From positions 3,597,501-3,661,500 of the forward strand of contig CP126168.1 of the NCBI GenBank assembly GCA_032881465.1: a DNA stretch of 64,000 nt. The letters are read 5' to 3'. This stretch comes from Parvibaculaceae bacterium PLY_AMNH_Bact1 (GTDB lineage Bacteria > Pseudomonadota > Alphaproteobacteria > Parvibaculales > Parvibaculaceae). A model generated the notes under the pieces. That model ran no database searches and had not been told where the DNA came from. It saw nothing but the letters and a program-made list of their open reading frames with translations. Shown in pieces: positions 1-64,000 of this stretch. Position numbers and translations under genes: made by a program. Position 1 is the first letter of the stretch, and the number at the start of each line of letters is the position of its first letter.

Positions 1-915
1 GTTGACTTGCCGGATCCAGGTCCCGGTCAGGCACGGGTTAAACACACCGCCATCGGGCTGAACTACATCGACACCTATCATCGCTCCGGCCTCTATCCCA
101 TCGCCCTGCCCTCCGGTCTGGGACTTGAGGCAGCTGGCATTGTCGAAGCCGTTGGAGACGGTGTCACCAACGTCACCGTCGGAGATCGGGTCGCCTATGG
201 TTCCGGCCCGCTTGGCGCTTATTCTGAAGCCCAGAATTGTTTCGCCGCCGGTCTGATCAAACTGCCTGATAGCATCAAAGAGGATGAAGCCGCCGCTCTA
301 ATGATGAAGGGCCTCACCGTCCGCTATCTCTTCAAAGAAACCTATAAAGTCAAAGCTGGCGAAACCATTCTCTTTCATGCAGCCGCAGGTGGCTGTGGTC
401 TTGTCGCCTGCCAATGGGCAAAAGAGCTTGGTGTCACCATGATCGGCACCGTGAGCTCTGAGGAAAAAGCAGAGCTCGCTCGCGCTCATGGTTGCGCCCA
501 TGTCATCAACTACTCAACTGAGAATGTTCCCGAACGTGTCGCTGACATTACCAACGGCGCGAAAGTTCCCGTCGTTTATGACGGCGTTGGAAAAGATACG
601 TTTGAAATGTCCCTGGATTGCCTGCAGCCCCGTGGCCTGCTCGCAAGCTTCGGCAATGCGTCTGGTCCTGTCACCGGTGTCGATCTCGGCATGCTTCAAA
701 ACAAAGGGTCTCTTTATGTAACCCGCCCCACCATGCTGCACTATATGATGACACCCGACCAGGTCGCCGAAGCCACCGCCGACCTGTTCGATGTCGTTGC
801 CCGCGGCGCTGTCAAAGTCGACATCAATCAGCGCTATGCCCTCGCCGATGCGGCGCAAGCTCACATTGATATTCAGGGACGCAAAACCACAGGCGCCACA
901 ATTATCGAACCTTGA
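1..915 (+). CDS. qor: NADPH:quinone oxidoreductase (zeta-crystallin type), 5' end outside window
   Basis: Medium-chain dehydrogenase/reductase without zinc ligands, expected to reduce quinones with NADPH in the cytoplasm. The visible 304 residues align with E. coli Qor from its motif GLNYIDTYHRSGLYP onwards. The nucleotide-binding AAAGGCG lies about 125 residues after the first TTG, and the family's GSLYVTRP is near the C-terminus. Family members have about 325 residues, so roughly 20-25 N-terminal residues lie to the left of the window. The in-frame TTG at base 7 is therefore probably internal, because the frame is open back to base 1. Family assignment is secure; the physiological substrate is not. 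Confidence 0.9.
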   Translation, partial: VDLPDPGPGQARVKHTAIGLNYIDTYHRSGLYPIALPSGLGLEAAGIVEAVGDGVTNVTVGDRVAYGSGPLGAYSEAQNCFAAGLIKLPDSIKEDEAAALMMKGLTVRYLFKETYKVKAGETILFHAAAGGCGLVACQWAKELGVTMIGTVSSEEKAELARAHGCAHVINYSTENVPERVADITNGAKVPVVYDGVGKDTFEMSLDCLQPRGLLASFGNASGPVTGVDLGMLQNKGSLYVTRPTMLHYMMTPDQVAEATADLFDVVARGAVKVDINQRYALADAAQAHIDIQGRKTTGATIIEP

Positions 916-964
916 GCGCCCATGCCCTATCACTGCATGAAGGAAATGATTGATATCCCTTGAT

Positions 965-1025
965 CTACCTTGGACGTTTGCGGAAGACTGGTGCCACACC
1001 GTCCGAAAACAAACGTCAAAGGTAG
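965..1025 (+). promoter_or_regulatory. Extended hairpin covering the ribosome binding site of the carbonic anhydrase gene
   Basis: Bases 965-980 pair with 1010-1025 (15 of 16 pairs, one G-A mismatch). Inside, 981-984 (CGGA) pair with 1002-1005, and 990-993 (GGTG) pair with 997-1000. The 3' arm includes the likely Shine-Dalgarno AAAGGTAGG, six bases before the ATG at 1032. Folding of the mRNA would hide the ribosome binding site. It could instead be a DNA operator. The pairing is seen; the function is inferred. Confidence 0.55.
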
Positions 1026-1031
1026 GTCCCC

Positions 1032-1865
1032 ATGAACCGTTCTCTATCCGCTGCCGTCATTTTAGGCTCTCTCAGCTTTGGCGGCGTGGCGCTTGCTGAA
1101 AGTGACGTCACCGTAGCGCCGTCCATTGATGATGTTGAAGCTGGTATGTGTACCGGCTATGGACCGCAAACCCCGCGTGATATTGGCAGCACCCACGGTC
1201 TGAACGAACGTTTCTTTTCCTTGTCTCCACCAGCAGAGAAGATGAACCTCTGCAACATTCACACTCACACAAATGCGGAGCATAAAGGCCCGGACTTCTC
1301 AATCTATGCGGGCGATGGCGATCATGGCGGCTACCAGTGCAATGCAACCAGTGACCTAACCGAAGCAGAACTCACTGACCCGGCGGACAGCGCAGGTGCC
1401 TTCAAGGGCGTGAAGCCTGGCGACACAATTGAAGTACACTGGGTCCACACGTCTTGTGAGATTGAGCCAGGTGAAGGATTAGGGTCCTGCCTAAGTGAAA
1501 AATGCGCGAACCCGAACCTACGGGTCGAAGCACAAGCCTTCCTGGTGGTAAATGATCCCGACGCTCTCGACTTTGCGGACTTCGCCTATGGTGGAAACAT
1601 TGTGGATGGATTCCACCAAGCGCGGTCACTCCCATCAAACACCGGCGAGGCAGTTGTTTTTGGAGGATCCACCACCGGTCCCTCTTACACCCAGTCTCAA
1701 TGCTCGCCGCTTAAAGTGACGTGGAGCGTCCGACCACAATGCGCGAAACTGGATATTTCCTCGCTCAACAAATGGGCAGAAGACGGCAATGTGTTCAACG
1801 AAACCCATTCCCATGGTGTTCGTCAGCTCGTGACAGCACCAGAGCTTCTGTCACCTATTGAATAG
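1032..1865 (+). CDS. Secreted delta-class carbonic anhydrase
   Basis: Predicted zinc enzyme interconverting CO2 and bicarbonate, exported to the periplasm or outside. Residues 1-22 form a signal peptide (basic start, hydrophobic core, ALA before ES). The motif CNIHTHTNAEHKG (residues 74-86) with H77, H79 and H84, and EVHWVHTSC (134-142), match the histidine clusters of the diatom TWCA1-type delta class as I remember it. Several cysteines (40, 74, 103, 142, 153, 158) suggest disulphides, consistent with export. The gene stands alone, with its own 5' hairpin and a ribosome binding site AGGTAGG before ATG. No carboxysome or bicarbonate transport gene is adjacent. The delta-class call rests on motif memory; a divergent uncharacterised family is the alternative. 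Confidence 0.75.
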   Translation: MNRSLSAAVILGSLSFGGVALAESDVTVAPSIDDVEAGMCTGYGPQTPRDIGSTHGLNERFFSLSPPAEKMNLCNIHTHTNAEHKGPDFSIYAGDGDHGGYQCNATSDLTEAELTDPADSAGAFKGVKPGDTIEVHWVHTSCEIEPGEGLGSCLSEKCANPNLRVEAQAFLVVNDPDALDFADFAYGGNIVDGFHQARSLPSNTGEAVVFGGSTTGPSYTQSQCSPLKVTWSVRPQCAKLDISSLNKWAEDGNVFNETHSHGVRQLVTAPELLSPIE

Positions 1866-1881
1866 TAAGACTGTTGGACTG

Positions 1882-2484
1882 TTATTCAGCAGCGGCGGCG
1901 GGTGAGCCCTTGTAGATGCTGGCCCGCGGCCGCTCCATGACGCGCTGAACCATCGGCTCAAAGGCCTCAAGCGGCATCGTGTCATAATCCGGATCAAACG
2001 CATTCTGATCGAACAGATGACAGAACTGGGCAGTGTGTTCAAACGCCTGATGCCCTCTGAACTCGTCCCGCATGTCGCGGTCCAGACCAATATGGTGGAA
2101 GAAATAATAGCCCTGGAAAATCCCGTGATGCTCCAGCATCCAGTGATTGTCTTCTGACACAAACGGTTTCAGGATCGCCGCGCCAATTTCCGCGTGGTTG
2201 AATGTGCCCAGCGTATCGCCAATATCATGGAGAAGTGCGCAGACCACATATTCCTCATCCTTGCCGGCACGATGCGCAAGGGTTGCGGACTGAAGAGAAT
2301 GCTCAAGGCGGTCAACAGCAAAGCCCCCAAAGTCGCCGTCCAAAAGTTTCAGATGAGCAAGCACCCGATCCGGCAGCCCTTTTGAAAACTCCCCATTGTT
2401 AGCGGCAATCAGCTGCCATTCTTCCTGACTGCTGTCAGCCATAGTCTTAAACGTGGCGCGGCCATCAATGATTTTATCGGACAT
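1882..2484 (-). CDS. HD-domain protein, PhnZ/MIOX-like metal enzyme
   Basis: A 200-residue single-domain HD protein. Likely metal ligands are H62 (in EHSLQ), H86-D87 (LLHDIGD), H97 (NHAEIG) and H119/H120. The HD-x-IG plus NHAEIGA pattern resembles the small diiron HD oxygenases (PhnZ, involved in phosphonate cleavage) more than phosphohydrolases. No phosphonate gene is nearby, so the substrate is unknown. It converges on the carbonic anhydrase gene with a 16-bp gap, and a palindromic repeat lies upstream of its start. Confidence 0.7.
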   Translation of the reverse strand: MSDKIIDGRATFKTMADSSQEEWQLIAANNGEFSKGLPDRVLAHLKLLDGDFGGFAVDRLEHSLQSATLAHRAGKDEEYVVCALLHDIGDTLGTFNHAEIGAAILKPFVSEDNHWMLEHHGIFQGYYFFHHIGLDRDMRDEFRGHQAFEHTAQFCHLFDQNAFDPDYDTMPLEAFEPMVQRVMERPRASIYKGSPAAAAE

Positions 2485-2523
2485 GGGGTTTGCTCCTCCT
2501 GAAAGTGCGTTGGAGAGAGCCTA

Positions 2524-2567
2524 GAGCATTTCCAACTGAAGGGGCAGCACTTCAGCATCTGGAAATG
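2524..2567. repeat. Dispersed palindromic repeat, GAGCATTTCC type
   Basis: Imperfect palindrome whose left arm reads GAGCATTTCCA and whose right arm ends TGGAAATG, with TGAAG/CTTCA inside. It belongs to the same family as the copies near 12.6, 23.2, 35.5 and 36.5 kb. It lies between the HD gene and the PAS gene, and I cannot see a second palindrome after it. Confidence 0.75.
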
Positions 2568-2626
2568 GGAGAAAAGAGGATTGTCAGCAACAGGTTCGAT
2601 CAGCGCAAAACCAGAGTCATCAGTCT

Positions 2627-3286
2627 CTATTGCGGAATGCCATGTCCCACATCGACAAAGATGGCATCATGGAAATCCAGATGTTTCTCCATGTCCATGG
2701 TCTTGTCCCAAACTTCAGGCATGTCTTCCGGCTTCTTGATCGGCATGACTGTGCCAATGATCCGGTCTTTTCCATCTGCACCTGGTCCAATGGGAAGGGT
2801 CATCATTTCCAGAAGATGGGGCTCACCGTTCTGATCGGTAATGTTCCAGAATGCAATGGCGCCGCATGGATGTTCTGGCAACAATTTCAGCCGGGCAATA
2901 TCGCGCTGCCTATTCTCATATTCCCCAAAGGCAAACAGATCGACACCGCGGAGATCCATGCCTGCCGCTTCACACAGAGCGCTTCCAAACACTCGGATGA
3001 CGAGGGATTCATCACCCTCCCAGCTCATGTATCGAATGTAAGGCGTAAGCTCCACAAGACTGCGCAGATCAACATCATCCGCTGAAGGTATCTGCTGATC
3101 ACCACGAACACTCAACCACCAGCAGAGCATCTCTCGTGCAGGATGCGTAAGTCGGTAGCCGCTAATTTCATGAGGTACAACAGGACGCGGTTCAGGTACC
3201 CGAGCCTGAATTTTCGCAATGTGGCGTTGGTTCAGATAGGTAGAAACCCAACGCGGCGATGGTCCCGTTTGATCATCCAAACTCAT
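2627..3286 (-). CDS. PAS domain protein (PAS_5 family)
   Basis: Soluble 219-residue protein. The region from about residue 45 (HPAREMLCWWLSVRG) through SLVELTPYIRY, GSALCEAAGMDLRG and LPEHPCGAI to MTLPIGPG carries the pattern of the alphaproteobacterial PAS_5 family of stand-alone sensory domains. No kinase, cyclase or DNA-binding domain is attached. It may sense a ligand and act through another protein, but nothing adjacent identifies a partner. It lies downstream of rho on the same strand, about 110 bp away. Confidence 0.7.
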   Translation of the reverse strand: MSLDDQTGPSPRWVSTYLNQRHIAKIQARVPEPRPVVPHEISGYRLTHPAREMLCWWLSVRGDQQIPSADDVDLRSLVELTPYIRYMSWEGDESLVIRVFGSALCEAAGMDLRGVDLFAFGEYENRQRDIARLKLLPEHPCGAIAFWNITDQNGEPHLLEMMTLPIGPGADGKDRIIGTVMPIKKPEDMPEVWDKTMDMEKHLDFHDAIFVDVGHGIPQ

Positions 3287-3399
3287 TCTCCAAATTCAGG
3301 CACCCGAAGATCGAGCTTGAATTCAGAAAAACCATTGCATGACACCCGTAAAGGCCAGGTAAAACCATAGAACTAGCCTAAACCGCAGACCTCCGCCGT

Positions 3400-4665
3400 T
3401 TAGGTATTCATGCTGTCGAAGAATTCAGCATTGTTTTTGGTCTGTTTAAGCTTATCGAGCAGGAACTCAATCGCATCGGTTGTGCCCATGGGATTAAGGA
3501 TCCGGCGCAGCACATACATTTTCTGCAGCTCGACCTTGTCGACCAGGAGCTCCTCTTTCCGGGTACCGGATTTGAGAATATCCATCGCCGGGAAGACACG
3601 TTTGTCGGCAACCTTGCGATCAAGCACCAGTTCCGAGTTACCGGTCCCTTTAAATTCTTCGAAGATCACTTCGTCCATACGGCTACCGGTATCAATGAGT
3701 GCGGTAGAGATAATCGTGAGCGATCCACCTTCTTCAATGTTCCGCGCCGCGCCGAAGAAGCGTTTCGGCCGCTGCAGGGCATTGGCATCCACACCACCGG
3801 TGAGCACCTTGCCGGAACTTGGAACCACCGTGTTGTAGGCGCGACCAAGACGGGTAATGCTATCAAGCAGGATCACCACATCGCGCCCATGCTCCACCAG
3901 GCGCTTGGCTTTCTCAATCACCATTTCGGCAACCTGAACGTGACGCACGGCCGGCTCGTCGAAGGTAGAGGAGACAACCTCGCCCTTCACCGAGCGCTTC
4001 ATATCCGTCACCTCTTCCGGCCGCTCATCAATCAACAGCACGATCAGATAGGCTTCGGGATGATTGGCGGAAATCGAGTGCGCAATGTTTTGCAGCAAGA
4101 CCGTCTTACCGGTCCGTGGCGGCGCCACAATGAGACCACGCTGTCCCTTCCCTAAAGGCGCCACAATGTCGATCACCCGACCGGACGTATCTTTCCGGGT
4201 TGGATCATCGATTTCCATTTCCAGTTTTTCGTCTGGATAAAGCGGCGTCAGATTGTCGAAATGGACTTTGTGGCGGGCTTCTTCAGGGTCAGCAAAATTG
4301 ATGGAGTTGACCTTGATGAGCGCAAAGTAGCGTTCGCCCTCTTTTGGACTGCGAATATCACCTTCAACCGTATCTCCTGTACGCAGAGAGAACCGGCGGA
4401 TCTGTGAGGGGGAGACATAAATGTCGTCGGGACCGGGCAGATAGTTGGCTTCTGGAGACCGCAGGAAACCAAACCCGTCCTGCAGAACCTCGACGACACC
4501 TTCGCCGATAATGTCGGTTTCCCGTTCAGCATATTGCTTCAGGATCGCAAACATCAGCTCCTGGGTGCGCAGCGTGCTCGCGTTTTCAACCTCAAGCTCT
4601 TCTGCCACAACCAACAGTTCGGTGGGCGACTTGGCTTTCAGCTCTTGCAGTTTGATCTGCTTCAT
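3400..4665 (-). CDS. rho: Transcription termination factor Rho
   Basis: Hexameric RNA helicase that ends transcription. The 421 residues match the usual length. An N-terminal Rho domain is followed by the cold-shock RNA-binding fold with [12 protein letters not shown] (residues 65-75), Walker A APPRTGKT (181-188), a Walker B ending ILLDSITR, and the Q/R loops in [20 protein letters not shown]. The start [10 protein letters not shown] is conventional. It has a leader of about 310 nt from the predicted promoter, plus a possible short leader ORF coupled to its start codon, compatible with the autoregulation known for rho in other bacteria. The rho-haem-origin order is typical of alphaproteobacteria. 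Confidence 0.98.
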
Positions 4666-4844
4666 ATTTTTTCTCGTGATGTGCTTATTACCTGAAAGGC
4701 AGGAAGCAAAAGGAAGGAAAGAGATTTCTTAAAATCTTCAGTCTTGGGATCTGTTTTTGGATAAATTCTGTGAGATCTGTCTATCGACCAGCAAACCTGT
4801 TTGCTGAGGAGAAATCTGGAACGCAGCCACGAATGAAATCTCAT
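4662..4844 (-). CDS. Possible rho leader peptide ORF (60 aa)
   Basis: Short ORF in the rho leader whose TGA overlaps the rho ATG in an ATGA arrangement, which usually means translational coupling. The peptide is basic, with no domain I recognise. Its own ribosome binding site is poor (GGGA, too far upstream), so it may not be translated. The rho genes of some bacteria have a leader peptide (rhoL), but I see no sequence similarity I could defend. Confidence 0.3.
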
Positions 4845-4883
4845 GGTGCGGATGTGAATGTCCCAAAAGGCGTCGCCTGACTC

Positions 4884-4914
4884 AGATCTTCAAAAGGAGA
4901 AAAAGATCTTCAAA
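4884..4914. repeat. Paired 11-bp direct repeats in the rho leader
   Basis: AGATCTTCAAA occurs at 4884 and again at 4904, exactly 20 bp apart, about two helical turns. It could be a protein-binding site or an RNA element in the 5' leader of rho. The 388-bp gap 4666-5053 otherwise holds the candidate promoter, the leader ORF and a short perfect hairpin (CCGGGA at 4956-4961 with TCCCGG at 4965-4970). Confidence 0.4.
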
Positions 4915-4984
4915 GTGGGAAGGTCGGCCGCCCGGCGCCCAATTCTGGTCGCGCTCCGGGAGGATCCCGGCGGGTGTTAAACAT

Positions 4985-5013
4985 CATATAGCCCCTGGTG
5001 CCCGAGGCGACAA
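4985..5013 (-). promoter_or_regulatory. Candidate housekeeping promoter of rho
   Basis: Read on the minus strand: TTGTCG (-35, 5008-5013), a 17-bp spacer, then TATATG (-10, 4985-4990). Both hexamers are close to the sigma-70 consensus, and the spacing is ideal. Transcription from here would give rho a leader of about 310 nt. Confidence 0.55.
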
Positions 5014-5053
5014 GCCAAAAAACAACCTTGCTGCAGATCTCACATGCCTGCAT

Positions 5054-5503
5054 TCAGAACGGTCGGACAATGACCAGGATCACAATGAAGATGGTGAGCA
5101 CCGGCGGCACCTCATTGAGGATCCGCATCTGCCGAGAGGTATAAGGCCGTTCGTCCCGTGCGAAGGCCTTCCGCCAACGCGACAAAAACCCGTGATAGGC
5201 CGCCATGACAGTGACAAGCAGCAGTTTCACATGGAACCAGCCATCTGAACCAATGCTGTCCCACAAAAGCCAGGCAAGAGTGAGCCCAAGCGCCCAGGCC
5301 GCGATCATCGCTGGATTGATAATCCGCCGCAGCAGCAGCTCTTCCATCTTTTTATAGTTTTCAGAGAGCTCAGAACCAGGTTCCGTCTCCGTGTGGTAGA
5401 CGTAAAGCCGGGGCAGATAATACATGCCTGCCATCCAGAAAATCACACTGATGATGTGAAAAGCTTTGATCCACGGATAATAGTCGAGCAGAAAATCAGT
5501 CAT
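5054..5503 (-). CDS. hemJ: Protoporphyrinogen IX oxidase HemJ
   Basis: Oxidises protoporphyrinogen IX to protoporphyrin IX in the inner membrane, the step before ferrochelatase. The 149-residue protein has four hydrophobic segments, including HIISVIFWMAGMYYLPRL near residue 16 and a C-terminal VLTIFIVILVIVRPF. It carries the conserved early histidine and the HVKLLLV lysine segment of the HemJ (formerly UPF0093) family. It follows hemH and hemE on the same strand, so the cluster encodes three haem steps. No HemG or HemY is visible in the window. Confidence 0.93.
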   Translation of the reverse strand: MTDFLLDYYPWIKAFHIISVIFWMAGMYYLPRLYVYHTETEPGSELSENYKKMEELLLRRIINPAMIAAWALGLTLAWLLWDSIGSDGWFHVKLLLVTVMAAYHGFLSRWRKAFARDERPYTSRQMRILNEVPPVLTIFIVILVIVRPF

Positions 5504-5536
5504 TTCGATCTCAAAACAAACTAGTTAGACAATGCC

Positions 5537-6622
5537 TTAAAGACGGTTTCCAGGGCAGATCCCACCAGCAAGCTCCTCTGGGCAGATCATATCATCACTT
5601 GTCAGCACCGCCCTCACCTGATCACCTAATTCCCGGATAAAGGCCGGATGGGTCCCCACCGCTGGAACCCGAATATAGGTTTCAACACCAGACCTCTTAG
5701 CAAGCTCTCCATATTCAATATCGAGCTCAACCAGGGTCTCTGAATGTTCTGAAACAAAGGCGATGGGCGCCAGGACAATTTTCCGGCCATCTCTGCCAGC
5801 GCGCTCAATTTCATCGTCTGTTGACGGCCCAATCCATTCCAGAGGCCCCACCCGGCTTTGGTAACAGGTCACCCAGTCGAGATTTGAGATAGCCAGTTCC
5901 TTCGCAACAGCTGCGCAGGTACGCTCAACTTGCCGCTGGTATGGATCACCAGCCTCCACCACCTTTTTGGGGAGTCCATGCGCTGAAAAAAGAACCCGCA
6001 CATTATCAACACTCCCTGCCTGATCGATACCTTGGCGGATGAGAGCGGCTTGCGCTTCTATCCATCCAGACGCTTCTGGATAACAACAAATCTCTTTTGT
6101 TTCCAACGACTTAGATAAAGTCTTAGATAAAGTACTACCAGGCCCTACTTGCTTTGCCCAGGCCTGTTTCCAGTCCTTAAGAGATGAGGCGGTGGTCGTC
6201 GTTGAATATTGCGGATAGAGCGGCAAAAGCACGATCTTGTCAGGATTGAAGGCCGCGACTTTGGCAGCTGCCTCACCAGCAAATGGATGCCAATAGCGCA
6301 TGGCGATGAAACATTTCACATCGCCCCCATTCTCATTTAGGTCTGAGAGTACCCGTTCGATTGCCTCAGCCTGACGTTCTGTTTCCGGAACAATCGGCGA
6401 TCTGCCTCCAATATGACCATAAATCTCCCGCGCAATCGCCGCGCGCCTGGAGGATATAATTTTGGCAATCAACCAGCGAAAAGGTTGAGGAACGCTGATA
6501 ATCGCCTTGTCTGAGAAGAGATTGAAGAGAAACGGCTTCACCGCATCCGGACTGTCTGGCCCACCCAGATTGAACAGCACCACGGCGATGCGTTGACCCC
6601 CAGCTCCAACCTTTTCAGACAT
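5537..6622 (-). CDS. hemH: Ferrochelatase
   Basis: Inserts ferrous iron into protoporphyrin IX to make protohaem. It has the N-terminal LFNLGGPDSPDAVKPF, the catalytic histidine in SAHGLP, and VSEHSETLVELD with the conserved histidine and glutamate. Its 361 residues are slightly long because of a loop containing the directly repeated TLSK TLSK, encoded by an exact 12-bp tandem duplication. It has an internal ICCYPE and two cysteines near the C-terminus. Some alphaproteobacterial ferrochelatases bind a [2Fe-2S] cluster, but the cysteine set here looks incomplete, so this stays open. It starts 2 bp beyond the hemE stop, in the same operon. Confidence 0.97.
   Translation of the reverse strand: MSEKVGAGGQRIAVVLFNLGGPDSPDAVKPFLFNLFSDKAIISVPQPFRWLIAKIISSRRAAIAREIYGHIGGRSPIVPETERQAEAIERVLSDLNENGGDVKCFIAMRYWHPFAGEAAAKVAAFNPDKIVLLPLYPQYSTTTTASSLKDWKQAWAKQVGPGSTLSKTLSKSLETKEICCYPEASGWIEAQAALIRQGIDQAGSVDNVRVLFSAHGLPKKVVEAGDPYQRQVERTCAAVAKELAISNLDWVTCYQSRVGPLEWIGPSTDDEIERAGRDGRKIVLAPIAFVSEHSETLVELDIEYGELAKRSGVETYIRVPAVGTHPAFIRELGDQVRAVLTSDDMICPEELAGGICPGNRL
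6110..6133. repeat. In-frame 12-bp tandem duplication inside hemH
   Basis: CTTAGATAAAGT is present twice head to tail with no mismatch, encoding the doubled TLSK on the minus strand. The identity suggests a recent slippage event in a surface loop. Confidence 0.8.
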
Positions 6623-6624
6623 AT

Positions 6625-7662
6625 TTAGCCCCGCACCCGTTTGATAAGCCGCTCGACATTTTCCGGTGGCGCTTGTGGCACAATCCCGTGACCAAGATTA
6701 AAGATCCAGGGGCCCTTACCAAGCGTTTCAAGCAGATGATCTATTGCCCGGTCCATTTCAGAGCCGCCAGCCACAAGAAGCAACGGATCCAGATTACCCT
6801 GCACAGGACCGATGGGCTGTAAAACCTTTGCAGCCCATGCGGGATCAACAGAAGTATCGAGACTGATCGCGCTCACACCCGTCTCTTTGAAATAGGTTTC
6901 GTATGCGGCACCGGCCCCTTTCGGAAAAGCGATGACCGGCACATCAGGGCAAGATTTCTTGAGCCGAGCCCGCAAAGTTTTGATGGGCTCAAGGCAGAAA
7001 CGCCGGAACTGATCAGCGGGCAATGATCCTGCCCAGGTATCAAAGATCTGCAGCACTTCGGCACCCGCTCTTACCTGAGCTTCCAGATAGTCGCCTGTCA
7101 CTTCTGTCAGTAGATCAATCAGCGACTGAAACCCATCAGGATCGCCATAGGCCCACGCCTTAGCAGCCCCTTGATCGGGCGAGCCTCTCCCCCCCACCAT
7201 GTAGGTTGCCACCGTCCAGGGCGCTCCTGCAAAGCCAATAAGCGCTGTTTCTTTTGGAAGTTCCTGTCGTAACCCTTTGACAGTCTCAAAGACCGGCGCG
7301 AGATGCTCAATCACTCGAGATCGATCAAGAGCCTTCAGACCTTCCACATCAACAATCGGATCAAGACGAGGTCCAACGCCTTCCTCAAACCAGACCTTCT
7401 GACCAAGGGCGTCCGGCACCACAAGAATGTCAGAGAAAAGGATCGATGCATCAAATCCATACCGCCTGATAGGTTGCAGGGTCACTTCTACCGCAAGCTC
7501 TGGCGTGTAGCAGAGATTCAAAAAGCTCCCCGCTTTTGCCCGTGTCTCCCGGTACTCAGGAAGATATCGGCCGGCCTGACGCATCAACCAGATCGGTGGA
7601 TGGTCAAAGACTTCTCCTGAAAGAGCCCGAAGAAATTTTTTGTCTGAAACTGGTTTGCTCAT
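6625..7662 (-). CDS. hemE: Uroporphyrinogen decarboxylase
   Basis: Decarboxylates the four acetate groups of uroporphyrinogen III to give coproporphyrinogen III in the cytosol. The 345-residue protein has the signature [18 protein letters not shown] near residue 22, [33 protein letters not shown] and [15 protein letters not shown]. It is the first gene of the leftward haem operon, with hemH 2 bp behind. It forms the left border of the candidate replication origin, as in Caulobacter. Confidence 0.98.
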
Positions 7663-7972
7663 AACACCTTCTAGGTCTTTGGCTAGGGCTCTGACTAGTA
7701 CGTGGATCCGTTGCCAGTCCTCTTTAAAGGACGTGCGTCATACACTTATCCCGCGTGTCGCCTCTTATATAGAATCTTATAAAAGGATGTAGTGGATAGT
7801 GGATGCCTGTGGAGATCGGGGATTAAATTTTGTCCCCGAAACTGCCCGAAAATTCAGAGCATTTTGTCACATGTCGCAATTCCATGAGCGCTGGATCACG
7901 AATGTGAATGACTCTGGCCAATCGAAAAAGAGTCCACGACAGTATAGGGACTTGAACTGTGCAGAACATCCA

Positions 7973-7999
7973 TGTGGATAAAACGAACCATGGGGATAA
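7973..7999 (-). promoter_or_regulatory. DnaA box pair
   Basis: 7973-7981 reads TGTGGATAA, a perfect DnaA box on the minus strand. 7991-7999 reads TGGGGATAA, one mismatch, same orientation, 18 bp further on. Confidence 0.7.
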
Positions 8000-8146
8000 G
8001 TTCAGATGATAGGGCTTTGCCCTACTTGTCCCCGTTTTTCCCAACCCCTGAAATGGCGTTTGTTAACGATGAACAGAAGCGTCGATGAAAAAAGAAACAC
8101 GGGTATGACCAAGTAGGGCCTTAACAAAACCGGGGACTTATGCCGG

Positions 8147-8165
8147 TTTTCCACACTCATCCACA
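8147..8165 (+). promoter_or_regulatory. DnaA box pair
   Basis: 8147-8155 reads TTTTCCACA and 8157-8165 reads TCATCCACA. Each has one mismatch to TTATCCACA, and they are 10 bp apart, on the same face of the helix. They face the opposite way to the 7973/7991 pair. Confidence 0.6.
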
Positions 8166-8321
8166 GGCCCTCACATTCCTCACCTTTGCTTAAGAGATCT
8201 TAACGAAAGTCTGGCTATCAACTGCAAGCCCCGATAGTTTTAGGCGACTTTGCGCCGCAACCATATTCGCCTTCAAACGCTCCAAAAAGCGCCGCTCAAC
8301 GGCGTTCGGAAATTCAACCAC

Positions 8322-9134
8322 ATGACAAGCCGTCGACTCTTTCATCTTCATCTCGTTTCTGACGCAACAGGCGAGACACTGAACGCAGTGGCGCGCGCAG
8401 CCTGTGCGCAATATGAAGATGTCAGCCCCGTCGAGCACATCTATGCGCTTGTGCGCGGCCCCAAACAGCTTGATCGAGCGATTGCCGAGATTGAACGTGA
8501 GCCCGGACTTGTCATGTTTACGATGGTGAATGAGAAACTGCGTGATCAATTGTTGGAGCGTTGCGGTGAACTCGACATTCCCTGTATCTCGGTTTTGGAT
8601 CCCGTGATCAATGCGCTCGGCACCTATCTCGGTCGGGAGATTTCCCACAAACCTGGTGTCCAACATGAAATGAATGCGGAATATTTTGATCGCATTGCGG
8701 CACTCAACTTCACGATGGCCCATGATGATGGGCAGACAGCCGGCGACCTCGATGACGCAGATATCATCTTGGTGGGCGTAAGCCGCACCTCAAAAACACC
8801 CACCTGCATATATCTTGCAAATCGGGGCATTAAAGCAGCGAACGTACCCTTCGTTCCGAACACACCCTTGCCGCCTGATTTGGAAACGGCCACCAGTCCC
8901 TTGATTGTGGGATTGGTTGCAAGCGTTGACCGGCTCTCACAAATTCGCAAAAACCGATTGCTCTCTCTAAATGAGCAAACAGAAACCGATTATGTGGACA
9001 AAGATCTGATCACATCAGAACTTGCCGAAGCCCGTCGGTTTTTCAACAAACATAGCTGGCCGGTGATCGATGTGACCCGACGATCGGTTGAGGAGACCGC
9101 CGCTGCTATCCTCAATCTCTACAGCCGCCAATAG
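8322..9134 (+). CDS. ppsR: Pyruvate, phosphate dikinase regulatory protein (DUF299, RP001 homologue)
   Basis: Bifunctional ADP-dependent kinase and Pi-dependent pyrophosphorylase that switches PpsA or PpdK off and on by threonine phosphorylation. It opens with RRLFHLHLVSDATGETL, then has the P-loop-like GVSRTSKTPT and the C-terminal SWPVIDVTRRSVEETAA. The frame is open from 8250, but the family starts at the ATG at 8322, giving 270 residues. The first genes of a rightward group follow (maf, aroE, coaE, dnaQ). Which dikinase it controls is not visible here. Confidence 0.93.
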   Translation: MTSRRLFHLHLVSDATGETLNAVARAACAQYEDVSPVEHIYALVRGPKQLDRAIAEIEREPGLVMFTMVNEKLRDQLLERCGELDIPCISVLDPVINALGTYLGREISHKPGVQHEMNAEYFDRIAALNFTMAHDDGQTAGDLDDADIILVGVSRTSKTPTCIYLANRGIKAANVPFVPNTPLPPDLETATSPLIVGLVASVDRLSQIRKNRLLSLNEQTETDYVDKDLITSELAEARRFFNKHSWPVIDVTRRSVEETAAAILNLYSRQ

Positions 9135-9172
9135 TCAAAACAGGTTAGTCTCCCCAATGATTGGTCTCCCAA

Positions 9173-9769
9173 ATGTCTGATACGCCCACTCTTATTCTTG
9201 CGTCGCGCAGCGGAGTGCGCGCCATGCTGCTTGAAAATGCTGGTGTGTCCTTTCGCGTTGAAGTTTCGCCCGTCGATGAGGCGGAAGCGAAAATGGGCTT
9301 TGAAGGCAATGGCACCGCGCTCGCAGAGCACCTTGCAGAACTTAAAGCACAGGCTGTCAGTGCAGAAGCACGTGATCAATTTGTCATCGGCGCTGACCAG
9401 GTGCTGACCTGCGATGCCCGTCTGTTTGACAAACCAAGAGATTTGGACGAAGCCCGAAAAAACCTCTGCTTCTTCCGCGGCAAAACACACACGCTGCACA
9501 GTGCAGTCGCCGTGTCCCGCAGCGGAGAGATTGTCTGGAGTCATGTGACCCAGGCTCATCTCACCATGCGGGAGTTTTCAGACGACTATCTCGACCATTA
9601 CATAAGGCGCACTGGCGAAAAAATACTTTCAAGCGTGGGTTGCTATCAGTTGGAAGGGCCCGGCGTTCAATTGTTTGAACGCATAGAGGGTGACTATTTT
9701 ACGATCCTTGGTCTGCCCCTGATGCCGCTCTTTGAGTATTTGCGTAAAGAAGGCGCTCTAGAGACATGA
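9173..9769 (+). CDS. maf: Maf family nucleotide pyrophosphatase
   Basis: Hydrolyses non-canonical or methylated nucleoside triphosphates to monophosphates. Conserved elements are the early [17 protein letters not shown], the acidic FVIGADQV segment, FDKPRD and the late [13 protein letters not shown]. The start at 9173 ([13 protein letters not shown]) fits the family better than the upstream in-frame TTG at 9161. It follows ppsR by 38 bp and precedes aroE by 10 bp, a standard alphaproteobacterial order. Confidence 0.92.
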
Positions 9770-9779
9770 GCGTAGGGGC

Positions 9780-10637
9780 ATGACCAAACTATCCCGTGTC
9801 TGGGTGCTGGGCTGGCCGGTTACCCACTCGCGCTCTCCGCTGATCCACAATCATTGGATCAAAAAACTGGGCATCAAAAATTCAGTCTATGAAAAGCATG
9901 GTGTGCCGCCGGAAAAATTGAACGCAACGCTGTCCTCACTTCGAGAGCAAGGCGTCATTGGCGCCAATGTCACTGTGCCACACAAGGAAGCAGTGTTTGC
10001 AGCGCTCACCCATCATGATGAGGCCGCACGACGGTTGAAGGCTGTCAATACGATTGTAGATTGTGGCACTCATTTCGAAGGGCGCAACACCGATGGCTAT
10101 GGGTTCATGGCGAACCTGAAAGTGGGTGCTCCCAACATTGATTTTACGTCAAAGCCCGCGATGGTCTTAGGCGCTGGCGGGGCCGCTCGCGCGATCCTGG
10201 TAGCGCTGGCAGACGCGGGCGTTCCAGAAATCCGTCTGGTAAACCGAACTGTCGAAAAAGCCGCCGCTCTGCTCACCGAACTTAACGTCAAAGGCGACGC
10301 CCTTTCATGGGACGATGCGCCAGATGCGCTGCAAGAGGCTGGCCTTCTGGTCAACACATCCTCTCTGGGCATGACCGGCATGGACCCTCTGGATCTGTCC
10401 CTTGAGAAACTCGAACCCTCTGCACTGGTGACCGACATTGTCTACTCACCGTTGGAAACGGATCTGCTTGCGCGCGCACGGACACGCGGCAACGCTACTG
10501 TTGATGGTTTGGGCATGCTGCTGCACCAGGCTGTGCCGGGCTTTGAGGCTTGGTTCGGCGTACGGCCCGAAGTAACGCCAGAACTTCGCGCGCTGATACT
10601 AGAAGATTTAAACTCAGATGATGGGGGAGAAAACTAA
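9780..10637 (+). CDS. aroE: Shikimate dehydrogenase (NADP+)
   Basis: Reduces 3-dehydroshikimate to shikimate in aromatic amino acid synthesis. Substrate-binding residues appear in [12 protein letters not shown], and the catalytic lysine in NVTVPHKE. The dinucleotide-binding motif is LGAGGAARA (near residue 130), and the C-terminal GLGMLLHQA is typical. Its 285 residues are the usual length. Its TAA is directly followed by the coaE ATG with no spacer, so the two are co-transcribed. Confidence 0.97.
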
Positions 10638-11258
10638 ATGCTCTTGATTGGCCTCACAGGTTCCATCGGCATGGGGAAATCGGAAACCGCCAAAATGTTT
10701 GCCGCAGAAGGTGTGCCCGTCTATGACGCAGACGCGGAGGTGCACAAGCTCTATGCACCTGGCGGCGCGGCGGTAGCACCCTTGGCAGAAGCCTTTCCTG
10801 GTGTCGTGAAAGACGGTGCGGTTGATCGTGCGCTCCTCTCCAAAGAAGTTATCGGCAAGCCAGAAGCGCTGAAAAAACTTGAAAGCATTGTGCACCCTCT
10901 CGTGGGTCAGGCGAACCGGGCCTTCCTGGAGAACGCCGTCAAAGACGGTGCGGAGATGGTGTTGCTGGATATCCCACTGCTGTTTGAAACCGGCGGCCGC
11001 GAACGGGTGGACGTCATTGTGGTCGTGAGTGCGCCTTATGAGTTGCAGCGCGAACGGGTGTTGGCGCGGCCGGATATGAGTGAAGAAAAGTTTGAGGAAA
11101 TTTTTGCAAAGCAGGTAAGCGATGCCGACAAGCGTGCTGGCGCCGACTATATTGTTGAAAGCGATAAGGGACTGGAGCATGCCCGCGCGCAGGTCCGCAA
11201 GATCATCGCAGACCTAAAAGGCCGCGATGGTGAGGTTCTGAAAAAACTGCTTGGGTAG
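10638..11258 (+). CDS. coaE: Dephospho-CoA kinase
   Basis: Last step of coenzyme A synthesis: ATP-dependent phosphorylation of the 3'-hydroxyl of dephospho-CoA. The P-loop is [12 protein letters not shown] at residues 5-16. It is followed by [24 protein letters not shown] and [17 protein letters not shown]. It starts immediately after the aroE stop. The window also carries coaA, the first step of the same pathway, about 19 kb away. Confidence 0.97.
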
Positions 11259-11279
11259 ACGTGCTTGTGGGGGCACACA

Positions 11280-11322
11280 GCGTTTCCAGGAAAAGTGAGT
11301 AGCGGTTTTCCGTCCGGAAACA
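11280..11322. repeat. Dispersed palindromic repeat, AAAAGTG/CGGTTTTCCG type
   Basis: Imperfect palindrome with outer arms GCGTTTCC and GGAAACAC and an inner GGAAAAGTG facing CGGTTTTCC. It fills most of the 90-bp gap between coaE and dnaQ, and it resembles the copies at 32140 and 59391. Confidence 0.6.
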
Positions 11323-11348
11323 CGGCGAAAGAATGAGTGGGGAATTGA

Positions 11349-12041
11349 ATGCGTGAGATCGTACTCGATACGGAAACGACGGGGATCAGTCCGAAAGAAG
11401 GCCACCGGCTGGTGGAAATCGGATGTGTGGAATTAGAGAACCACATGCCCACCGGCGAGACCTATCACGTCTATATCAATCCGGAACGCGAAATGTCCGA
11501 AGGGGCGTTTCAAGTGCATGGGCTGTCAGACGAGTTCCTCGCGGACAAACCAAAATTCGATGAAGTCGCAGACGAATTTCTGGCCTTTGTGAAGGACGCA
11601 CCGCTGGTCATTCACAACGCCTCCTTCGATATGGGCTTTTTGAACGCCGAATTGAAAATGACAAACCGCCCGCTGCTCCCTGACGCGCAAGCGGTCGATA
11701 CGCTTGCCATGGCACGGAAGAAATATCCCGGTGGTCAGAACAGCCTCGACGCACTTTGCCGCCGCTTCAGTGTCGACAATTCAAACCGGGTAAAACACGG
11801 CGCGCTTCTTGATAGTGAATTGTTGGCCGAAGTCTATCTGGAGCTCATCGGCGGTCGCGAGCCAGGTCTGAGCCTTGCTGCCGAAGCGGTGAGCGGCACA
11901 GATGCCAGCGGCAAGATCAGCCATGTAGTGCGCAAAGAGCGGCCGAAACCGTTGGCCTCTCGTATTACGGACGAAGAGCGCACCGCTCACCAGGCGTTCG
12001 TCGCCACACTTGGCGAAGAAACGCTCTGGAAAGATGCCTGA
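11349..12041 (+). CDS. dnaQ: DNA polymerase III epsilon subunit (3'-5' exonuclease)
   Basis: Proofreading exonuclease of the replicative polymerase. The DEDDh motifs are complete: Exo I LDTETTG (residues 6-12), Exo II HNASFDMGFL (near 92), and Exo III VKHGALLDSELLAEVY (near 150) with the catalytic histidine. At 230 residues it is of family length. A palindromic repeat separates it from coaE. Its stop codon lies inside a hairpin shared with convergent secB. Confidence 0.97.
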   Translation: MREIVLDTETTGISPKEGHRLVEIGCVELENHMPTGETYHVYINPEREMSEGAFQVHGLSDEFLADKPKFDEVADEFLAFVKDAPLVIHNASFDMGFLNAELKMTNRPLLPDAQAVDTLAMARKKYPGGQNSLDALCRRFSVDNSNRVKHGALLDSELLAEVYLELIGGREPGLSLAAEAVSGTDASGKISHVVRKERPKPLASRITDEERTAHQAFVATLGEETLWKDA

Positions 12042-12056
12042 CGATTAAGCGTCAGG
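12037..12056. terminator. Bidirectional terminator-like hairpin between dnaQ and secB
   Basis: CCTGACG (12037-12043) and CGTCAGG (12050-12056) pair perfectly around a 6-base loop. The stem contains the TGA of dnaQ and part of the TAA of secB. T-rich tracts follow in both directions, so it can end both transcripts. Confidence 0.6.
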
Positions 12057-12548
12057 ACGTTCTTTCTCACCAGCTTCCTGCTGCGCCTGCATCTGCTGAC
12101 GGAAGAGCTGTGCGAAATCGATCGGGTCCACCATCAATGGTGGGAAGCCACCGTCGCGTGTGACATCTGCGATAATACGACGGGCAAATGGGAAGATGAG
12201 GCGCGGACACTCAATCAGCAAAACCGCCTGCATGCTTTCCTGGGGAATGTTGGCAACTTTGAAGACGCCTGCATATTCAAGCTCGGCAAGAAAGAGCTGC
12301 TTGCCACCTATCTTCGCATCCACTTTCAGCTTCAGCACCACTTCGAAGTCGGTATCAGCAAGAGGGTTCACGCCAACGTCGACATTAACACCAATCTGTG
12401 GCGCATCATCCTGGGGTGCCAGACTTCCCGGCACGTTGGGGCTTTCAAAAGAAAGATCTCGCACATATTGAGTGATCACTCGAAGCTGCGGACCAGCCTG
12501 ACCGTCGCTGCCTGCGTTTCCTGCTTCTGTTTGATCTGTCTCTGCCAT
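12045..12548 (-). CDS. secB: Protein-export chaperone SecB
   Basis: Tetrameric chaperone that keeps precursors unfolded and hands them to SecA. It has the family sequence AQYVRDLSFE-like ITQYVRDLSFESPN, then DVGVNPL, FLAELEYAGVFKV and LIECPRLIFPFARRIIADVTRDGGFPPLMVDPIDF in short conserved pieces. The ATG at 12548 (MAETDQTEAG) gives 167 residues. The frame stays open upstream to 12596, but that stretch runs into a palindromic repeat and is unlikely to be translated. Confidence 0.96.
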   Translation of the reverse strand: MAETDQTEAGNAGSDGQAGPQLRVITQYVRDLSFESPNVPGSLAPQDDAPQIGVNVDVGVNPLADTDFEVVLKLKVDAKIGGKQLFLAELEYAGVFKVANIPQESMQAVLLIECPRLIFPFARRIIADVTRDGGFPPLMVDPIDFAQLFRQQMQAQQEAGEKERPDA

Positions 12549-12590
12549 GCCGTCTCCCGTTCTGCGGATCAACTCACGCGCCCGCTTGCA

Positions 12591-12686
12591 GAGCATTTCC
12601 AGCTGAAGTTGCAGACTTCAGCGTCCGGAAATGCGCTAAAAAATATCAGAGCGCTTCACCTGAACCAATTAGAGGTAAAGAGCTCT
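12591..12686. repeat. Composite palindromic element (two consecutive palindromes)
   Basis: First palindrome 12591-12636: GAGCATTTCCAGCTGAAG facing CTTCAGCGTCCGGAAATGCGC. Second, weaker palindrome 12648-12686: outer arms AGAGC and GCTCT. The two-part layout matches the elements at 23156, 32140 and 35474. It lies between the secB start and the fxsA end, and may supply secB upstream signals. Confidence 0.65.
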
Positions 12687-12739
12687 GAATTGCGGACAGT
12701 GGCTATCATGGAATATGGGCGTTTCACAAGCGCTGACGA

Positions 12740-13309
12740 TTAGGAGTCTTTAGGGGGGATCCATCGGCCACTACCGGAAGGTGGACCAGCAGGTGTGCCA
12801 TCATTCGGCGCATCATCATTGTCAGCGGCAGGGGGCGGGGCATCCACTTCCTCTGCTTGCCCTTCAACAATCGTTGTATCTGGGGACCGCGCGCTCGGAT
12901 CTCTCTCTGCAGAGTTTTGAGCAAACCCGGCATTGGCGTGAACATGAACGGTCCCGTTTTTGGCAAACCACTTCATGGCCGCTCGCGCCAGCATTAACCG
13001 GACAGGATGGACGAAGAGCAGAAATCCAGCGATGTCGGTGAGAAAACCAGGCGTTAAAAGAAGCGCGCCCGCAATCACGAGACAAAAGCCGTGCACGACT
13101 TCTTCTACCGGAAGACGGCCTTCACTCATGGCTGCCTGTGCACGGCCGAAAGCGGCCAGACCCTGAGCGCGCAAAAGGCTGGTTCCCAAGAGGGCAGTCA
13201 GGATCACAATCCCTATAGTAGGCCACAGGCCGATCATGCCGCCGACTTCAATGAAGACAGCAATCTCCGCAATGGGAACAAGGACAAAGGCGAGAAAAAC
13301 AAAGGGCAT
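12740..13309 (-). CDS. fxsA: FxsA family membrane protein
   Basis: Small inner-membrane protein. E. coli FxsA relieves exclusion of phage T7 by the F plasmid, but the general role is unknown. Hydrophobic segments cover residues 1-20, 28-45 and about 75-105. Family motifs are PIAEIAVFIEVG, GTSLLRAQG and LTPGFLTDIAGFLL. The last 60 residues are polar, acidic and proline-rich, longer than in E. coli. It is divergent from the Tim44-like gene. Confidence 0.9.
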   Translation of the reverse strand: MPFVFLAFVLVPIAEIAVFIEVGGMIGLWPTIGIVILTALLGTSLLRAQGLAAFGRAQAAMSEGRLPVEEVVHGFCLVIAGALLLTPGFLTDIAGFLLFVHPVRLMLARAAMKWFAKNGTVHVHANAGFAQNSAERDPSARSPDTTIVEGQAEEVDAPPPAADNDDAPNDGTPAGPPSGSGRWIPPKDS

Positions 13310-13577
13310 GTGCGACCTTTAAGCATGTCTGAGTGGATCGAGGCCACGTCGCTGCGCAAAAGGCACCAGACAGGAAAACACCAGATTAGACCAGTTCGGT
13401 TGATTTCGAACAAAACAGGCCGTTCATCAGGGCAATAAGTGGCAATAGAACACCATATGCCCTAGATTACCCTCAACAGATAAGCGTTCCTGAGATTGTT
13501 TCAAAGATGATTGATGCAATAGAAGGTGCGCCTCCCCTTGCGGGTCCACGGCAACCAGATGCCGGAAGCCGACCCCA

Positions 13578-14306
13578 ATGACAGGTAGCAACCGTTTTAT
13601 GAGCAGCGACTTTAGCATTATCAATTTGATCCTCTTGGTGGTCGCTGTCGTGGTCTTCCTGAAACTGCGCAGCGTGCTTGGACGCCGCACCGGCGAAGAG
13701 CGACGGCCCTTCGACCCTTACGCCGCCCATGAGCAGTCGCAGGACAATGACAAAGACAATGTGATCAATCTGCCAGGCTCCCGCACACCAGATGCATCGC
13801 GCGAAGCAGCACCAGAGGCTCCCTCACCGCAAATCCGCGGTGTTAAGCCGGGTTCCGAGATTGAACAGCAATTGACGGAACTCACCTTGGCAGACCGCCG
13901 ATTTGACGGGGATGAATTCTTAGGTGGTGCCAAACTCGCCTATGAGATGATTGTCACAGCCTTTGCGGGGGGGGATCGCACGACCTTGCAGCCCCTTCTC
14001 GCAGCTGAAGTCTTTGAAAGCTTCGATGGCGCCATTGATGCGCGCGAAAAGCGCGGCGAAACCATAGAGATGAGTTTTATCGGCCTCAAATCAGCTGAAT
14101 TCGCGAAGGCCCTGGTGAACGGTAACCAGTCCCTCATCACGGTGAAATTCGTAAGTGAGCAAACCTCATCGACAAAAAATCAGGACGGTGTAGTGATTGA
14201 GGGAGACCCCGTCACCGTTCGTGAAGTCGTTGATGTCTGGACCTTCGAGCGTGACATCACCAGCCGTGACCCGAACTGGCACCTGGTCGCCACGGGCGGC
14301 GCTTAA
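13578..14306 (+). CDS. Tim44/TimA domain membrane-anchored protein
   Basis: One N-terminal membrane segment (NLILLVVAVVVFLKLR, about residues 16-31) is followed by an acidic linker. A Tim44-like domain then runs from LTLADRRFDGDEFLGGAKLAYEMIV to the end. The mitochondrial Tim44 homologue tethers Hsp70 to the import channel; in alphaproteobacteria this protein (TimA) has no settled function. The start may be 13578 (weak GGAAG 10 bases before) or the ATG at 13599. It heads a run of close genes with mltA, smr and the XRE gene. Confidence 0.88.
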   Translation: MTGSNRFMSSDFSIINLILLVVAVVVFLKLRSVLGRRTGEERRPFDPYAAHEQSQDNDKDNVINLPGSRTPDASREAAPEAPSPQIRGVKPGSEIEQQLTELTLADRRFDGDEFLGGAKLAYEMIVTAFAGGDRTTLQPLLAAEVFESFDGAIDAREKRGETIEMSFIGLKSAEFAKALVNGNQSLITVKFVSEQTSSTKNQDGVVIEGDPVTVREVVDVWTFERDITSRDPNWHLVATGGA

Positions 14307-14320
14307 TCGGTCGCGGGTTC

Positions 14321-15637
14321 GTGACCTTGAATGGCCCAGTCTCCTCAGCACGATCAGTCTCTTCAGCACCCGAAGAAACGTGCTTTGAGACATCCAAATC
14401 GAACCCCAGATTCAGCACCGGCCCTACCGCGAAATACCTATTTTCAACGGTCGTTTTCGGCCTGTTTCTGGGGCTTGCAGCCTGCACCGACCCGGAACCG
14501 ACACCGGAGGAACAGGTGAACGATCTCTCCGGCCCTACTTTGTCAGCGACCGCCTTTGAGGCCCTACCCGGCTGGGCAAGCGACGACCAGGGAGCAGCTT
14601 TAGAGGCGTTCCGCAGGTCCTGTGATCGCATCCTTGCTGCGAGCCCTGCCAGGACCCTTGATGCCAAAACCGGGGATGCCATCAATTATGGCACCGTCGG
14701 CGATTGGCAGCCGGTCTGTCGGGAGGCACTCTCCTCAATCGCAGCTGCTGATCCACGCGGCTTTTTTGAAAAGCACTTCCAAGCTTTCGCGGTGAGGACC
14801 GAAACTGGACCGAACGGTCTCATGACTGGCTATTACGAACCGGAGATTGAGGCAAGCCTCGCCCGTGAAGGCCCCTATCAGACACCGCTCCTGGCGAAAC
14901 CAGACGACCTGCAAAGACTCGATCTGGGCGAATTTGATCCGACCCTTAAAGGAGAGACCGTTCGCGGCCGTTTGGAAGCCGGGCGCTTTGTCCCCTATCC
15001 CGATAGAGCAGCCATCAATGGGGGCGCTCTTGATCCTGCCGTCCTGGCGGTCGCCTGGGTGAAAGACCCAGTGGATGCATTTTTCACCCATATTCAGGGG
15101 TCTGCGCGGCTTAAGCTGCCTGATGGGTCTGTTTCGCGGGTCGGCTTTGCGGAAAAAAACGGCCGTCCCTACACCGCCATCGGCAAGGTTCTGATTGAGC
15201 GCGGCGCCCTTTCCCGCGAAACGGCCTCGATGGCGAGCATCCGCGATTGGCTGGCAGCAAACCCCGGAGAAATGCAATCTGTCCTGGAAGCGAACCGGTC
15301 TTACGTCTTTTTCACGCGCAGAAATGTCAGCGACCCAGGTCTGGGACCTGTTGGCGCGGGCGGTGTTGCCCTCACCCCGGGCCGGAGCTTGGCGGTCGAT
15401 CGGCGCACCCATGCACTGGGCGCACCTCTCTGGTTTGAGGCTGTGTTGCCGGGTGACAGCGATCCAACACAGAAATTGATGGTGGCTCAGGACACAGGCT
15501 CGGCCATTCGTGGGTCTGTGCGCGGCGACTATTTTTGGGGCTCTGGTGCGGATGCAGGCGCGAAGGCCGGTGAGATGAAGGCGGACGGCCGGTTCTGGGT
15601 GCTCTTGCCAATGGCGCTTGCCGCCAATCAGAGGTAG
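14321..15637 (+). CDS. mltA: Membrane-bound lytic murein transglycosylase A
   Basis: Cleaves the glycan strands of peptidoglycan to anhydromuramyl products, anchored to the outer membrane as a lipoprotein. The lipobox LGLAAC ends near residue 55 after a hydrophobic stretch. The MltA domain has GLMTGYYEPEIEAS and RGRLEAGRFVPYPDRAAI. A 3D domain at the C-terminus includes LMVAQDTGSAIRGSVRGDYFW in parts, with its catalytic aspartates. The GTG start gives an unusually long 35-residue stretch before the signal peptide, so the true start may be later, but no good alternative ATG is present. Confidence 0.93.
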   Translation: MTLNGPVSSARSVSSAPEETCFETSKSNPRFSTGPTAKYLFSTVVFGLFLGLAACTDPEPTPEEQVNDLSGPTLSATAFEALPGWASDDQGAALEAFRRSCDRILAASPARTLDAKTGDAINYGTVGDWQPVCREALSSIAAADPRGFFEKHFQAFAVRTETGPNGLMTGYYEPEIEASLAREGPYQTPLLAKPDDLQRLDLGEFDPTLKGETVRGRLEAGRFVPYPDRAAINGGALDPAVLAVAWVKDPVDAFFTHIQGSARLKLPDGSVSRVGFAEKNGRPYTAIGKVLIERGALSRETASMASIRDWLAANPGEMQSVLEANRSYVFFTRRNVSDPGLGPVGAGGVALTPGRSLAVDRRTHALGAPLWFEAVLPGDSDPTQKLMVAQDTGSAIRGSVRGDYFWGSGADAGAKAGEMKADGRFWVLLPMALAANQR

Positions 15638-15642
15638 GGCCG

Positions 15643-16278
15643 GTGGCGCGCAAACCGACCGATTTCTCTACCCCTACCGGGTATGACCGCAAACGCCGGA
15701 GAACCTTAACGCGGGACGAAGCGGCTCTCTGGCGCAAGGTGACCGAAGATACGACGCCCCGTCCAGGACGAAAGCAGGAAGTGGCAGATCTGCCAGAGAC
15801 CACTGTTGAACCATCCAAAAAAAAGGTTCCGTTCTCGAAACAAGTAAAGCGCCCCAACGCGCCAATGGCACATCAGGCGCCGCCACTCAAACGAGGCCCG
15901 ACGGCACCACCACTCAATGCATTGGACAATCGGACCGCCAAACGGCTGGTTCGGGGTCAGTTAACGCCCGATGCTCGCCTCGATTTGCACGGAGCTACCC
16001 GGCACTCCGCTGAACCGACCCTTTTGCGCTTTGTAATTGATGCCCGCGCCCAGGGAAAACGCCTTGTTCTGGTCATCACCGGAAAAGGCGCTCCGGGACA
16101 TCTTTTGCATGGACGCGATTTTCACGCCGATCCGGAACGCCGGTCGGTGCTGCGGGATCTGGTGCCGCGCTGGCTGAACGAACCTCAGTTTCGCACCCAC
16201 GTGGCAGGCTTTCAGCCAGCCCACCCGAAACATGGCGGAGGCGGCGCCCTGTATCTTTGGCTGAGGCGGCACCGATGA
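15643..16278 (+). CDS. Smr domain DNA/RNA nuclease-like protein
   Basis: C-terminal Smr domain (about residues 105-211) with RLDLHGATRHSAEP, LVLVITGKG and the final HPKHGGGGALYLWLRR. These are the motifs of the stand-alone Smr (MutS2-related) endonuclease family. The first 100 residues are basic and probably disordered. The GTG start lies 5 bp after the mltA stop. Its end overlaps the following regulator gene by an ATGA, so translation is probably coupled. Specific substrate unknown. Confidence 0.9.
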   Translation: MARKPTDFSTPTGYDRKRRRTLTRDEAALWRKVTEDTTPRPGRKQEVADLPETTVEPSKKKVPFSKQVKRPNAPMAHQAPPLKRGPTAPPLNALDNRTAKRLVRGQLTPDARLDLHGATRHSAEPTLLRFVIDARAQGKRLVLVITGKGAPGHLLHGRDFHADPERRSVLRDLVPRWLNEPQFRTHVAGFQPAHPKHGGGGALYLWLRRHR

Positions 16279-16640
16279 CCCCCTTCGGTGTACGGCTCCG
16301 CGAACTTCGTGAGCAGAAAGGCGAAAGCCTCTCAAAACTCGCCGAAGCAGTGGGGGTGAGCGCTGCTTACCTCTCCGCACTCGAACATGGCCGCCGTGGC
16401 CGACCTGGATTTCATCTGGTTCAAAAGATTATCGGCCATTTAGGGCTGATTTGGGATGACGCGGAGGAGTTGGTGGAACTTGCCCGGCTCTCTCATCCCA
16501 AGGTGACAGTGGAAACCGGGGGGCTCGACCCACGAGCAACAGAGGCAGCGAACCGCCTGGCCCGGGACATACGGACTCTCAGCGGCGATGCTCTGGACCG
16601 TCTGATTGCTCTGCTAAAAGATGAGTCCGGCGCGAGATAA
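16275..16640 (+). CDS. XRE family transcriptional regulator
   Basis: Helix-turn-helix protein with RLRELREQKGESLSKLAEAVGVSAAYLSALEHGRRGRPG near the N-terminus. The C-terminal 60 residues are helical and include a conserved-looking DPRATEAANRLARDIRTLS. The ATG at 16275 overlaps the smr stop (ATGA) and is preferred over the upstream GTG at 16257. Targets are unknown; it may regulate the mltA-smr run or a remote regulon. Confidence 0.85.
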   Translation: MTPFGVRLRELREQKGESLSKLAEAVGVSAAYLSALEHGRRGRPGFHLVQKIIGHLGLIWDDAEELVELARLSHPKVTVETGGLDPRATEAANRLARDIRTLSGDALDRLIALLKDESGAR

Positions 16641-16985
16641 TCGTTTCGGTTTCGAATCGCTTTCAGCGAATTCTCTCCAAAAGTGACGTTCAACAGGCCA
16701 AATCTGCCCTGTTGAGCACCTTTTGAAATGCTTCGGCTGGTGAACCTGGATTCAGTTTTTGTCTCAGCATGAGACAAGGCGCAACTTTCTGGTCATCCAA
16801 ATGAGTCCATCGCAAATTCTAGAGATGACAAAGACTCGCCACCCGCGAATTATCGTCACGGGTGCGCAACAGGGTGCAGTTTCGTTAAGGTTTGGGAAAC
16901 CATAACGGCGCCCTATCGTGTGTTTCCTCAGCTCTCATCCCGGACGCGTCCGCGCTCCGGGGTGACCTGCGAAAACCCCTGTGCC
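16641..16985. other. 345-bp gap between converging genes, rich in GANTC sites and hairpins
   Basis: No ORF with coding character. It holds four GANTC sites (16654, 16749, 16803 and 16832). It has a hairpin TCAACAGG/CCTGTTGA (16690-16715) that could terminate the XRE transcript, and GTCTCA-GCA-TGAGAC (16761-16775). An inverted repeat at 16883-16907 has 11-bp arms, one mismatch and a GGG centre. The gap is long for converging genes, and a small RNA or regulatory site is possible. Confidence 0.5.
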
Positions 16986-18293
16986 TTACAAGATGAACTT
17001 GGAGAGATCCGTATTGCTGGCGAGATCTGTCAGCTCGTTTTTCACATATTCCGCGTCAACCGTGACGGTTTCCCCTGCCCGGTCAGTGGCGGAAAAGCTG
17101 ATCTCATCGAGCACCCGCTCCATAATCGTGTGCAGGCGCCGCGCCCCGATATTCTCGACCGTTGCGTTCACATCTGCCGCAATGTCAGCGAGCGCATCAA
17201 TCCCGTCTTCCGTGATCTCTAGTGTCACATCTTCGGTGGCCATGAGGCCCTTATATTGTTTGATGAGGCTTGCTTCAGGCTCCGTCAGAATGCGGCGGAA
17301 ATCATCCCGCGTGAGTGCTTTCAGTTCCACCCGAATGGGCAGCCGCCCCTGCAGCTCTGGCAACAGGTCGGACGGTTTTGAGAGATGGAACGCGCCGGAC
17401 GCAATGAAAAGGATATGATCGGTCTTTACTGGCCCATGTTTGGTGGCAACCGTCGTGCCCTCAATGAGCGGCAGCAGATCGCGCTGCACCCCTTCCCGAC
17501 TGACATCCCCGCCCTGCCGATCTGAACGCGCGCAGATCTTGTCCACTTCGTCCAGAAAGACGATGCCACTGTTTTCCACCTTGTGTATGGCGTCAGCATT
17601 CACCTGGTCATCGTCCAGCAGCTTGTCGGATTCTTCAGCGATTAAAAGATCATAGCTGTCTTTGACATTCATCCGGCGCGGCTTGGTCCGATCGCCAAAG
17701 GCTTTACCCATAATGTCATTCAGATTGATCATGCCCATCTGTTGGCCGGGCATGCCGGGAATATCAAAACTCGGCATACCGCCACTGGCGTCGGCCACCT
17801 GAATTTCTATTTCCTTGTCATCCATTTCCCCGGCCCGAAGTTTCTTGCGAAAAGACTCTCGGGTGGATGCGCTGGCTTCTGTGCCCACAAGCGCATCGAG
17901 CACTCGCTCTTCCGCTGCGCTATAAGCTTTGGCTTCCACTTCCTTGCGTTTGCTTTCGCGCACGAGCCCAATGGAGGCTTCCACCAGATCACGCACGATC
18001 TGCTCCACATCGCGGCCCACATAGCCCACTTCTGTAAACTTGGTGGCTTCCACTTTGATGAAAGGCGCCTGCGCAAGCTTTGCCAGACGTCGCGAGATTT
18101 CTGTTTTGCCGACGCCGGTGGGGCCGATCATGAGAATGTTTTTCGGCAGCACCTCTTCGCGTAGATCATCCCCCAATTGCTGGCGACGCCACCGGTTGCG
18201 CAGTGCAATGGCGACAGCCCGCTTGGCGTCTGCCTGGCCGACAATATAGCGGTCGAGCTCAGACACAATTTCACGAGGGGTAAAGGCAGTCAT
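16986..18293 (-). CDS. hslU: ATP-dependent protease ATPase subunit HslU (ClpY)
   Basis: AAA+ unfoldase that feeds substrates to HslV. It has Walker A GPTGVGKT (near residue 57), the pore loop GYVGRD, Walker [11 protein letters not shown], and the sensor region [19 protein letters not shown]. The C-terminal LSKFIL inserts into HslV. The ATG at 18293 ([17 protein letters not shown]) matches the family start, so the frame's extension to 18311 is probably not used. A GNAT gene separates it from hslV, an arrangement common in alphaproteobacteria. Confidence 0.98.
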
Positions 18294-18310
18294 GGGCAGG
18301 TCTTCTTTCA

Positions 18311-18832
18311 CTAAAGTCTTCGTTCGCGAGTCTTTGGGAGGCGAGCACTTAAAAGCAATACCGCGCCCTCTTCCGGGCTGCGGTCATAGCATAAGTCCTC
18401 GAAACCGGCTTTCCGATAAGCAGAGATCGCCCGGTGGTTATTGGGTTTTGGATCAACAATCACTTGGGGCACTCCCTCGGCTTCGCATATTCTAAGATAG
18501 GCGCGAATGAAGGCACTTCCATGGCCGCGCCCTAGATAGCCAGCAGGTCCGATAAACTGATCAATGCCAGTGGCTCCACGCGCTGAAGCCACATAGGGGT
18601 GGGACTTGCCCACCTCATAAGACTGAAGATAGGCAATCGGCATGTGGCCAAACATCACCAGATAGGGGTGCACATCACCCTCTTCGATATGATCGGCAAT
18701 GTCTTGAAGCCCGGACGGGTCGCTATACCATTTTCGCACATGGGGTTCGTCAAACCACCTCCGTAAAAGAGACAGATGGTGATAGCCAAGAGGAATGAAC
18801 CGATAGGGCGTGACGTTTGACCCGTTAGCCAT
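18311..18832 (-). CDS. GNAT family acetyltransferase (AacA4/IucB-like)
   Basis: N-acetyltransferase of about 173 residues with [18 protein letters not shown] at the front, [24 protein letters not shown] as the acetyl-CoA binding loop, and [14 protein letters not shown]. This pattern is shared by aminoglycoside 6'-acetyltransferases and siderophore acyltransferase-like proteins, so the substrate is open. The ATG at 18832 overlaps the hslV stop by 8 bp. Its place between hslV and hslU indicates co-transcription with the protease. Confidence 0.85.
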
Positions 18833-19376
18833 CCGCATCCAGTGTTTCAACGGTGAGGGACGTGTTGGTGTAGACGCAGATGTCCGCCGCTATGCCCATG
18901 GCTTTGCGGGCAATGTCTTCTGCATTCATATCCATGTCGACGAGCGCACGCGCAGCAGAGAGGGCGTAGTTTCCGCCGGACCCGATCCCGGTCACCCCAT
19001 GTTCTGGCTCGAGCACATCACCCGTGCCGGTCAGCACCAGAGTGGTTTCCTTGTCGGCCACAATCATCATGGCTTCAAGTTTCCGAAGATAGCGGTCTGT
19101 CCGCCAGTCCTTTGCGAGCTCAACGCAGGCCCGCAGCAGCTGATTTGGATATTGCTCAAGCTTTGCTTCGAGCCGTTCAAACAGGGTGAAGGCGTCTGCG
19201 GTTGCCCCGGCAAAGCCGCCGATCACGGTGCCGCCGGCAAGTTGGCGCACTTTGCGCGCACTGTTTTTGATCACCGTATCGCCCATGGAAACCTGGCCAT
19301 CGCCTGCGACCACAACCTTACCGCCTTTGCGGACTGAAAGAATGGTCGTGCCATGCCAAACAGGGGGGGTGCTCAT
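18825..19376 (-). CDS. hslV: ATP-dependent protease peptidase subunit HslV (ClpQ)
   Basis: Threonine peptidase forming two hexameric rings with HslU caps. Processing before T10 (in [10 protein letters not shown]) would expose the catalytic N-terminal threonine. The conserved [27 protein letters not shown] and [16 protein letters not shown] are all present. Its 183 residues match the family. It heads the leftward operon hslV-GNAT-hslU. Confidence 0.98.
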
Positions 19377-19503
19377 TAGGGTCGGTCCTCAACATCTCGA
19401 TTGAATTGAGAGCTACATGTGGGCTGGATAGCTTGCTTGGTCAAGAAGAAGTGGGTCAAGCGAAGAAGGCCCCCATGAAAAGAGACAGGATTCGCTGATT
19501 GCC

Positions 19504-20043
19504 TCATTCCCCAACATGGTCAAATTCGCCAGGCTCGCCACCAAGCTCCCGCACCTGGGTTTCGAGCGCCTTGATGCGGTTCTGCAGCCGATCGAAAGCA
19601 GGCTCCAGCACGTCCGGCGAATAACGCGGGGTGATGTGCGCGGAACAATTCTCATCCCAGCGCGTAACCTTAAAGAGGATCGCCCGTTCAATCCGCGCCC
19701 GATAATCTGGATGGGCGAGGGAGCGGGTGAGGGCGGGGTCGGTTTCCACGGCTCGCGCTTCTCCCCAGAGTTTGATCCGGCGTCGGTTTACATAGTCGAT
19801 CAGGAAGATGAAGGCGGCAGGGTTTTCTTTGATGTTCCCGAGCGTCACATATTGCTGATTGCCGCCGAAATCCGCGTAGCCGAGCTCAGTCTCGCTCAAG
19901 ACCTTCAAAAAGCCGCGCGGACCACCCCGATGCTGCAGATAGGGGGCGCCGTTAGCTGATGCAGAGGCAAAATAGAAGTGATCACGTTCTGCAATGAACT
20001 GGGCCAAATCCTGTGTCAGGCGAGGGGTTCCGCGAGGTTCCAT
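19504..20043 (-). CDS. Pyridoxamine 5'-phosphate oxidase family flavoprotein
   Basis: FMN-binding split-barrel protein of the PPOX type. It has YFASASANGAPYLQHRGGPRGF, LGYADFGGNQQYVTLGNI, AAFIFLIDYVNRRRIKLWGEA and a C-terminal coiled segment. These stand-alone proteins often reduce flavin, haem or F420-like substrates, but the substrate cannot be told here. The ATG at 20043 is preferred to the upstream extension, which runs into the HPP gene's end. Confidence 0.85.
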   Translation of the reverse strand: MEPRGTPRLTQDLAQFIAERDHFYFASASANGAPYLQHRGGPRGFLKVLSETELGYADFGGNQQYVTLGNIKENPAAFIFLIDYVNRRRIKLWGEARAVETDPALTRSLAHPDYRARIERAILFKVTRWDENCSAHITPRYSPDVLEPAFDRLQNRIKALETQVRELGGEPGEFDHVGE

Positions 20044-20059
20044 ATGGGGTGTCTTCTTT

Positions 20060-20599
20060 TTAGCGATTGGAGGGGGCGTTAGCTCGGCGCAGAAATACCG
20101 CGACAAGATAGAGCAGGAATGCGCCTGCGACACCGGGCAAAGCGATCAAAAGCGCGGCATCCGTGAAACCAGCTCCGGAAAACATAAGCAATATTGGGTT
20201 GGCGCCGGCAGGCGGATGCACGGTCCGTGTAGCCAGCATCACGGCAATGGCGAGGCCTGTTCCGATGCCCGCAGCCAAGATGGAGACGAGGATGAAGGGT
20301 AGGATATTGAAGCCGGGCGTCACGACACTGACAATAAAGAGACATAAAAGTCCGATAGACATGGAGAGCGCATGGCCGCCCATGACATGACGAGGGCCGG
20401 AGAGGGGACTGTCGGCCAGGCCAAAGACCAGCACCGCGGTGGCGCCAAGGGGGGCCATCAGCAGGGCGCTACCAGATAGGTGCGCCAAAAGACCCACCAA
20501 CCCGATAGCCAGCGCGCCCCCAAGACCGGCAATCATGATCTGGCGAATGTCGGGCCGCACATAGGGAGTGGTAAAATAGGAAAAGAGACGGTCTGCCAT
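20060..20599 (-). CDS. HPP family integral membrane protein
   Basis: Four or five hydrophobic segments within 179 residues. It carries the family signature HPPAGANP (near residue 127) and GSALLMAPLGATAVLVFG. HPP proteins are proposed nitrite or small-ion transporters in plant chloroplasts; the bacterial function is not established. It precedes the PPOX gene on the same strand by 16 bp and is divergent from a TetR gene, with a palindrome in the shared promoter region. Confidence 0.85.
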   Translation of the reverse strand: MADRLFSYFTTPYVRPDIRQIMIAGLGGALAIGLVGLLAHLSGSALLMAPLGATAVLVFGLADSPLSGPRHVMGGHALSMSIGLLCLFIVSVVTPGFNILPFILVSILAAGIGTGLAIAVMLATRTVHPPAGANPILLMFSGAGFTDAALLIALPGVAGAFLLYLVAVFLRRANAPSNR

Positions 20600-20701
20600 G
20601 ATGGCTTTCCCCCAAAATAATGAGTCCAGCGTGAATTTCTATCCATATGGAGACTCGCAGAGAGCATACAAGACAGTTTGGTATCATTTAGTGTTTTGGG
20701 G

Positions 20702-20714
20702 CTAGACTGTCTAG
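20702..20714. promoter_or_regulatory. Perfect palindrome CTAGACTGTCTAG, likely TetR operator
   Basis: A 13-bp palindrome with a central T sits 40 bp before the TetR start and about 100 bp before the HPP start. TAGAC/GTCTA half-sites are typical of NemR-like TetR repressors. Autoregulation and control of the divergent HPP gene are inferred. Confidence 0.5.
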
Positions 20715-20754
20715 GGCAGTTTGCGCCGTCTACCCGCCACCAAGGAGTTCCCCC

Positions 20755-21339
20755 ATGCCGCGTCCTTCACGTCGCAACGATCTGATTGAGACTGCCCAGA
20801 CGCTTTTTAATGCCGAAGGGTTTCATGCTGTTGGGATTGAACGGATCCTGAGCGAGGGAAATCTCGCAAAAATGACCCTCTACCGGCATTTTCCCTCCAA
20901 AAACGCGCTCATTCTGGGGGTCCTGGAAGCACGCGAAAAAGCAGTGAATGGCTGGTTTCGAGAGGTGCTTGCCGATCCAGATCTCAAAGGAAAAGGGCGG
21001 CTTCTAGCGATTTTTGATGCGCTGGAGACCTGGTTCGAGGATCGCTCGCCATTGGGTAAATTCTCCGGCTGTCTCTTTGTACGTGCGTCCGGCGAATTTC
21101 CGCATCCCACAGACCCGGTTCATGTTGCGGCTGCAGATGCAAAGCAGGCCTTTGTTGAGATGGTGGCTGCCGCCGCAGCGCTGGAGCGCTTTAAGAAGCC
21201 ACGGCTTCTTGCTCGTCAACTGACCCTTCTCAAAGAGGGTGCGATCACTCTGGCGCAAATTCAGGGAGCGTCAAAACCTGCGCTGGATGCGAAAGATGCC
21301 GCCGAACGACTTCTCGCGGACTGGCCCAGAAAGAAATAA
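20755..21339 (+). CDS. TetR family transcriptional regulator
   Basis: N-terminal helix-turn-helix with LIETAQTLFNAEGFHAVGIERIL and MTLYRHFPSKNALI (residues 9-52). A ligand-binding half follows, with the CLFVRASGEFPHPTDPV segment seen in NemR-like TetR proteins that respond to electrophiles. The start has a good ribosome binding site (AAGGAG). The GST gene 40 bp downstream fits a detoxification role, which is inference. Confidence 0.9.
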   Translation: MPRPSRRNDLIETAQTLFNAEGFHAVGIERILSEGNLAKMTLYRHFPSKNALILGVLEAREKAVNGWFREVLADPDLKGKGRLLAIFDALETWFEDRSPLGKFSGCLFVRASGEFPHPTDPVHVAAADAKQAFVEMVAAAAALERFKKPRLLARQLTLLKEGAITLAQIQGASKPALDAKDAAERLLADWPRKK

Positions 21340-21379
21340 GCGAAAGAAGTAAGAAACCGGCGACCCGGGAGGGCCACTG

Positions 21380-22000
21380 ATGCTCAAAATCTTCCATGTT
21401 CCTGGCACACGGTCGGTTCGGCCTCTTTGGCTTTGCTTTGAGCTGGGTCTGGAATTTGAGATCGTTCCCATCGATTTTTCTCCTGCTTATAGAGACAGTT
21501 TGGAGTGGCGCTCTATTAGCCCAGCGGGAAAAGTTCCGGCCCTCACCGATGGCGAGGTGAACATGTTTGAGTCCGGCGCCATGCTGGAATTCATTCTGGA
21601 CCGCTATGGCGACGGCAGATTGCGTCCCGAAAAAGGGACGCCTGAGAGTGCCGAATATCTTCAATGGTCCTGGTTTGCAGAAGCCACCCTGTCGCGCCCG
21701 TTGGGCTTTATGCGGGCCATGAAACTGGTGCACGCCATCAAACAGGGAAAGGAAGAGGTCGACGTTATCGCCGCCGAGGGTGAGAAAAAGGCCCGCTCGG
21801 CCCTTGAAGCTGTGGAGCAGAGACTCGCTGATCGCGAGTTTTTGGTGGGCACAGGATTCACCGCCGCCGACATCATGACCGGATATTCTCTCGACCTGCT
21901 CAGCCACGTCTATTCGCTGGACGAGTCCTATCCCAAGGCTGCGGCCTATTTAGGCCGCTTGAAAGCCCGTGAAGCCTGCAAAAAGGCGATCGCTGCCTGA
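21380..22000 (+). CDS. Glutathione S-transferase
   Basis: Thioredoxin-like N-terminal domain (FHVPGTRSVRPLWLCFELG, then SPAGKVPALTDGEVNMFESGAMLEFI, with the glutathione-binding ES) and an all-helical C-terminal domain ending FTAADIMTGYSLDLL. Its 206 residues are typical. It lies 40 bp after the TetR gene on the same strand, probably one transcript. Substrate unknown. Confidence 0.9.
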   Translation: MLKIFHVPGTRSVRPLWLCFELGLEFEIVPIDFSPAYRDSLEWRSISPAGKVPALTDGEVNMFESGAMLEFILDRYGDGRLRPEKGTPESAEYLQWSWFAEATLSRPLGFMRAMKLVHAIKQGKEEVDVIAAEGEKKARSALEAVEQRLADREFLVGTGFTAADIMTGYSLDLLSHVYSLDESYPKAAAYLGRLKAREACKKAIAA

Positions 22001-22412
22001 TCTGCCCAGAAGGGGCCAGAACGAAAGATTCAATCCTTAACGCTTACGTCTCAAGAATAGGGCCTAAGCACATGAGTCCACAGCGAATTTTGATCTGGTG
22101 AATGGATTCACAATTGGTTAACAATAGTGACTTGGACACGGAAGCTGACACACTACATTAACCGGTAGTTAGGGTTAACACGCCGGCCTTTCCGACAAAA
22201 GGTGTGGACTTTTGTGGGTTGGAACGGACCAAAACAAAGAATCCGGCTCTGTTTTAAGGGAACAACAGTTAACGCACGTTAAGCCCTTGTTAAGCATAAG
22301 TTTTTTACTGTTTGCTGAGATGAGAGGCCAGACGCGGCTGGCGGGCACTCGTTGAACCTGTTAGAACGCCCGCGATTGCGGCATTTGCGCCGCTTGAATT
22401 GAGGAAGACCCC
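22001..22412 (+). promoter_or_regulatory. hisB upstream region with CtrA-like and GANTC sites
   Basis: This 412-bp non-coding stretch holds four GANTC sites (22027, 22074, 22105, 22239). TTAA-CCGGTAG-TTAG lies at 22158-22172. A run of three TTAA at 22269, 22279 and 22290 has its last two spaced by exactly 7 bases, the CtrA consensus. AGGAAG precedes the hisB ATG. I see no gene in it. Confidence 0.5.
22279..22293 (+). promoter_or_regulatory. Perfect TTAA-N7-TTAA, candidate CtrA site
   Basis: TTAA GCCCTTG TTAA matches the CtrA recognition pattern of alphaproteobacteria, 120 bp before hisB. A further TTAA lies 6 bases upstream. Confidence 0.45.
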
Positions 22413-23033
22413 ATGTCTGCAGAGCCCCTAGATAGGCCGGGCCGCATCGCTACCGTTGAACGCAAGACCAAAGAAACAGAAGTCTTTGTGTCGCTCGATC
22501 TGGATGGCAACGGCATTTACGACATTGATACGGGCATTGGCTTTCTCGATCACATGCTCGAACAGCTCTCGCGCCACTCCCTGATCGACCTCAAAGTTCG
22601 CGTCGACGGCGATCTGCACATTGATATGCACCACACCACCGAAGACAGCGGCATCGTTGTGGGTGAGGCGGTGAAACAGGCTTTGGGTGACTTCAAAGGC
22701 ATCAAGCGTTATTCCAACGCTCTCATCCCTATGGATGAGACGCTGACCCGCTGCGCGATTGATGTCTCCGGGCGCCCCTATCTCATCTGGCGCGTAGAGC
22801 TTGCCCGCCCGAAACTGGGCGAAATGGACACCGAACTCTTCAAAGAGTGGTTCCAGGCCTTTGCACAAGCAGCCGGCATTACTCTCCACATGGAAAACAT
22901 CTATGGGGAGAACACCCACCACATTGTGGAGAGCTGCTTTAAGGCGCTCGCCAGGGCGCTCCGTGCTGCTGTGGAAATCGATCCACGCACTGCGGACGTG
23001 GTGCCGTCAACCAAAGGCGTGATTGGCAGCTGA
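22413..23033 (+). CDS. hisB: Imidazoleglycerol-phosphate dehydratase
   Basis: Dehydrates imidazole glycerol phosphate to imidazole acetol phosphate, the sixth step in histidine synthesis. Manganese-binding motifs are present: [34 protein letters not shown] and [24 protein letters not shown], all with the expected histidines and glutamates. Its 206 residues indicate the monofunctional form without the phosphatase domain. It begins the histidine block; two hairpins follow the stop. Confidence 0.97.
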
Positions 23034-23048
23034 TAGGCTGGCTGTTGC

Positions 23049-23070
23049 GGATAAGTGCTTTCACTTATCC
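23049..23070 (+). terminator. Hairpin after hisB
   Basis: GGATAAGTG and CACTTATCC pair perfectly (9 bp) around a CTTT loop, 15 bases after the hisB stop. No clear T-run follows, so it may be an mRNA-stabilising or attenuation hairpin instead of a strong terminator. Confidence 0.5.
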
Positions 23071-23099
23071 TGGAAAACCACTAAAGAACCCCACATAAA

Positions 23100-23119
23100 G
23101 AAGGCCCCCACCGGCCTTC
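23100..23119 (+). terminator. Second hairpin after hisB
   Basis: GAAGGCC (23100-23106) pairs with GGCCTTC (23113-23119) around CCCACC, followed by ACTTTCTGT. It is a better intrinsic terminator candidate than the upstream hairpin, though the T-run is weak. Confidence 0.45.
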
Positions 23120-23155
23120 ACTTTCTGTCGGCCGGACGCAAGGTCACCAGCCAGT

Positions 23156-23251
23156 GCATTTCCAATAAAGGTTGCAGACTTTTATGGTTCGGAAATGCGA
23201 CAAAATAAGAGGTTTGGAGCTCGGTTTTGATTTATCAAACCGAAAGGGCTC
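23156..23251. repeat. Composite palindromic element (two consecutive palindromes)
   Basis: First palindrome 23156-23199: GCATTTCC to GGAAATGC, with ATAAAGGTTGCAGACTTTTAT inside (20-base core described by its AAAG/CTTT arms). Second palindrome 23217-23251: GAGCTCGGTTTTGA facing TCAAACCGAAAGGGCTC. It ends 15 bases before the DUF2628 gene, so it supplies that gene's upstream region. Confidence 0.65.
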
Positions 23252-23266
23252 TAAAGAACGCTAACG

Positions 23267-23857
23267 ATGCGCACCTTTACGGTTCATGCCAATGCGTCGC
23301 TCCCGCGAGCGGAAGATCATGTGCGCTTTGTGAAAGAAGGCCTGGCGCGCTGGGCGATCGTGTCGCCCATCATCTGGTTTCTCTATCACCGCATGTGGTG
23401 GGAAGGAGCCGCCTATTTTGGCCTGTCAATTCTGATTGCAGTGGCAGGTGCTGCTGTCGGCTTCCAGGAAAACGTGACCGTTCTTTTGGGCCTTGGACTA
23501 CAGCTCATTGCGGCACTGGAAGCAAACGACCTCCGCCGCCTAGCGCTTGCGAGAAAAGGCTATCAGACCATTGCGATTATCCATGGCGCCGATGAAGAAG
23601 AAGCCGAAGCACGCTTCTTCGCCAACTGGAGTCATGCTCTACCGCATGCTGCTGACAACCCGGTTACAAGCGCAGTCATGGACAGGAGTGGGTCTGATAT
23701 CGGACATAGCACCACAGCCGGACCAGCAACGACTTACACAAAACACAAAGGCCCGATATGGCCAAAGCGTCCAGCACAGAATGAAGAATCGCCCCACCCT
23801 GCGGCACCTGCGGGGGAGGTCCTTGGCCTCTTCCCCAAGCCGCCGAGCTTGAATTAG
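23267..23857 (+). CDS. DUF2628 membrane protein
   Basis: About 196 residues. Two or three hydrophobic segments between residues 25 and 85 (WAIVSPIIWFLYHRMWWEG, FGLSILIAVAGAAVG and VLLGLGLQLIAALEAND) are characteristic of DUF2628. RKGYQTIAIIHGADEEEAEARFFANW follows, then a polar tail of about 70 residues. This gene is regularly found between hisB and hisH in alphaproteobacteria, but its role, if any, in histidine synthesis is unknown. Confidence 0.88.
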   Translation: MRTFTVHANASLPRAEDHVRFVKEGLARWAIVSPIIWFLYHRMWWEGAAYFGLSILIAVAGAAVGFQENVTVLLGLGLQLIAALEANDLRRLALARKGYQTIAIIHGADEEEAEARFFANWSHALPHAADNPVTSAVMDRSGSDIGHSTTAGPATTYTKHKGPIWPKRPAQNEESPHPAAPAGEVLGLFPKPPSLN

Positions 23858-23890
23858 AAAACTAGAGTCCCACTCCATGAAGCCCACTCC

Positions 23891-24529
23891 ATGAAAACTG
23901 TCATCATCGATTATGGCTCCGGCAATCTCCGCTCCGCTGAAAAAGCGTTTGAGCGCTCATGCCATGAACTCGGGCTTTCCATGGACATTGAGGTGAGTGG
24001 GGACGCCGATGCGGTCCGTGCTGCCGACCGCATTGTTCTCCCTGGCGTTGGCGCATTTGGCGATTGCAGGCGGGGGCTCGATGCTGTGCCAGGCCTGACC
24101 GACGCGCTTGAAGAAACCGTGCGTGAAAAGGCGCGGCCTTTTCTCGGCATTTGCGTCGGCATGCAGCTTATGGCGACACGCGGTCTGGAACATGGGGAAC
24201 ATGAAGGCCTTGGCTGGATCGCTGGCGATGTCGTGGAAATGACACCCAGCGACACGAGCCTCAAAATTCCCCACATGGGCTGGAACGAGCTGCAGATCAC
24301 AAAGCCCCACCCGGTCCTCAAAGACCTGCCGGTGACCCACGCCTATTTCGTGCACTCCTATCACCTGCAACCAGCAGAGGAGGGCGATGTTATCGCGCGC
24401 ACCGACTATGGGGGCCCCGTCACCGCGGCTGTCGCCCGAGACAATATGGTGGGCACGCAGTTCCACCCGGAAAAGAGCCAGGCACTCGGCCTGGCCCTCA
24501 TCCGCAATTTTTTACAATGGAAGCCCTAA
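23891..24529 (+). CDS. hisH: Imidazole glycerol phosphate synthase glutaminase subunit
   Basis: Class I glutamine amidotransferase that supplies ammonia to HisF. Oxyanion strand [11 protein letters not shown], nucleophile cysteine in [10 protein letters not shown] (near residue 83), and the histidine-glutamate pair in [10 protein letters not shown]. Its 212 residues are normal. It lies 5 bp before hisA and is co-transcribed with hisA and hisF. Confidence 0.97.
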
Positions 24530-24534
24530 GCACC

Positions 24535-25287
24535 ATGAGTTCGTCCAAGACCCCTTTGACTCTGTTCCCGGCCATCGACCTAAAAGATGGCGAATGCGTG
24601 CGGCTGGTCCGCGGGCTCATGGAAGAAGCAACGGTCTTCAATGACAATCCGGCAGCGCAGGCCCGAGCCTTTCAGGATGCGGGTTTTGAGTATTTGCATC
24701 TGGTGGACCTGAACGGCGCCTTTGAAGGCAAGCCCGTGAACGCCAATGCCGTCGAAGCGATCCTGAAAGAGATCACCATCCCCGCCCAGCTTGGTGGGGG
24801 CATTCGCGATCTGGCGACAATTGAAATGTGGTTGGATAAGGGGATCGCCCGTGTGATCATCGGGACGGCTGCGGTGAAAGACCCGGATCTTGTGCGGCAG
24901 GCTTGTAAACGTTTCCCCGGCCAGATTGCTGTGGGGCTGGATGCCAAAGGCGGCAAGGTGGCCGTGGAAGGCTGGGCCGAAGTCTCAGACCTCACTGTCC
25001 TTGAGATGGCCAGACAGTTTGAAGACGCGGGCGTCGCCGCCATTATCTATACAGACATTGATCGCGATGGCGTGCTGGAAGGGCTCAATCTGACAGCAAC
25101 GGTCTCCCTTGCAGAGACGATATCGATCCCGGTGATCGCGAGCGGCGGTCTCTCTTCCATCGACGACATCAAGGCCTTGATCGCCGCGGACTGCGAAGGC
25201 CTGGAAGGAGCGGTTTCCGGGCGGGCTCTTTATGATGGTCGCCTTGACCCAGCAGAAGCGATTGCTCTTCTCAAGGGAACAGCTTGA
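24535..25287 (+). CDS. hisA: Phosphoribosylformimino-5-aminoimidazole carboxamide ribotide isomerase
   Basis: TIM-barrel isomerase that opens the ribose ring of ProFAR. Catalytic aspartate in [15 protein letters not shown], second catalytic aspartate in [13 protein letters not shown], and phosphate-binding GGGIRD and ASGGLSS loops. The ATG at 24535 ([11 protein letters not shown]) follows the hisH stop closely. The frame's earlier ATG at 24517 overlaps hisH and is less likely. Its TGA overlaps the hisF start. Confidence 0.97.
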
Positions 25288-26057
25288 TGCTCAAAGCCCG
25301 CGTGATCCCCTGTCTCGACGTGAAAGATGGCCGCGTCGTAAAGGGCGTGAACTTCGTCGACCTGGTCGACGCTGGCGATCCCGTCGAAGCCGCCCGAGCC
25401 TATGATGCGGCAGGTGCCGATGAGCTCTGTTTTCTCGACATCACGGCCTCTCATGAAGACCGCTCCATCCTGTTTGATGTGGTGCGCCACACGGCAGAAG
25501 AGTGTTTTATGCCGCTGACCGTCGGTGGCGGCGTCCGCACCATTGAAGATGTGCGCCAATTGCTGCTCGCTGGTGCCGACAAGGTGTCCATCATGACCGC
25601 AGCGGTCCACAATCCTGATTTTGTGCGCGAAGCTTCTGAAAAATTCGGGTCGCAATGCATTGTGGTGGCGGTAGACGCCAAACGGGTCTCACGACCGGGT
25701 GAAACGCCCCGTTGGGAGGTGTTCACCCATGGTGGCCGTAAAGAGACCGGCATTGATGCGGTCGAATATGCCAAAAAAGTGGTGGCGCTTGGGGCAGGGG
25801 AAATTCTGCTTACCTCCATGGACAGAGATGGCACCAAAGAGGGTTTTGATACAGAACTCACCCGCACAATTGCAGATGCCGTTAGCGTACCTGTAATTGC
25901 AAGTGGTGGCGTTGGCACGCTCGATCATCTGGCGGAAGGCGTGACAGAAGGCCATGCAAGCGCCGTTCTTGCCGCCTCCATATTCCATTTTGGCACCTTC
26001 ACCATCGGCGAAGCCAAGGCCCACATGGCCGCCAAAGAGATACCAGTTCGTCTCTAG
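25287..26057 (+). CDS. hisF: Imidazole glycerol phosphate synthase cyclase subunit
   Basis: Cyclises PRFAR with ammonia from HisH to give imidazole glycerol phosphate and AICAR. It has [20 protein letters not shown] with the catalytic aspartate, [18 protein letters not shown] and [14 protein letters not shown] with the second catalytic aspartate, then [12 protein letters not shown]. The ATG at 25287 shares a base with the hisA TGA, so translation is coupled. Its 256 residues are of family length. Confidence 0.97.
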
Positions 26058-26195
26058 CCTATTCTGCTCCACATTCGATGGGCAGCGGCGATTCAACGAT
26101 TTACAAGGGTCTCCATCCGGTGAATACTTTTTAAGCTGAACCTGGCCAGCAGAGACACGGACAGCACTGGACAAAACGCGGCAGGGTGCAGGCCA

Positions 26196-27752
26196 GTGGG
26201 CCAGGAGATAGAGCTAAAACTCACACTGGACGAAAAAGCGCTGGCACAATTGCCAGGCTGCGAACCTTTTGCCGATGCCGATTTTGCTTCTAAGGGCACA
26301 AAAAAACTCAGAGCGACCTATTTTGACAGCCCCGCCAATGCGCTTCGTCAGAAGGGCGTCGTCCTACGCCTGCGCGATGAAGACGGTCGGCTTATTCAGA
26401 CGCTCAAAGGCAAAAAGGCCTTTGGCAGCCTAGCGGCAGGCCGCGCAGAATTCGAAAGCCGCGTTCCCAAAACCAGCACAACTCCGGATTTCAACCGTTT
26501 GCCGCCAGATCTAAAAAAGGGCCTTCAGGCGCTTTTGAATGGCAACACTGTAGAACCACTCTTCGTGACCGATGTGGACCGCACAATCGGTATGCTCAAA
26601 ACAGATGCGGGTGATTCAATTGAGCTGGCTCTCGACCGGGGCTTCATTCGCGCCGGGCGCCGCGAAACCCGGGTGAGCGAGCTTGAGTTGGAACTCAAAA
26701 AGGGGGACCCCGCCGCTCTCTATCGTCTTGCGTTGGCGCTTGCCGAAACCGTGCCCGTGCGGATTGGGGTGCGCACCAAAGGGGAGCGAGGCTATGCGCT
26801 GGCAAATGCCCTTGGCCCCAAGTCCGTCAAAGGCGAGCTAGTGCAGCTGCCCAAGAAGGCAAATGTAGACCAAGCCCTCGAGCAAGTGCTGCGTCATTGC
26901 CTGGCCCATATCGTGTCAAATGAACCAGCTCTGGTTGAAACGGCTGATGAAGAGGCTCTGCATCAAATGCGGGTGGGCCTCCGTCGTTTGCGTGCCGCAC
27001 TTGCCGTCTTCGCGCCTGTCCTTGACAGGACCATGATGCAGGAAATGAATGCGAAGGCGCGCACCCTTGCAGGTCTGCTAGGTGTTGCCAGAGACTATGA
27101 TGTATTTCGTGGTGAACTTGTTGCGCCACTCAAAGAAAATGGTGATGAAGGCATTAAGGTGCTCGATCGCGCAGCAACCCTGGAACAGATTAATGCTTGG
27201 GATGCGGGGCTTCGCGCTGTGTCCTCCACCGAGTTCACGCGCACGTGCTTGTCGCTCGCTCTTCACATTGAAGAGAAAAGCTGGCGCAAGCGTGCGGAGC
27301 AAGATCCGTCAACGGCTATGATGCTCGCCATGCCCGCACGAAAATTTGCGGAAAGAGCTCTCACAAAAAGACTGAAAAAGGCAAAGTCACTTGGCGAGCA
27401 CATTGATCGCCTCAAGCTCGCCGAACGGCACGAGCTTCGCAAGCGCCTAAAGAGTCTGAAATATGCTGTAGGGTTCTTCGCATCCCTTTATCCCAAAAAA
27501 TCAGTCGCCAAACAAATCAAGAAACTCAGTGCGCTACAGGATGTGTTTGGTAGTTTGAATGACCTGGCGGTCGCAGAAGAGATTGTTCGTACCCTGATTG
27601 AGAAATCAGAAAACACGCCCCATCAGCTCGCAATAGCGACGGGCGGTGGCCGTGTGCTGGGCTGGCATGGGGCACAGGCGGAGACCCATTGGAAAGATGC
27701 GTCCGATGCGTGGGCCTCTTTCCGCCTTACCGCCCCGTTCTGGCGCGCCTAA
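26196..27752 (+). CDS. CYTH-CHAD domain protein
   Basis: N-terminal CYTH triphosphate tunnel domain (residues 1 to about 205) with the metal-binding EIELK at residues 4-8, YFDSPANALRQKGVVLRLR, and ELELELKKG. A helical CHAD domain follows (about 225-505) with HQMRVGLRRLRAALAVF and the basic HELRKRLKSLKYAVGFF. CYTH hydrolyses triphosphates and CHAD binds polyphosphate, so a role in polyphosphate metabolism is likely. The start is GTG at 26196, with AGGGTGCAGG upstream. It splits hisF from hisE. Confidence 0.92.
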   Translation: MGQEIELKLTLDEKALAQLPGCEPFADADFASKGTKKLRATYFDSPANALRQKGVVLRLRDEDGRLIQTLKGKKAFGSLAAGRAEFESRVPKTSTTPDFNRLPPDLKKGLQALLNGNTVEPLFVTDVDRTIGMLKTDAGDSIELALDRGFIRAGRRETRVSELELELKKGDPAALYRLALALAETVPVRIGVRTKGERGYALANALGPKSVKGELVQLPKKANVDQALEQVLRHCLAHIVSNEPALVETADEEALHQMRVGLRRLRAALAVFAPVLDRTMMQEMNAKARTLAGLLGVARDYDVFRGELVAPLKENGDEGIKVLDRAATLEQINAWDAGLRAVSSTEFTRTCLSLALHIEEKSWRKRAEQDPSTAMMLAMPARKFAERALTKRLKKAKSLGEHIDRLKLAERHELRKRLKSLKYAVGFFASLYPKKSVAKQIKKLSALQDVFGSLNDLAVAEEIVRTLIEKSENTPHQLAIATGGGRVLGWHGAQAETHWKDASDAWASFRLTAPFWRA

Positions 27753-27753
27753 C

Positions 27754-27769
27754 CGATAAAATTTTATCG
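27754..27769. promoter_or_regulatory. 16-bp perfect palindrome after the CHAD gene
   Basis: CGATAAAATTTTATCG, two bases after the stop. It is too AT-rich for a strong terminator stem, and could be an operator for the downstream pentapeptide gene. Confidence 0.3.
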
Positions 27770-27883
27770 ATCTTTGATAAGAATGGGAGTCAAAACGCGC
27801 CCTTTTCCTTTGCGAGACCTGAAGAAATTTAGGCTCAAGTTGTTCGATCAGTAAACAGGATCGCTCGACCGCAAGGGAATGAT

Positions 27884-28948
27884 ATGTCTGCTCTGAAGGC
27901 TGTGACTGCTCGGCGCACGATGGGAACCAGAACGCAAGCAGCGGAGATTTCCGGTCGACGTTTGAGTGCCGCAGCGGTTGCCCGGCTCGCGCAGTATCAT
28001 GAACGCTACCTCCGCGGCATGAAAGGGGGTCGGCGTATCGTCTTGAAAGCGTGCGACCTCGCAGGCCTCAACCTCACGGGCATCAATCTTTCGGATGCAG
28101 ACCTCCCAGCATGCGATTTCTCAGATACGATTTTCAGAAATGCGAACCTTGCACGCGCCAATCTGTTTGGCGCGGTGCTCAACGGAACAGACCTCACCAA
28201 CGCAAACCTGGAAAGAGCAGATTTACGCGGCGCGAAGTTCGAATCTGCGATCCTGACAAATACAAACTTGAAGGGCGCAGATATGCGCCGTGGCGAAGTG
28301 CAGGGCGAAGAAGGGCGCATTCTTTTCGATCCCTCTTGTTCATTCAAAGGTGCGGCCTTGCTTAAAGCCGATATGGATACCTGCAAACTGACCGGCGCAG
28401 ATTTCCAAGGCGCTCGGCTTGACGGTGTCAATCTCACCGGCGCAGATCTCCGCGACAGTTCTTTTGATGGCGCGAACTTGTCATCTGTCGAGATGCAGGG
28501 CGCCAACCTTATGGATGCAAACCTGACGAGAACCGCGATAGATGAAGCAACGGAAGGATCGGCGAACCTCATGCGGTCCCGCCGTGCGGGTCGCCCGCCT
28601 CAAGGAAATGCGTTGGCGGAGATCCTCTTGCAACACAAGCTGTGGGTTGAAAGTGATAAGGTGGAAGGCGAAAGAGCTGATTTCTCTGAAACAGATCTGA
28701 CGCGCTTTAATCTTGCAGGTCACTTTCTTCCGGGTGCAGACTTTACACGCGCAGTGATGGTGGAAACTGATCTGCGAGAAACCTTCCTGGTCGGTGCCGA
28801 TATGAAAGAAGCAATTCTTGTCGATGCGCTCTTGGAGGGCGCTGATTTGCGTGGCACCGACTTGCGCGGTGCTATTACGTCTAGCACGCTCCTTCAGGGC
28901 ACAAAGCAGGGCGCCCTTGATGATGAGAGAATTGTCACCCGCCTCTAG
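27884..28948 (+). CDS. Pentapeptide-repeat protein
   Basis: 354 residues. From about residue 60 it carries repeated A(D/N)LXX units such as ADLPA, ANLAR, ANLFG, ADLRG, ADMRR and ADFQG, interrupted near residues 225-265 (RSRRAGRPPQGNALAEILLQHKLW) and resuming to the end. The right-handed beta-helix this forms can mimic DNA or act as a scaffold. The first 55 residues are basic and helical (ISGRRLSAAAVARLAQYHERYL). No signal peptide. Function unknown. Confidence 0.88.
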   Translation: MSALKAVTARRTMGTRTQAAEISGRRLSAAAVARLAQYHERYLRGMKGGRRIVLKACDLAGLNLTGINLSDADLPACDFSDTIFRNANLARANLFGAVLNGTDLTNANLERADLRGAKFESAILTNTNLKGADMRRGEVQGEEGRILFDPSCSFKGAALLKADMDTCKLTGADFQGARLDGVNLTGADLRDSSFDGANLSSVEMQGANLMDANLTRTAIDEATEGSANLMRSRRAGRPPQGNALAEILLQHKLWVESDKVEGERADFSETDLTRFNLAGHFLPGADFTRAVMVETDLRETFLVGADMKEAILVDALLEGADLRGTDLRGAITSSTLLQGTKQGALDDERIVTRL

Positions 28949-29133
28949 CCCGGCCTGCCGTTAACCCTCAAAAAACGTAGCATTTCCGCACTTGTCTGAA
29001 TGCTGGCGTCTTGTGCGCAAATCTGATACGAAAACGCGCCCCGGGAACCAGGATGGCAACCGGTGGCTCGTTTGTATGTCGTGTCGTTTCTGCGTGCATC
29101 GCATACGCCCATCGCAGTCAGGGAGGCCACACC

Positions 29134-29472
29134 ATGGCCACCGATGTCCACCAGCTCGAGGCGCTCTTTGCGGTCATTTCTGATCGAAAGGGGGAAGATC
29201 CGCAAAACTCCTATACTGCCTCCCTTTTTGCAAAAGGCGTGAGCAAATGCGCCCAAAAATTAGGCGAAGAAGCGGTGGAGACCGTCATTGCGGCGATGGA
29301 AAGCGGGTCTTCCGACAAAAAGTCAGTCGTAAGTGAATCTGCCGACCTGATCTACCATTGGCTTGTCCTGATGGCCGCCCTCGACATCGACCCTGCCGAG
29401 GTTTATGCCGAGCTCGCGCGTCGCGAGGGAACCTCTGGTCACGCAGAAAAAGCTAGTCGAAAAGAACGATAA
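29134..29472 (+). CDS. hisE: Phosphoribosyl-ATP pyrophosphatase
   Basis: Hydrolyses phosphoribosyl-ATP to phosphoribosyl-AMP, the second step of histidine synthesis. MazG-like helical protein with SYTASLFAKGVSKCAQKLGEEAVETVIAAM and SESADLIYHWLVLMAAL, with the metal-binding EExxE and ExxD. The ATG at 29134 follows GGGAGG and gives 112 residues. The frame extends upstream to 29011, but that segment does not look coding. Followed by coaA. Confidence 0.96.
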   Translation: MATDVHQLEALFAVISDRKGEDPQNSYTASLFAKGVSKCAQKLGEEAVETVIAAMESGSSDKKSVVSESADLIYHWLVLMAALDIDPAEVYAELARREGTSGHAEKASRKER

Positions 29473-29529
29473 GAAGAAAAACCAGTAAGCGGCCAGCACC
29501 CGGTTAGCAAACCGTCAGGAAAAAGTTCT

Positions 29530-30531
29530 ATGTCGACAGTGAAGTCGGAAAAAAATGTGAGTACGCGCGAGACAAAGAAGTCGGCATCGCCGACGGCCAG
29601 ATCCATTTCGCCGTTCCGCCATTTTACATCTGCCGAATGGGGCAAGCTTCGAGCTGACACCCCACTCACCTTGTCCGAAGATGAACTACAAACACTTCGC
29701 GGGTGGGGGGAGAATGTTTCGCTGGAGGAAGTTCGCGAAATCTACCTGCCGCTGTCACGCCTGTTGAACCTTTACGTGGCGGCAACGCAGGAACTGCACG
29801 GGGCAACCTCAGAGTTCCTTGGGACCAAACAGGCCAAGACACCCTTCATCATAGGTGTGGCAGGTTCTGTTTCGGTTGGCAAAAGCACCACTGCGCGTAT
29901 CATGCACGAACTTCTGCAGCGCTGGCCAAACCACCCGAAGGTCGACCTCATTACGACGGATGGATTTCTCTATCCCAACGCCGAACTTGAAGAGCGCGAC
30001 CTGATGCAGCGGAAGGGCTTTCCCGAAAGCTTTGATGTGAAGCGTCTCATCTCTTTCCTATCCGACATCAAGGCTGGTGAGCGTCAGGTTGTAGCGCCTG
30101 TCTATTCCCACGTTCACTATGACATTGTGGGTGAAACCACCACGATCGATCAGCCAGACGTCTTGATCGTTGAAGGGCTGAACGTATTGCAGAGCTGGAA
30201 ACCAGCGGAGGGCGAGGATCCACAACCTTTCGTCTCGGATTTTTTCGACTTCTCAATTTATCTGGATGCAGATGAAGATATTATGCGTGACTGGTATGTG
30301 GACCGGTTTTTGGGATTTAGGAAGACAGCGTTTAAAGACCCAAACGCCTATTTCCATCGTTACTCAAACCTGTCAGATGAGGAGGCGATCGAAGTTGCCA
30401 CCTCCATTTGGACGTCGATTAACCTCGCGAACCTACATAAGAATGTTTTGCCAACACGCGAACGCGCCGACCTGGTTCTCCGTAAAGGCCAGGACCACGC
30501 TATCCGCGACGTCTATCTCCGCAAGCTTTGA
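29530..30531 (+). CDS. coaA: Pantothenate kinase (type I)
   Basis: Phosphorylates pantothenate, the first and feedback-regulated step of CoA synthesis. P-loop [12 protein letters not shown] (near residue 112), then [31 protein letters not shown] and VEGLNVLQ. The 333 residues include about 20 more at the N-terminus than E. coli CoaA. hisE lies 57 bp upstream, the usual neighbour in alphaproteobacteria. Confidence 0.96.
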
Positions 30532-30588
30532 TAAATCTTGAGAGTAAGGCTTAGGGCTGGGTTGCTTCGCGCGGATGCGCGCGGCAAA

Positions 30589-30602
30589 GTCCATATATGG
30601 AC
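30589..30602. promoter_or_regulatory. Perfect 14-bp palindrome across a start codon
   Basis: GTCCATATATGGAC includes the ATG (30597) of the following acetyltransferase gene. It could be an operator or chance. Confidence 0.25.
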
Positions 30603-31040
30603 AACCTCAAAATTAGTGACCGTCTAGAAGACATGGATCGTGCTGTTGTGCATAGGTTCCTGTCTGAAGAAGCCCATTGGCAAAAAGACATTGGCCCAAA
30701 GACCATAGAGCGCGCGCTTGAAAACTCGCTATGCATTGGCGCGTTTGTAGATGACGCACAGGTAGGATTGGCCAGGGTGGTAACGGATTATGCAACCTTC
30801 GCCTGGATCGACGATGTCTTTGTCGATGCGTCTTTCCGTGGGCAAGGTGTTGCTTACCGATTGATGGAAGCGATTATTGAGCACCCGAAGCTCGAGTCCG
30901 TCGCGGCCTGGTGGCTTTCATCTAGCAATCCAGATGCACGACGGCTTTTTGAGAAATTCGGTTTCTCAACGCCCGAGCACGAGCGATTGGGAAAATGTAT
31001 GGCACGCGAAAAAGTCAAATCAGACGCGTACCATCAATAA
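30597..31040 (+). CDS. GNAT family N-acetyltransferase
   Basis: 147 residues. Substrate strand VGLARVVTDYATFAWIDDVFVDASFRGQGVAYRLMEAI contains the acetyl-CoA signature RGQGVA, then SSSNPDARRLFEKFGF. Similar to small single-domain acetyltransferases of unknown substrate. It stands alone, and no ribosome binding site is clear before the ATG, which lies in a palindrome. Confidence 0.85.
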   Translation: MDNLKISDRLEDMDRAVVHRFLSEEAHWQKDIGPKTIERALENSLCIGAFVDDAQVGLARVVTDYATFAWIDDVFVDASFRGQGVAYRLMEAIIEHPKLESVAAWWLSSSNPDARRLFEKFGFSTPEHERLGKCMAREKVKSDAYHQ

Positions 31041-31049
31041 GTCAGTTCT

Positions 31050-32048
31050 TTAGACTGCCAGCCCTTTGTCTTTCACGAGTGTCTTAAGGTCCGCCTGTGG
31101 CCGCGCCCCATAATGGCTGATCGCTTCCGCAGCGGCGATGGATCCCAAGCGACCGCAGGTCACAGGGTCTGCCCCTTTTGACAGACCGAAAAGAAAGCCC
31201 GCTGCATAAAGGTCACCGGCACCGGTTGTGTCGAGCACCTGGGAAACAGGCTCAGCATCCACCACATGAACCTCGCCATCAGCGACGATCACAGAGCCTG
31301 CTTCAGAGCGTGTGAGTGCGGCAAATTTGCAATCCTTGCGGACCGACTGAAGAGCCGCATCAAACGTGTCGACTTCATAGAGCGACATGATTTCATCTTC
31401 ATTGGCAAACAGGATGTCGACTTCATCCTTAGCAAGATCACGGAATTCACCGCGGAATCGATCCACACAAAAACTGTCTGACAGAGTGAGCGACACAAGA
31501 CGCCCTGCGCTATGAGCAATCCCGGCAGCTTTCAGGAAAGCTTCTTTTGCACCTGGCGGATCCCAGAGATAGCCTTCCATGTAAGTGATTGCAGAGGCCT
31601 TAATGAGGTCTTCAGGCACATCGTCGGCGCAGAGGCCGCCCGCGGCACCGAGATAGGTACTCATGCTGCGCTGCGCGTCGGGTGTCACGACAATGAGACA
31701 GCGGGCGGTGGCCGGCCCGTCTGTTGCTGGCGCCGTGGTGAAATCAACGCCCAGTGCCCGGATATCATGGGTGAAAACCTGACCCAGCTGATCGTCCCGC
31801 ACCTTGCCGATATAGGCGGTGGTGCCGCCAAGAGCAGCAAGACCTGCAATCGTATTGCCGCACGACCCGCCAGAGACTTCGATAGCAGAGCCCATGACCC
31901 CATAAAGTTCCGTGGCGCGATCCTCATCGATCAGGGTCATCCCGCCTTTTTCGACTTTGTTGGCGGTAAGAAAATCGTCAGTCCCTTCAGAAATGACATC
32001 AACAATCGCATTGCCGATACCGGCAACATCAAACTTGGGTTCTGACAT
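31050..32048 (-). CDS. PfkB family kinase, probable adenosine kinase
   Basis: Ribokinase-fold sugar/nucleoside kinase. It has DVAGIGNAIVDVISEG at the front, GGSCGNTIAGLAALGG, and the C-terminal anion-hole signature DTTGAGDLYAAGFLFGL with the catalytic aspartate. In alphaproteobacteria this family is annotated as adenosine kinase (adenosine to AMP). The ATG at 32048 (MSEPKFDV) gives 332 residues; the longer frame reads into a palindromic repeat and is rejected. Confidence 0.88.
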   Translation of the reverse strand: MSEPKFDVAGIGNAIVDVISEGTDDFLTANKVEKGGMTLIDEDRATELYGVMGSAIEVSGGSCGNTIAGLAALGGTTAYIGKVRDDQLGQVFTHDIRALGVDFTTAPATDGPATARCLIVVTPDAQRSMSTYLGAAGGLCADDVPEDLIKASAITYMEGYLWDPPGAKEAFLKAAGIAHSAGRLVSLTLSDSFCVDRFRGEFRDLAKDEVDILFANEDEIMSLYEVDTFDAALQSVRKDCKFAALTRSEAGSVIVADGEVHVVDAEPVSQVLDTTGAGDLYAAGFLFGLSKGADPVTCGRLGSIAAAEAISHYGARPQADLKTLVKDKGLAV

Positions 32049-32139
32049 GGAAGCTCGCTTGGTAAATCTCGGAAACAGGGGTTTCGGGTGAATTCCGGCG
32101 GAGTATAGAGCGCGCCCGCCGCTGGACAAAGCCCGCAAA

Positions 32140-32238
32140 GCATATTCCCGAAAAGTGTGAGCGGTTTTCGGATAAGAATATGCGATAGGGTAGAGGATTA
32201 GAGCATTTTGGACAAAAACAGGGTCGTTCAAAATGCGC
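32140..32238. repeat. Composite palindromic element (two consecutive palindromes)
   Basis: First palindrome 32140-32183: GCATATTCCCGAAAAGTG facing CGGTTTTCGGATAAGAATATGC. Second 32201-32238: GAGCATTTTG facing CAAAATGCGC. Total near 100 bp, as in the other composite copies, but with a different first module. It fills the space upstream of the adenosine kinase gene and the EI24 gene. Confidence 0.65.
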
Positions 32239-32301
32239 TAATCTGCCATTGATTTCGTTTCAGCGCTTGCCAGGCGCTTAAGCCTCCAACCGGGATGCCA
32301 C

Positions 32302-32970
32302 ATGTTCTCTGCTCTTTCCACAGCCCTCAGCGATACATTTTCCAAACCGCTACGGTCGGTCATGATGCGTGCCTTGGGGTTGGCTCTTGTCTTACTCGTG
32401 CTGGCGGGCTTTGGCGCCTTCTATGGGCTGGAGGCCATTCCAGAGTTTGGTGCGGATTGGGGCTGGCCCATCATTGACGAAGTGGTTGACTGGCTGTCGG
32501 GTGCCTTTGTGATTGTGGCCCTCGTGCTTCTGCTCATGCCTGTCTCAGCGCTCTTTGCAGGCCTGTTTCTTGAGGAAGTTGCCGCTGCCGTTGAGGGGAA
32601 ACATTATCCCAACGACACTGCCGGTCGTGATCAGCCCTTTGTACAGGGGCTCTGGATTGCGCTGAAATTCACAGCGCTGCTCATCGTCCTCAATCTGATT
32701 GCCCTGCCACTCTACTTCATTCCCGTGGTTAACGTGATCGCTTACTGGGGCCTCAACGGCTACCTGCTGGGCCGTGAATATTTCGAGCTTGTGGCACTCC
32801 GCCATCACACACCCGATGAAGCCCGGTCCCTGCGCCGCTCCAAACGCATCCGTGTGTTCTCCGGCGGTGTTGCCGCAGCTGCCCTAGCCTCCATCCCTGT
32901 CATCAACCTGTTAACACCTTTTTTTGCGACAGCCCTTATGGTGCATCTGCATAAAAAAGTGACTGGATAG
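32302..32970 (+). CDS. EI24/CysZ-like membrane protein
   Basis: Four hydrophobic segments in 222 residues (about 25-45, 70-95, 115-145 and 185-210). The conserved region LIALPLYFIPVVNVIAYWGLNGYLLGREYFELVALRH is typical of the EI24 domain (sulfate transporter CysZ family), shown here in short pieces only. CysZ itself imports sulfate, but the alphaproteobacterial paralogues are uncharacterised. A small lipoprotein gene follows 13 bp later. Confidence 0.85.
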   Translation: MFSALSTALSDTFSKPLRSVMMRALGLALVLLVLAGFGAFYGLEAIPEFGADWGWPIIDEVVDWLSGAFVIVALVLLLMPVSALFAGLFLEEVAAAVEGKHYPNDTAGRDQPFVQGLWIALKFTALLIVLNLIALPLYFIPVVNVIAYWGLNGYLLGREYFELVALRHHTPDEARSLRRSKRIRVFSGGVAAAALASIPVINLLTPFFATALMVHLHKKVTG

Positions 32971-32983
32971 GTCGGAGAGTATT

Positions 32984-33391
32984 GTGGTGCGTGTTTTTGT
33001 AATTCTGGCAATGAGTGCTGCGCTGGCCGCCTGTGCGGGTGGCGGAAGTAATTTTGGGTCAAGCCTGTCACCTCAAACTGTGTCGGCGCCCGGACGCATG
33101 CCCCCAACATTAACGCCAGCACCCCGCGCGGACAGTCTGATTGGCCTGGACGCCTATGGCTTGCGCGAGGCTTTTGGCTCACCTGAGTTTCAGCGGAACG
33201 AAGCCCATGCAGAAATCTGGCGCTATGCCGGTGACGGCTGCACGCTCTTTGTCTATCTCTATGAAGATGAGAGCGACACCATGCGCACCTCCTTCATTGA
33301 GGCGCGGGCGGAAGCGGGCGGGGAGCTCCCCGTTGACCCGTGCGTCGCCAATGTAAACCGGGCCCATCAAATGAGTTCCTACCGGTATTGA
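32984..33391 (+). CDS. Small putative lipoprotein
   Basis: 135 residues. A short signal sequence VRVFVILAMSAALAAC ends in a lipobox (LAAC, cysteine at 17), then a Gly/Ser-rich linker and a compact C-terminal domain with GLREAFGSPEFQRNEAHAEIWRY and DGCTLFVYLY. Two further cysteines may pair. Resembles small outer-membrane-assembly-type lipoproteins with an SmpA-like fold, but I cannot name a family. The GTG start could be at 32984 or 32987. Probably co-transcribed with the EI24 gene. Confidence 0.75.
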   Translation: MVRVFVILAMSAALAACAGGGSNFGSSLSPQTVSAPGRMPPTLTPAPRADSLIGLDAYGLREAFGSPEFQRNEAHAEIWRYAGDGCTLFVYLYEDESDTMRTSFIEARAEAGGELPVDPCVANVNRAHQMSSYRY

Positions 33392-33486
33392 AACTAGGCC
33401 GCTGTGGTCTTGCCTTTGAACGTGCAATAGGCAGCGACCTTACACGACGGACCGTCCGGTTTGCGAGCCTTGCCGATATAGCGGCC
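33392..33486 (-). pseudogene. Degenerate duplicate of the 3' end of nth
   Basis: 95 bp that match the last 95 bp before and including the nth stop region (33542-33636) with six substitutions (89/95 identical). Translated on the minus strand it ends in the same KGKTTAA. However, the cysteines equivalent to C201 and C208 of Nth are glycines, so the iron-sulfur site is lost. It has no upstream coding sequence. It lies in the same orientation as nth, 55 bp beyond it. Confidence 0.9.
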
Positions 33487-33489
33487 TAA

Positions 33490-33531
33490 GCGGAGGCAGA
33501 AAAACGCGGAGCGTTTTGCGTCCGTCTCCGC
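33490..33531. terminator. Hairpin between the two nth ends
   Basis: Outer stem GCGGAG/CTCCGC and inner stem AAAACGC/GCGTTTT around GGA. The inner stem with TTTT in its 3' arm could end transcription on either strand. It sits between the degenerate copy and the intact nth gene. Confidence 0.4.
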
Positions 33532-33543
33532 GACAGCAAACAA

Positions 33544-34224
33544 CTAGGCCGCTGTGGTCTTGCCTTTGAAGGTGCAATAGGCAGCGACTTTACACGACGG
33601 ACAGTCCGGTTTGCGGGCCTTGCAGACATAGCGGCCGTGCAGAAGGATCCAGTGATGGGCATGTTGCAGATAACTCTTGGGCACGCGCTTTAAGAGTTCA
33701 TGCTCCACCTCAAGCACATTTTTTCCAGGCGCCAACCCCGTGCGATTTGAAACGCGGAAGATGTGCGTATCAACAGCAATGGTCGCTTCGCCAAACGCTT
33801 CATTCATGACCACATTGGCGGTCTTGCGTCCAACACCTGGCAGCCGTTCCAGCTCTTCGCGAGTGCGTGGCACTTCGCTGTTAAACTCATTGATGAGCAT
33901 TTTGGACATCGCGATGACGTTCTTCGCCTTGTTGCGATAAAGCCCGATGGTTTTGATTTGATCGCGCAGCTTGGCTTCGCCAAGCTTCACCATCTTCTCT
34001 GGCGTATCCACCCTCTTGAAAAGCTCTTTAGTAGCCTTGTTCACGCCCACATCAGTTGCCTGCGCAGACAGGGCTACGGCAACGACAAGCGTATAGGGGT
34101 TCTTATAGTCGAGTTCCGTTTTGGGTTCCGGCAGATCAGCCGACAGGATCTCAAAAAACGGCTCTATGTCTTTTTTCTTCATTTTCATGGGCGAACCATA
34201 CTCATTTGACGCGGGGCGATCCAT
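33544..34224 (-). CDS. nth: Endonuclease III
   Basis: DNA glycosylase and AP lyase removing oxidised pyrimidines. Helix-hairpin-helix ERLPGVGRKTANVV with the catalytic lysine, VDTHIFRVSNR with the catalytic aspartate, and a complete [4Fe-4S] loop C201-x6-C208-x2-C211-x5-C217. The start is uncertain: the ATG at 34224 gives 226 residues, while 34188 or 34182 would remove a poorly conserved dozen. Divergent from the DUF2244 gene. Confidence 0.96.
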   Translation of the reverse strand: MDRPASNEYGSPMKMKKKDIEPFFEILSADLPEPKTELDYKNPYTLVVAVALSAQATDVGVNKATKELFKRVDTPEKMVKLGEAKLRDQIKTIGLYRNKAKNVIAMSKMLINEFNSEVPRTREELERLPGVGRKTANVVMNEAFGEATIAVDTHIFRVSNRTGLAPGKNVLEVEHELLKRVPKSYLQHAHHWILLHGRYVCKARKPDCPSCKVAAYCTFKGKTTAA

Positions 34225-34259
34225 TGCGGAAGAAGCATCAACAGCCTAATTTGGCCAGT

Positions 34260-34802
34260 ATGGAACGTGTAAGAGATACAAGCCCACTAGAAGCACCGCC
34301 TGGCGGATCGTTGCATTTTGATGCGCGACTGACGCCTCATCGCTCACTCGGGAGCAAAGGTTTTCTGGTCGTTATGATCTTCATTGGCGTGGTGAGTTTT
34401 GTGGCGGGCATCGTCTTCACGTTGATGGGCGCCTGGCCGGTGTTCGGTTTTTTCGGACTGGATGTGGCGGCGATCTATCTGGCGTTCCGCTGGAACTACC
34501 GCGCGGCCCGGGCATATGAGACGGTACAGTTGTCCGATACGGCGCTTAAAATCCGAAAAGTAGATGCTAAGGGAAATGAGACAGCTTATGTCTCCCAGCC
34601 TTATTGGGCGCGGGTGCAATATGACAAGGAGGCTGAGGAAGACGTCGCTGTCGACATCACCTCCCACGGTCGCCGTCTGACGGTTGGCGCGTTCCTGTCA
34701 CCCGAAGAGCGCCTTCAGTTCGGCGAAGCCCTGCGTTTTGAACTGGAGCGTCTTCGCCGCCATCCGGGCCACCAGGGTTTTGCGCCGGTAGCGACAGACT
34801 AG
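34260..34802 (+). CDS. DUF2244 membrane protein
   Basis: 180 residues with two membrane segments (FLVVMIFIGVVSFVAGIVFTL and WPVFGFFGLDVAAIYLAF) followed by a soluble region with YWARVQYDKE and GRRLTVGAFLSPEER. This is the DUF2244 layout. Function unknown; often found near nth in alphaproteobacteria. The ATG at 34260 is chosen because the upstream part of the frame overlaps nth on the other strand. Confidence 0.85.
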   Translation: MERVRDTSPLEAPPGGSLHFDARLTPHRSLGSKGFLVVMIFIGVVSFVAGIVFTLMGAWPVFGFFGLDVAAIYLAFRWNYRAARAYETVQLSDTALKIRKVDAKGNETAYVSQPYWARVQYDKEAEEDVAVDITSHGRRLTVGAFLSPEERLQFGEALRFELERLRRHPGHQGFAPVATD

Positions 34803-34820
34803 AGTCTCACTCTAGGAATT

Positions 34821-35453
34821 TCAATGCGCCTCGCGCTCAATGAGCAGCTTCTTGGAAAGAACCTTGCCCGCATCATCAAGCTCATAGGCGATGGGTGCGC
34901 CTGTTGCGATATTGAGCTGAAGCACCTCTTCGCGGCTAAGCCCCTCAAGGTCCATAACCAATGCCCGAAGCGAATTCCCGTGAGCGGCAATGAGAACACG
35001 GTCGCCACCCAGAACCCGTGGCTTGATGGTCGCGTGATAATAGGGAAGAACGCGGTCTGCCGTATCCTTCAGGCTTTCGCCACCGGGAGGGGGTGTGTCA
35101 TAGGACCGGCGCCAGATATGCACCTGCTCTTCACCCCATTTTTCGCGGGCGTCATCTTTGTTGAGCCCTGCCAGGTCTCCATAGTCGCGCTCATTGAGCG
35201 CCTGATCGCAGATGATCTCCAGATCGGTCTGACCCAGCTCCTTCAGGATCGCATCATTGGTTTTCTGTGCGCGGCTGAGAACGGACGTAAACGAAACATC
35301 GAACTCATAGCCGCCTTCTTTCAGGGCCTGGCCCGCTTCAATCGCTTCTGCGCGACCTTGATCTGTGAGATCGGGATCTTTCCACCCGGTGAAAAGGTTC
35401 TTTTTGTTCCACTCACTTTGTCCATGCCGGACAAGCACAAGAAGATTGGCCAC
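34821..35453 (-). CDS. gpmA: 2,3-bisphosphoglycerate-dependent phosphoglycerate mutase
   Basis: Interconverts 3- and 2-phosphoglycerate. [18 protein letters not shown] with the phosphohistidine at residue 9, [24 protein letters not shown], and [10 protein letters not shown] with the second histidine. Its 210 residues correspond to the short alphaproteobacterial form. A composite repeat lies upstream, between it and dapB. Confidence 0.95.
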
Positions 35454-35473
35454 GCTTAAATTCCTATCGTTTT

Positions 35474-35574
35474 GAGCATTTCCAGGTGAAGTGGATCCGG
35501 TTCACCGTCCGGAAATGCGACATCCAAAAAAGATAGAGTGGTTCCAATGATCCATCAAAGATGGAACCGCTCTA
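35474..35574. repeat. Composite palindromic element, clearest copy
   Basis: First palindrome 35474-35521: GAGCATTTCCAGGTGAA facing TTCACCGTCCGGAAATGCGAC. Second 35534-35574: TAGAGTGGTTCCA facing TGGAACCGCTCTA, 12 of 13 pairs. Total 101 bp. The right end contributes the dapB stop codon (35572-35574). Confidence 0.75.
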
Positions 35575-36396
35575 GAAGTCTGAGAGCCCGAGCACATCGA
35601 GCATTGAAAAGAGACCGGGGCCTTTGCCTTGTCCCCAGCGTGCCGCCGCAAGCGCACCGCGGGCAAACAGCCCCCGGTCCTCGGCAATATGTGAGAGAGT
35701 AATGCGCTCATTTTCCGCGGCGAAAATAGCTGAATGCTCACCCACGACAGAGCCGCCCCGCAGCACCGCATAGCCGATATCGCCAGGCGTGCGTTCGCCG
35801 GTAATACCGTCGCGTCCACGATCTGCGACCACATCATGATTGATGCCCCGGCCATCGGCTGCTGCTTGCCCAAGCATTAAAGCCGTGCCTGAGGGTGCAT
35901 CCACTTTGTGCCGATGGTGCATCTCGAGAATTTCAATGTCCCAGTCCGCATCAAGTGTCTGAGCAACTTTGCGGGTAAGGGCAGTCAGCAGATTGACCCC
36001 AAGGCTCATATTGCCAGCTTTGACGATGGTCGCATGACGTGCGGCCGCTTCGATCTGCGCTTCCTGTTCTGCGTCAAATCCCGTTGTCGCGATTACATGG
36101 ACGATCCGCGCCTGCGCCGCGAGCGCCGCATATTCAACCGTCGCCGCTGGCACGGTGAAATCGATAATGGCATCTGCTTGGGCCACGAGTGGCAACGGGT
36201 CCTCAGTGATGGTGATACCCAGAGGCTCAGGCAGGCCCGCCAACGTTCCCGCGTCAGCACCCAACAATGCCGACCCTGCAGGCTCTGTTGCGCCGATGAG
36301 CCTCAAATCCGGTTTCTGTGCAATTTCAGCGATGAGCGTGCGGCCCATGCGCCCGGCCGCACCAGGAAGGACGATTTTAATCTCGCTATCGCTCAT
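35572..36396 (-). CDS. dapB: 4-hydroxy-tetrahydrodipicolinate reductase
   Basis: Reduces hydroxy-tetrahydrodipicolinate in lysine and meso-diaminopimelate synthesis. Nucleotide-binding [11 protein letters not shown] near the start, [14 protein letters not shown] with the catalytic lysine-histidine region, and a C-terminal [13 protein letters not shown]. The ATG at 36396 gives 274 residues. Its stop lies inside the right arm of a palindromic element, and another repeat lies upstream. Confidence 0.96.
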
Positions 36397-36459
36397 CTGT
36401 TTTCTCCGCAAAGCAGGTCAGTCGAAACCGTCCGGACCGCTTATTCTCTGCGGGATATA

Positions 36460-36505
36460 GAGCATTTCCAGCTGAAGTTGAAGCATTTCAGCGTCTGGAC
36501 ACTTG
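36460..36505. repeat. Dispersed palindromic repeat, GAGCATTTCC type
   Basis: GAGCATTTCCAGCTGAAG facing TTTCAGCGTCTGGACACTTGAC. The right arm has decayed (GGACAC in place of GGAAATG). No second module follows. It lies between dapB and the divergent TetR gene. Confidence 0.65.
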
Positions 36506-36526
36506 ACGAAAGGCTCCGCACGCACT

Positions 36527-36557
36527 ACCTACGATTAGTAAGTTACTAAACGTAGGT
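36527..36557. promoter_or_regulatory. Inverted repeat, likely operator of the adjacent TetR gene
   Basis: 14-bp arms (ACCTACGATTAGTA and TACTAAACGTAGGT) with one mismatch and an AGT centre, ending four bases before the TetR ATG. A repressor bound here would block its own transcription and that of the two downstream genes. Confidence 0.6.
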
Positions 36558-36561
36558 TAAT

Positions 36562-37164
36562 ATGAGCCAGCTAGAAACAATACCCCGTCCGCGCCTCAGC
36601 CGAGCAGAACGTCGGCAGCAATTGTTGGATGTGGCCAGAACACTCATAGCAGAACAGGGTGCAGACGCCGTGACCCTCGCCCTTGTCGCAGAGCAGGCTG
36701 GTGTCTCAAAACCCATGGCCTACGACCACTTCGAGACACGCACAGGGCTTTTGCTGGCACTTCTCGAAGATGCTGATCGCCATTATGAAGGAGTCGCACG
36801 CGCGCGCATCGCCTCAGCACCGGAAACCGTTGAGGCGATCGCAGCAATCATCGCCGAAGCCTATATTGCCTGCGCTCTGGAAGCTGGGCCCGCCGCTGCC
36901 GCCCTCACAGCGGCCATCGAAGCAAATGGGGACGCCCGTGATGTAGGCCGCGCCTCAAGGGACTTGCACGCCAAACAGTTTGCGGAAGCCTTCGCGCCCG
37001 TTCTGTCTGAAGGGGACGCCCGCGCAAACCTCATTTTCATCGGTCTTGTTGCCGCCGCGAACACACTGTGTGCAGAGCTCACGGCTGGTCGGATTACCGA
37101 GCAAGCCGCCACCGAAACACTGACCCATCTTTTAACAACAAGCATCACGCCGCTGGTTCCCTGA
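36562..37164 (+). CDS. TetR family transcriptional regulator
   Basis: N-terminal helix-turn-helix RRQQLLDVARTLIAEQGADAVTLALVAEQAGVSKPMAYDHFETRTGLL (cited by its MAYDHF end), then an alanine-rich helical ligand domain. Its 200 residues are typical. It begins within a few bases of a strong inverted repeat, so autoregulation is likely. NmrA-like and MDR genes follow on the same strand, suggesting a reductase operon induced by an unknown small molecule. Confidence 0.9.
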   Translation: MSQLETIPRPRLSRAERRQQLLDVARTLIAEQGADAVTLALVAEQAGVSKPMAYDHFETRTGLLLALLEDADRHYEGVARARIASAPETVEAIAAIIAEAYIACALEAGPAAAALTAAIEANGDARDVGRASRDLHAKQFAEAFAPVLSEGDARANLIFIGLVAAANTLCAELTAGRITEQAATETLTHLLTTSITPLVP

Positions 37165-37198
37165 ACCGCTGCGCGCACGTCCTTAGAAAGGAAACATC

Positions 37199-38047
37199 AT
37201 GATCCTCCTTACCGGAGCAACAGGAAATGTCGGCAGCGAAATCGCCCGTCAGCTGATCGCTCAGAAAACACCCTTCCGCATCTATGTGCGTGACGCGGAA
37301 AAAGCCGCCGAAATGATCGGCCCCGATGGGTACGAAGTAGCACTGGGCGACTTCGATGATACCGCAGCGTTTGAGAAAGCCCTCATTGGCGTAGATGCGG
37401 TCTACATGGTCACCAATCAGAGTGATGCCTTCAAAACCGCACTTGCACGTATGACAGGCCAGCTACAAGCGGCAGGTGTGAAGCGGTTTGTGATGCTCTC
37501 GGCTGAATGCGACCCCGACAGTTCAGTCTTCTTCGTGCGCCGCACCGGAGAGCTGGAAGAGATTGTAAAGGCGGCAGACCTACCATGGACATTCCTGCGG
37601 CCCGATTGGTTCATGCAGAACTTTGCAGGCTTTGTCGCCATGGGCATGGTGGCCTTCCCCGCAGGTCCCGGCAAAACCAGCTTTGTGGATGTGCGCGACG
37701 TCGCAGAGATCGCGATCAAGGCCCTCACCGAAGATGGGCACACCCAACGCGTCTACCGCCTCACCGGCCCTGATCCCATGACTTTTGAAGGAGCAGCAAA
37801 CCGGATCAGTGTCGCGTTAGGTCGGGACGTGCCCTTTGTCGGCATCACACCAGATGACCTGCGTAACGCATTGATCGAACAAGGCGCTGAAACCTGGTAT
37901 GCCGACATGAACGCGGAGATGACATTTGCCGTCCGCGAAGGCTTCACCTTCAACCCGTCCAACGACATTGAATTTTTGCTAGGTCGCAAACCCCGGTCTA
38001 TTGAGATCTATGTGGCAGATCACGCCGACCAAATGAGTGCTGAATGA
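37199..38047 (+). CDS. NmrA-like NAD(P)-binding reductase
   Basis: Atypical short-chain dehydrogenase with the N-terminal LLTGATGNVGSEIARQL Rossmann motif, FDDTAAFEKALIGVDAVYMVT, RFVMLSAE and WTFLRPDWFMQNF. These are features of the NmrA/QorB group that reduce quinones or act as redox sensors. 282 residues. It follows the TetR gene by 34 bp, and its stop overlaps the start of the MDR gene (ATGA). Confidence 0.88.
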   Translation: MILLTGATGNVGSEIARQLIAQKTPFRIYVRDAEKAAEMIGPDGYEVALGDFDDTAAFEKALIGVDAVYMVTNQSDAFKTALARMTGQLQAAGVKRFVMLSAECDPDSSVFFVRRTGELEEIVKAADLPWTFLRPDWFMQNFAGFVAMGMVAFPAGPGKTSFVDVRDVAEIAIKALTEDGHTQRVYRLTGPDPMTFEGAANRISVALGRDVPFVGITPDDLRNALIEQGAETWYADMNAEMTFAVREGFTFNPSNDIEFLLGRKPRSIEIYVADHADQMSAE

Positions 38048-38991
38048 AAGCCCTGAGCTTCGATGTACCAAAAGGTGCAGGTCGTCCCACTCTGAAACTC
38101 GTCAATGTGCCAAAGCCAAAACCGGCGAGGGGAGACGTTCTGGTGCGTGTCACCCATGCAGGCCTCAATCATGGTGACTATGAAACTTGGACAGGGAAGC
38201 AGAATAAGACCCTGCACAAACGTCTGAAAACCAGTCCTGTGCTCACTGGCATTGAGATGGCAGGTGTCGCCGAAAGCGATGGAAAGACCATCAAAAAGGG
38301 AGACCTGGTCTACGGATATACAAACATCTTCAAGGGGCCTTGGTTCCATGGAGAATTTGTCGCGCTGAAAGAAACCAATTTGGCGAAGCTCCCAACCGGT
38401 ATGACACCCGAAGGCGCGGCTGCCCTGGTCGGCGGGGCGGTGACATCTATCGCTGCGCTAGAACGGATCGCCAAAACCAAGCCAGGCGACCAACTTCTGG
38501 TGACTGGCGCAACCGGCAGCGTCGGCGTAACCGCCCTTCAGCTTGCTAAACATCTGGGCGCAATGGTCACTGCCATCTGCCATTCGTCTCAAGTAGACTT
38601 TGCGCGAAGCCAGGGCGCCGCAACAGCGCTCGCTTATGACACCAAGGAACAGCTTCCACAAGAAAACCAGTTCGACACGATCTTTGATACAGCACCGTCA
38701 CTATCCTTCTCGAAGGCGCTTCCCTTTCTAAAGCCCAGCGGCACCTACGTTACGACCATGCCGCATCTGGACGTGAAAGGATTTCTGCGCGCACTTGTTT
38801 CAAGGCGCAAGTGGGGGTTTCTCTTAGAGAGTGACACCGACCAGAAACGATTGGCCCGCCTATCGGAATTGATGGGGGCGGGTATTTTCACACCAGTTGT
38901 TGATAGTTCCTACGGGCTTGAAGAGGCCACGCAAGCGTTTGCGCGTCAGGAAGAACGTGGCAAGCGGGGCAAGATCATTCTCACCATATAA
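38044..38991 (+). CDS. Zinc-independent MDR family oxidoreductase
   Basis: Quinone oxidoreductase-like medium-chain dehydrogenase of 315 residues. GroES-like N-terminal domain (GDVLVRVTHAGLNHGDYETW), then the cofactor motif VTGATGSVGVTALQLAK near residue 155, and a C-terminal EEATQAFARQEERGKRGKIIL. The zinc cysteines are absent. It is translationally coupled to the NmrA gene by an ATGA overlap, so the two may act on the same substrate. Confidence 0.88.
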   Translation: MKALSFDVPKGAGRPTLKLVNVPKPKPARGDVLVRVTHAGLNHGDYETWTGKQNKTLHKRLKTSPVLTGIEMAGVAESDGKTIKKGDLVYGYTNIFKGPWFHGEFVALKETNLAKLPTGMTPEGAAALVGGAVTSIAALERIAKTKPGDQLLVTGATGSVGVTALQLAKHLGAMVTAICHSSQVDFARSQGAATALAYDTKEQLPQENQFDTIFDTAPSLSFSKALPFLKPSGTYVTTMPHLDVKGFLRALVSRRKWGFLLESDTDQKRLARLSELMGAGIFTPVVDSSYGLEEATQAFARQEERGKRGKIILTI

Positions 38992-39003
38992 GCCTTGATG
39001 GAG

Positions 39004-39127
39004 TCAAAACGGTCCGACTGTCCCGTAAGAGAGAAAGCCGAACCGTTGAACTGACTATGAGGAACAGGATCAGTCAGAAAGGATAGATCCGAGGCATTCT
39101 CTCTTTGTCAGAGTGAATGCCTCGGAT
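39004..39127 (+). ncRNA. Candidate small RNA or conserved 3' element, copy A
   Basis: Shares a block with 42995-43105, about 80 per cent identical over 45 bases, centred on CTGACTATGAGGAACAGGAT. CTGACT (39051-39056) pairs with AGTCAG (39072-39077), leaving TGAGGAACAGG in the loop. A strong hairpin follows 10 bases later. No ORF. The strand and whether it is transcribed separately are unknown. Confidence 0.35.
39087..39127 (-). terminator. Terminator of the first porin gene
   Basis: ATCCGAGGCATTC (39087-39099) pairs perfectly with GAATGCCTCGGAT (39115-39127). CTCT/AGAG continues the stem to a TTGTC loop. It lies 7 bp past the porin stop. Downstream sequence on the minus strand is only mildly T-rich; on the plus strand it is GTTTGATTT, so it may serve both directions. 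Confidence 0.8.
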
Positions 39128-39134
39128 GTTTGAT

Positions 39135-40481
39135 TTAGAAGTCGAGCTGCAGACGGGTCCCAACGAAATCGACTTCCGTATCAGCTGTGCCTGCTGCCGT
39201 TGTGAAGTCGTACTCGGCATTGCCGTAGTTCAACATTGCACGAACATAAGGGTTGAAATAATAATTGACGCCCACGGTAAGTGCTGTGGTTTCAGACGCA
39301 GCGGTACCGAAACCTGCATCATCCATGTCGATCATTTCATAACGTGCAGCGACCTCAATGGCGCCATCACCCTTCACACGACCAAAAACACCTTTGTCCG
39401 TATTGTAGGGGCGGGTTTCTCCTGTCAGGAAATAGCTTGCCATTGCGTACCAGCCGCTGAAGTCGACGTCAGCGGCGCCTGCGCCATTGCCTTCAAGCGT
39501 TGACATGTAGTACTCGCCTTGCGCGCTGAAGGGGCCAAACACCACTGCAGCTTCAGCACCGACAGTCGTCTGACCTTCCGCCACCGTCACACCGGTATCA
39601 ACATAGCGCGTTCCGTTGTGGAAGTTGCGTAGCCGGATACGCGGACCGGAATTGTCATCAAAAGTACGATAGGTTCCGGACACGCCAAGATGTACGGTCT
39701 GCCTCGCTTCAACAATCGGTGCGTAGGTGCCGCGTGCTGTAAATGCGAGATCAGTGGTTGTGGTATCACTGCCATTATCAATGCCGCTCGTAAAGATACC
39801 TCCCCGCAAGGTGAAGTTCTCAGCACTTGCGCCAAGGCTTGCCCCAAGCTGACGACCAGCAGCGAAGGTGTCGCTCACCATCGCCCGCTCCATGAACGTC
39901 ACATATTTAGACGATGTCTGCTGTTCCAGGCCCTGTGGTTCTTTGTGGTTCCCGAAAATCGCTTTCAGTCCGGCAACCTTCGTACTGATATAGGCATCCT
40001 TGATAGCGACACCATTGCTCGCAAAGTCAATCTGCAGTTTGTATTTCCAGTCGCCTGCGACCTTACCGGCTGCGAAGAACCGAGCGCGGCGGATTTCAGC
40101 GCCGCCACCGCTTGTATCAGCAGCACCAGTACGGTCTGCCTCGGCAAGGAAGGCATCAAGCATCAACCGACCACCAAAGCGGATGGACCAATTGCCATCA
40201 CGGCTGGTGATCTGAAGCTTGCGGCTGTCGAAACTTGGGAGATTGGCAAGGCTTGTGGAAGCCGCTTCGAGCTCTGCAAGCTTTCCGTCACGCTCCTGCA
40301 TCTGTGCTTTGAGTTCACGCAACTCATGCTCAAGTGCATCAATGCGCGAGTTGACGTCATAGCCTGCGAACGCACTGCTCGCAGTGCCAATTGTCAGCGC
40401 TGTCGCCAATAACAGGTTGGATCCACAACGCTTAAGTGTTTGTTTTGGTCCGCGGTTACAGTCAATTTTGGTCGTATTCAT
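39135..40481 (-). CDS. OprO/OprP-like porin
   Basis: Outer-membrane beta-barrel porin of the phosphate/polyphosphate-selective family, 448 residues. Signal peptide about 1-39, ending SSAFA before GYDV. The mature N-terminus is a coiled coil (SRIDALEHELRELKAQMQE, residues 44-62). The barrel ends in the typical terminal phenylalanine (VGTRLQLDF). It is paralogous to the porin at 43112-44416, and both surround a chemoreceptor gene. I find no Pho box before this copy, but an inverted repeat lies in its 5' leader. Specificity for phosphate is inferred. Confidence 0.9.
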   Translation of the reverse strand: MNTTKIDCNRGPKQTLKRCGSNLLLATALTIGTASSAFAGYDVNSRIDALEHELRELKAQMQERDGKLAELEAASTSLANLPSFDSRKLQITSRDGNWSIRFGGRLMLDAFLAEADRTGAADTSGGGAEIRRARFFAAGKVAGDWKYKLQIDFASNGVAIKDAYISTKVAGLKAIFGNHKEPQGLEQQTSSKYVTFMERAMVSDTFAAGRQLGASLGASAENFTLRGGIFTSGIDNGSDTTTTDLAFTARGTYAPIVEARQTVHLGVSGTYRTFDDNSGPRIRLRNFHNGTRYVDTGVTVAEGQTTVGAEAAVVFGPFSAQGEYYMSTLEGNGAGAADVDFSGWYAMASYFLTGETRPYNTDKGVFGRVKGDGAIEVAARYEMIDMDDAGFGTAASETTALTVGVNYYFNPYVRAMLNYGNAEYDFTTAAGTADTEVDFVGTRLQLDF

Positions 40482-40507
40482 AGTGCCCCTCAGGATTTAA
40501 TGCCCTT

Positions 40508-40528
40508 GTGCAGACAATGGGTCTGCAC
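40508..40528. promoter_or_regulatory. Perfect inverted repeat in the leader of the first porin
   Basis: GTGCAGAC and GTCTGCAC around AATGG, 27 bp upstream of the porin ATG. Either an operator or an mRNA hairpin. Confidence 0.5.
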
Positions 40529-40758
40529 CAAAACGGACTTAGAACCTAAGGGGTAAAAATTGAAAAAAGACTAAACTTAGCTTAAAGACAGAATTTTGGG
40601 ACACGGTTACCCAAAATTTGAACGCCCGACATCGAATGGCAAGCGAGGTCTGCCTCTACGGTCAGAAAACCATATACACCCTTAGGTGGACTTAGAGGAA
40701 TCTTAAGAGCTCTCCGATAGCTGTAAATGACTCGAAGGCGTGGCAGTCCGTTGAGTGC

Positions 40759-42993
40759 ATGAGTGAAGCAAGCCGCTGGGTGAGAGCGATGAAAAAATTG
40801 AATGCGGATGGTGTCGTCGACAGACTGACGGCAATGTTGGGGTTTCTTAATTCTCTTAAGGTTTCGGTCCGAATAGGAATTCTCGCAGCCATGGGCGTGG
40901 CGAGCGTTGTGATCCTCGGGACGACATATGTCGCGGGAGATATAAGTACCAGCGCCGCCGCAGCCGACCAGCAAGACAATGCTGAACTCGCTCAATTGGC
41001 CATGTCGGTCGAAATTGGGGCGCTTCAGATGCGCCGCAATGAAAAAGATTTTCTCCTTCGCAAAGACATGAAATATGTCGAGCGCTATGAAGAGTCCGCA
41101 TTGAATGTTCTGACATCCCTTGATGCCATGAAGAGCTTGTCTGCAGCCGCGGACGTTAAGTCTGAGATTGAGACCATCGAGCAGGGCATCACCGCGCATA
41201 TTGGCCAGTTTAGATCTGTTGTCAGCCTAACCCAGCAACTCGGTCTTGATGAAAACCAGGGCGTTCAGGGCAGGTTGCGGGCCGCAGTGCAGGCAATTGA
41301 AACGAAACTCGAAGAAGCTGATCTGAACGTACTAGCCATTAAGATGCTGATGATGCGCCGCCATGAGAAAGACTTCATGCTGCGGGGCGCTGAGAAATAC
41401 ATCAGCCAAATTGACGCCCGACGTGCTGAGTTTGATGTTCTTCTGGCAGACCTGGAACAAGCACAAGTCGCTGAAGTCCCTGTTGTTGCTGAAACCCCAG
41501 CAATTGTTGACGTGCCTCTCTCTGTTGATCCGCTCGGGGCGGGTAACGCCACAGACGGGTCGGAAGCAGAGGGAGCAGCCGATATCGAGCTGCTTCCGCA
41601 GGTTGTAGCTGCGCCAGTGCCAGCTGTCGTCGCGGCCCCGCTTGCACCGACATTGCCGGATGGGTTTAGCCGTGAGGTCTCCAGCTTGATGGATAGCTAT
41701 CAGGCGGGCGTTCACCGCTATGCCGATACCCACCTGAGAGCAGCGGCGGAAACGAAGAAGTTAAGTGCCATTTTTGCAGATATGGTTCCGGCATTCGAAC
41801 GCACGCTTGGCGTTGCGGGACTGGGTCTGGACGAAGCGGAACAAGCACTGGCCGCCTCCAAATCGTTCACAGGAACGGTGTTCCTGACCGTCGGCTTCCT
41901 TGTTCTGGGCGTCGTCTCACTCTTTGGCTTCGCAGTCGGACGCAGCATCACGGATTCGCTGCAACGGATGACATCTTCCATGTCCAACCTGGCAGATGGG
42001 AACACAGAGCTTAAGGTGCCCTATCTCGATGATAAGCACGAGATTGGCGAGATGGCTCAGGCAGTTGAAGTCTTCCGTAGAAACGCAATCGAACGCCAAA
42101 AGCTCGAAGCAGAACAGGCGGAGCACCAGGCGGCACGCGAGCAACGCACGCGAAAAATGGAAGAGATGATTTCGTCATTCGACTCCAAGGTCTCGACGCT
42201 TCTGAATTCCGTATCGGCGGCATCGTCAGATCTTCACGAAACCGCTGGATCAATGACGCGCACGGCAGAGCGGACAAGCTCCGGCGCGAGCGCCGCAGCG
42301 AGCGCTGCGGAGTCAGCGTCTGAAAATGTACAAACAGTTGCCTCAGCTGCTGAGGAGTTGCATAGCGCTATCGCTGAAATTGGCCGCCAGGTAACGCAAT
42401 CATCCGACCTTACACGTCGGACAACAGACGAAGCTGAGAAAACCAGCGCCACCATGAACCATCTCGCCGAGGCGGCGAATAAGATTGGCACGGTGGTGAG
42501 CCTTATTCAGGACATCGCAGAACAGACCAATCTCTTGGCGCTTAACGCAACTATTGAAGCGGCGCGTGCCGGTGATGCAGGCAAAGGGTTTGCGGTTGTT
42601 GCCGGTGAGGTGAAATCCCTGGCCAACCAGACCGCCAAGGCGACGGAGGAAATCAGTCAGCAGATCTCAACCATGCAGTCTTCGACAGAGGACGCTGTTT
42701 CAGCAATCGAAACCGTCAACAACATGATTTCGCAAATGTCGGAAATCTCGACAGCTATTTCGAGTGCGGTAGAGGAACAAGGCGCTGCCACGCAGGAGAT
42801 TGCAGGCAGCGTTCAGGAGGCGGCTAAGGGAACGTCGGAAGTCACATCCAATATTTCCGAGGTCGACGCAGTCACTGGCGAGAATACGCATGCAGCCAAG
42901 CAGGTAACGGACTTTGCGTCTGACCTGTCAGCGCAATCTGATGGATTGAAGAAAGAGATCGAAGGTTTCCTCGGGTCGGTCAAAGCGGCTTAG
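40759..42993 (+). CDS. Methyl-accepting chemotaxis protein with HBM-type sensor domain
   Basis: 744 residues. TM1 about 36-58, a periplasmic helical region with two copies of a RR(N/H)EKDF(L/M)LR motif (near 93 and 197) typical of helical bimodular (HBM) ligand domains, TM2 about 370-395, HAMP about 395-450, and a signalling domain whose hairpin tip is [18 protein letters not shown] (near 588). Residues about 232-290 form an Ala/Val/Pro-rich insertion within the sensor. It ends without a CheR-binding pentapeptide. ATG 40759 lacks a good ribosome binding site; ATG 40789 follows GGTGAGAG and may be the true start. It lies between two porins. Confidence 0.92.
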
Positions 42994-42994
42994 A

Positions 42995-43105
42995 AACAGA
43001 AACGGCCCGGCCCACATTAGAGGGAGACCGGACCGTCGAGCTGACTGTGAGGAACAGATTCAGCGACTTAGTTAGCCAAGGTGCTTTAGAGCACCTTGGC
43101 TTTTT
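42995..43105 (+). ncRNA. Candidate small RNA or conserved 3' element, copy B
   Basis: Counterpart of the block at 39004-39127, with the shared CTGACTGTGAGGAACAGATTCAG (43041-43063, within 20 bases of core). GTCG (43035) and CTGA (43041) pair with TCAG (43060) and CGAC (43064), so the hairpin is kept with different bases. A strong hairpin and T-run follow at 43075-43105. On the plus strand this has the look of a small RNA with its own terminator, but it may just be the 3' UTR of the chemoreceptor gene. Confidence 0.35.
43075..43105 (+). terminator. Rho-independent terminator after the chemoreceptor
   Basis: GCCAAGGTGCT and AGCACCTTGGC pair perfectly (11 bp) around TTAG, followed by TTTTT. A textbook terminator on the plus strand. 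It also lies 7 bp beyond the second porin's stop and can fold on the minus strand. Confidence 0.9.
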
Positions 43106-43111
43106 CGTATC

Positions 43112-44416
43112 TTAGAAGTCGAGTTGCAGACGTGTGCCGATGAAGTCGGTGTCTACGTCAGCTGCACCAGATGCTGCAGTGAAGTCATACTCGGCAGTGC
43201 CGTAGTTCAACATCGCGCGAACATAGGGGTTGAAGTAGTAGTTCACACCAAGCGTCAAAGCGGTGCTTTCAGAAGCATCTGTGCCAAAGCCAGTGTCTTC
43301 CATGTCAACCATTTCGTAGCGTGCTGCGACTTCGATCGCACCTTCAGACTTTACGCGGCCAAACTCACCTTTGTTGGCTTTGTAAGCACGGCTTTCGCCC
43401 GTGATGAAGTAGCTGGCCATAACATACCAACCGTCATAGTCGATATCCGTGGCGCCAGCGCCATTTCCTTCGAACGTGGAGGTGTAGATCTCACCCTGTG
43501 CGCTGAATGGACCAAACACAGCGGCGGCTTCTGCACCGAAAGTCATCTGGCCTTCAGCGGCGATGTTACCTGTGCTGACATAGCGTGTGCCATTGTGGAA
43601 GTTCCGCAGGCGGATGCGAGGACCGCTATTGTCATCGAAGCCACGGTAAGAACCGGACACACCAAGGTGCACAACTTCTGTTTTCTCAGCGAGCGGTGCG
43701 AAGGTGACGCGACCTGTTGCTGACCAGTCTGTTGTTGCGGCGTCAGATCCGTTGTCGATGCCGTTTGTGTAGAAGCCACCACGGACACTGTAGTTGTCGC
43801 CACCTGTGCCAACGCTCACACCCAGGTTACGGCCTGGTGCGAAGGCTTCATTGACGAGAGAGCGTTCCATGAACGTGATATACTTGGAAGATGTCAGCTC
43901 TTCGAGACCTTGTGGTTCTTTGTCATTACCAAAGGTCGTGGTCAGGCCGGCAATTTTCGTGCTGATCGTTGCGGTCTTAATGGAAACACCATTGCTGGCG
44001 AAATCAACCTGCAGTTTGTATTTCCAGTCGCCCATCACCTTACCAGAAGCGAAGAAGCGCGCGCGGCGGATTTCAGCACCACCACCACTTGTGTCTGTAC
44101 CGCCAGCAATGTCGCTCTCAGCGAGAAATGCATCAAGCATCAGACGACCACCAAACCGGATAGACCAGTTACCATCGCGGCTGGAAATCTGAAGCTTGCG
44201 AGCGTCGAACTTCGGCAGGTCGCCAAGACCTTCCGTTGCTGTTTCCAGCTCGGCAAGTTTGCTGTCACGCATTTGCATCTGAGCTTTGAGCTCACGCAGT
44301 TCATTTTCTAGGGAATCGATCCGCGAGTTTACGTCGTAACCCGCGAAGGCTGTCCCTGTTAGGCTGAGGGAAAGTGCAGCTGCTGCGACACTACCCACCA
44401 GAGTGTTCTTAATCAT
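43112..44416 (-). CDS. OprO/OprP-like porin, Pho-box controlled
   Basis: 434-residue paralogue of the porin at 39135-40481. Shorter signal peptide (about 1-25, ending TAFA before GYDV), the same coiled coil (SRIDSLENELRELKAQMQM), the same barrel and the same terminal GTRLQLDF. An exact Pho box lies 84 bp upstream, so it should be induced by phosphate starvation through PhoB, which supports phosphate or polyphosphate as its cargo. It is preceded by a clear ribosome binding site (GAGGAG). Confidence 0.92.
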   Translation of the reverse strand: MIKNTLVGSVAAAALSLSLTGTAFAGYDVNSRIDSLENELRELKAQMQMRDSKLAELETATEGLGDLPKFDARKLQISSRDGNWSIRFGGRLMLDAFLAESDIAGGTDTSGGGAEIRRARFFASGKVMGDWKYKLQVDFASNGVSIKTATISTKIAGLTTTFGNDKEPQGLEELTSSKYITFMERSLVNEAFAPGRNLGVSVGTGGDNYSVRGGFYTNGIDNGSDAATTDWSATGRVTFAPLAEKTEVVHLGVSGSYRGFDDNSGPRIRLRNFHNGTRYVSTGNIAAEGQMTFGAEAAAVFGPFSAQGEIYTSTFEGNGAGATDIDYDGWYVMASYFITGESRAYKANKGEFGRVKSEGAIEVAARYEMVDMEDTGFGTDASESTALTLGVNYYFNPYVRAMLNYGTAEYDFTAASGAADVDTDFIGTRLQLDF

Positions 44417-44499
44417 TAGGTATCTCCTCGTGTACTCAGGGATCTGCCCCGGTCGAGGAGACGAATAGGCGGGCTAGATGACCAGTCCGCTACACTTAT

Positions 44500-44517
44500 G
44501 TGACAGACAGATGACAG
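44500..44517 (-). promoter_or_regulatory. Pho box of the second porin
   Basis: Minus strand reads CTGTCAT-CTGT-CTGTCAC: two 7-bp direct repeats 11 bp apart, matching the PhoB consensus at all 14 repeat positions. It lies 84 bp before the start codon. Confidence 0.8.
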
Positions 44518-44577
44518 CGCCGCACTGTTGCCCAATGAGCACAAGGATAAGGCACTAAGCCGAAGGGGTGGTGCACT

Positions 44578-45366
44578 CTAGGTCTGGTTGAAAACCGGCT
44601 TTCTTTTTTCCAGGAATGCCATGATGCCTTCACGTGCATCGGGCGTTCCCGAGGTGAGGTGCACGGCAGCCCGCTCATCTGCAAGGGATTGCTCCAACGT
44701 TTTCATCGGACTGCTCATCAGGGCATCGAGCATGGCTTTGACGGCGAGGCTTGGTTGAGCAGCAAGCTCTTCGGCCAGGGCAATGGCCCGGTCCTTGAGT
44801 TCAGCCAGGGGCCAGACTTCGTTGGCAAGGCCGATCCGAAAGGCTTCAGGCCCGGATATCTTTTTGCCTCGCAGGACCATATCGATCGCATGTGTGCGTC
44901 CCACGACACGAGGAAGCCGGGCACTGCCACCCCAGGCAGGAACGGCGCCTAAGTCCATCTCCGGAAGACCAATTTGGCACCCTTCCTCCGCGGCTAAACG
45001 AAAGTGGCACCCAAGCGGAAGTTCAAGTCCGCCACCGAGACAATACCCAAAGAAAGTTGCGATCCAGGGCTTGCCCATATTTTCGATCGCCGAAATGACG
45101 TTCCAACGTTGATCAAAGAAGGCGTCCTGTCCGCCTTTGGCCTCAACCCCAGCTCCGAGTTCTTTCAGGTTCATGCCGACGGAAAAGTTTTTGTCCCCCG
45201 CGCCTGTGAGGACCACCGCGCGGATGCTGTCATCTCCTGCGATGTCTGCCACCAGCTTTTCCAGCTCGTCCATGAAAGCGATAGACATGCGATTCCACGG
45301 CGCATCATTGATCGTAACAATCATGACCGCACCGCGTGTTTCGGCTACCAAAGGGGCATCAGACAT
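44578..45366 (-). CDS. Enoyl-CoA hydratase/isomerase family protein
   Basis: Crotonase-fold protein of 262 residues. NFSVGMNLKELGAG and GGLELPLGCHFRLAAEEG form the oxyanion hole region, and LPEMDLGAVPAWGGSARLPRVVG carries the conserved glutamate. Such proteins hydrate enoyl-CoA in fatty acid oxidation, but the fold also hosts other acyl-CoA reactions, so the substrate is open. It stands alone between the porin and dnaJ. Confidence 0.9.
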   Translation of the reverse strand: MSDAPLVAETRGAVMIVTINDAPWNRMSIAFMDELEKLVADIAGDDSIRAVVLTGAGDKNFSVGMNLKELGAGVEAKGGQDAFFDQRWNVISAIENMGKPWIATFFGYCLGGGLELPLGCHFRLAAEEGCQIGLPEMDLGAVPAWGGSARLPRVVGRTHAIDMVLRGKKISGPEAFRIGLANEVWPLAELKDRAIALAEELAAQPSLAVKAMLDALMSSPMKTLEQSLADERAAVHLTSGTPDAREGIMAFLEKRKPVFNQT

Positions 45367-45434
45367 ATCAGGTCTTTTCTCAACGTGGATGTTGAGGAAA
45401 TCCTAGCTGATTGTTGCAGGCCAGACCACGGGCA

Positions 45435-46580
45435 TCACTCTGGCGTATCGTTGAAGAACTCTTTGACCTTGTCGAAAAAGCCAGCGCTTTCCGGATTGGT
45501 CTTGTCAGACGAGGCTTCGTCAAACTGTTTCAATAGTTCTTTCTGCGCCTTGGTGAGGCCGACCGGCGTTTCCACATGGATCTGAATGTAGAGGTCTCCA
45601 TGGCGCCGTGCGTGAAGTCCGGGCATGCCTTTGCCGCGAACGCGGAACTGTTTTCCGGTCTGCGTGCCCTCGGGCACTTTGACCTTCACCTTGCCGCCGC
45701 CAACGGTCGGAACTTCCATCTCGCCGCCAAGGGCCGCCGTCGTCAAAGAGACAGGCACGTCGCAAAATAGCTCTGTCCCGTCGCGTTCGAAAAGCTGATG
45801 CGGTTCAATAGAGAGGAAAATATAGAGATCGCCCGCTGGGCCGCCACGCATGCCGGCTTCCCCTTCACCTGCTAGGCGAATGCGGGTGCCTTCCTCCACG
45901 CCCGGTGGAATGGTGACCGCAAGCGTGCGTTCTTTCTGCACTCGGCCCTGCCCATGACAGTCAGAACATGGATTTTCGATCACCTGTCCTCGGCCATGGC
46001 AGGCTGGGCAGGTGCGCTCAATTGAGAAGAAACCTTGCGCGGCGCGTACACGACCATTGCCGCCACAGGTGGTGCAATTAACCGGCTGCGATCCCGGTGT
46101 CGCCCCGGATCCAGAGCAGGTGTCACAGGTAACAGAGCTTGGAACATGGATCTGGGCTTTTTTGCCCTCATAGGCTTCTTCCAGCGTGATCTGCATATTG
46201 TAGCGCAGGTCCTGGCCGCGGGCGCGACCACCATCGCTGCGTTGGCCTCTGCGACCGCCCATAAACTCGCCGAACAGGTCGTCGAAGATATCGGACATGC
46301 CGCCCATGCCGCCCATGCCACCCATACCGCCTGGGTGCCCACCGCCCATGCCGCCTTCAAAGGCTGCATGGCCATATTGGTCATAGGCTGCGCGCTGCTG
46401 ATCGTCCTTCAGAACGTCATAGGCTTCAGAAATTTCTTTGAACTTTTGCTCAGCCGCTTCATCGCCCGGGTTTTTGTCCGGGTGATATTTCATTGCGAGC
46501 TTGCGATAGGCTTTTTTGAGCTCGTCTGCACTCGCAGAACGATCCACGCCTAGCAATGTATAAAAATCAGGCTTCGACAC
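45435..46580 (-). CDS. dnaJ: Chaperone DnaJ
   Basis: Co-chaperone stimulating DnaK ATPase. J domain with the HPD motif in [11 protein letters not shown] (residues 31-41). A Gly/Met-rich linker carries repeated GMGG units, encoded by a low-complexity CCCATGCCG-type repeat near 46300-46345. Four CxxCxGxG zinc repeats follow between about 145 and 215, then the C-terminal substrate domain. Its 381 residues are normal. It follows dnaK with a 101-bp spacer containing a hairpin. Confidence 0.98.
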
Positions 46581-46608
46581 GAGACTTCAGGTCCTTTCCG
46601 GGCCCTGC

Positions 46609-46639
46609 TCTGATCAGCAATCAAAGATCGCTGATCAGA
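46609..46639 (-). promoter_or_regulatory. Hairpin between dnaK and dnaJ
   Basis: TCTGATCAGC and GCTGATCAGA pair perfectly (10 bp) around an 11-base loop. No T-run. It may stabilise dnaK mRNA or lower dnaJ read-through. Confidence 0.6.
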
Positions 46640-46681
46640 AAGAGGGTGTCATAGGCGCGAAACACGCCTACGGAAGTGGGA

Positions 46682-48616
46682 TTAGGATGCGTCTTTCTTC
46701 TTGTCGTCTTCGTCGACTTCTTCGAAGTCGGCATCGACTACATCATCCTGAGCCTTGCCATCGTCAGATGCTTCGGCGCCTGCCTCTGCACCTTCAGCGT
46801 CGGCCGTTTCAACGCCAGCTTTGTAGAGCTCTTCACCGAGCTTCAGCGAAACCTCTGTCAAAGCTTGCGCCTTGGCATTGATCTCTTCAGCATCGTCACC
46901 TTCAAGAGCTGTCTTAAGGTCCGCAACGGCCGCAGCAACAGGCGCCTTCACCTCGTCGCTGACTTTGTCACCAGCATCCTCAAGCGTCTTCTCGGTAGCG
47001 TGAACCATGGCTTCCGCCTGGTTCTTGGCTTCAACAGCTTCGCGACGCTTCTTGTCTTCATCCGCGTTCGCTTCTGCGTCCTTCACCATATTGTCGATCT
47101 CGCTATCGGAGAGACCGCCAGAGGCCTGGATGCGGATCGACTGTTCTTTGCCGGTCGCTTTGTCTTTTGCATTCACTGACACGATGCCGTTGGCATCAAT
47201 GTCGAAGGCCACCTCAATCTGCGGAATACCGCGGGGTGCGCCTGGAATACCCACAAGGTCAAACTGACCGAGCAGTTTATTGTCAGCCGCCATTTCCCGC
47301 TCACCCTGGAAGACACGGATCGTCACGGCGGACTGATTGTCTTCAGCTGTGGAGAAGGTTTGCGCCTTCTTCGTTGGGATAGTGGTGTTGCGTTCGATCA
47401 ACCGGGTGAACACGCCACCCAGCGTTTCGATGCCAAGTGAGAGAGGTGTAACGTCGAGGAGCAGAACGTCTTTGACGTCGCCCTGCAGAACACCCGCCTG
47501 AATGGCAGCACCCATGGCAACCACTTCATCCGGGTTCACCCCCTGATGAGGTTCTTTGCCAAAGAAGTTTTTGACCGCTTCCTGTACTTTCGGCATGCGG
47601 GTCATCCCACCGACGAGAACAACCTCGTCAATGGCGCTGGCGTTAAGGCCAGCGTCTTCAAGTGCTTTCTTACAAGGCTCAATCGTGCGCATGACCAGAT
47701 CTTCAACCAGCGCTTCAAGTTTTGCGCGGGTGAGTTTCAAGGTCAGGTGCTTTGGACCAGACGCGTCTGCTGTGATGAAGGGCAGGTTCACTTCTGTTTG
47801 AGCGCCAGACGAAAGTTCAATCTTGGCTTTCTCAGCAGCTTCTTTCAGACGCTGCAGCGCGAGCTTGTCGTCGCGCAGGTCAATGCCCTGCTCTTTCTTA
47901 AACTCGTCGGCTAAATATTCGATGATGCGAAGGTCGAAGTCTTCACCACCCAGGAACGTGTCCCCGTTGGTGGACTTTACTTCAAAGACGCCGTCGCCGA
48001 TTTCAAGAACCGACACGTCAAACGTACCGCCACCAAGGTCATAAACAGCAATGGTGCGGCCATCAGATTTGTCGAGACCGTAGGCGAGCGCTGCGGCTGT
48101 TGGTTCGTTGATGATCCGGAGAACTTCAAGGCCTGCAATCTTGCCGGCATCTTTTGTTGCCTGGCGTTGCGCGTCATTAAAGTAGGCAGGAACCGTGATC
48201 ACGGCTTGCGTCACAGGCTCGCCGGTAAAGGTCTCAGCGGTCTCTTTCATCTTCTGAAGAATGAAGGCAGAGACTTCCTGGGGAGAATATTTCTCGCCGC
48301 GTGCTTCGACCCATGCGTCGCCATTGTCTGCTTTGACAATCTCGTACGGCACCATACCCATATCTTTCTGGGTCATTGGATCGTCGAACGAACGGCCAAT
48401 CAGACGTTTGATCGCATAGAGCGTGTTGGACGGGTTGGTGACAGCCTGGCGTTTGGCAGGCTGGCCGACAAGTTTCTCATTGTCTTCCGCAAAAGCCACC
48501 ATGGATGGTGTGGTGCGCACACCTTCTGCATTCTCAATAACTTTGGGCTGTGAGCCCTCCATCACCGCGACACACGAATTCGTCGTGCCAAGGTCAATGC
48601 CAATAACTTTACCCAT
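46682..48616 (-). CDS. dnaK: Chaperone DnaK (Hsp70)
   Basis: ATP-driven chaperone. The nucleotide domain begins [17 protein letters not shown] and has [36 protein letters not shown] and [13 protein letters not shown]. The linker is [15 protein letters not shown], and the acidic C-terminal tail ends [14 protein letters not shown]. 644 residues. First gene of the dnaKJ operon; grpE and hrcA are 8-10 kb away on the same strand. A possible heat-shock promoter is upstream. Confidence 0.99.
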
Positions 48617-48778
48617 TGTCTTCCTCTTTATGACTGCGGCAGGCCAGTCGGACCTGATAATTCAGCGCCCAATGGTTGAAGCAGTGTGAGCCCGATCCTG
48701 TGACCGAAGTCGTTCTGCTTTAAACCTCTGACCCCCTATGGGGTGAACAGGTTAAAAACGGTCGCAACCGATTGGGAG

Positions 48779-48809
48779 ATATATATGTTTGAGCCTCGCA
48801 CGTCGCAAG
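48779..48809 (-). promoter_or_regulatory. Possible sigma-32-type promoter of dnaK
   Basis: Minus strand: CTTGCGAC (CTTG at 48806-48809), an 18-bp spacer, then CATATATAT ending at 48779. It resembles a heat-shock promoter with its CTTG -35 core, but the -10 lacks the usual CCCAT. The rest of the 310-bp gap 48617-48926 shows no gene; transcription from here gives a leader of about 155 nt. Confidence 0.35.
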
Positions 48810-48926
48810 ACCACCCGCGCCAGATTGGCCTTCTGATTGCTCAAAAATGGCTGTCCGTCGCGGGATGCGGTTGAATAGCGGCATGCGAGAGCCGGCGCAA
48901 CAGTTAACCCCCGTAAGCTCTTCAAA

Positions 48927-49580
48927 ATGTCTGAGAAAACAGCCCCTTTAAGTGCCCTGGAGCCTGTTCCGGGAACCAGAATCTGGCCGGGGCTCCTGTC
49001 CCGCGGGGCTCAGGAAGAGCTTGTGGCGACCCTTCGCGAGCAGATCGCTGAAAACCCGCTCTACCAGCCGACTATGCCAATGACTGGGAAGCCCTTCTCT
49101 GTCTCCATGACAAATTTCGGGGATCTGGGGTGGGTATCAGACCGCACCGGCTACCGATATGACCACTGCCATCCTGCGACAGGACGGCGCTGGCCACCGA
49201 TCCCCGACAGTTTGTTGACGCTTTGGGCAGGTCTCACCGGTTACGCAGCCCCTCCAGAAGCGTGTTTGGTGAACTATTATGGTCGCGACGCAAAAATGGG
49301 TCTTCATCAGGACCGGGACGAAAAGCCCATGGATGCGCCGGTTTTATCGGTGTCTTTGGGGGATACCGCCATTTTTAGGCTGGGCGGGCTTGAGCGGAAG
49401 GGGTCAACGCAAAGCTTCAAGCTGGCGTCTGGCGATGTCATGATGCTGGCCGGACCCTCACGGCTCCGCTTTCACGGGATCGACCGAATAGTGCCAGGAA
49501 CCTCAACGCTGCTTGAAAAAGGGGGGCGTCTCAACCTGACCTTGCGCCGGGTTACGGACCCGGAAAGCGCTGGACTTTAA
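48927..49580 (+). CDS. alkB: Alpha-ketoglutarate-dependent DNA repair dioxygenase AlkB
   Basis: Removes alkyl groups from 1-methyladenine and 3-methylcytosine by oxidation. Iron ligands in LHQDRDE (H-x-D) and RFHGIDR, with the 2-oxoglutarate arginine in RLNLTLRRV. It also has MTNFGDLGWVSDRTGYRY and CLVNYYGRDAKMG. 217 residues match the E. coli length. The end overlaps a small converging gene by 4 bp. Confidence 0.95.
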   Translation: MSEKTAPLSALEPVPGTRIWPGLLSRGAQEELVATLREQIAENPLYQPTMPMTGKPFSVSMTNFGDLGWVSDRTGYRYDHCHPATGRRWPPIPDSLLTLWAGLTGYAAPPEACLVNYYGRDAKMGLHQDRDEKPMDAPVLSVSLGDTAIFRLGGLERKGSTQSFKLASGDVMMLAGPSRLRFHGIDRIVPGTSTLLEKGGRLNLTLRRVTDPESAGL

Positions 49581-49858
49581 GAGGTTTGGGGAGCGGCAGG
49601 CCGCATGAACAGATCAAGCTGGGCTGAAAAATCGGACGGGGCAATTGGTTTGCCCCGCCGTTTCAACAGCTTCTGCGTTCCCTTCAGCGCGCCCTTTAGC
49701 GACGAGGTGGCGAGCGCGGTGACAGCCTTCACAAAGGAATTCCGTGCCGGGCGCAGCGGCGCAGCCTTCGGGGAGCGGCGTTTGAAGGAACCCGATTGAT
49801 AGGTCGCCACCTGATAGCTGGCTGAAAGCCCATCTGTATATCCACGAAAAATATTCAT
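49577..49858 (-). CDS. Hypothetical small basic protein
   Basis: About 93 residues from the ATG at 49858 (MNIFRGYTDG), which follows GGAG and GAGATGAAG. Rich in Lys, Arg, Ala and Ser, with no hydrophobic segment; positively charged stretches at KRRSPKAAPLRPAR and LLKRRGKP. No family recognised. It is divergent from a LysR gene and converges on alkB. The frame opens slightly earlier, at 49876. Confidence 0.5.
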   Translation of the reverse strand: MNIFRGYTDGLSASYQVATYQSGSFKRRSPKAAPLRPARNSFVKAVTALATSSLKGALKGTQKLLKRRGKPIAPSDFSAQLDLFMRPAAPQTS

Positions 49859-49968
49859 CTTCATCTCCAAGCTCAAAATCTCTATATTCCTCCTAAGTGA
49901 CTATTTATGTTGGGAGTGGGTTGATAACAAACGATCTTTTCTCATCAAACATGTGAGGAAAATTCACT

Positions 49969-50868
49969 ATGGCTTCTCGCCAGCTGCCGCCACTCTCCAT
50001 GGTGCGGGCCTTTGAGGCTGCCGCGCGGCATTTGAGCTTTTCTCAGGCCGCCGATGAACTGGGCGTGACCCATTCAGCGGTCAGTCACCAAATTAGGGGA
50101 CTTGAAGACTGGCTTGGAGAACCGCTATTTGTCCGTTCCGCGCGGAAAGTTCATTTGACCCCGGCAGGTGAGGTTTTGGCGCCACCGCTCACCCGGGCAC
50201 TGGACACAATTGCTGAAGCAGTTGCAGCAGCGCGCGCCATCTCGTCAGAAGAGAATAAAGGGCCAGTGCTCGTAAGCGTTGAACCTGCCTTTGCTGCCAG
50301 GTGGCTGGTCTTGCGGCTCGATCGGTTTTATGCAGCTCACCCTGATGTCCAGCTGCACCTCGTACCGACACCTGACTTTGTTGAGTTTAAGGATGGCGGA
50401 GCTGACATTGCGATCCGCTATGGACGCGCCGATTGGCCGGGCCTTGTTGCAGAAAAGCTTTTGGGCTCAGCATCATTCCCGGTGGTAAGTCCCAGACTGA
50501 TGGAGCGCGGTAAGGGGCTTCGCGAACCAAACGACCTGGCAGCGTATACGCTCATACACGAAGACAGTTTCGAAGATTGGGCAGGCTGGTTGAAAGCAGC
50601 CGGTGCGACGGCGGTAGATCCGTTAAAAGGTCCCATCTTTGACGACGCACATCTCACCCTGGAGGCCGCTGCCTCCGGCCAGGGTGTGGCCTTGGCAGAT
50701 GAAGCACTGGCGGCTGCCGCACTGGAAGACGGTCGCCTTGTCAGGCCGTTTGGCCTCACGTTGGAAACAGCGGCCGCCTATCATGTGGTCTATCCTGAAG
50801 GCTGGCCCCTAAGACCAGAGGCGCAAGCTTTTCGAGATTGGTTATTGCAAGAAGCGAAACAGCCATAG
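49969..50868 (+). CDS. LysR family transcriptional regulator (GcvA-like)
   Basis: Winged helix-turn-helix at residues 1-60 with LPPLSMVRAFEAAARHLSFSQAADELGVTHSAVSHQIRGLE (cited by AVSHQI), then a periplasmic-binding-like effector domain. The opening LPPLSMVRAFEAAARHLSF and ADIAIRYGRADWPGLVAEKL fit the GcvA subgroup. 299 residues. The divergent small gene at 49577 is the natural candidate target, because LysR proteins often regulate the opposite-facing gene. Confidence 0.92.
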   Translation: MASRQLPPLSMVRAFEAAARHLSFSQAADELGVTHSAVSHQIRGLEDWLGEPLFVRSARKVHLTPAGEVLAPPLTRALDTIAEAVAAARAISSEENKGPVLVSVEPAFAARWLVLRLDRFYAAHPDVQLHLVPTPDFVEFKDGGADIAIRYGRADWPGLVAEKLLGSASFPVVSPRLMERGKGLREPNDLAAYTLIHEDSFEDWAGWLKAAGATAVDPLKGPIFDDAHLTLEAAASGQGVALADEALAAAALEDGRLVRPFGLTLETAAAYHVVYPEGWPLRPEAQAFRDWLLQEAKQP

Positions 50869-50971
50869 GACGGCCATCTAGCTGAGCCTTTATCTAAAAG
50901 ATATATTTTTTTAAAGCCTTTCTGCGATTTTAGGAGTGTTCTGCGTGGAACGCTCCAGGGTGAAGGGTGAG

Positions 50972-52414
50972 ATGAGTACAGTGCTAGTAGAATCGCAGGC
51001 AGAGCGTGATCAGGGCATTCGCGATGTTGTGCGTACCATTACACTTGCCGGTCTGGTGACAATCTCAGCGGCTGCCTATGATTTCTATTCGAGTGGACTG
51101 CCAGATGACGTACCTGCATTTCAGTTCTTTCAGGTCGGAACTCTTATCGTCTTGCTGACGTCTGTCGTTGTGGCGTCTTGGCTCGGCCTTGTGGCGTCCA
51201 GTCGCCTCGCCATCGGTCTCATCTACGGATTTATCAGTCTGTTTCTGCTCTCGGTGGTTGCCAACCTGCTTTTTGTTGTTGAGGCGCCCATGGCGGTGGA
51301 GCGTTACACACCGTGGATCATCGCGACCCTGATCATTCCCTTTTTGACGGCTGGCCGATCTTTCGCGCGCGCCCTGGGCGGCACATTTGTGTTGTCAATG
51401 CTGTTGCTGGTCGGAGCACACGTTCTGCGCGTCGGCGCCAACCCCTTTACAGAACCATGTTGCGCAGACCTAATTCTTTTCTGTCTTGCTTTGATCGTTG
51501 CATTCGTATTGCTGGATGGCTTCGCCATGTTTCGTGAGGCGGCGATAAAATTTCACGCACGGTCTGATGCCTTGGCTGAACACGCTGCTGAAATGCGCCA
51601 GGCATTTGAAGAGGCAGAGAAAGCGCGCGAACAGTCAGAGATCGCCCGCAAGGAAGCTGAAAAATCGATCAAACTCCGCGAGACTTTTCTTGCGACCATG
51701 AGCCATGAACTGCGCACGCCACTCAATGCGATTATTGGTTTCTCGGAAGTCATGAAGTCCGACGCACTAGGCAATGGGGACGGGGCGACAGAGCAATACC
51801 GTACATATGCCGAAGATATTCATCAAAGCGGCGAACATGTATTGGGTCTGATCAACCAGTTGCTTGAATATTCTAGGATACGCTCAGGCACGTTCGACCT
51901 TAACCCCACGGAACTGCAGCTTGCCGAAGTCGTACAGTTCATTCACCGCATGTCGCTTTCGACGGCAAAAGCAAAAGGTGTCGAACTGGGGATACAGATT
52001 GCCAGCGACTGCGACAGACCGGTGAGAGCGGATCGTCAGGCCCTTATTCAGATTGGGCTTAACCTGGTCGGTAATGCTCTGAAATTCACCGACCCCGGAG
52101 GCAGAGTGACACTCCGAGTAACATCAGGCGCCAGGGGTCAAGCATCCCTGCAGGTGATAGATACGGGCGCTGGCATTCCGGCCGACAAGATCGAAGAAGT
52201 CTGCCAACCCTTTGTGCGCCTTGGCGATGCTAGTTTGGCAAGCGAAACCGGCACAGGGCTCGGGTTGGCAATTATCAAAGCTTTGGCGGATGCGATGGGA
52301 ACACCGTTTACGCTTGAAAGCGAAGAAGGCAAAGGAACTGCTGCGACACTTTCGCTTTCCCTTGTGCAACCGAAAGCATTGTCTGAGGACGTTCCTGGAG
52401 TTGCAGCGGAATAA
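50972..52414 (+). CDS. Membrane histidine kinase, first of three tandem paralogues
   Basis: 480 residues. About six membrane segments between residues 21 and 188, no recognisable extracytoplasmic sensor, a coiled linker (190-235), HisKA with the phosphorylated histidine H245 in MSHELRTPLNAIIGF, then HATPase_c with N-box LNLVGNALKF, IDTGAGIPADKI and TGTGLGLAIIKAL. The start at 50972 is preferred to 50936 because of AAGGGTGAG just upstream. The HisKA region resembles the DivJ/PleC group. No response regulator is encoded nearby. Confidence 0.9.
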   Translation: MSTVLVESQAERDQGIRDVVRTITLAGLVTISAAAYDFYSSGLPDDVPAFQFFQVGTLIVLLTSVVVASWLGLVASSRLAIGLIYGFISLFLLSVVANLLFVVEAPMAVERYTPWIIATLIIPFLTAGRSFARALGGTFVLSMLLLVGAHVLRVGANPFTEPCCADLILFCLALIVAFVLLDGFAMFREAAIKFHARSDALAEHAAEMRQAFEEAEKAREQSEIARKEAEKSIKLRETFLATMSHELRTPLNAIIGFSEVMKSDALGNGDGATEQYRTYAEDIHQSGEHVLGLINQLLEYSRIRSGTFDLNPTELQLAEVVQFIHRMSLSTAKAKGVELGIQIASDCDRPVRADRQALIQIGLNLVGNALKFTDPGGRVTLRVTSGARGQASLQVIDTGAGIPADKIEEVCQPFVRLGDASLASETGTGLGLAIIKALADAMGTPFTLESEEGKGTAATLSLSLVQPKALSEDVPGVAAE

Positions 52415-52530
52415 AATTGCCGCTGGTAACAATTTGTAAACCACAAAAATTGTCGGTTTGGAAAACTCTTAAACGCATACTTGCTCTGCGGAAACGCAGC
52501 ATGAAGTGTGCTTGTCGGAGGCGCGTGCGC

Positions 52531-53979
52531 GTGGTGGAAGAAAAAGAACACAAAGGTCGTGTTTCAGCTGCGATATTCATGTCTGTGGCGTTGGTCGGTA
52601 TCATCGTATGTGCCGCGACAGCATTTGAGTTCTACAGCCTCGCCTCTATGGGTAAGGAACGCTTTCGGAGCGACATTGTCGTCGCGATCGTCACGGCCTA
52701 TTTTCTTGGCGCGATCCTGATCCTTTTTGTTTCGCGCGGACGCCTGCTCCGACCTTTGGTTGGGTCTGTCTTTTGCATGGCGAGCCTCTATCTGCTTAGT
52801 CAGATGGCGATCAGCCTCTTCGGTGCTACTGACTATCTCTATGCAATCGAAAACGCGATGTGGATGATCCCATTGCAGGTATGCTTGTTTGCCACACTTT
52901 CACGACGCATTGCCTACGTCCTGGCAGGATCTCTTTTCGGAATGACGCTGTGTGTGCTTTGCGCCTATTTTGTCTTTAAGGGCCTCAGTCCAGTAGCGGA
53001 AGCGGAATCAGCGCTTCTCGTACAAACAGCCTTTGCCCAGGCTGCTGCCCTTCTCTTGCTGGGCGCATTAGCGACTTATCGTGATCTCGTCACAGTTGAG
53101 TCTGCCCGTGTGAAGGCTCTGGAAGAAAACGAAACGCTCTTGAAAAAGGAAGCTGCGAAAGCTGAAAAAGAACAAGAGAAAGCAATCCACGCATTAAACA
53201 AGGCCGAAGAAGCCACACGTGCTCGAGAAGCCTTCCTCGCGTCAATGAGTCACGAACTTCGCACGCCGCTCAACGCGATCATCGGCTTTTCGCAGATCCT
53301 CGAAATGGGGAAGGCAGGCATTGCGCGCACAGAAGAAAAGCGTCTGGAGTACGCCAAGGACATTCGCAATAGTGGTGAACACATGTTGGGGCTTGTTGGA
53401 CAGGTATTAGAATTCTCTCGGATTGAATCCGAAGGGTGTGACATCGAACTTTCAGAACAGATGCTCTCCCCCATTGCCGAAGGGGCCATGCGCATGGTGG
53501 ATGTGATCGCGTCGGCAAAAGAGGTTCAGCTTCTGCGCTACTGGGATCAGCGATTTGATTTCCGCGTTGAAACAGATGAGAAAGCGCTTAGCCAGATCTT
53601 GGTCAACCTGCTGACGAATGCGGTAAAATTCACCCCCAATGGCGGTCAGGTTTGGCTCGTCCTCAAAACCGACGGGTCCAAGGGTCTATGTATTGAAATT
53701 CAGGATAATGGCATTGGCATTCCAGCCGAAAAGCTCCAGGACGTCTTCCAGCCGTTCGTTCAGATTGGGGATGCGCGATGTGCGGGCGAAGGCGGAACGG
53801 GCCTCGGTCTGTCGATTGTCAGTACCCTTGTTCGGGGGCTTGGGGGAAAATTTGAAATCGAGAGCGCGGTGGGGACAGGCACATGCTGCCGTGTGACGCT
53901 TCCCGGTCTTCTGGCGACAGAGCCTGTAGAGGCAGCTGAGCAAGCCGTCCTTGCAAAACAGGTCGGAGCTAGCAGCTGA
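52531..53979 (+). CDS. Membrane histidine kinase, second tandem paralogue
   Basis: 482 residues from a GTG at 52531, which has GGAGG 9 bases upstream; an ATG at 52501 is possible but poorly served. About six membrane segments in residues 12-182, coiled linker, H241 in MSHELRTPLNAIIGFSQILEMG, N-box VNLLTNAVKF, DNGIGIPAEKL and GTGLGLSIVSTL. It is closer to the third kinase than to the first in the kinase core (shared SQILEMG and IESEG). No partner regulator adjacent. Confidence 0.9.
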   Translation: MVEEKEHKGRVSAAIFMSVALVGIIVCAATAFEFYSLASMGKERFRSDIVVAIVTAYFLGAILILFVSRGRLLRPLVGSVFCMASLYLLSQMAISLFGATDYLYAIENAMWMIPLQVCLFATLSRRIAYVLAGSLFGMTLCVLCAYFVFKGLSPVAEAESALLVQTAFAQAAALLLLGALATYRDLVTVESARVKALEENETLLKKEAAKAEKEQEKAIHALNKAEEATRAREAFLASMSHELRTPLNAIIGFSQILEMGKAGIARTEEKRLEYAKDIRNSGEHMLGLVGQVLEFSRIESEGCDIELSEQMLSPIAEGAMRMVDVIASAKEVQLLRYWDQRFDFRVETDEKALSQILVNLLTNAVKFTPNGGQVWLVLKTDGSKGLCIEIQDNGIGIPAEKLQDVFQPFVQIGDARCAGEGGTGLGLSIVSTLVRGLGGKFEIESAVGTGTCCRVTLPGLLATEPVEAAEQAVLAKQVGASS

Positions 53980-54077
53980 CCTCAGAGCGGGCGGCATCAA
54001 AAGCTGCATCTTTCCTGCTTAGTTCTATGTAAAGGCACGGTTTTCAGTCCGAAAGGTTTAGGCCTTTAGTAAGTGCT

Positions 54078-54116
54078 CCATCCTAATATGGCTAAATCTT
54101 TAGCCTTGCGATGGAT
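54078..54116. promoter_or_regulatory. Nested hairpin before the third kinase
   Basis: Outer TCCATC/GATGGA and inner GGCTAAA-TC-TTTAGCC (54090-54105). The outer 3' arm touches the ribosome binding region GGATAGGA of the third kinase gene. Operator or mRNA structure. Confidence 0.35.
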
Positions 54117-54124
54117 AGGACTTG

Positions 54125-55651
54125 ATGACCGCGCCGTGGAAAATGGGAACAGGCGACGAGAAGCTGGGGCAGTCAACACAGAGGACCCTAGTCCTCTCGG
54201 TGGTGATGGTCGGTTTTCTCGCTGCTCTCGCATCAGTCTATGAATATTACCATCTGACGGCGATGGACCGGTTGGATGGCTATACCCAGACCATTATTCC
54301 GATCCTTGCCGTTGTCCTCGCTGTGATTGTATCTGGCGTCCTTGTTTCCAAGGGCCGCTTTCTCAAGCCAGCGGTTTGGCTGGTTTTTGCCCTCGGCAGC
54401 ACCCATCTGCTGACCACGATCACGCTGGCTTTGTTGTTCGCCAACGATGTTGCGCTCGCGGCTGAGCACGCCGTGTGGATCATGGCTGTGCAGGTTTGTC
54501 TGTTTGCAACGCTGGAAAGGCGCACGGCGCTGGGCATGTCTGCGGCATTGTTTGTACTGCTCGCTGCGATATGTCTCACCTATTGCTATGTGGAGAATGT
54601 GTCGCTCATCGCAGATGTCCGAGGAGGATTCCTTGTTCAACTGATAATCGCAAATGGGGCGATATTGGTCTTGCTTGGTGGTCTCTCCGCTTTCAGAGAA
54701 GTCGCATTGGTTGAAAAAACACGGGCGGAGGCCTCAGAGGTCCATGCCACACTCTTGGGAGCGAGTGCGGAAGTAGCAAACGATGAACGCAAAAAAGCCA
54801 TGATAGCGCTCAGCAGTGCGGAAGCAGCGGCGAAAGCTCGGGAGTCGTTCCTCGCGTCTATGAGCCATGAACTCCGCACACCGTTGAATGCAATCATCGG
54901 CTTCTCCCAGATTCTTGAGATGGGCGATGAGGGAATGGTCACCAGCCCGGAGAAACAACGCGAGTACATTTCCGATATCAAGCATAGCGGCGAACACATG
55001 CTCTCGCTGGTAACGCAGATCCTTGAATATTCGAGGATTGAGTCTGAGGGCGTTGAAGTCGACAAGACACCTCAAGCGATTGCGATGATTGCCGACGCCT
55101 CTTTGCGCATGGTGGATGTTTTAGCACGGGCAAAGGACATCAATCTCGTACGGTCTTGGGATTTTGGGGATGACTATGTTGTCAGAACAGATGACAAGGC
55201 GCTTAGCCAGATCCTTGTGAACCTTCTCTCCAATGCCGTGAAGTTCACGCCGGTGGGCGGCACGATCACAGTAAATATCGCACGCACAAGGAATGGTGCG
55301 GTAACGATAGAAGTTTGTGATACCGGCGTCGGAATCTCAGCCGAAAAAATCAAACTCGTCTGTGACCCGTTTTATCAGGTTCGTGATCAACAGACCGCCG
55401 GAATGAGTGGCACCGGGCTTGGACTTTCAATAGTCAAGACTCTCATCACCGCTCTCAATGGAGTCTTAGAAATTGAAAGTACGGTTGGGGAAGGAACATG
55501 CTGCCGTGTCAAGATTCCCTCTACACCAGACACAGAGTTGGTCGTAGAAAAAACAGAAGAACAAGCTGCAGCTCTTGCACAAAAGTTGCGAGCTAATGCA
55601 TCCCCAACTGACGCTGAAGTATTTCAGCATCGGGAAATCCGGCAAACATAA
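54125..55651 (+). CDS. Membrane histidine kinase, third tandem paralogue
   Basis: 508 residues from the ATG at 54125 (a TTG precedes it at 54122). About six membrane segments in residues 21-190, coiled linker, H248 in MSHELRTPLNAIIGFSQILEMG, N-box VNLLSNAVKF, DTGVGISAEKI and GTGLGLSIVKTL. It has a longer polar C-terminal tail than its relatives. The three genes are separated by 116 and 145 bp and face the same way, so the array arose by duplication and divergence. Confidence 0.9.
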   Translation: MTAPWKMGTGDEKLGQSTQRTLVLSVVMVGFLAALASVYEYYHLTAMDRLDGYTQTIIPILAVVLAVIVSGVLVSKGRFLKPAVWLVFALGSTHLLTTITLALLFANDVALAAEHAVWIMAVQVCLFATLERRTALGMSAALFVLLAAICLTYCYVENVSLIADVRGGFLVQLIIANGAILVLLGGLSAFREVALVEKTRAEASEVHATLLGASAEVANDERKKAMIALSSAEAAAKARESFLASMSHELRTPLNAIIGFSQILEMGDEGMVTSPEKQREYISDIKHSGEHMLSLVTQILEYSRIESEGVEVDKTPQAIAMIADASLRMVDVLARAKDINLVRSWDFGDDYVVRTDDKALSQILVNLLSNAVKFTPVGGTITVNIARTRNGAVTIEVCDTGVGISAEKIKLVCDPFYQVRDQQTAGMSGTGLGLSIVKTLITALNGVLEIESTVGEGTCCRVKIPSTPDTELVVEKTEEQAAALAQKLRANASPTDAEVFQHREIRQT

Positions 55652-55654
55652 GTC

Positions 55655-56365
55655 CTAGGCACCTGGCACGGGACTGACGGCAAACAACCATTCGTGTGAC
55701 ATGAACAGGGCGCCCCAGACGAGCAGGGCGAGTACGATGCGCCACCATCCAAGTTCCGATATGGAAAACTTCGCCCGGCCGGTTGCGAGAGCCGCGAAGG
55801 GAATGTTGGACGAAGCGCCCGCATAAGCATCCCACTTCTCTCCAAGTGCCCGCCGGCGCTTCCCGTCAATGGCGACCGTGCCAAAGAAAGCGACGCCCAG
55901 GAAGGTCCCGAAAAAGATGAGGCTCGCCTGATCCCCATTGGCGCCCATGTGAAACGCCGCCCAGATAATCGCGCCCCACAAGAAGGGGTGCCGGGTGATC
56001 GTGTGAATGCCTTTAACAAGTGACGAGGGGTCGTCAGCTTCGGCGACAGCCTTGTCACCGCCATCGCTTGTGGCACTGGGAGCTGTGAGCCCAATTACGG
56101 CAAACAGGGTGGCGACCAAAATGATCAGACCACCCGAGTGCAGGAGACCTAAGGGCGCTTGCCAGAGGATAGAGTTTTCGGCGCTGACAACGGCGGTGTT
56201 GTAGCTCATGGCCATCCAGACAATGGCACCAAGCGACGTCACAGCGAACAGACCCTTATAGGGAAGCTCGCCAATCAAGCCGACAATGCCGTCGCGCAGC
56301 TTCGTTCCGGAAACGAAGATATGAATCCCGAAAAACAGGGCCGCAGCGGCCATTAGATGTGTCAT
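55655..56365 (-). CDS. NnrU family membrane protein
   Basis: 236 residues from the ATG at 56365 (MTHLMAAAALFFGIHIF). About six hydrophobic segments; GIHTITRHPFLWGAIIWAAFHM is the NnrU/isoprenylcysteine-methyltransferase-like signature. NnrU was named for nitrite and nitric oxide metabolism and is also linked to 15-cis-zeta-carotene isomerase in phototrophs; neither role is supported by neighbours here. Confidence 0.87.
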   Translation of the reverse strand: MTHLMAAAALFFGIHIFVSGTKLRDGIVGLIGELPYKGLFAVTSLGAIVWMAMSYNTAVVSAENSILWQAPLGLLHSGGLIILVATLFAVIGLTAPSATSDGGDKAVAEADDPSSLVKGIHTITRHPFLWGAIIWAAFHMGANGDQASLIFFGTFLGVAFFGTVAIDGKRRRALGEKWDAYAGASSNIPFAALATGRAKFSISELGWWRIVLALLVWGALFMSHEWLFAVSPVPGA

Positions 56366-56471
56366 GTGGTCTTCCTCCCAGATCCGCCTGCCCGGTCTGC
56401 CGCTCAGCAGGTCGTCAGGCCGGTTCAAACTCTAGGATGAAGATGGGCGCTACGGGAGACTTTTACGAGGA

Positions 56472-56500
56472 CATAAACGCACAGGCTCTGTGCGTTTATG
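56472..56500 (-). terminator. Perfect hairpin after grpE
   Basis: CATAAACGCACAG and CTGTGCGTTTATG pair without mismatch (13 bp) around GCT, 12 bp beyond the grpE stop. No T-run follows on the minus strand, so it is a strong hairpin of uncertain terminator strength. Confidence 0.6.
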
Positions 56501-56512
56501 CGCACTGTAAGT

Positions 56513-57220
56513 TTAAGCGGTGGTATCGACCGAGCCGCCGGTTGCTGCCCCGTCGTCTGCTTTCGCGACTCCAACCCGTGCCGGGCGCAGCAGCCGATCT
56601 GAGATCATAAAGCCTGTATCCACCACCTGAACGATTGTGCCGCTAGGCTGACCGGTGCCGGGAACCTCAAAAAGCGCTTCGTGCAGGTTCGGGTTGAATT
56701 TCTCGCCAGGTGCCGGGTCAACAGGCACAATACCGTTCGCTTCAAAGGCGCTCAGAAGCGACTTCTCCACCATCTCAATGCCTTCAATGATGGATTTCAC
56801 CACATCATCGGAACCGTCTTTCCGATCGTCTGGGACGGCATCAATAGCGCGGCGCAGATTGTCAGCGACTGCAAGCACGGACTGGGCGAACTTTGTCGCG
56901 CCGTATTTTCCAGCGTCTGCTTTCTCACGCTCTGACCGTCGCCGAATGTTCTCAACTTCGGCAGCGGCGCGCAGGAGCTTGTCTTTCAGGTCTGCATTTT
57001 CAGCAGCCAGTGCCGCCATGGCGTCAGCGATTTTCTCTTCTTCGCTGCGCTCGTCCACTTCTTCAGATGCATCAGGCGCGTCGGCTCCGTCATCATTTGC
57101 AGCCGCAGCGGCAGCCAGCAGATCGTCAGCCTGTTGCTTCAATTCGGCAGGCGTTGGTTTGTGGGGCGCATCGCCCTCATCACCTGTGTTGCCATTTGCA
57201 GAATTGTCTTGATCGCTCAT
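56513..57220 (-). CDS. grpE: Nucleotide exchange factor GrpE
   Basis: Releases ADP from DnaK. 235 residues: an acidic, disordered N-terminus, a long coiled coil (EEKIADAMAALAAENADLKDKLLRAAAEVENIRRRSEREKAD, cited by AEVENIRRR), then a beta-domain with KFNPNLHEALFEVPGTGQPSGTIVQV. It follows hrcA by 97 bp on the same strand. Slightly long relative to E. coli because of acidic ends. Confidence 0.97.
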   Translation of the reverse strand: MSDQDNSANGNTGDEGDAPHKPTPAELKQQADDLLAAAAAANDDGADAPDASEEVDERSEEEKIADAMAALAAENADLKDKLLRAAAEVENIRRRSEREKADAGKYGATKFAQSVLAVADNLRRAIDAVPDDRKDGSDDVVKSIIEGIEMVEKSLLSAFEANGIVPVDPAPGEKFNPNLHEALFEVPGTGQPSGTIVQVVDTGFMISDRLLRPARVGVAKADDGAATGGSVDTTA

Positions 57221-57317
57221 GTCTACGTAATCCCTGAAAGCACCAAATATCTTCGATTGGTCGCTCTAAACTTTAAAGAGGCGGAGAAATGACCTGTCAG
57301 CCCGCCGAAGTCAACAC

Positions 57318-58397
57318 TCAGCGTAACAGGCGGCCAACAACTTGGGCCGTATAATCCACCATGGGAATAATCCGGGCATAGTTAAGCCGGGTAGGGCCGA
57401 TAACACCTAAGACGCCGACCACGCGGCGACTTTCATCCATAAAGGGACTCACGATCACAGACGAGCCAGACAGGGCAAAGTGCTGGTTCTCTGAGCCAAT
57501 AAAGAGCCGGACTCCCTCCGCATCCTGGGCGAGGTCCAAAAGCTGGACAAGGTCTGCTTTGTTTTCCAATTCCTGGAACAGGAGCCGGACGCGCTCCAGG
57601 TCGTCCATGGCGCTCACATCTTCCAGCAGCTTGGATTGCCCGGTCACAATGAGAGACCGGTCCAGGGGATCGCCGCCGCTGGTCCCGGTGGTCGGTGTGT
57701 CGCCACCCGACCAGACCGCAAGGCCTGCTTCCACCACCCGTTGGGTAAGGGCGGAAAGCTCCGCCTTTTGAGCGTCAATTTCGGACTGAATGACCGCTGT
57801 TGCGTCCGCCATGGTGCGGCCCCGCAACCGGGCATTCAGGAAGTTGGTCGCTTCTGTTAGTGCCGAGGGTGTGAGGCCGCGAGGCACATCAATCATACGG
57901 TTTTCTACGCTCTCGTCCTCGGAGACGAGCACCACAAGCGCCCGGCCACTATCGACCGCCACGAACTCGATATGTTTGAGCGTTTGCTCAGCCTTGGGTG
58001 CCAGCACCAATCCTGCGCAGTGAGAGAGACCAGACAGAAGTTGTGAAGCATCGCGCAACACGTCTTCAACCGTGTTGGCCGATGGAGAATGCGTGACCTG
58101 GGTTTCGATGGCCCGGCGCTCTTCTTCTGAGAGATCACCTACTTCCAGAAGACCGTCCACAAAGAGCCGAAGCCCCGCATCAGTGGGCAGGCGTCCGGCG
58201 CTTGTATGGGGAGCGGCCAAGAGCCCCAGCGCCTCCAGATCGGACATCACATTGCGCACGGTCGCCGCCGACAGGGTCAGCGGCAGATTCTGGGACAGAA
58301 AGCGTGACCCGACCGGTGCCCCGGTTTCCAGGTAGGTTTCAACCACCTGCTGGAGGATGGCCCTCGAACGGTCATTAAGGTCTTTGACGGCGGGCAT
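57318..58397 (-). CDS. hrcA: Heat-inducible transcription repressor HrcA
   Basis: Represses CIRCE-controlled operons such as groESL. Winged-helix start LNDRSRAILQQVVETYLETGAPVGSRFLSQ, then LSAATVRNVMSDLEALGLLAAPHTSAGRLPTDAGLR (cited by HTSAGRLPT), a GAF-like domain and a C-terminal GVIGPTRLNYARIIPMVDYTA. 359 residues. I find no CIRCE element (TTAGCACTC-N9-GAGTGCTAA) in this window, so its targets lie elsewhere. Divergent from rph. Confidence 0.97.
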   Translation of the reverse strand: MPAVKDLNDRSRAILQQVVETYLETGAPVGSRFLSQNLPLTLSAATVRNVMSDLEALGLLAAPHTSAGRLPTDAGLRLFVDGLLEVGDLSEEERRAIETQVTHSPSANTVEDVLRDASQLLSGLSHCAGLVLAPKAEQTLKHIEFVAVDSGRALVVLVSEDESVENRMIDVPRGLTPSALTEATNFLNARLRGRTMADATAVIQSEIDAQKAELSALTQRVVEAGLAVWSGGDTPTTGTSGGDPLDRSLIVTGQSKLLEDVSAMDDLERVRLLFQELENKADLVQLLDLAQDAEGVRLFIGSENQHFALSGSSVIVSPFMDESRRVVGVLGVIGPTRLNYARIIPMVDYTAQVVGRLLR

Positions 58398-58629
58398 GGG
58401 CCTTACACTCTGGGTAAGCGGCGCACTGTGCGGTGCCTGCTAACCCCCTGAAATTGGGCGAAAATTGCCATCCAAACTTAGGAAGGGTGGCGGTCATCGT
58501 CAATTGCTCTTCTGTTTATAGGCCAATGCCGCCTAAAGGTGCCCCCAAGCCGGTGCAAAGACTGGACGCCTGAAGGGTGCCGGGGTATGACCGGCCCACC
58601 ATTTACATCCGCTTTACGAGGTCCGCACT

Positions 58630-59352
58630 GTGAGCACCACCCGTCCGTCTGGCCGCGCTTTTGACGAAATGCGCAATGTCTCTTTTGAGCCTGGTTTTTC
58701 AAAAAGCGCTGAAGGCTCCTGCATGGTGCGGTTCGGCGACACCCATGTGCTGTGTACAGCAAGCCTGGAAGAGCGCGTTCCGCCCTTCTTGCGTGGTCGC
58801 GGTGAAGGTTGGGTGACGGCGGAGTATGGCATGCTGCCACGCTCCACCAATGAGCGTATGCGCCGGGAAGCCTCAGCTGGTAAGCAGTCCGGCCGGACGC
58901 AGGAAATACAGCGCCTCATCGGTCGCTCGCTTCGCGCGGTTGTTGACATGAAGGCCTTGGGCGAACGTCAGATCACCGTCGATTGCGACGTCATTCAGGC
59001 CGATGGTGGCACCCGCACCGCCTCTATCACGGGCGCTTGGGTTGCCCTTCACCAGTGCATCGAGTGGATGCGCGCACGCAACATGATCGACATCTCGCCG
59101 CTGACCGATCACGTCGCGGCCATTTCTTGCGGCATCTATCAGGGCGCGCCTGTGTCTGATCTGGACTATGCAGAAGACTCCAATGCCGACACGGACGCCA
59201 ACTTCGTGCTGACCGGCAATGGTGGCATCGTGGAAATTCAAGGCACCGCGGAAGGCACGCCTTTCTCGGAAGAAAACTTCCTTGAGCTGCTGCGCCTGGC
59301 CAAACAGTCCTGCGGCCAGCTCGTAGAGATGCAGAAAGAAGCTGTGCGGTAA
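58630..59352 (+). CDS. rph: Ribonuclease PH
   Basis: Phosphate-dependent 3' exonuclease trimming tRNA precursors. GTG start at 58630, then [50 protein letters not shown] (cited by [10 protein letters not shown]) and QTAEGTPFS-like [12 protein letters not shown]. 240 residues match the family. Followed by rdgB 6 bp later, the usual pairing. Confidence 0.97.
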
Positions 59353-59358
59353 ACAAGG

Positions 59359-60021
59359 ATGGCACGCGATCTCAGAGGACAAAAAGCAGAGCGCATTCCG
59401 AAAAGTGGAAACCGGTTTTCGGGTCAAAATGCGCGACCCTCAAAAATCGTGGTCGCGAGCCACAATGCGGGCAAGGTGCGCGAAATCGGCGCGCTTCTCG
59501 AACCTTTCGGTATTGAGACCGTGTCGGCTGGGGACCTGGGGCTTCCCGAACCAGAAGAGACTGGCCTCACCTTTAAGGAAAACGCCGAACTAAAAGCCCG
59601 CGCCGCGGCAGATGCCTCGGGCCTTCTGGCACTGGCAGATGATAGCGGTCTCACCGTCGCTGCCCTAGACGGTGATCCAGGTATCTATTCTGCGCGCTGG
59701 GCGGGCCCGTCAAAAGACTTCAGCCTCGCGATGGAGAAAGTCGAGCAGGCGTTGAAAGAGACCGGCAGCAAGGATCGCGCCGCTGCCTTTATCTGTGGGC
59801 TCGCGCTTGCGACGCCAGACGGCAAGATGGACTACTTCGAAGGACGTGTTGAAGGCGCGCTCGTCTGGCCGCCCCGCGGCGACAAGGGCTTTGGATATGA
59901 CCCGGTCTTTGTGGCTGACGGCTATGACATTACGTTTGCGGAGATGGAGCCGGACGCAAAACACGCCATCTCCCATCGCGCCGATGCGTTTCGGCAATTG
60001 ACCGATGTCTTCCTCAAATAA
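59359..60021 (+). CDS. rdgB: XTP/dITP diphosphatase with repeat-encoded N-terminal extension
   Basis: Removes non-canonical purine nucleoside triphosphates. Core motifs: [13 protein letters not shown] (from residue 31), [14 protein letters not shown] with the metal aspartate, [19 protein letters not shown] and ISHRADAF. The enzyme normally starts just before the VASHN strand. Here the only in-frame ATG is 28 codons earlier, and residues 11-26 are encoded by a palindromic repeat (59391-59436). No ATG or well-placed GTG lies between, so the extension is probably translated. Its end overlaps hemW by 17 bp. Confidence 0.95.
59391..59436. repeat. Palindromic repeat inside the rdgB coding sequence
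   Basis: GCGCATTCCGAAAAGTGG facing CCGGTTTTCGGGTCAAAATGCGC, a common Rhizobiales-type palindrome, related to the copies at 11280 and 32140. It contributes codons 11-26 of rdgB without breaking the frame. Confidence 0.8.
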
Positions 60022-61207
60022 GGTCGCAGCATCTAACTTGATCGCGCCCGAACCGGGTTTTGGTATCCCAGATCCTGGCTTTGGCATCTATGTCCACTGG
60101 CCTTTTTGCCAGGCAAAATGTCCCTATTGCGATTTTAACTCCCATGTGGTTCGCACCGTTGATCAGGCGACCTATGCCCGCGCCCTGGTACGCGAGCTTG
60201 AGCATATGGCGTCGCTTTCTGATCCACAGACCATCACCAGCATCTTCTTTGGCGGGGGCACGCCGTCTCTTATGGAACCAGCAACGGTTGAAACCGTACT
60301 TGCTGCAATCGATCGCCTCTGGGGGATCAATCAGGGAGTCGAGGTTTCTCTCGAAGCCAATCCAACGAGTGTCGAGGCAGAAAAATTCCGAGCCCTTGCC
60401 GCGATGGGCGTCAACCGCGTCTCTCTTGGTGTGCAGGCGTTGAACGACAAAGGCTTGAAGTTTTTAGGTCGTCTTCATTCCGTTAATGAGGCGCTCGGCG
60501 CGATAGAGCTTGCCCGGACGCATTTCGGTCGCATGTCCTTTGACCTGATCTATGCGCGTCCCGAACAAACAGTTGAGGCATGGGAGGCGGAACTCACCCG
60601 CGCCCTGTCATTCGCTGTGGACCATTTGTCTCTCTATCAGCTCACAATCGAAGAAGGCACGCCGTTCTTTGACCTTCATGCGCGCGGCGCATTCACCGTG
60701 CCGGGTGAAGATCAAGCGACCGCCCTCTATGACGCAACCCAATCAATCTGTGCGGACGCTGGGCTCAACGCCTATGAAGTCTCGAACCATGCAAAAGCAG
60801 GCGCGGAGTGTCGTCACAATCTCACCTATTGGCGCTATGGAGATTATGTGGGGGTCGGCCCTGGCGCTCATGGCCGTATCACCAAGGATGGCGTGAAGCG
60901 CGCGACCGTGACCGAGCGCATGCCTTCAAAATGGCTGGCCTCAGTGGAGGCTCAAGGTCATGGGCTTGTCGACCAGGAAACCATCACTCCCGCCCAATCA
61001 GCGGAAGAAATGATGCTGATGGGATTGCGCTTGCAGGAAGGCGTCTCGCTCAACCGCTATGCGGCTCTCGCAGGAAAGCCGATCAACGCAGCCCGTCTGA
61101 CGGACCTTTCGGGTGACGGTCTCCTTACGCGAGATGGTGACCGGCTCAATGCCACACCGGCAGGCCGCCTCGTGCTTAACAAGCTGTTGGGCGAGTTGCT
61201 GACTTAG
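60005..61207 (+). CDS. hemW: Radical SAM haem chaperone HemW
   Basis: HemN-like protein that inserts haem into haem proteins; previously called a coproporphyrinogen oxidase. The FeS motif [10 protein letters not shown] has the CxxxCxxC cysteines but not the fourth cysteine of HemN (CxxxCxxCxC), which supports Hem[34 protein letters not shown] and [19 protein letters not shown] follow. 400 residues. The N-terminus repeats PGFGI twice ([13 protein letters not shown]). ATG at 60005 overlaps rdgB. Confidence 0.95.
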
Positions 61208-61863
61208 TCCTCGCCGGGAAAGTCCGGCTGGTTTTCCGGTGCTGCCTTTATAAAAGCAGGATGTGCATTGCACGCATCCATAATGGCGGCGAGGTGTGGA
61301 TAGGGTGTCAGATTAAGTCCCAGATTCTGATAATTGGCATATTGCGGAACGAGAAACAGGTCGGCGACGCTCGGGCACTCTCCAAAACAATAGGGCCCTT
61401 CGTCTCTATTCTCAGACACCAGCGTCTCCAGTGCATGGAGTCCCTTGTCTGCCCAGGTGACATACCATTTGGCGACGGCCTTCTGATCTAGTTCCAGCTC
61501 CTGCCCCAGATATTTGATCACCCGCATATTGTGGAGCGGGTGCATGCCCGCCGCGACCGTCATCGCAAAGGCTTTCGCCTGTGCCTTTTTAAGAGGATCC
61601 GCAGGGTAGAGCGAAGGCTCTGGGTGAAGATCTTCCAGATAGTCGAGGATCGCCATCGACTCGATCAGAATATGTCCGTCATGCTCCAATGCCGGAATAA
61701 GCCGCATCGGATTGATCTTGCCAAACTCCTCACCCAGATGTTCTTCCGTAGGCGGAGCAATATCAACTGGGACATATTCAAATGGAATATCTTTGAGGTG
61801 AAGTGCGATACGCACTCGGCGCCCGGCAGAGTTCGCATAGGAATTATAGAGACGGTAGGTCAT
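61204..61863 (-). CDS. maiA: Maleylacetoacetate isomerase-like glutathione S-transferase (zeta class)
   Basis: 219 residues from ATG 61863. Zeta-class active-site motif SYANSAGRRVRIALHLKDI (S-x-x-S-x-x-x-R), NPMRLIPALEHDGHILIESMAILDYLED, and FGECPSVADLFLVPQYANYQNLGL near the end. It isomerises maleylacetoacetate with glutathione in tyrosine degradation, although no other gene of that pathway is nearby. It overlaps hemW by 4 bp tail to tail. Confidence 0.88.
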   Translation of the reverse strand: MTYRLYNSYANSAGRRVRIALHLKDIPFEYVPVDIAPPTEEHLGEEFGKINPMRLIPALEHDGHILIESMAILDYLEDLHPEPSLYPADPLKKAQAKAFAMTVAAGMHPLHNMRVIKYLGQELELDQKAVAKWYVTWADKGLHALETLVSENRDEGPYCFGECPSVADLFLVPQYANYQNLGLNLTPYPHLAAIMDACNAHPAFIKAAPENQPDFPGED

Positions 61864-61967
61864 GAACAGAGCCCGTAAACGGAAGAACAACATGTCCGAG
61901 GTTGGCCCTGACAACCCTTCAGGTCAACGGAGCCAACATGCATTCGCCGGTTAGATTGGCGTTAGGA

Positions 61968-63332
61968 TCAGAAAGTTGGTTCTGGCACGAAACTCTGCGG
62001 TGCAGGGTCGACAACGACTGGCCCGTTGCGGCGAAGCTCTAGCACGGCGAGCCCGCGTTCATTCCGACCATCGGGGAGAAACCGGAATATGCCGTCGACG
62101 CCCGCGAAGCCATCAGGATTGCCGAGGATCTGTTCGTTGAACCGTTGGCTGGAAGGCCGAGCTGCAAGCGCAGAGGCAAGACTGGTCGCATCATAGCCAA
62201 GGCTTGCGATCCGCGGCGGTTCAGAGCCGAAGGCCCGCGCATAGCGTTGTTTGAAAGCACGATGGGCTTCTCGTGGCGGTGCAGCAAACCACCCGCCCAC
62301 AAGGCTGGGCTCGCGACCAAGCGAGGCGTCATCCCACTGGCCGGTGCCGAGAAAGCGTACTTTCCGTGGGTCGACGTCAAAATAGGGCAGCAGGGGAGCA
62401 ACGGAGCGCAGTTCGGTGCCACCAGCAGGCACAAAGACCGCCTGATAGGGAACATCGCCCAGTGTCTCGCGGTTTTCGAGCGCTTTCAGGGCAGCTTTGG
62501 CGTCGGGATCATCGCCGAGCGCCTGAAGGCGGGCCTTCTCAGATGCCAGAGCGCGCTTGCGATCATCATAAAGCGCAAGCCGCCGGGCAGGCTCAAACAT
62601 CGCTTCTGCCCGGTTGGGATAACTCTCAATCCTGTACACTTCACCAGCACGGGCGGTGACCGCATTGGTCAGCGCCTGGCGCATCAGGCTGCCATAGCTG
62701 GTCTGCGGCACCATGCCGGCGAAGACGGTGAGGCCTTGCAGACCCGCATAGTCCACCACGCGATCGACATCCTGCTCAGGCAGGAAGGAGAGGAGATAGA
62801 CTCCGTTTCCAGCGACAGAGCTGTCACTTGAGAAGGCGATGACCGGTACATTTCGCTGCGCCGCGATCGGGCGGACCGCCGTAACAGAACCTGCAAAGAG
62901 GGGTCCAAGAATGAGCTCAGCCCCTTCCTGAAGGGCTTCTCGTGCAGCCCCTTCCGCGCCGGAATTGGTGCCCTGCGTGTCTTTGGGGATGAGAAGAACA
63001 TTCGGGTTCCCAAATTCAAACAGCGCGAGTTGAGCGGCATTCAAAAGAGATTCAGCGACGGCACGCACAGAAGGTTGCCGAGCGCTCAGCGGCAGCAGGA
63101 CTGCAATGCGAACGGCTTCGCGATCCCCCATATGCGGCGGGCGTAGAAAGAGAGTGCGGTCTTGCTGCGTCGCAGGCGGCGGCGTCACCGCAATCGGGGT
63201 TTCTGTCCGTGGTTGCGAAACGGGAGGCGGCGTGCTGTTGGAGGCACAGGCTGCCAGCGCAAACGTCACGGTGACAAAGAGTGCGAAGCGGGCAATGGAG
63301 CCGGAACGGCGACCAGAACGATAGATCGACAA
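61968..63332 (-). CDS. LppC/LpoA-type penicillin-binding protein activator lipoprotein
   Basis: Periplasmic-binding-fold lipoprotein of about 454 residues. Lipobox FALAAC, Pro-rich linker (STPPPVSQPRTETPIAVTPPP in part), then a type I binding-protein fold with VRIAVLLPLSARQPSVRAVAESLLNAAQLALFE (cited by VLLPLS), LILGPLFAGSVTAVRPIA and GTGQWDDASL. The homologue LpoA activates PBP1a. TTG at 63332 puts a normal-length signal peptide (RFALFVTVTFALAAC) near the start; the frame's ATG at 63521 would add 63 residues encoded partly by an 18-bp tandem repeat and is rejected. Divergent from rsmI, as usual. Confidence 0.87.
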   Translation of the reverse strand: MSIYRSGRRSGSIARFALFVTVTFALAACASNSTPPPVSQPRTETPIAVTPPPATQQDRTLFLRPPHMGDREAVRIAVLLPLSARQPSVRAVAESLLNAAQLALFEFGNPNVLLIPKDTQGTNSGAEGAAREALQEGAELILGPLFAGSVTAVRPIAAQRNVPVIAFSSDSSVAGNGVYLLSFLPEQDVDRVVDYAGLQGLTVFAGMVPQTSYGSLMRQALTNAVTARAGEVYRIESYPNRAEAMFEPARRLALYDDRKRALASEKARLQALGDDPDAKAALKALENRETLGDVPYQAVFVPAGGTELRSVAPLLPYFDVDPRKVRFLGTGQWDDASLGREPSLVGGWFAAPPREAHRAFKQRYARAFGSEPPRIASLGYDATSLASALAARPSSQRFNEQILGNPDGFAGVDGIFRFLPDGRNERGLAVLELRRNGPVVVDPAPQSFVPEPTF

Positions 63333-63409
63333 CCTAAATCCCCTTGAGTGCGGTAAACATAGACAGAGCCTGCCGTGGCATATCTGCGACCACGCCAAAT
63401 TCAAACGCG

Positions 63410-63463
63410 ACTTTATACAGAAACCCAACTTTATATAGAAACCCGAACTTATATAGAAACAAT
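63410..63463. repeat. Three 18-bp direct repeats between lppC and rsmI
   Basis: Units start at 63410, 63428 and 63446, exactly 18 bp apart: ACTTTATACAGAAACCCA, ACTTTATATAGAAACCCG, AACTTATATAGAAACAAT. They are more AT-rich than the surroundings and lie in the region between two divergent genes. Possible binding array for a regulator, or a slipped-strand expansion. Confidence 0.8.
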
Positions 63464-63582
63464 GGCTAGAGACACGGCGGAAACGGCTTTTTTGTGGCGC
63501 TGATGCTATCCGCATAGACAAAGAGGGTGTGAGCGCGGCACTTTGGCAACATCACCAAGGATAGAAAAGCCGATTGAGAGAT

Positions 63583-64000
63583 ATGGAACCAGGCCTCTAC
63601 ATCATCGCAACCCCCATCGGGAACGCTCGTGACATCACACTGCGCGCACTTGATGTGTTGGCAGAGGCGGATCTTGTACTGTGCGAGGACACACGGGTTA
63701 CCTCGAAACTCTTTGCGATCCACGGGCTGAAGACGCCACTTCGCGCCTACCATGAGCACAATGCAGCAGCGGAGCGTCCGAAAGTGATTGCCCGTATCCA
63801 GGAAGGCGCTGCTGTCGCACTGGTCTCCGACGCAGGCACGCCCCTGATTTCCGATCCCGGCTACAAGCTTGTTCAGGCGCTCCTGGAAGAAGGTTTGCCC
63901 GTTACCACGCTCCCCGGCGCAAGCTCGGTCATGGCCGCACTGACCCTTGCCGGGTTGCCCACGGATCGATTTCTATTCGCGGGGTTTTTACCCCCAAAAC
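63583..64000 (+). CDS. rsmI: 16S rRNA 2'-O-ribose C1402 methyltransferase RsmI, 3' end outside window
   Basis: First 139 residues visible. SAM-dependent tetrapyrrole-methylase fold with GLYIIATPIGNARDITLRALDVL, VLCEDTRVTSKLF, ALVSDAGTPLISDPGYKLV and LPGASSVMAAL, the family's full set of N-terminal signatures. ATG at 63583 with GAGAG upstream. The gene runs off the right edge; about half of a normal 280-residue protein is missing. Divergent from the LppC-type gene. Confidence 0.95.
   Translation, partial: MEPGLYIIATPIGNARDITLRALDVLAEADLVLCEDTRVTSKLFAIHGLKTPLRAYHEHNAAAERPKVIARIQEGAAVALVSDAGTPLISDPGYKLVQALLEEGLPVTTLPGASSVMAALTLAGLPTDRFLFAGFLPPK

Follow-up and report, generated by a model that had tools for sequence, protein, structure and literature searches.

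A probable Caulobacter-type replication origin between hemE and ppsR in a Parvibaculaceae bacterium, with a candidate unwinding module that recurs in the Alphaproteobacteria

Introduction

The replication origin of Caulobacter crescentus, Cori, lies between hemE and CC0001, a COG1806 gene, and combines a cluster of DnaA boxes with an AT-rich region and a nearby parS (PMC1914354, PMC6399470), the latter located about 8 kb away (PMC6399470). In Cori there are five sites for CtrA (TTAA-N7-TTAA) and one for IHF, and its G-boxes are only moderate, its W-boxes weak (PMC1914354, PMC4468827); CtrA sites have been reported not to be seen in alphaproteobacterial origins other than that of Caulobacter (PMC4468827). 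In Rickettsia prowazekii, the origin has been predicted between the identical gene pair (hemE and RP001; PMC1914354). A different body of work has described the basal unwinding system (BUS) of Bacillus subtilis oriC and its relatives, an ordered arrangement of AT-rich DNA, trinucleotide repeats, a GC spacer and a DnaA box on the matching strand (PMC8287927, PMC6669920). The main texts of the DnaA-trio papers used for comparison here make no mention of Caulobacter, and no origin study for Parvibaculum was found in a literature search.

Here we analyze a 64-kb stretch (hereafter the window; genome positions 3,597,501–3,661,500) of the single-contig, 3,741,076-bp genome of a Parvibaculaceae bacterium whose nearest named relatives are Rhodobiaceae/Parvibaculaceae, such as 'Alpha proteobacterium Mf 1.05b.01' (99% PpsR identity). 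A preliminary description had pointed to a 659-bp gap in this window, bordered by the gene pair of the Caulobacter origin, as a likely replication origin. Both genes and the limits of the gap (genome 3,605,163–3,605,821; 53% AT) were confirmed (Table 1), and the origin assignment itself gains support from GC skew, parS, the clustering of DnaA boxes and a class-wide gene order. The gap is most probably an ordinary oriC of the Caulobacter type, and the class-wide unwinding module, with the GANTC site within it, is the more interesting part.

Results

Table 1. Features of the hemE-ppsR gap and its border genes (window coordinates; a dot in the strand column marks features without a strand)
Feature	Position	Strand	Basis
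hemE, uroporphyrinogen decarboxylase, left border	6625..7662	-	NCBIfam TIGR01464, 411 bits
Probable oriC, intergenic between divergent hemE and ppsR	7663..8321	.	genes, GC skew, conserved gene order
Predicted duplex-unwinding element CTTATATAGAATCTTATAAAAGGATGTA, lowest stability within the gap	7764..7791	.	nearest-neighbour energy; same position in other gaps
GANTC site 1, GAATC (CcrM-type), inside unwinding element	7772..7776	.	sequence count
Trio-like repeat TAGTGGA TAGTGGA TGCC (degenerate DnaA-trio array and GC spacer)	7790..7807	+	sequence; aligned conservation
Unwinding-proximal DnaA box TGTGGAGAT, 5'-ATCTCCACA on minus strand, two mismatches, family-wide	7808..7816	-	alignment
GGGGATTAAA, conserved beside 7808 box; possible second weak DnaA site	7818..7827	.	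alignment
GANTC site 2, GACTC	7910..7914	.	sequence count
GANTC site 3, GAGTC	7930..7934	.	sequence count
DnaA box 1, TTATCCACA, perfect	7973..7981	-	sequence; genus conservation
DnaA box 2, TTATCCCCA, one mismatch	7991..7999	-	sequence; kept in genus and several family members
Inverted-repeat arms GCCCTACTTG / CAAGTAGGGC between box pairs (within 8019..8137)	8019-8028, 8110-8119	.	partly conserved
Weak DnaA-box-like TTGTCCCCG in conserved block; putative DnaA site	8026..8034	+	alignment
Inverted-repeat arms GTCCCCGTTTTT / AAAACCGGGGAC between box pairs (within 8019..8137)	8028-8039, 8126-8137	.	partly conserved
DnaA box 3, TTTTCCACA, one mismatch	8147..8155	+	sequence; genus comparison
DnaA box 4, TCATCCACA, one mismatch	8157..8165	+	sequence; genus comparison
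TTAAGAGATCTTAA, TTAA-N6-TTAA palindrome, not CtrA N7 spacing; 5/7 genus members	8190..8203	.	sequence, genus comparison
ppsR-like (DUF299 / COG1806), right border, ATG at 8322	8322..9134	+	NCBIfam NF003742, 339 bits

GC skew was sampled over 20 kb in every 40 kb, with the origin region taken complete, for a total of 55% of the genome (2.06 Mb), and the same sample was used for DnaA-box clusters. Across the chromosome, cumulative skew is lowest in the 20-kb bin at 3.60 Mb, with its maximum opposite, near 1.58–1.6 Mb. A change-point fit locates the shift at window position 9,501, with a block-bootstrap 95% interval (4,001–16,001) that contains the gap. The raw cumulative skew is nearly flat over 45 kb (3.605–3.65 Mb), with almost tied values at window positions 9,201, 19,328 and 49,256, and skew alone therefore cannot pick out the gap. 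These near-ties lend some appeal to an origin situated within tens of kb, in a different gap of the flat-skew region (window 4,000–50,000), but that region holds no other DnaA-box cluster, and the deeply conserved gene pair and the unwinding element belong to the gap at 7663–8321, making a displaced origin very improbable.

The genome encodes dnaA 136 kb from the gap, at position ~650. An origin near dnaA, with the gap reduced to a regulatory region that merely contains DnaA boxes, would be in keeping with the many bacteria that begin replication at this gene and with the placement of contig base 1 there. Cumulative skew at dnaA, however, stands 1833 above the minimum and forms no minimum of its own, and parS lies by the gap and not by dnaA; exactly two copies of parS (TGTTNCACGTGNAACA) occur in the genome, at 3,590,320 and 3,592,363, 13–15 kb from the gap. 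Furthermore, in a single-contig relative of the Parvibaculum group (G015, genus g5) dnaA is 1.39 Mb away from ppsR, which has parS 15–19 kb from it, and an origin at dnaA can be considered extremely unlikely. The skew inflection that the preliminary description had named as a check is thus found beside the gap, and the reading of the gap as origin survives it. In the sister species (G002), a local skew minimum (3,136,224) falls 1.3 kb from the start of ppsR (3,134,934), with dnaA at 3,268,064. The GC skew of the G015 chromosome is disordered, and this disorder, together with the distance between dnaA and the ppsR-parS region, suggests rearrangement.

Beyond the window, 15 kb leftward of the gap, one parS is accompanied by a perfect DnaA box, with 61 bp between the two starts (genome 3,590,320–3,590,389). 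The identical 61-bp offset is seen in G002, and in G015 a parS is accompanied by two perfect boxes, at offsets of +94 and +127. A link between DnaA and parS is possible.

All 30 relatives that were fetched retain the hemE-gap-ppsR arrangement, as does every one of the 38 named loci with an identified hemE; of the 20 distant alphaproteobacterial families sampled, 19 retain it too. In the exception (G117, family f81, L220), the 2.3 kb upstream of ppsR contain no hemE.

As initially described, the gap contains one perfect and three near-perfect DnaA boxes, arranged as two same-strand pairs facing in opposite directions. Sites that differ from TTATCCACA by no more than one base number 323 in the sample of 2.06 Mb, a rate of 0.10 per 659 bp, and seven of these are perfect. 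With four boxes in 193 bp, the gap is the densest cluster in this sample, with at most three boxes per 659 bp and at most two per 250 bp elsewhere. Over the whole genome, 545 sites match TTATCCACA with at most one mismatch, versus 525 for the reversed pattern; lone DnaA boxes are therefore uninformative, and the cluster alone is informative. The spacing between boxes (18/156/10 bp) is constant in most of the genus, the bases around them vary, and a 10-bp pair of the type formed by boxes 3 and 4 is retained in other genera of the family. Many Parvibaculum gaps hold just 0–3 boxes with one mismatch or less. Between the box pairs, GAAAAAAGAAACACGGGTATGACCAAGTAGGGC (8087–8119) shows strong conservation across the genus and partial conservation in Parvibaculum, and in some relatives its left partner is GGTCATACCCG, yielding an inverted pair.

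The preliminary inventory of boxes, GANTC sites and a TTAA pair was accurate in what it listed, but it overlooked the predicted unwinding element at 7764–7791. The instability of its stretch 7766–7791, computed as nearest-neighbour energy, is matched by a fraction of only 9.5e-5 of sampled genome windows (32 loci). It is followed by TAGTGGATAGTGGATGCC and then by the DnaA box TGTGGAGAT, and alignment identifies the block spanning 7764–7827, and not the four boxes, as the best conserved across the family. The energy minimum occupies the same place, beside a trio-like repeat and a DnaA box, in the gaps of the family, with the exception of L109, where the gap includes undetermined bases. Among 19 distant families, TAG, TGG or TTG repeats come after the energy minimum in most cases, and a TGTGGAT-like box often does.

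Across 34 lineages, the in-phase TNG score is 3.3, where shuffles give 2.2 (Wilcoxon p ~5e-5), and the box match is 2.0 mismatches versus 3.1 (p ~6e-6), both p-values being optimistic because of incomplete independence among the lineages. At the middle position of the TNG trios, counted across the class, A occurs 39 times, T 38, G 33 and C 2. Trio phase is broken in the genus of the host, which scores 2 against 2.2 in shuffles. Under a trio rule of at least three in-phase NAN no more than 16 bp from a box, the 7808 box gives no match, and a permissive match occurs at a box at 7791–7799, of a kind that 35% of shuffled gaps also yield somewhere. In one locus of genus g4 (L110), a textbook trio array, TAGTGGTAGTAGTAGTACCCTGTGGATAA, adjoins the unstable element at gap position ~147–205.

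The three GANTC sites noted earlier are present, although their number is unremarkable, being weakly above the 0.86 expected at the genome rate of 1.31 per kb. One of them lies inside the unwinding element, and such an overlap between GANTC and the unstable stretch occurs in 20 of 34 lineages, as opposed to 5.5 ± 2.1 (maximum 12) in 1000 dinucleotide shuffles, and, outside the Parvibaculaceae, in 12 of 25 versus 3.9 in shuffles. For seven further palindromes with matching composition, the count is 0–5 of the 34 lineages. The genome encodes RAMA-domain (CcrM-type/CcrM-like), GcrA and DUF1153 (SciP-type) genes. A perfect DnaA box is located outside the window at genome position 507,426, ~200 bp upstream of gcrA (506,752–507,222, minus strand).

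The TTAA-N6-TTAA pair is likewise real, and only six such sites occur in the 2.06 Mb sampled. Its center varies among five close species and the palindrome is missing from two others. A role of the pair as a CtrA site was rejected, because the spacing is N6 instead of the required N7 and no TTAA-N7-TTAA site, exact or relaxed, is present in the gap. No match to the IHF consensus (WATCAN5WTR or WATCARN4TTR) was detected in the gap, where degenerate sites could still occur, and an Rfam search of the 64-kb window returned no RNA family.

Discussion

On the sequence evidence assembled here, the hemE-ppsR gap is almost certainly the chromosomal oriC of this Parvibaculaceae bacterium, at a location orthologous to that of the Caulobacter and Rickettsia origins. 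The proposal that boxes and conserved blocks are only promoter or operator elements of hemE and ppsR, with DnaA acting as a transcription factor, draws on the need for a gap between divergent genes to hold both promoters, but it is hardly credible given that a scan of the gap for sigma-70-like promoters gave no match and that an origin predicts just such a conserved arrangement, with unstable DNA, repeats and a DnaA box in order, together with the skew and parS. The placement of the origin fixes the map of replication strand and gene dosage for a genome whose assembly begins 136 kb off, at dnaA.

The position of the gap, the skew, the proximity of parS, the box cluster, and the instability and conservation of the element provide the static basis for a putative initiation mechanism. 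DnaA would load on the facing box pairs at 7973/7991 and 8147/8157, as well as on weaker sites, and may then extend toward the hemE-proximal box at 7808. From this box, DnaA would engage one strand of the repeat at 7790–7807, presumably leading to the opening of the AT-rich element at 7764–7791, on which helicase could be loaded and from which two forks would leave. The conserved unwinding module offers a specific predicted site of melting that can be tested in alphaproteobacterial origins.

In E. coli, GATC sites lie in the unwinding region of oriC and may tie its opening to the cell cycle. By analogy, GANTC methylation at the predicted melting site could play a parallel role. A tentative and somewhat doubtful generalization is that hemE-type alphaproteobacterial origins may represent a class-wide variant of the BUS, composed, in order, of an AT-rich element frequently containing a CcrM (GANTC) site, 5'-TNG-3' trios with a middle base not restricted to A, a GC stretch, and a DnaA box flanked by GGGGAT, in which GANTC methylation could couple opening to the cell cycle.

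The gap and the B. subtilis-type BUS have their overall order in common, and a DnaA box with no more than two mismatches is found beside the repeats (TGTGGAGAT, 7808–7816, two mismatches). On the other hand, the repeat in the genus of the host consists of TAGTGGA x2 with broken phase, and A, T and G share the middle position of the alphaproteobacterial TNG about equally, where the published BUS rule has a conserved A (PMC8287927). With respect to R. prowazekii, the gap is longer and less AT-rich (659 bp and 53% AT versus 384 bp and 82.5% AT for the predicted origin). Compared with Cori, it lacks CtrA N7 and IHF consensus sites and has one perfect TTATCCACA box. It shows the traits of a Cori-type oriC, with hemE and a COG1806 gene as borders, a DnaA-box cluster, a skew minimum, an AT-rich unwinding region and parS within tens of kb.
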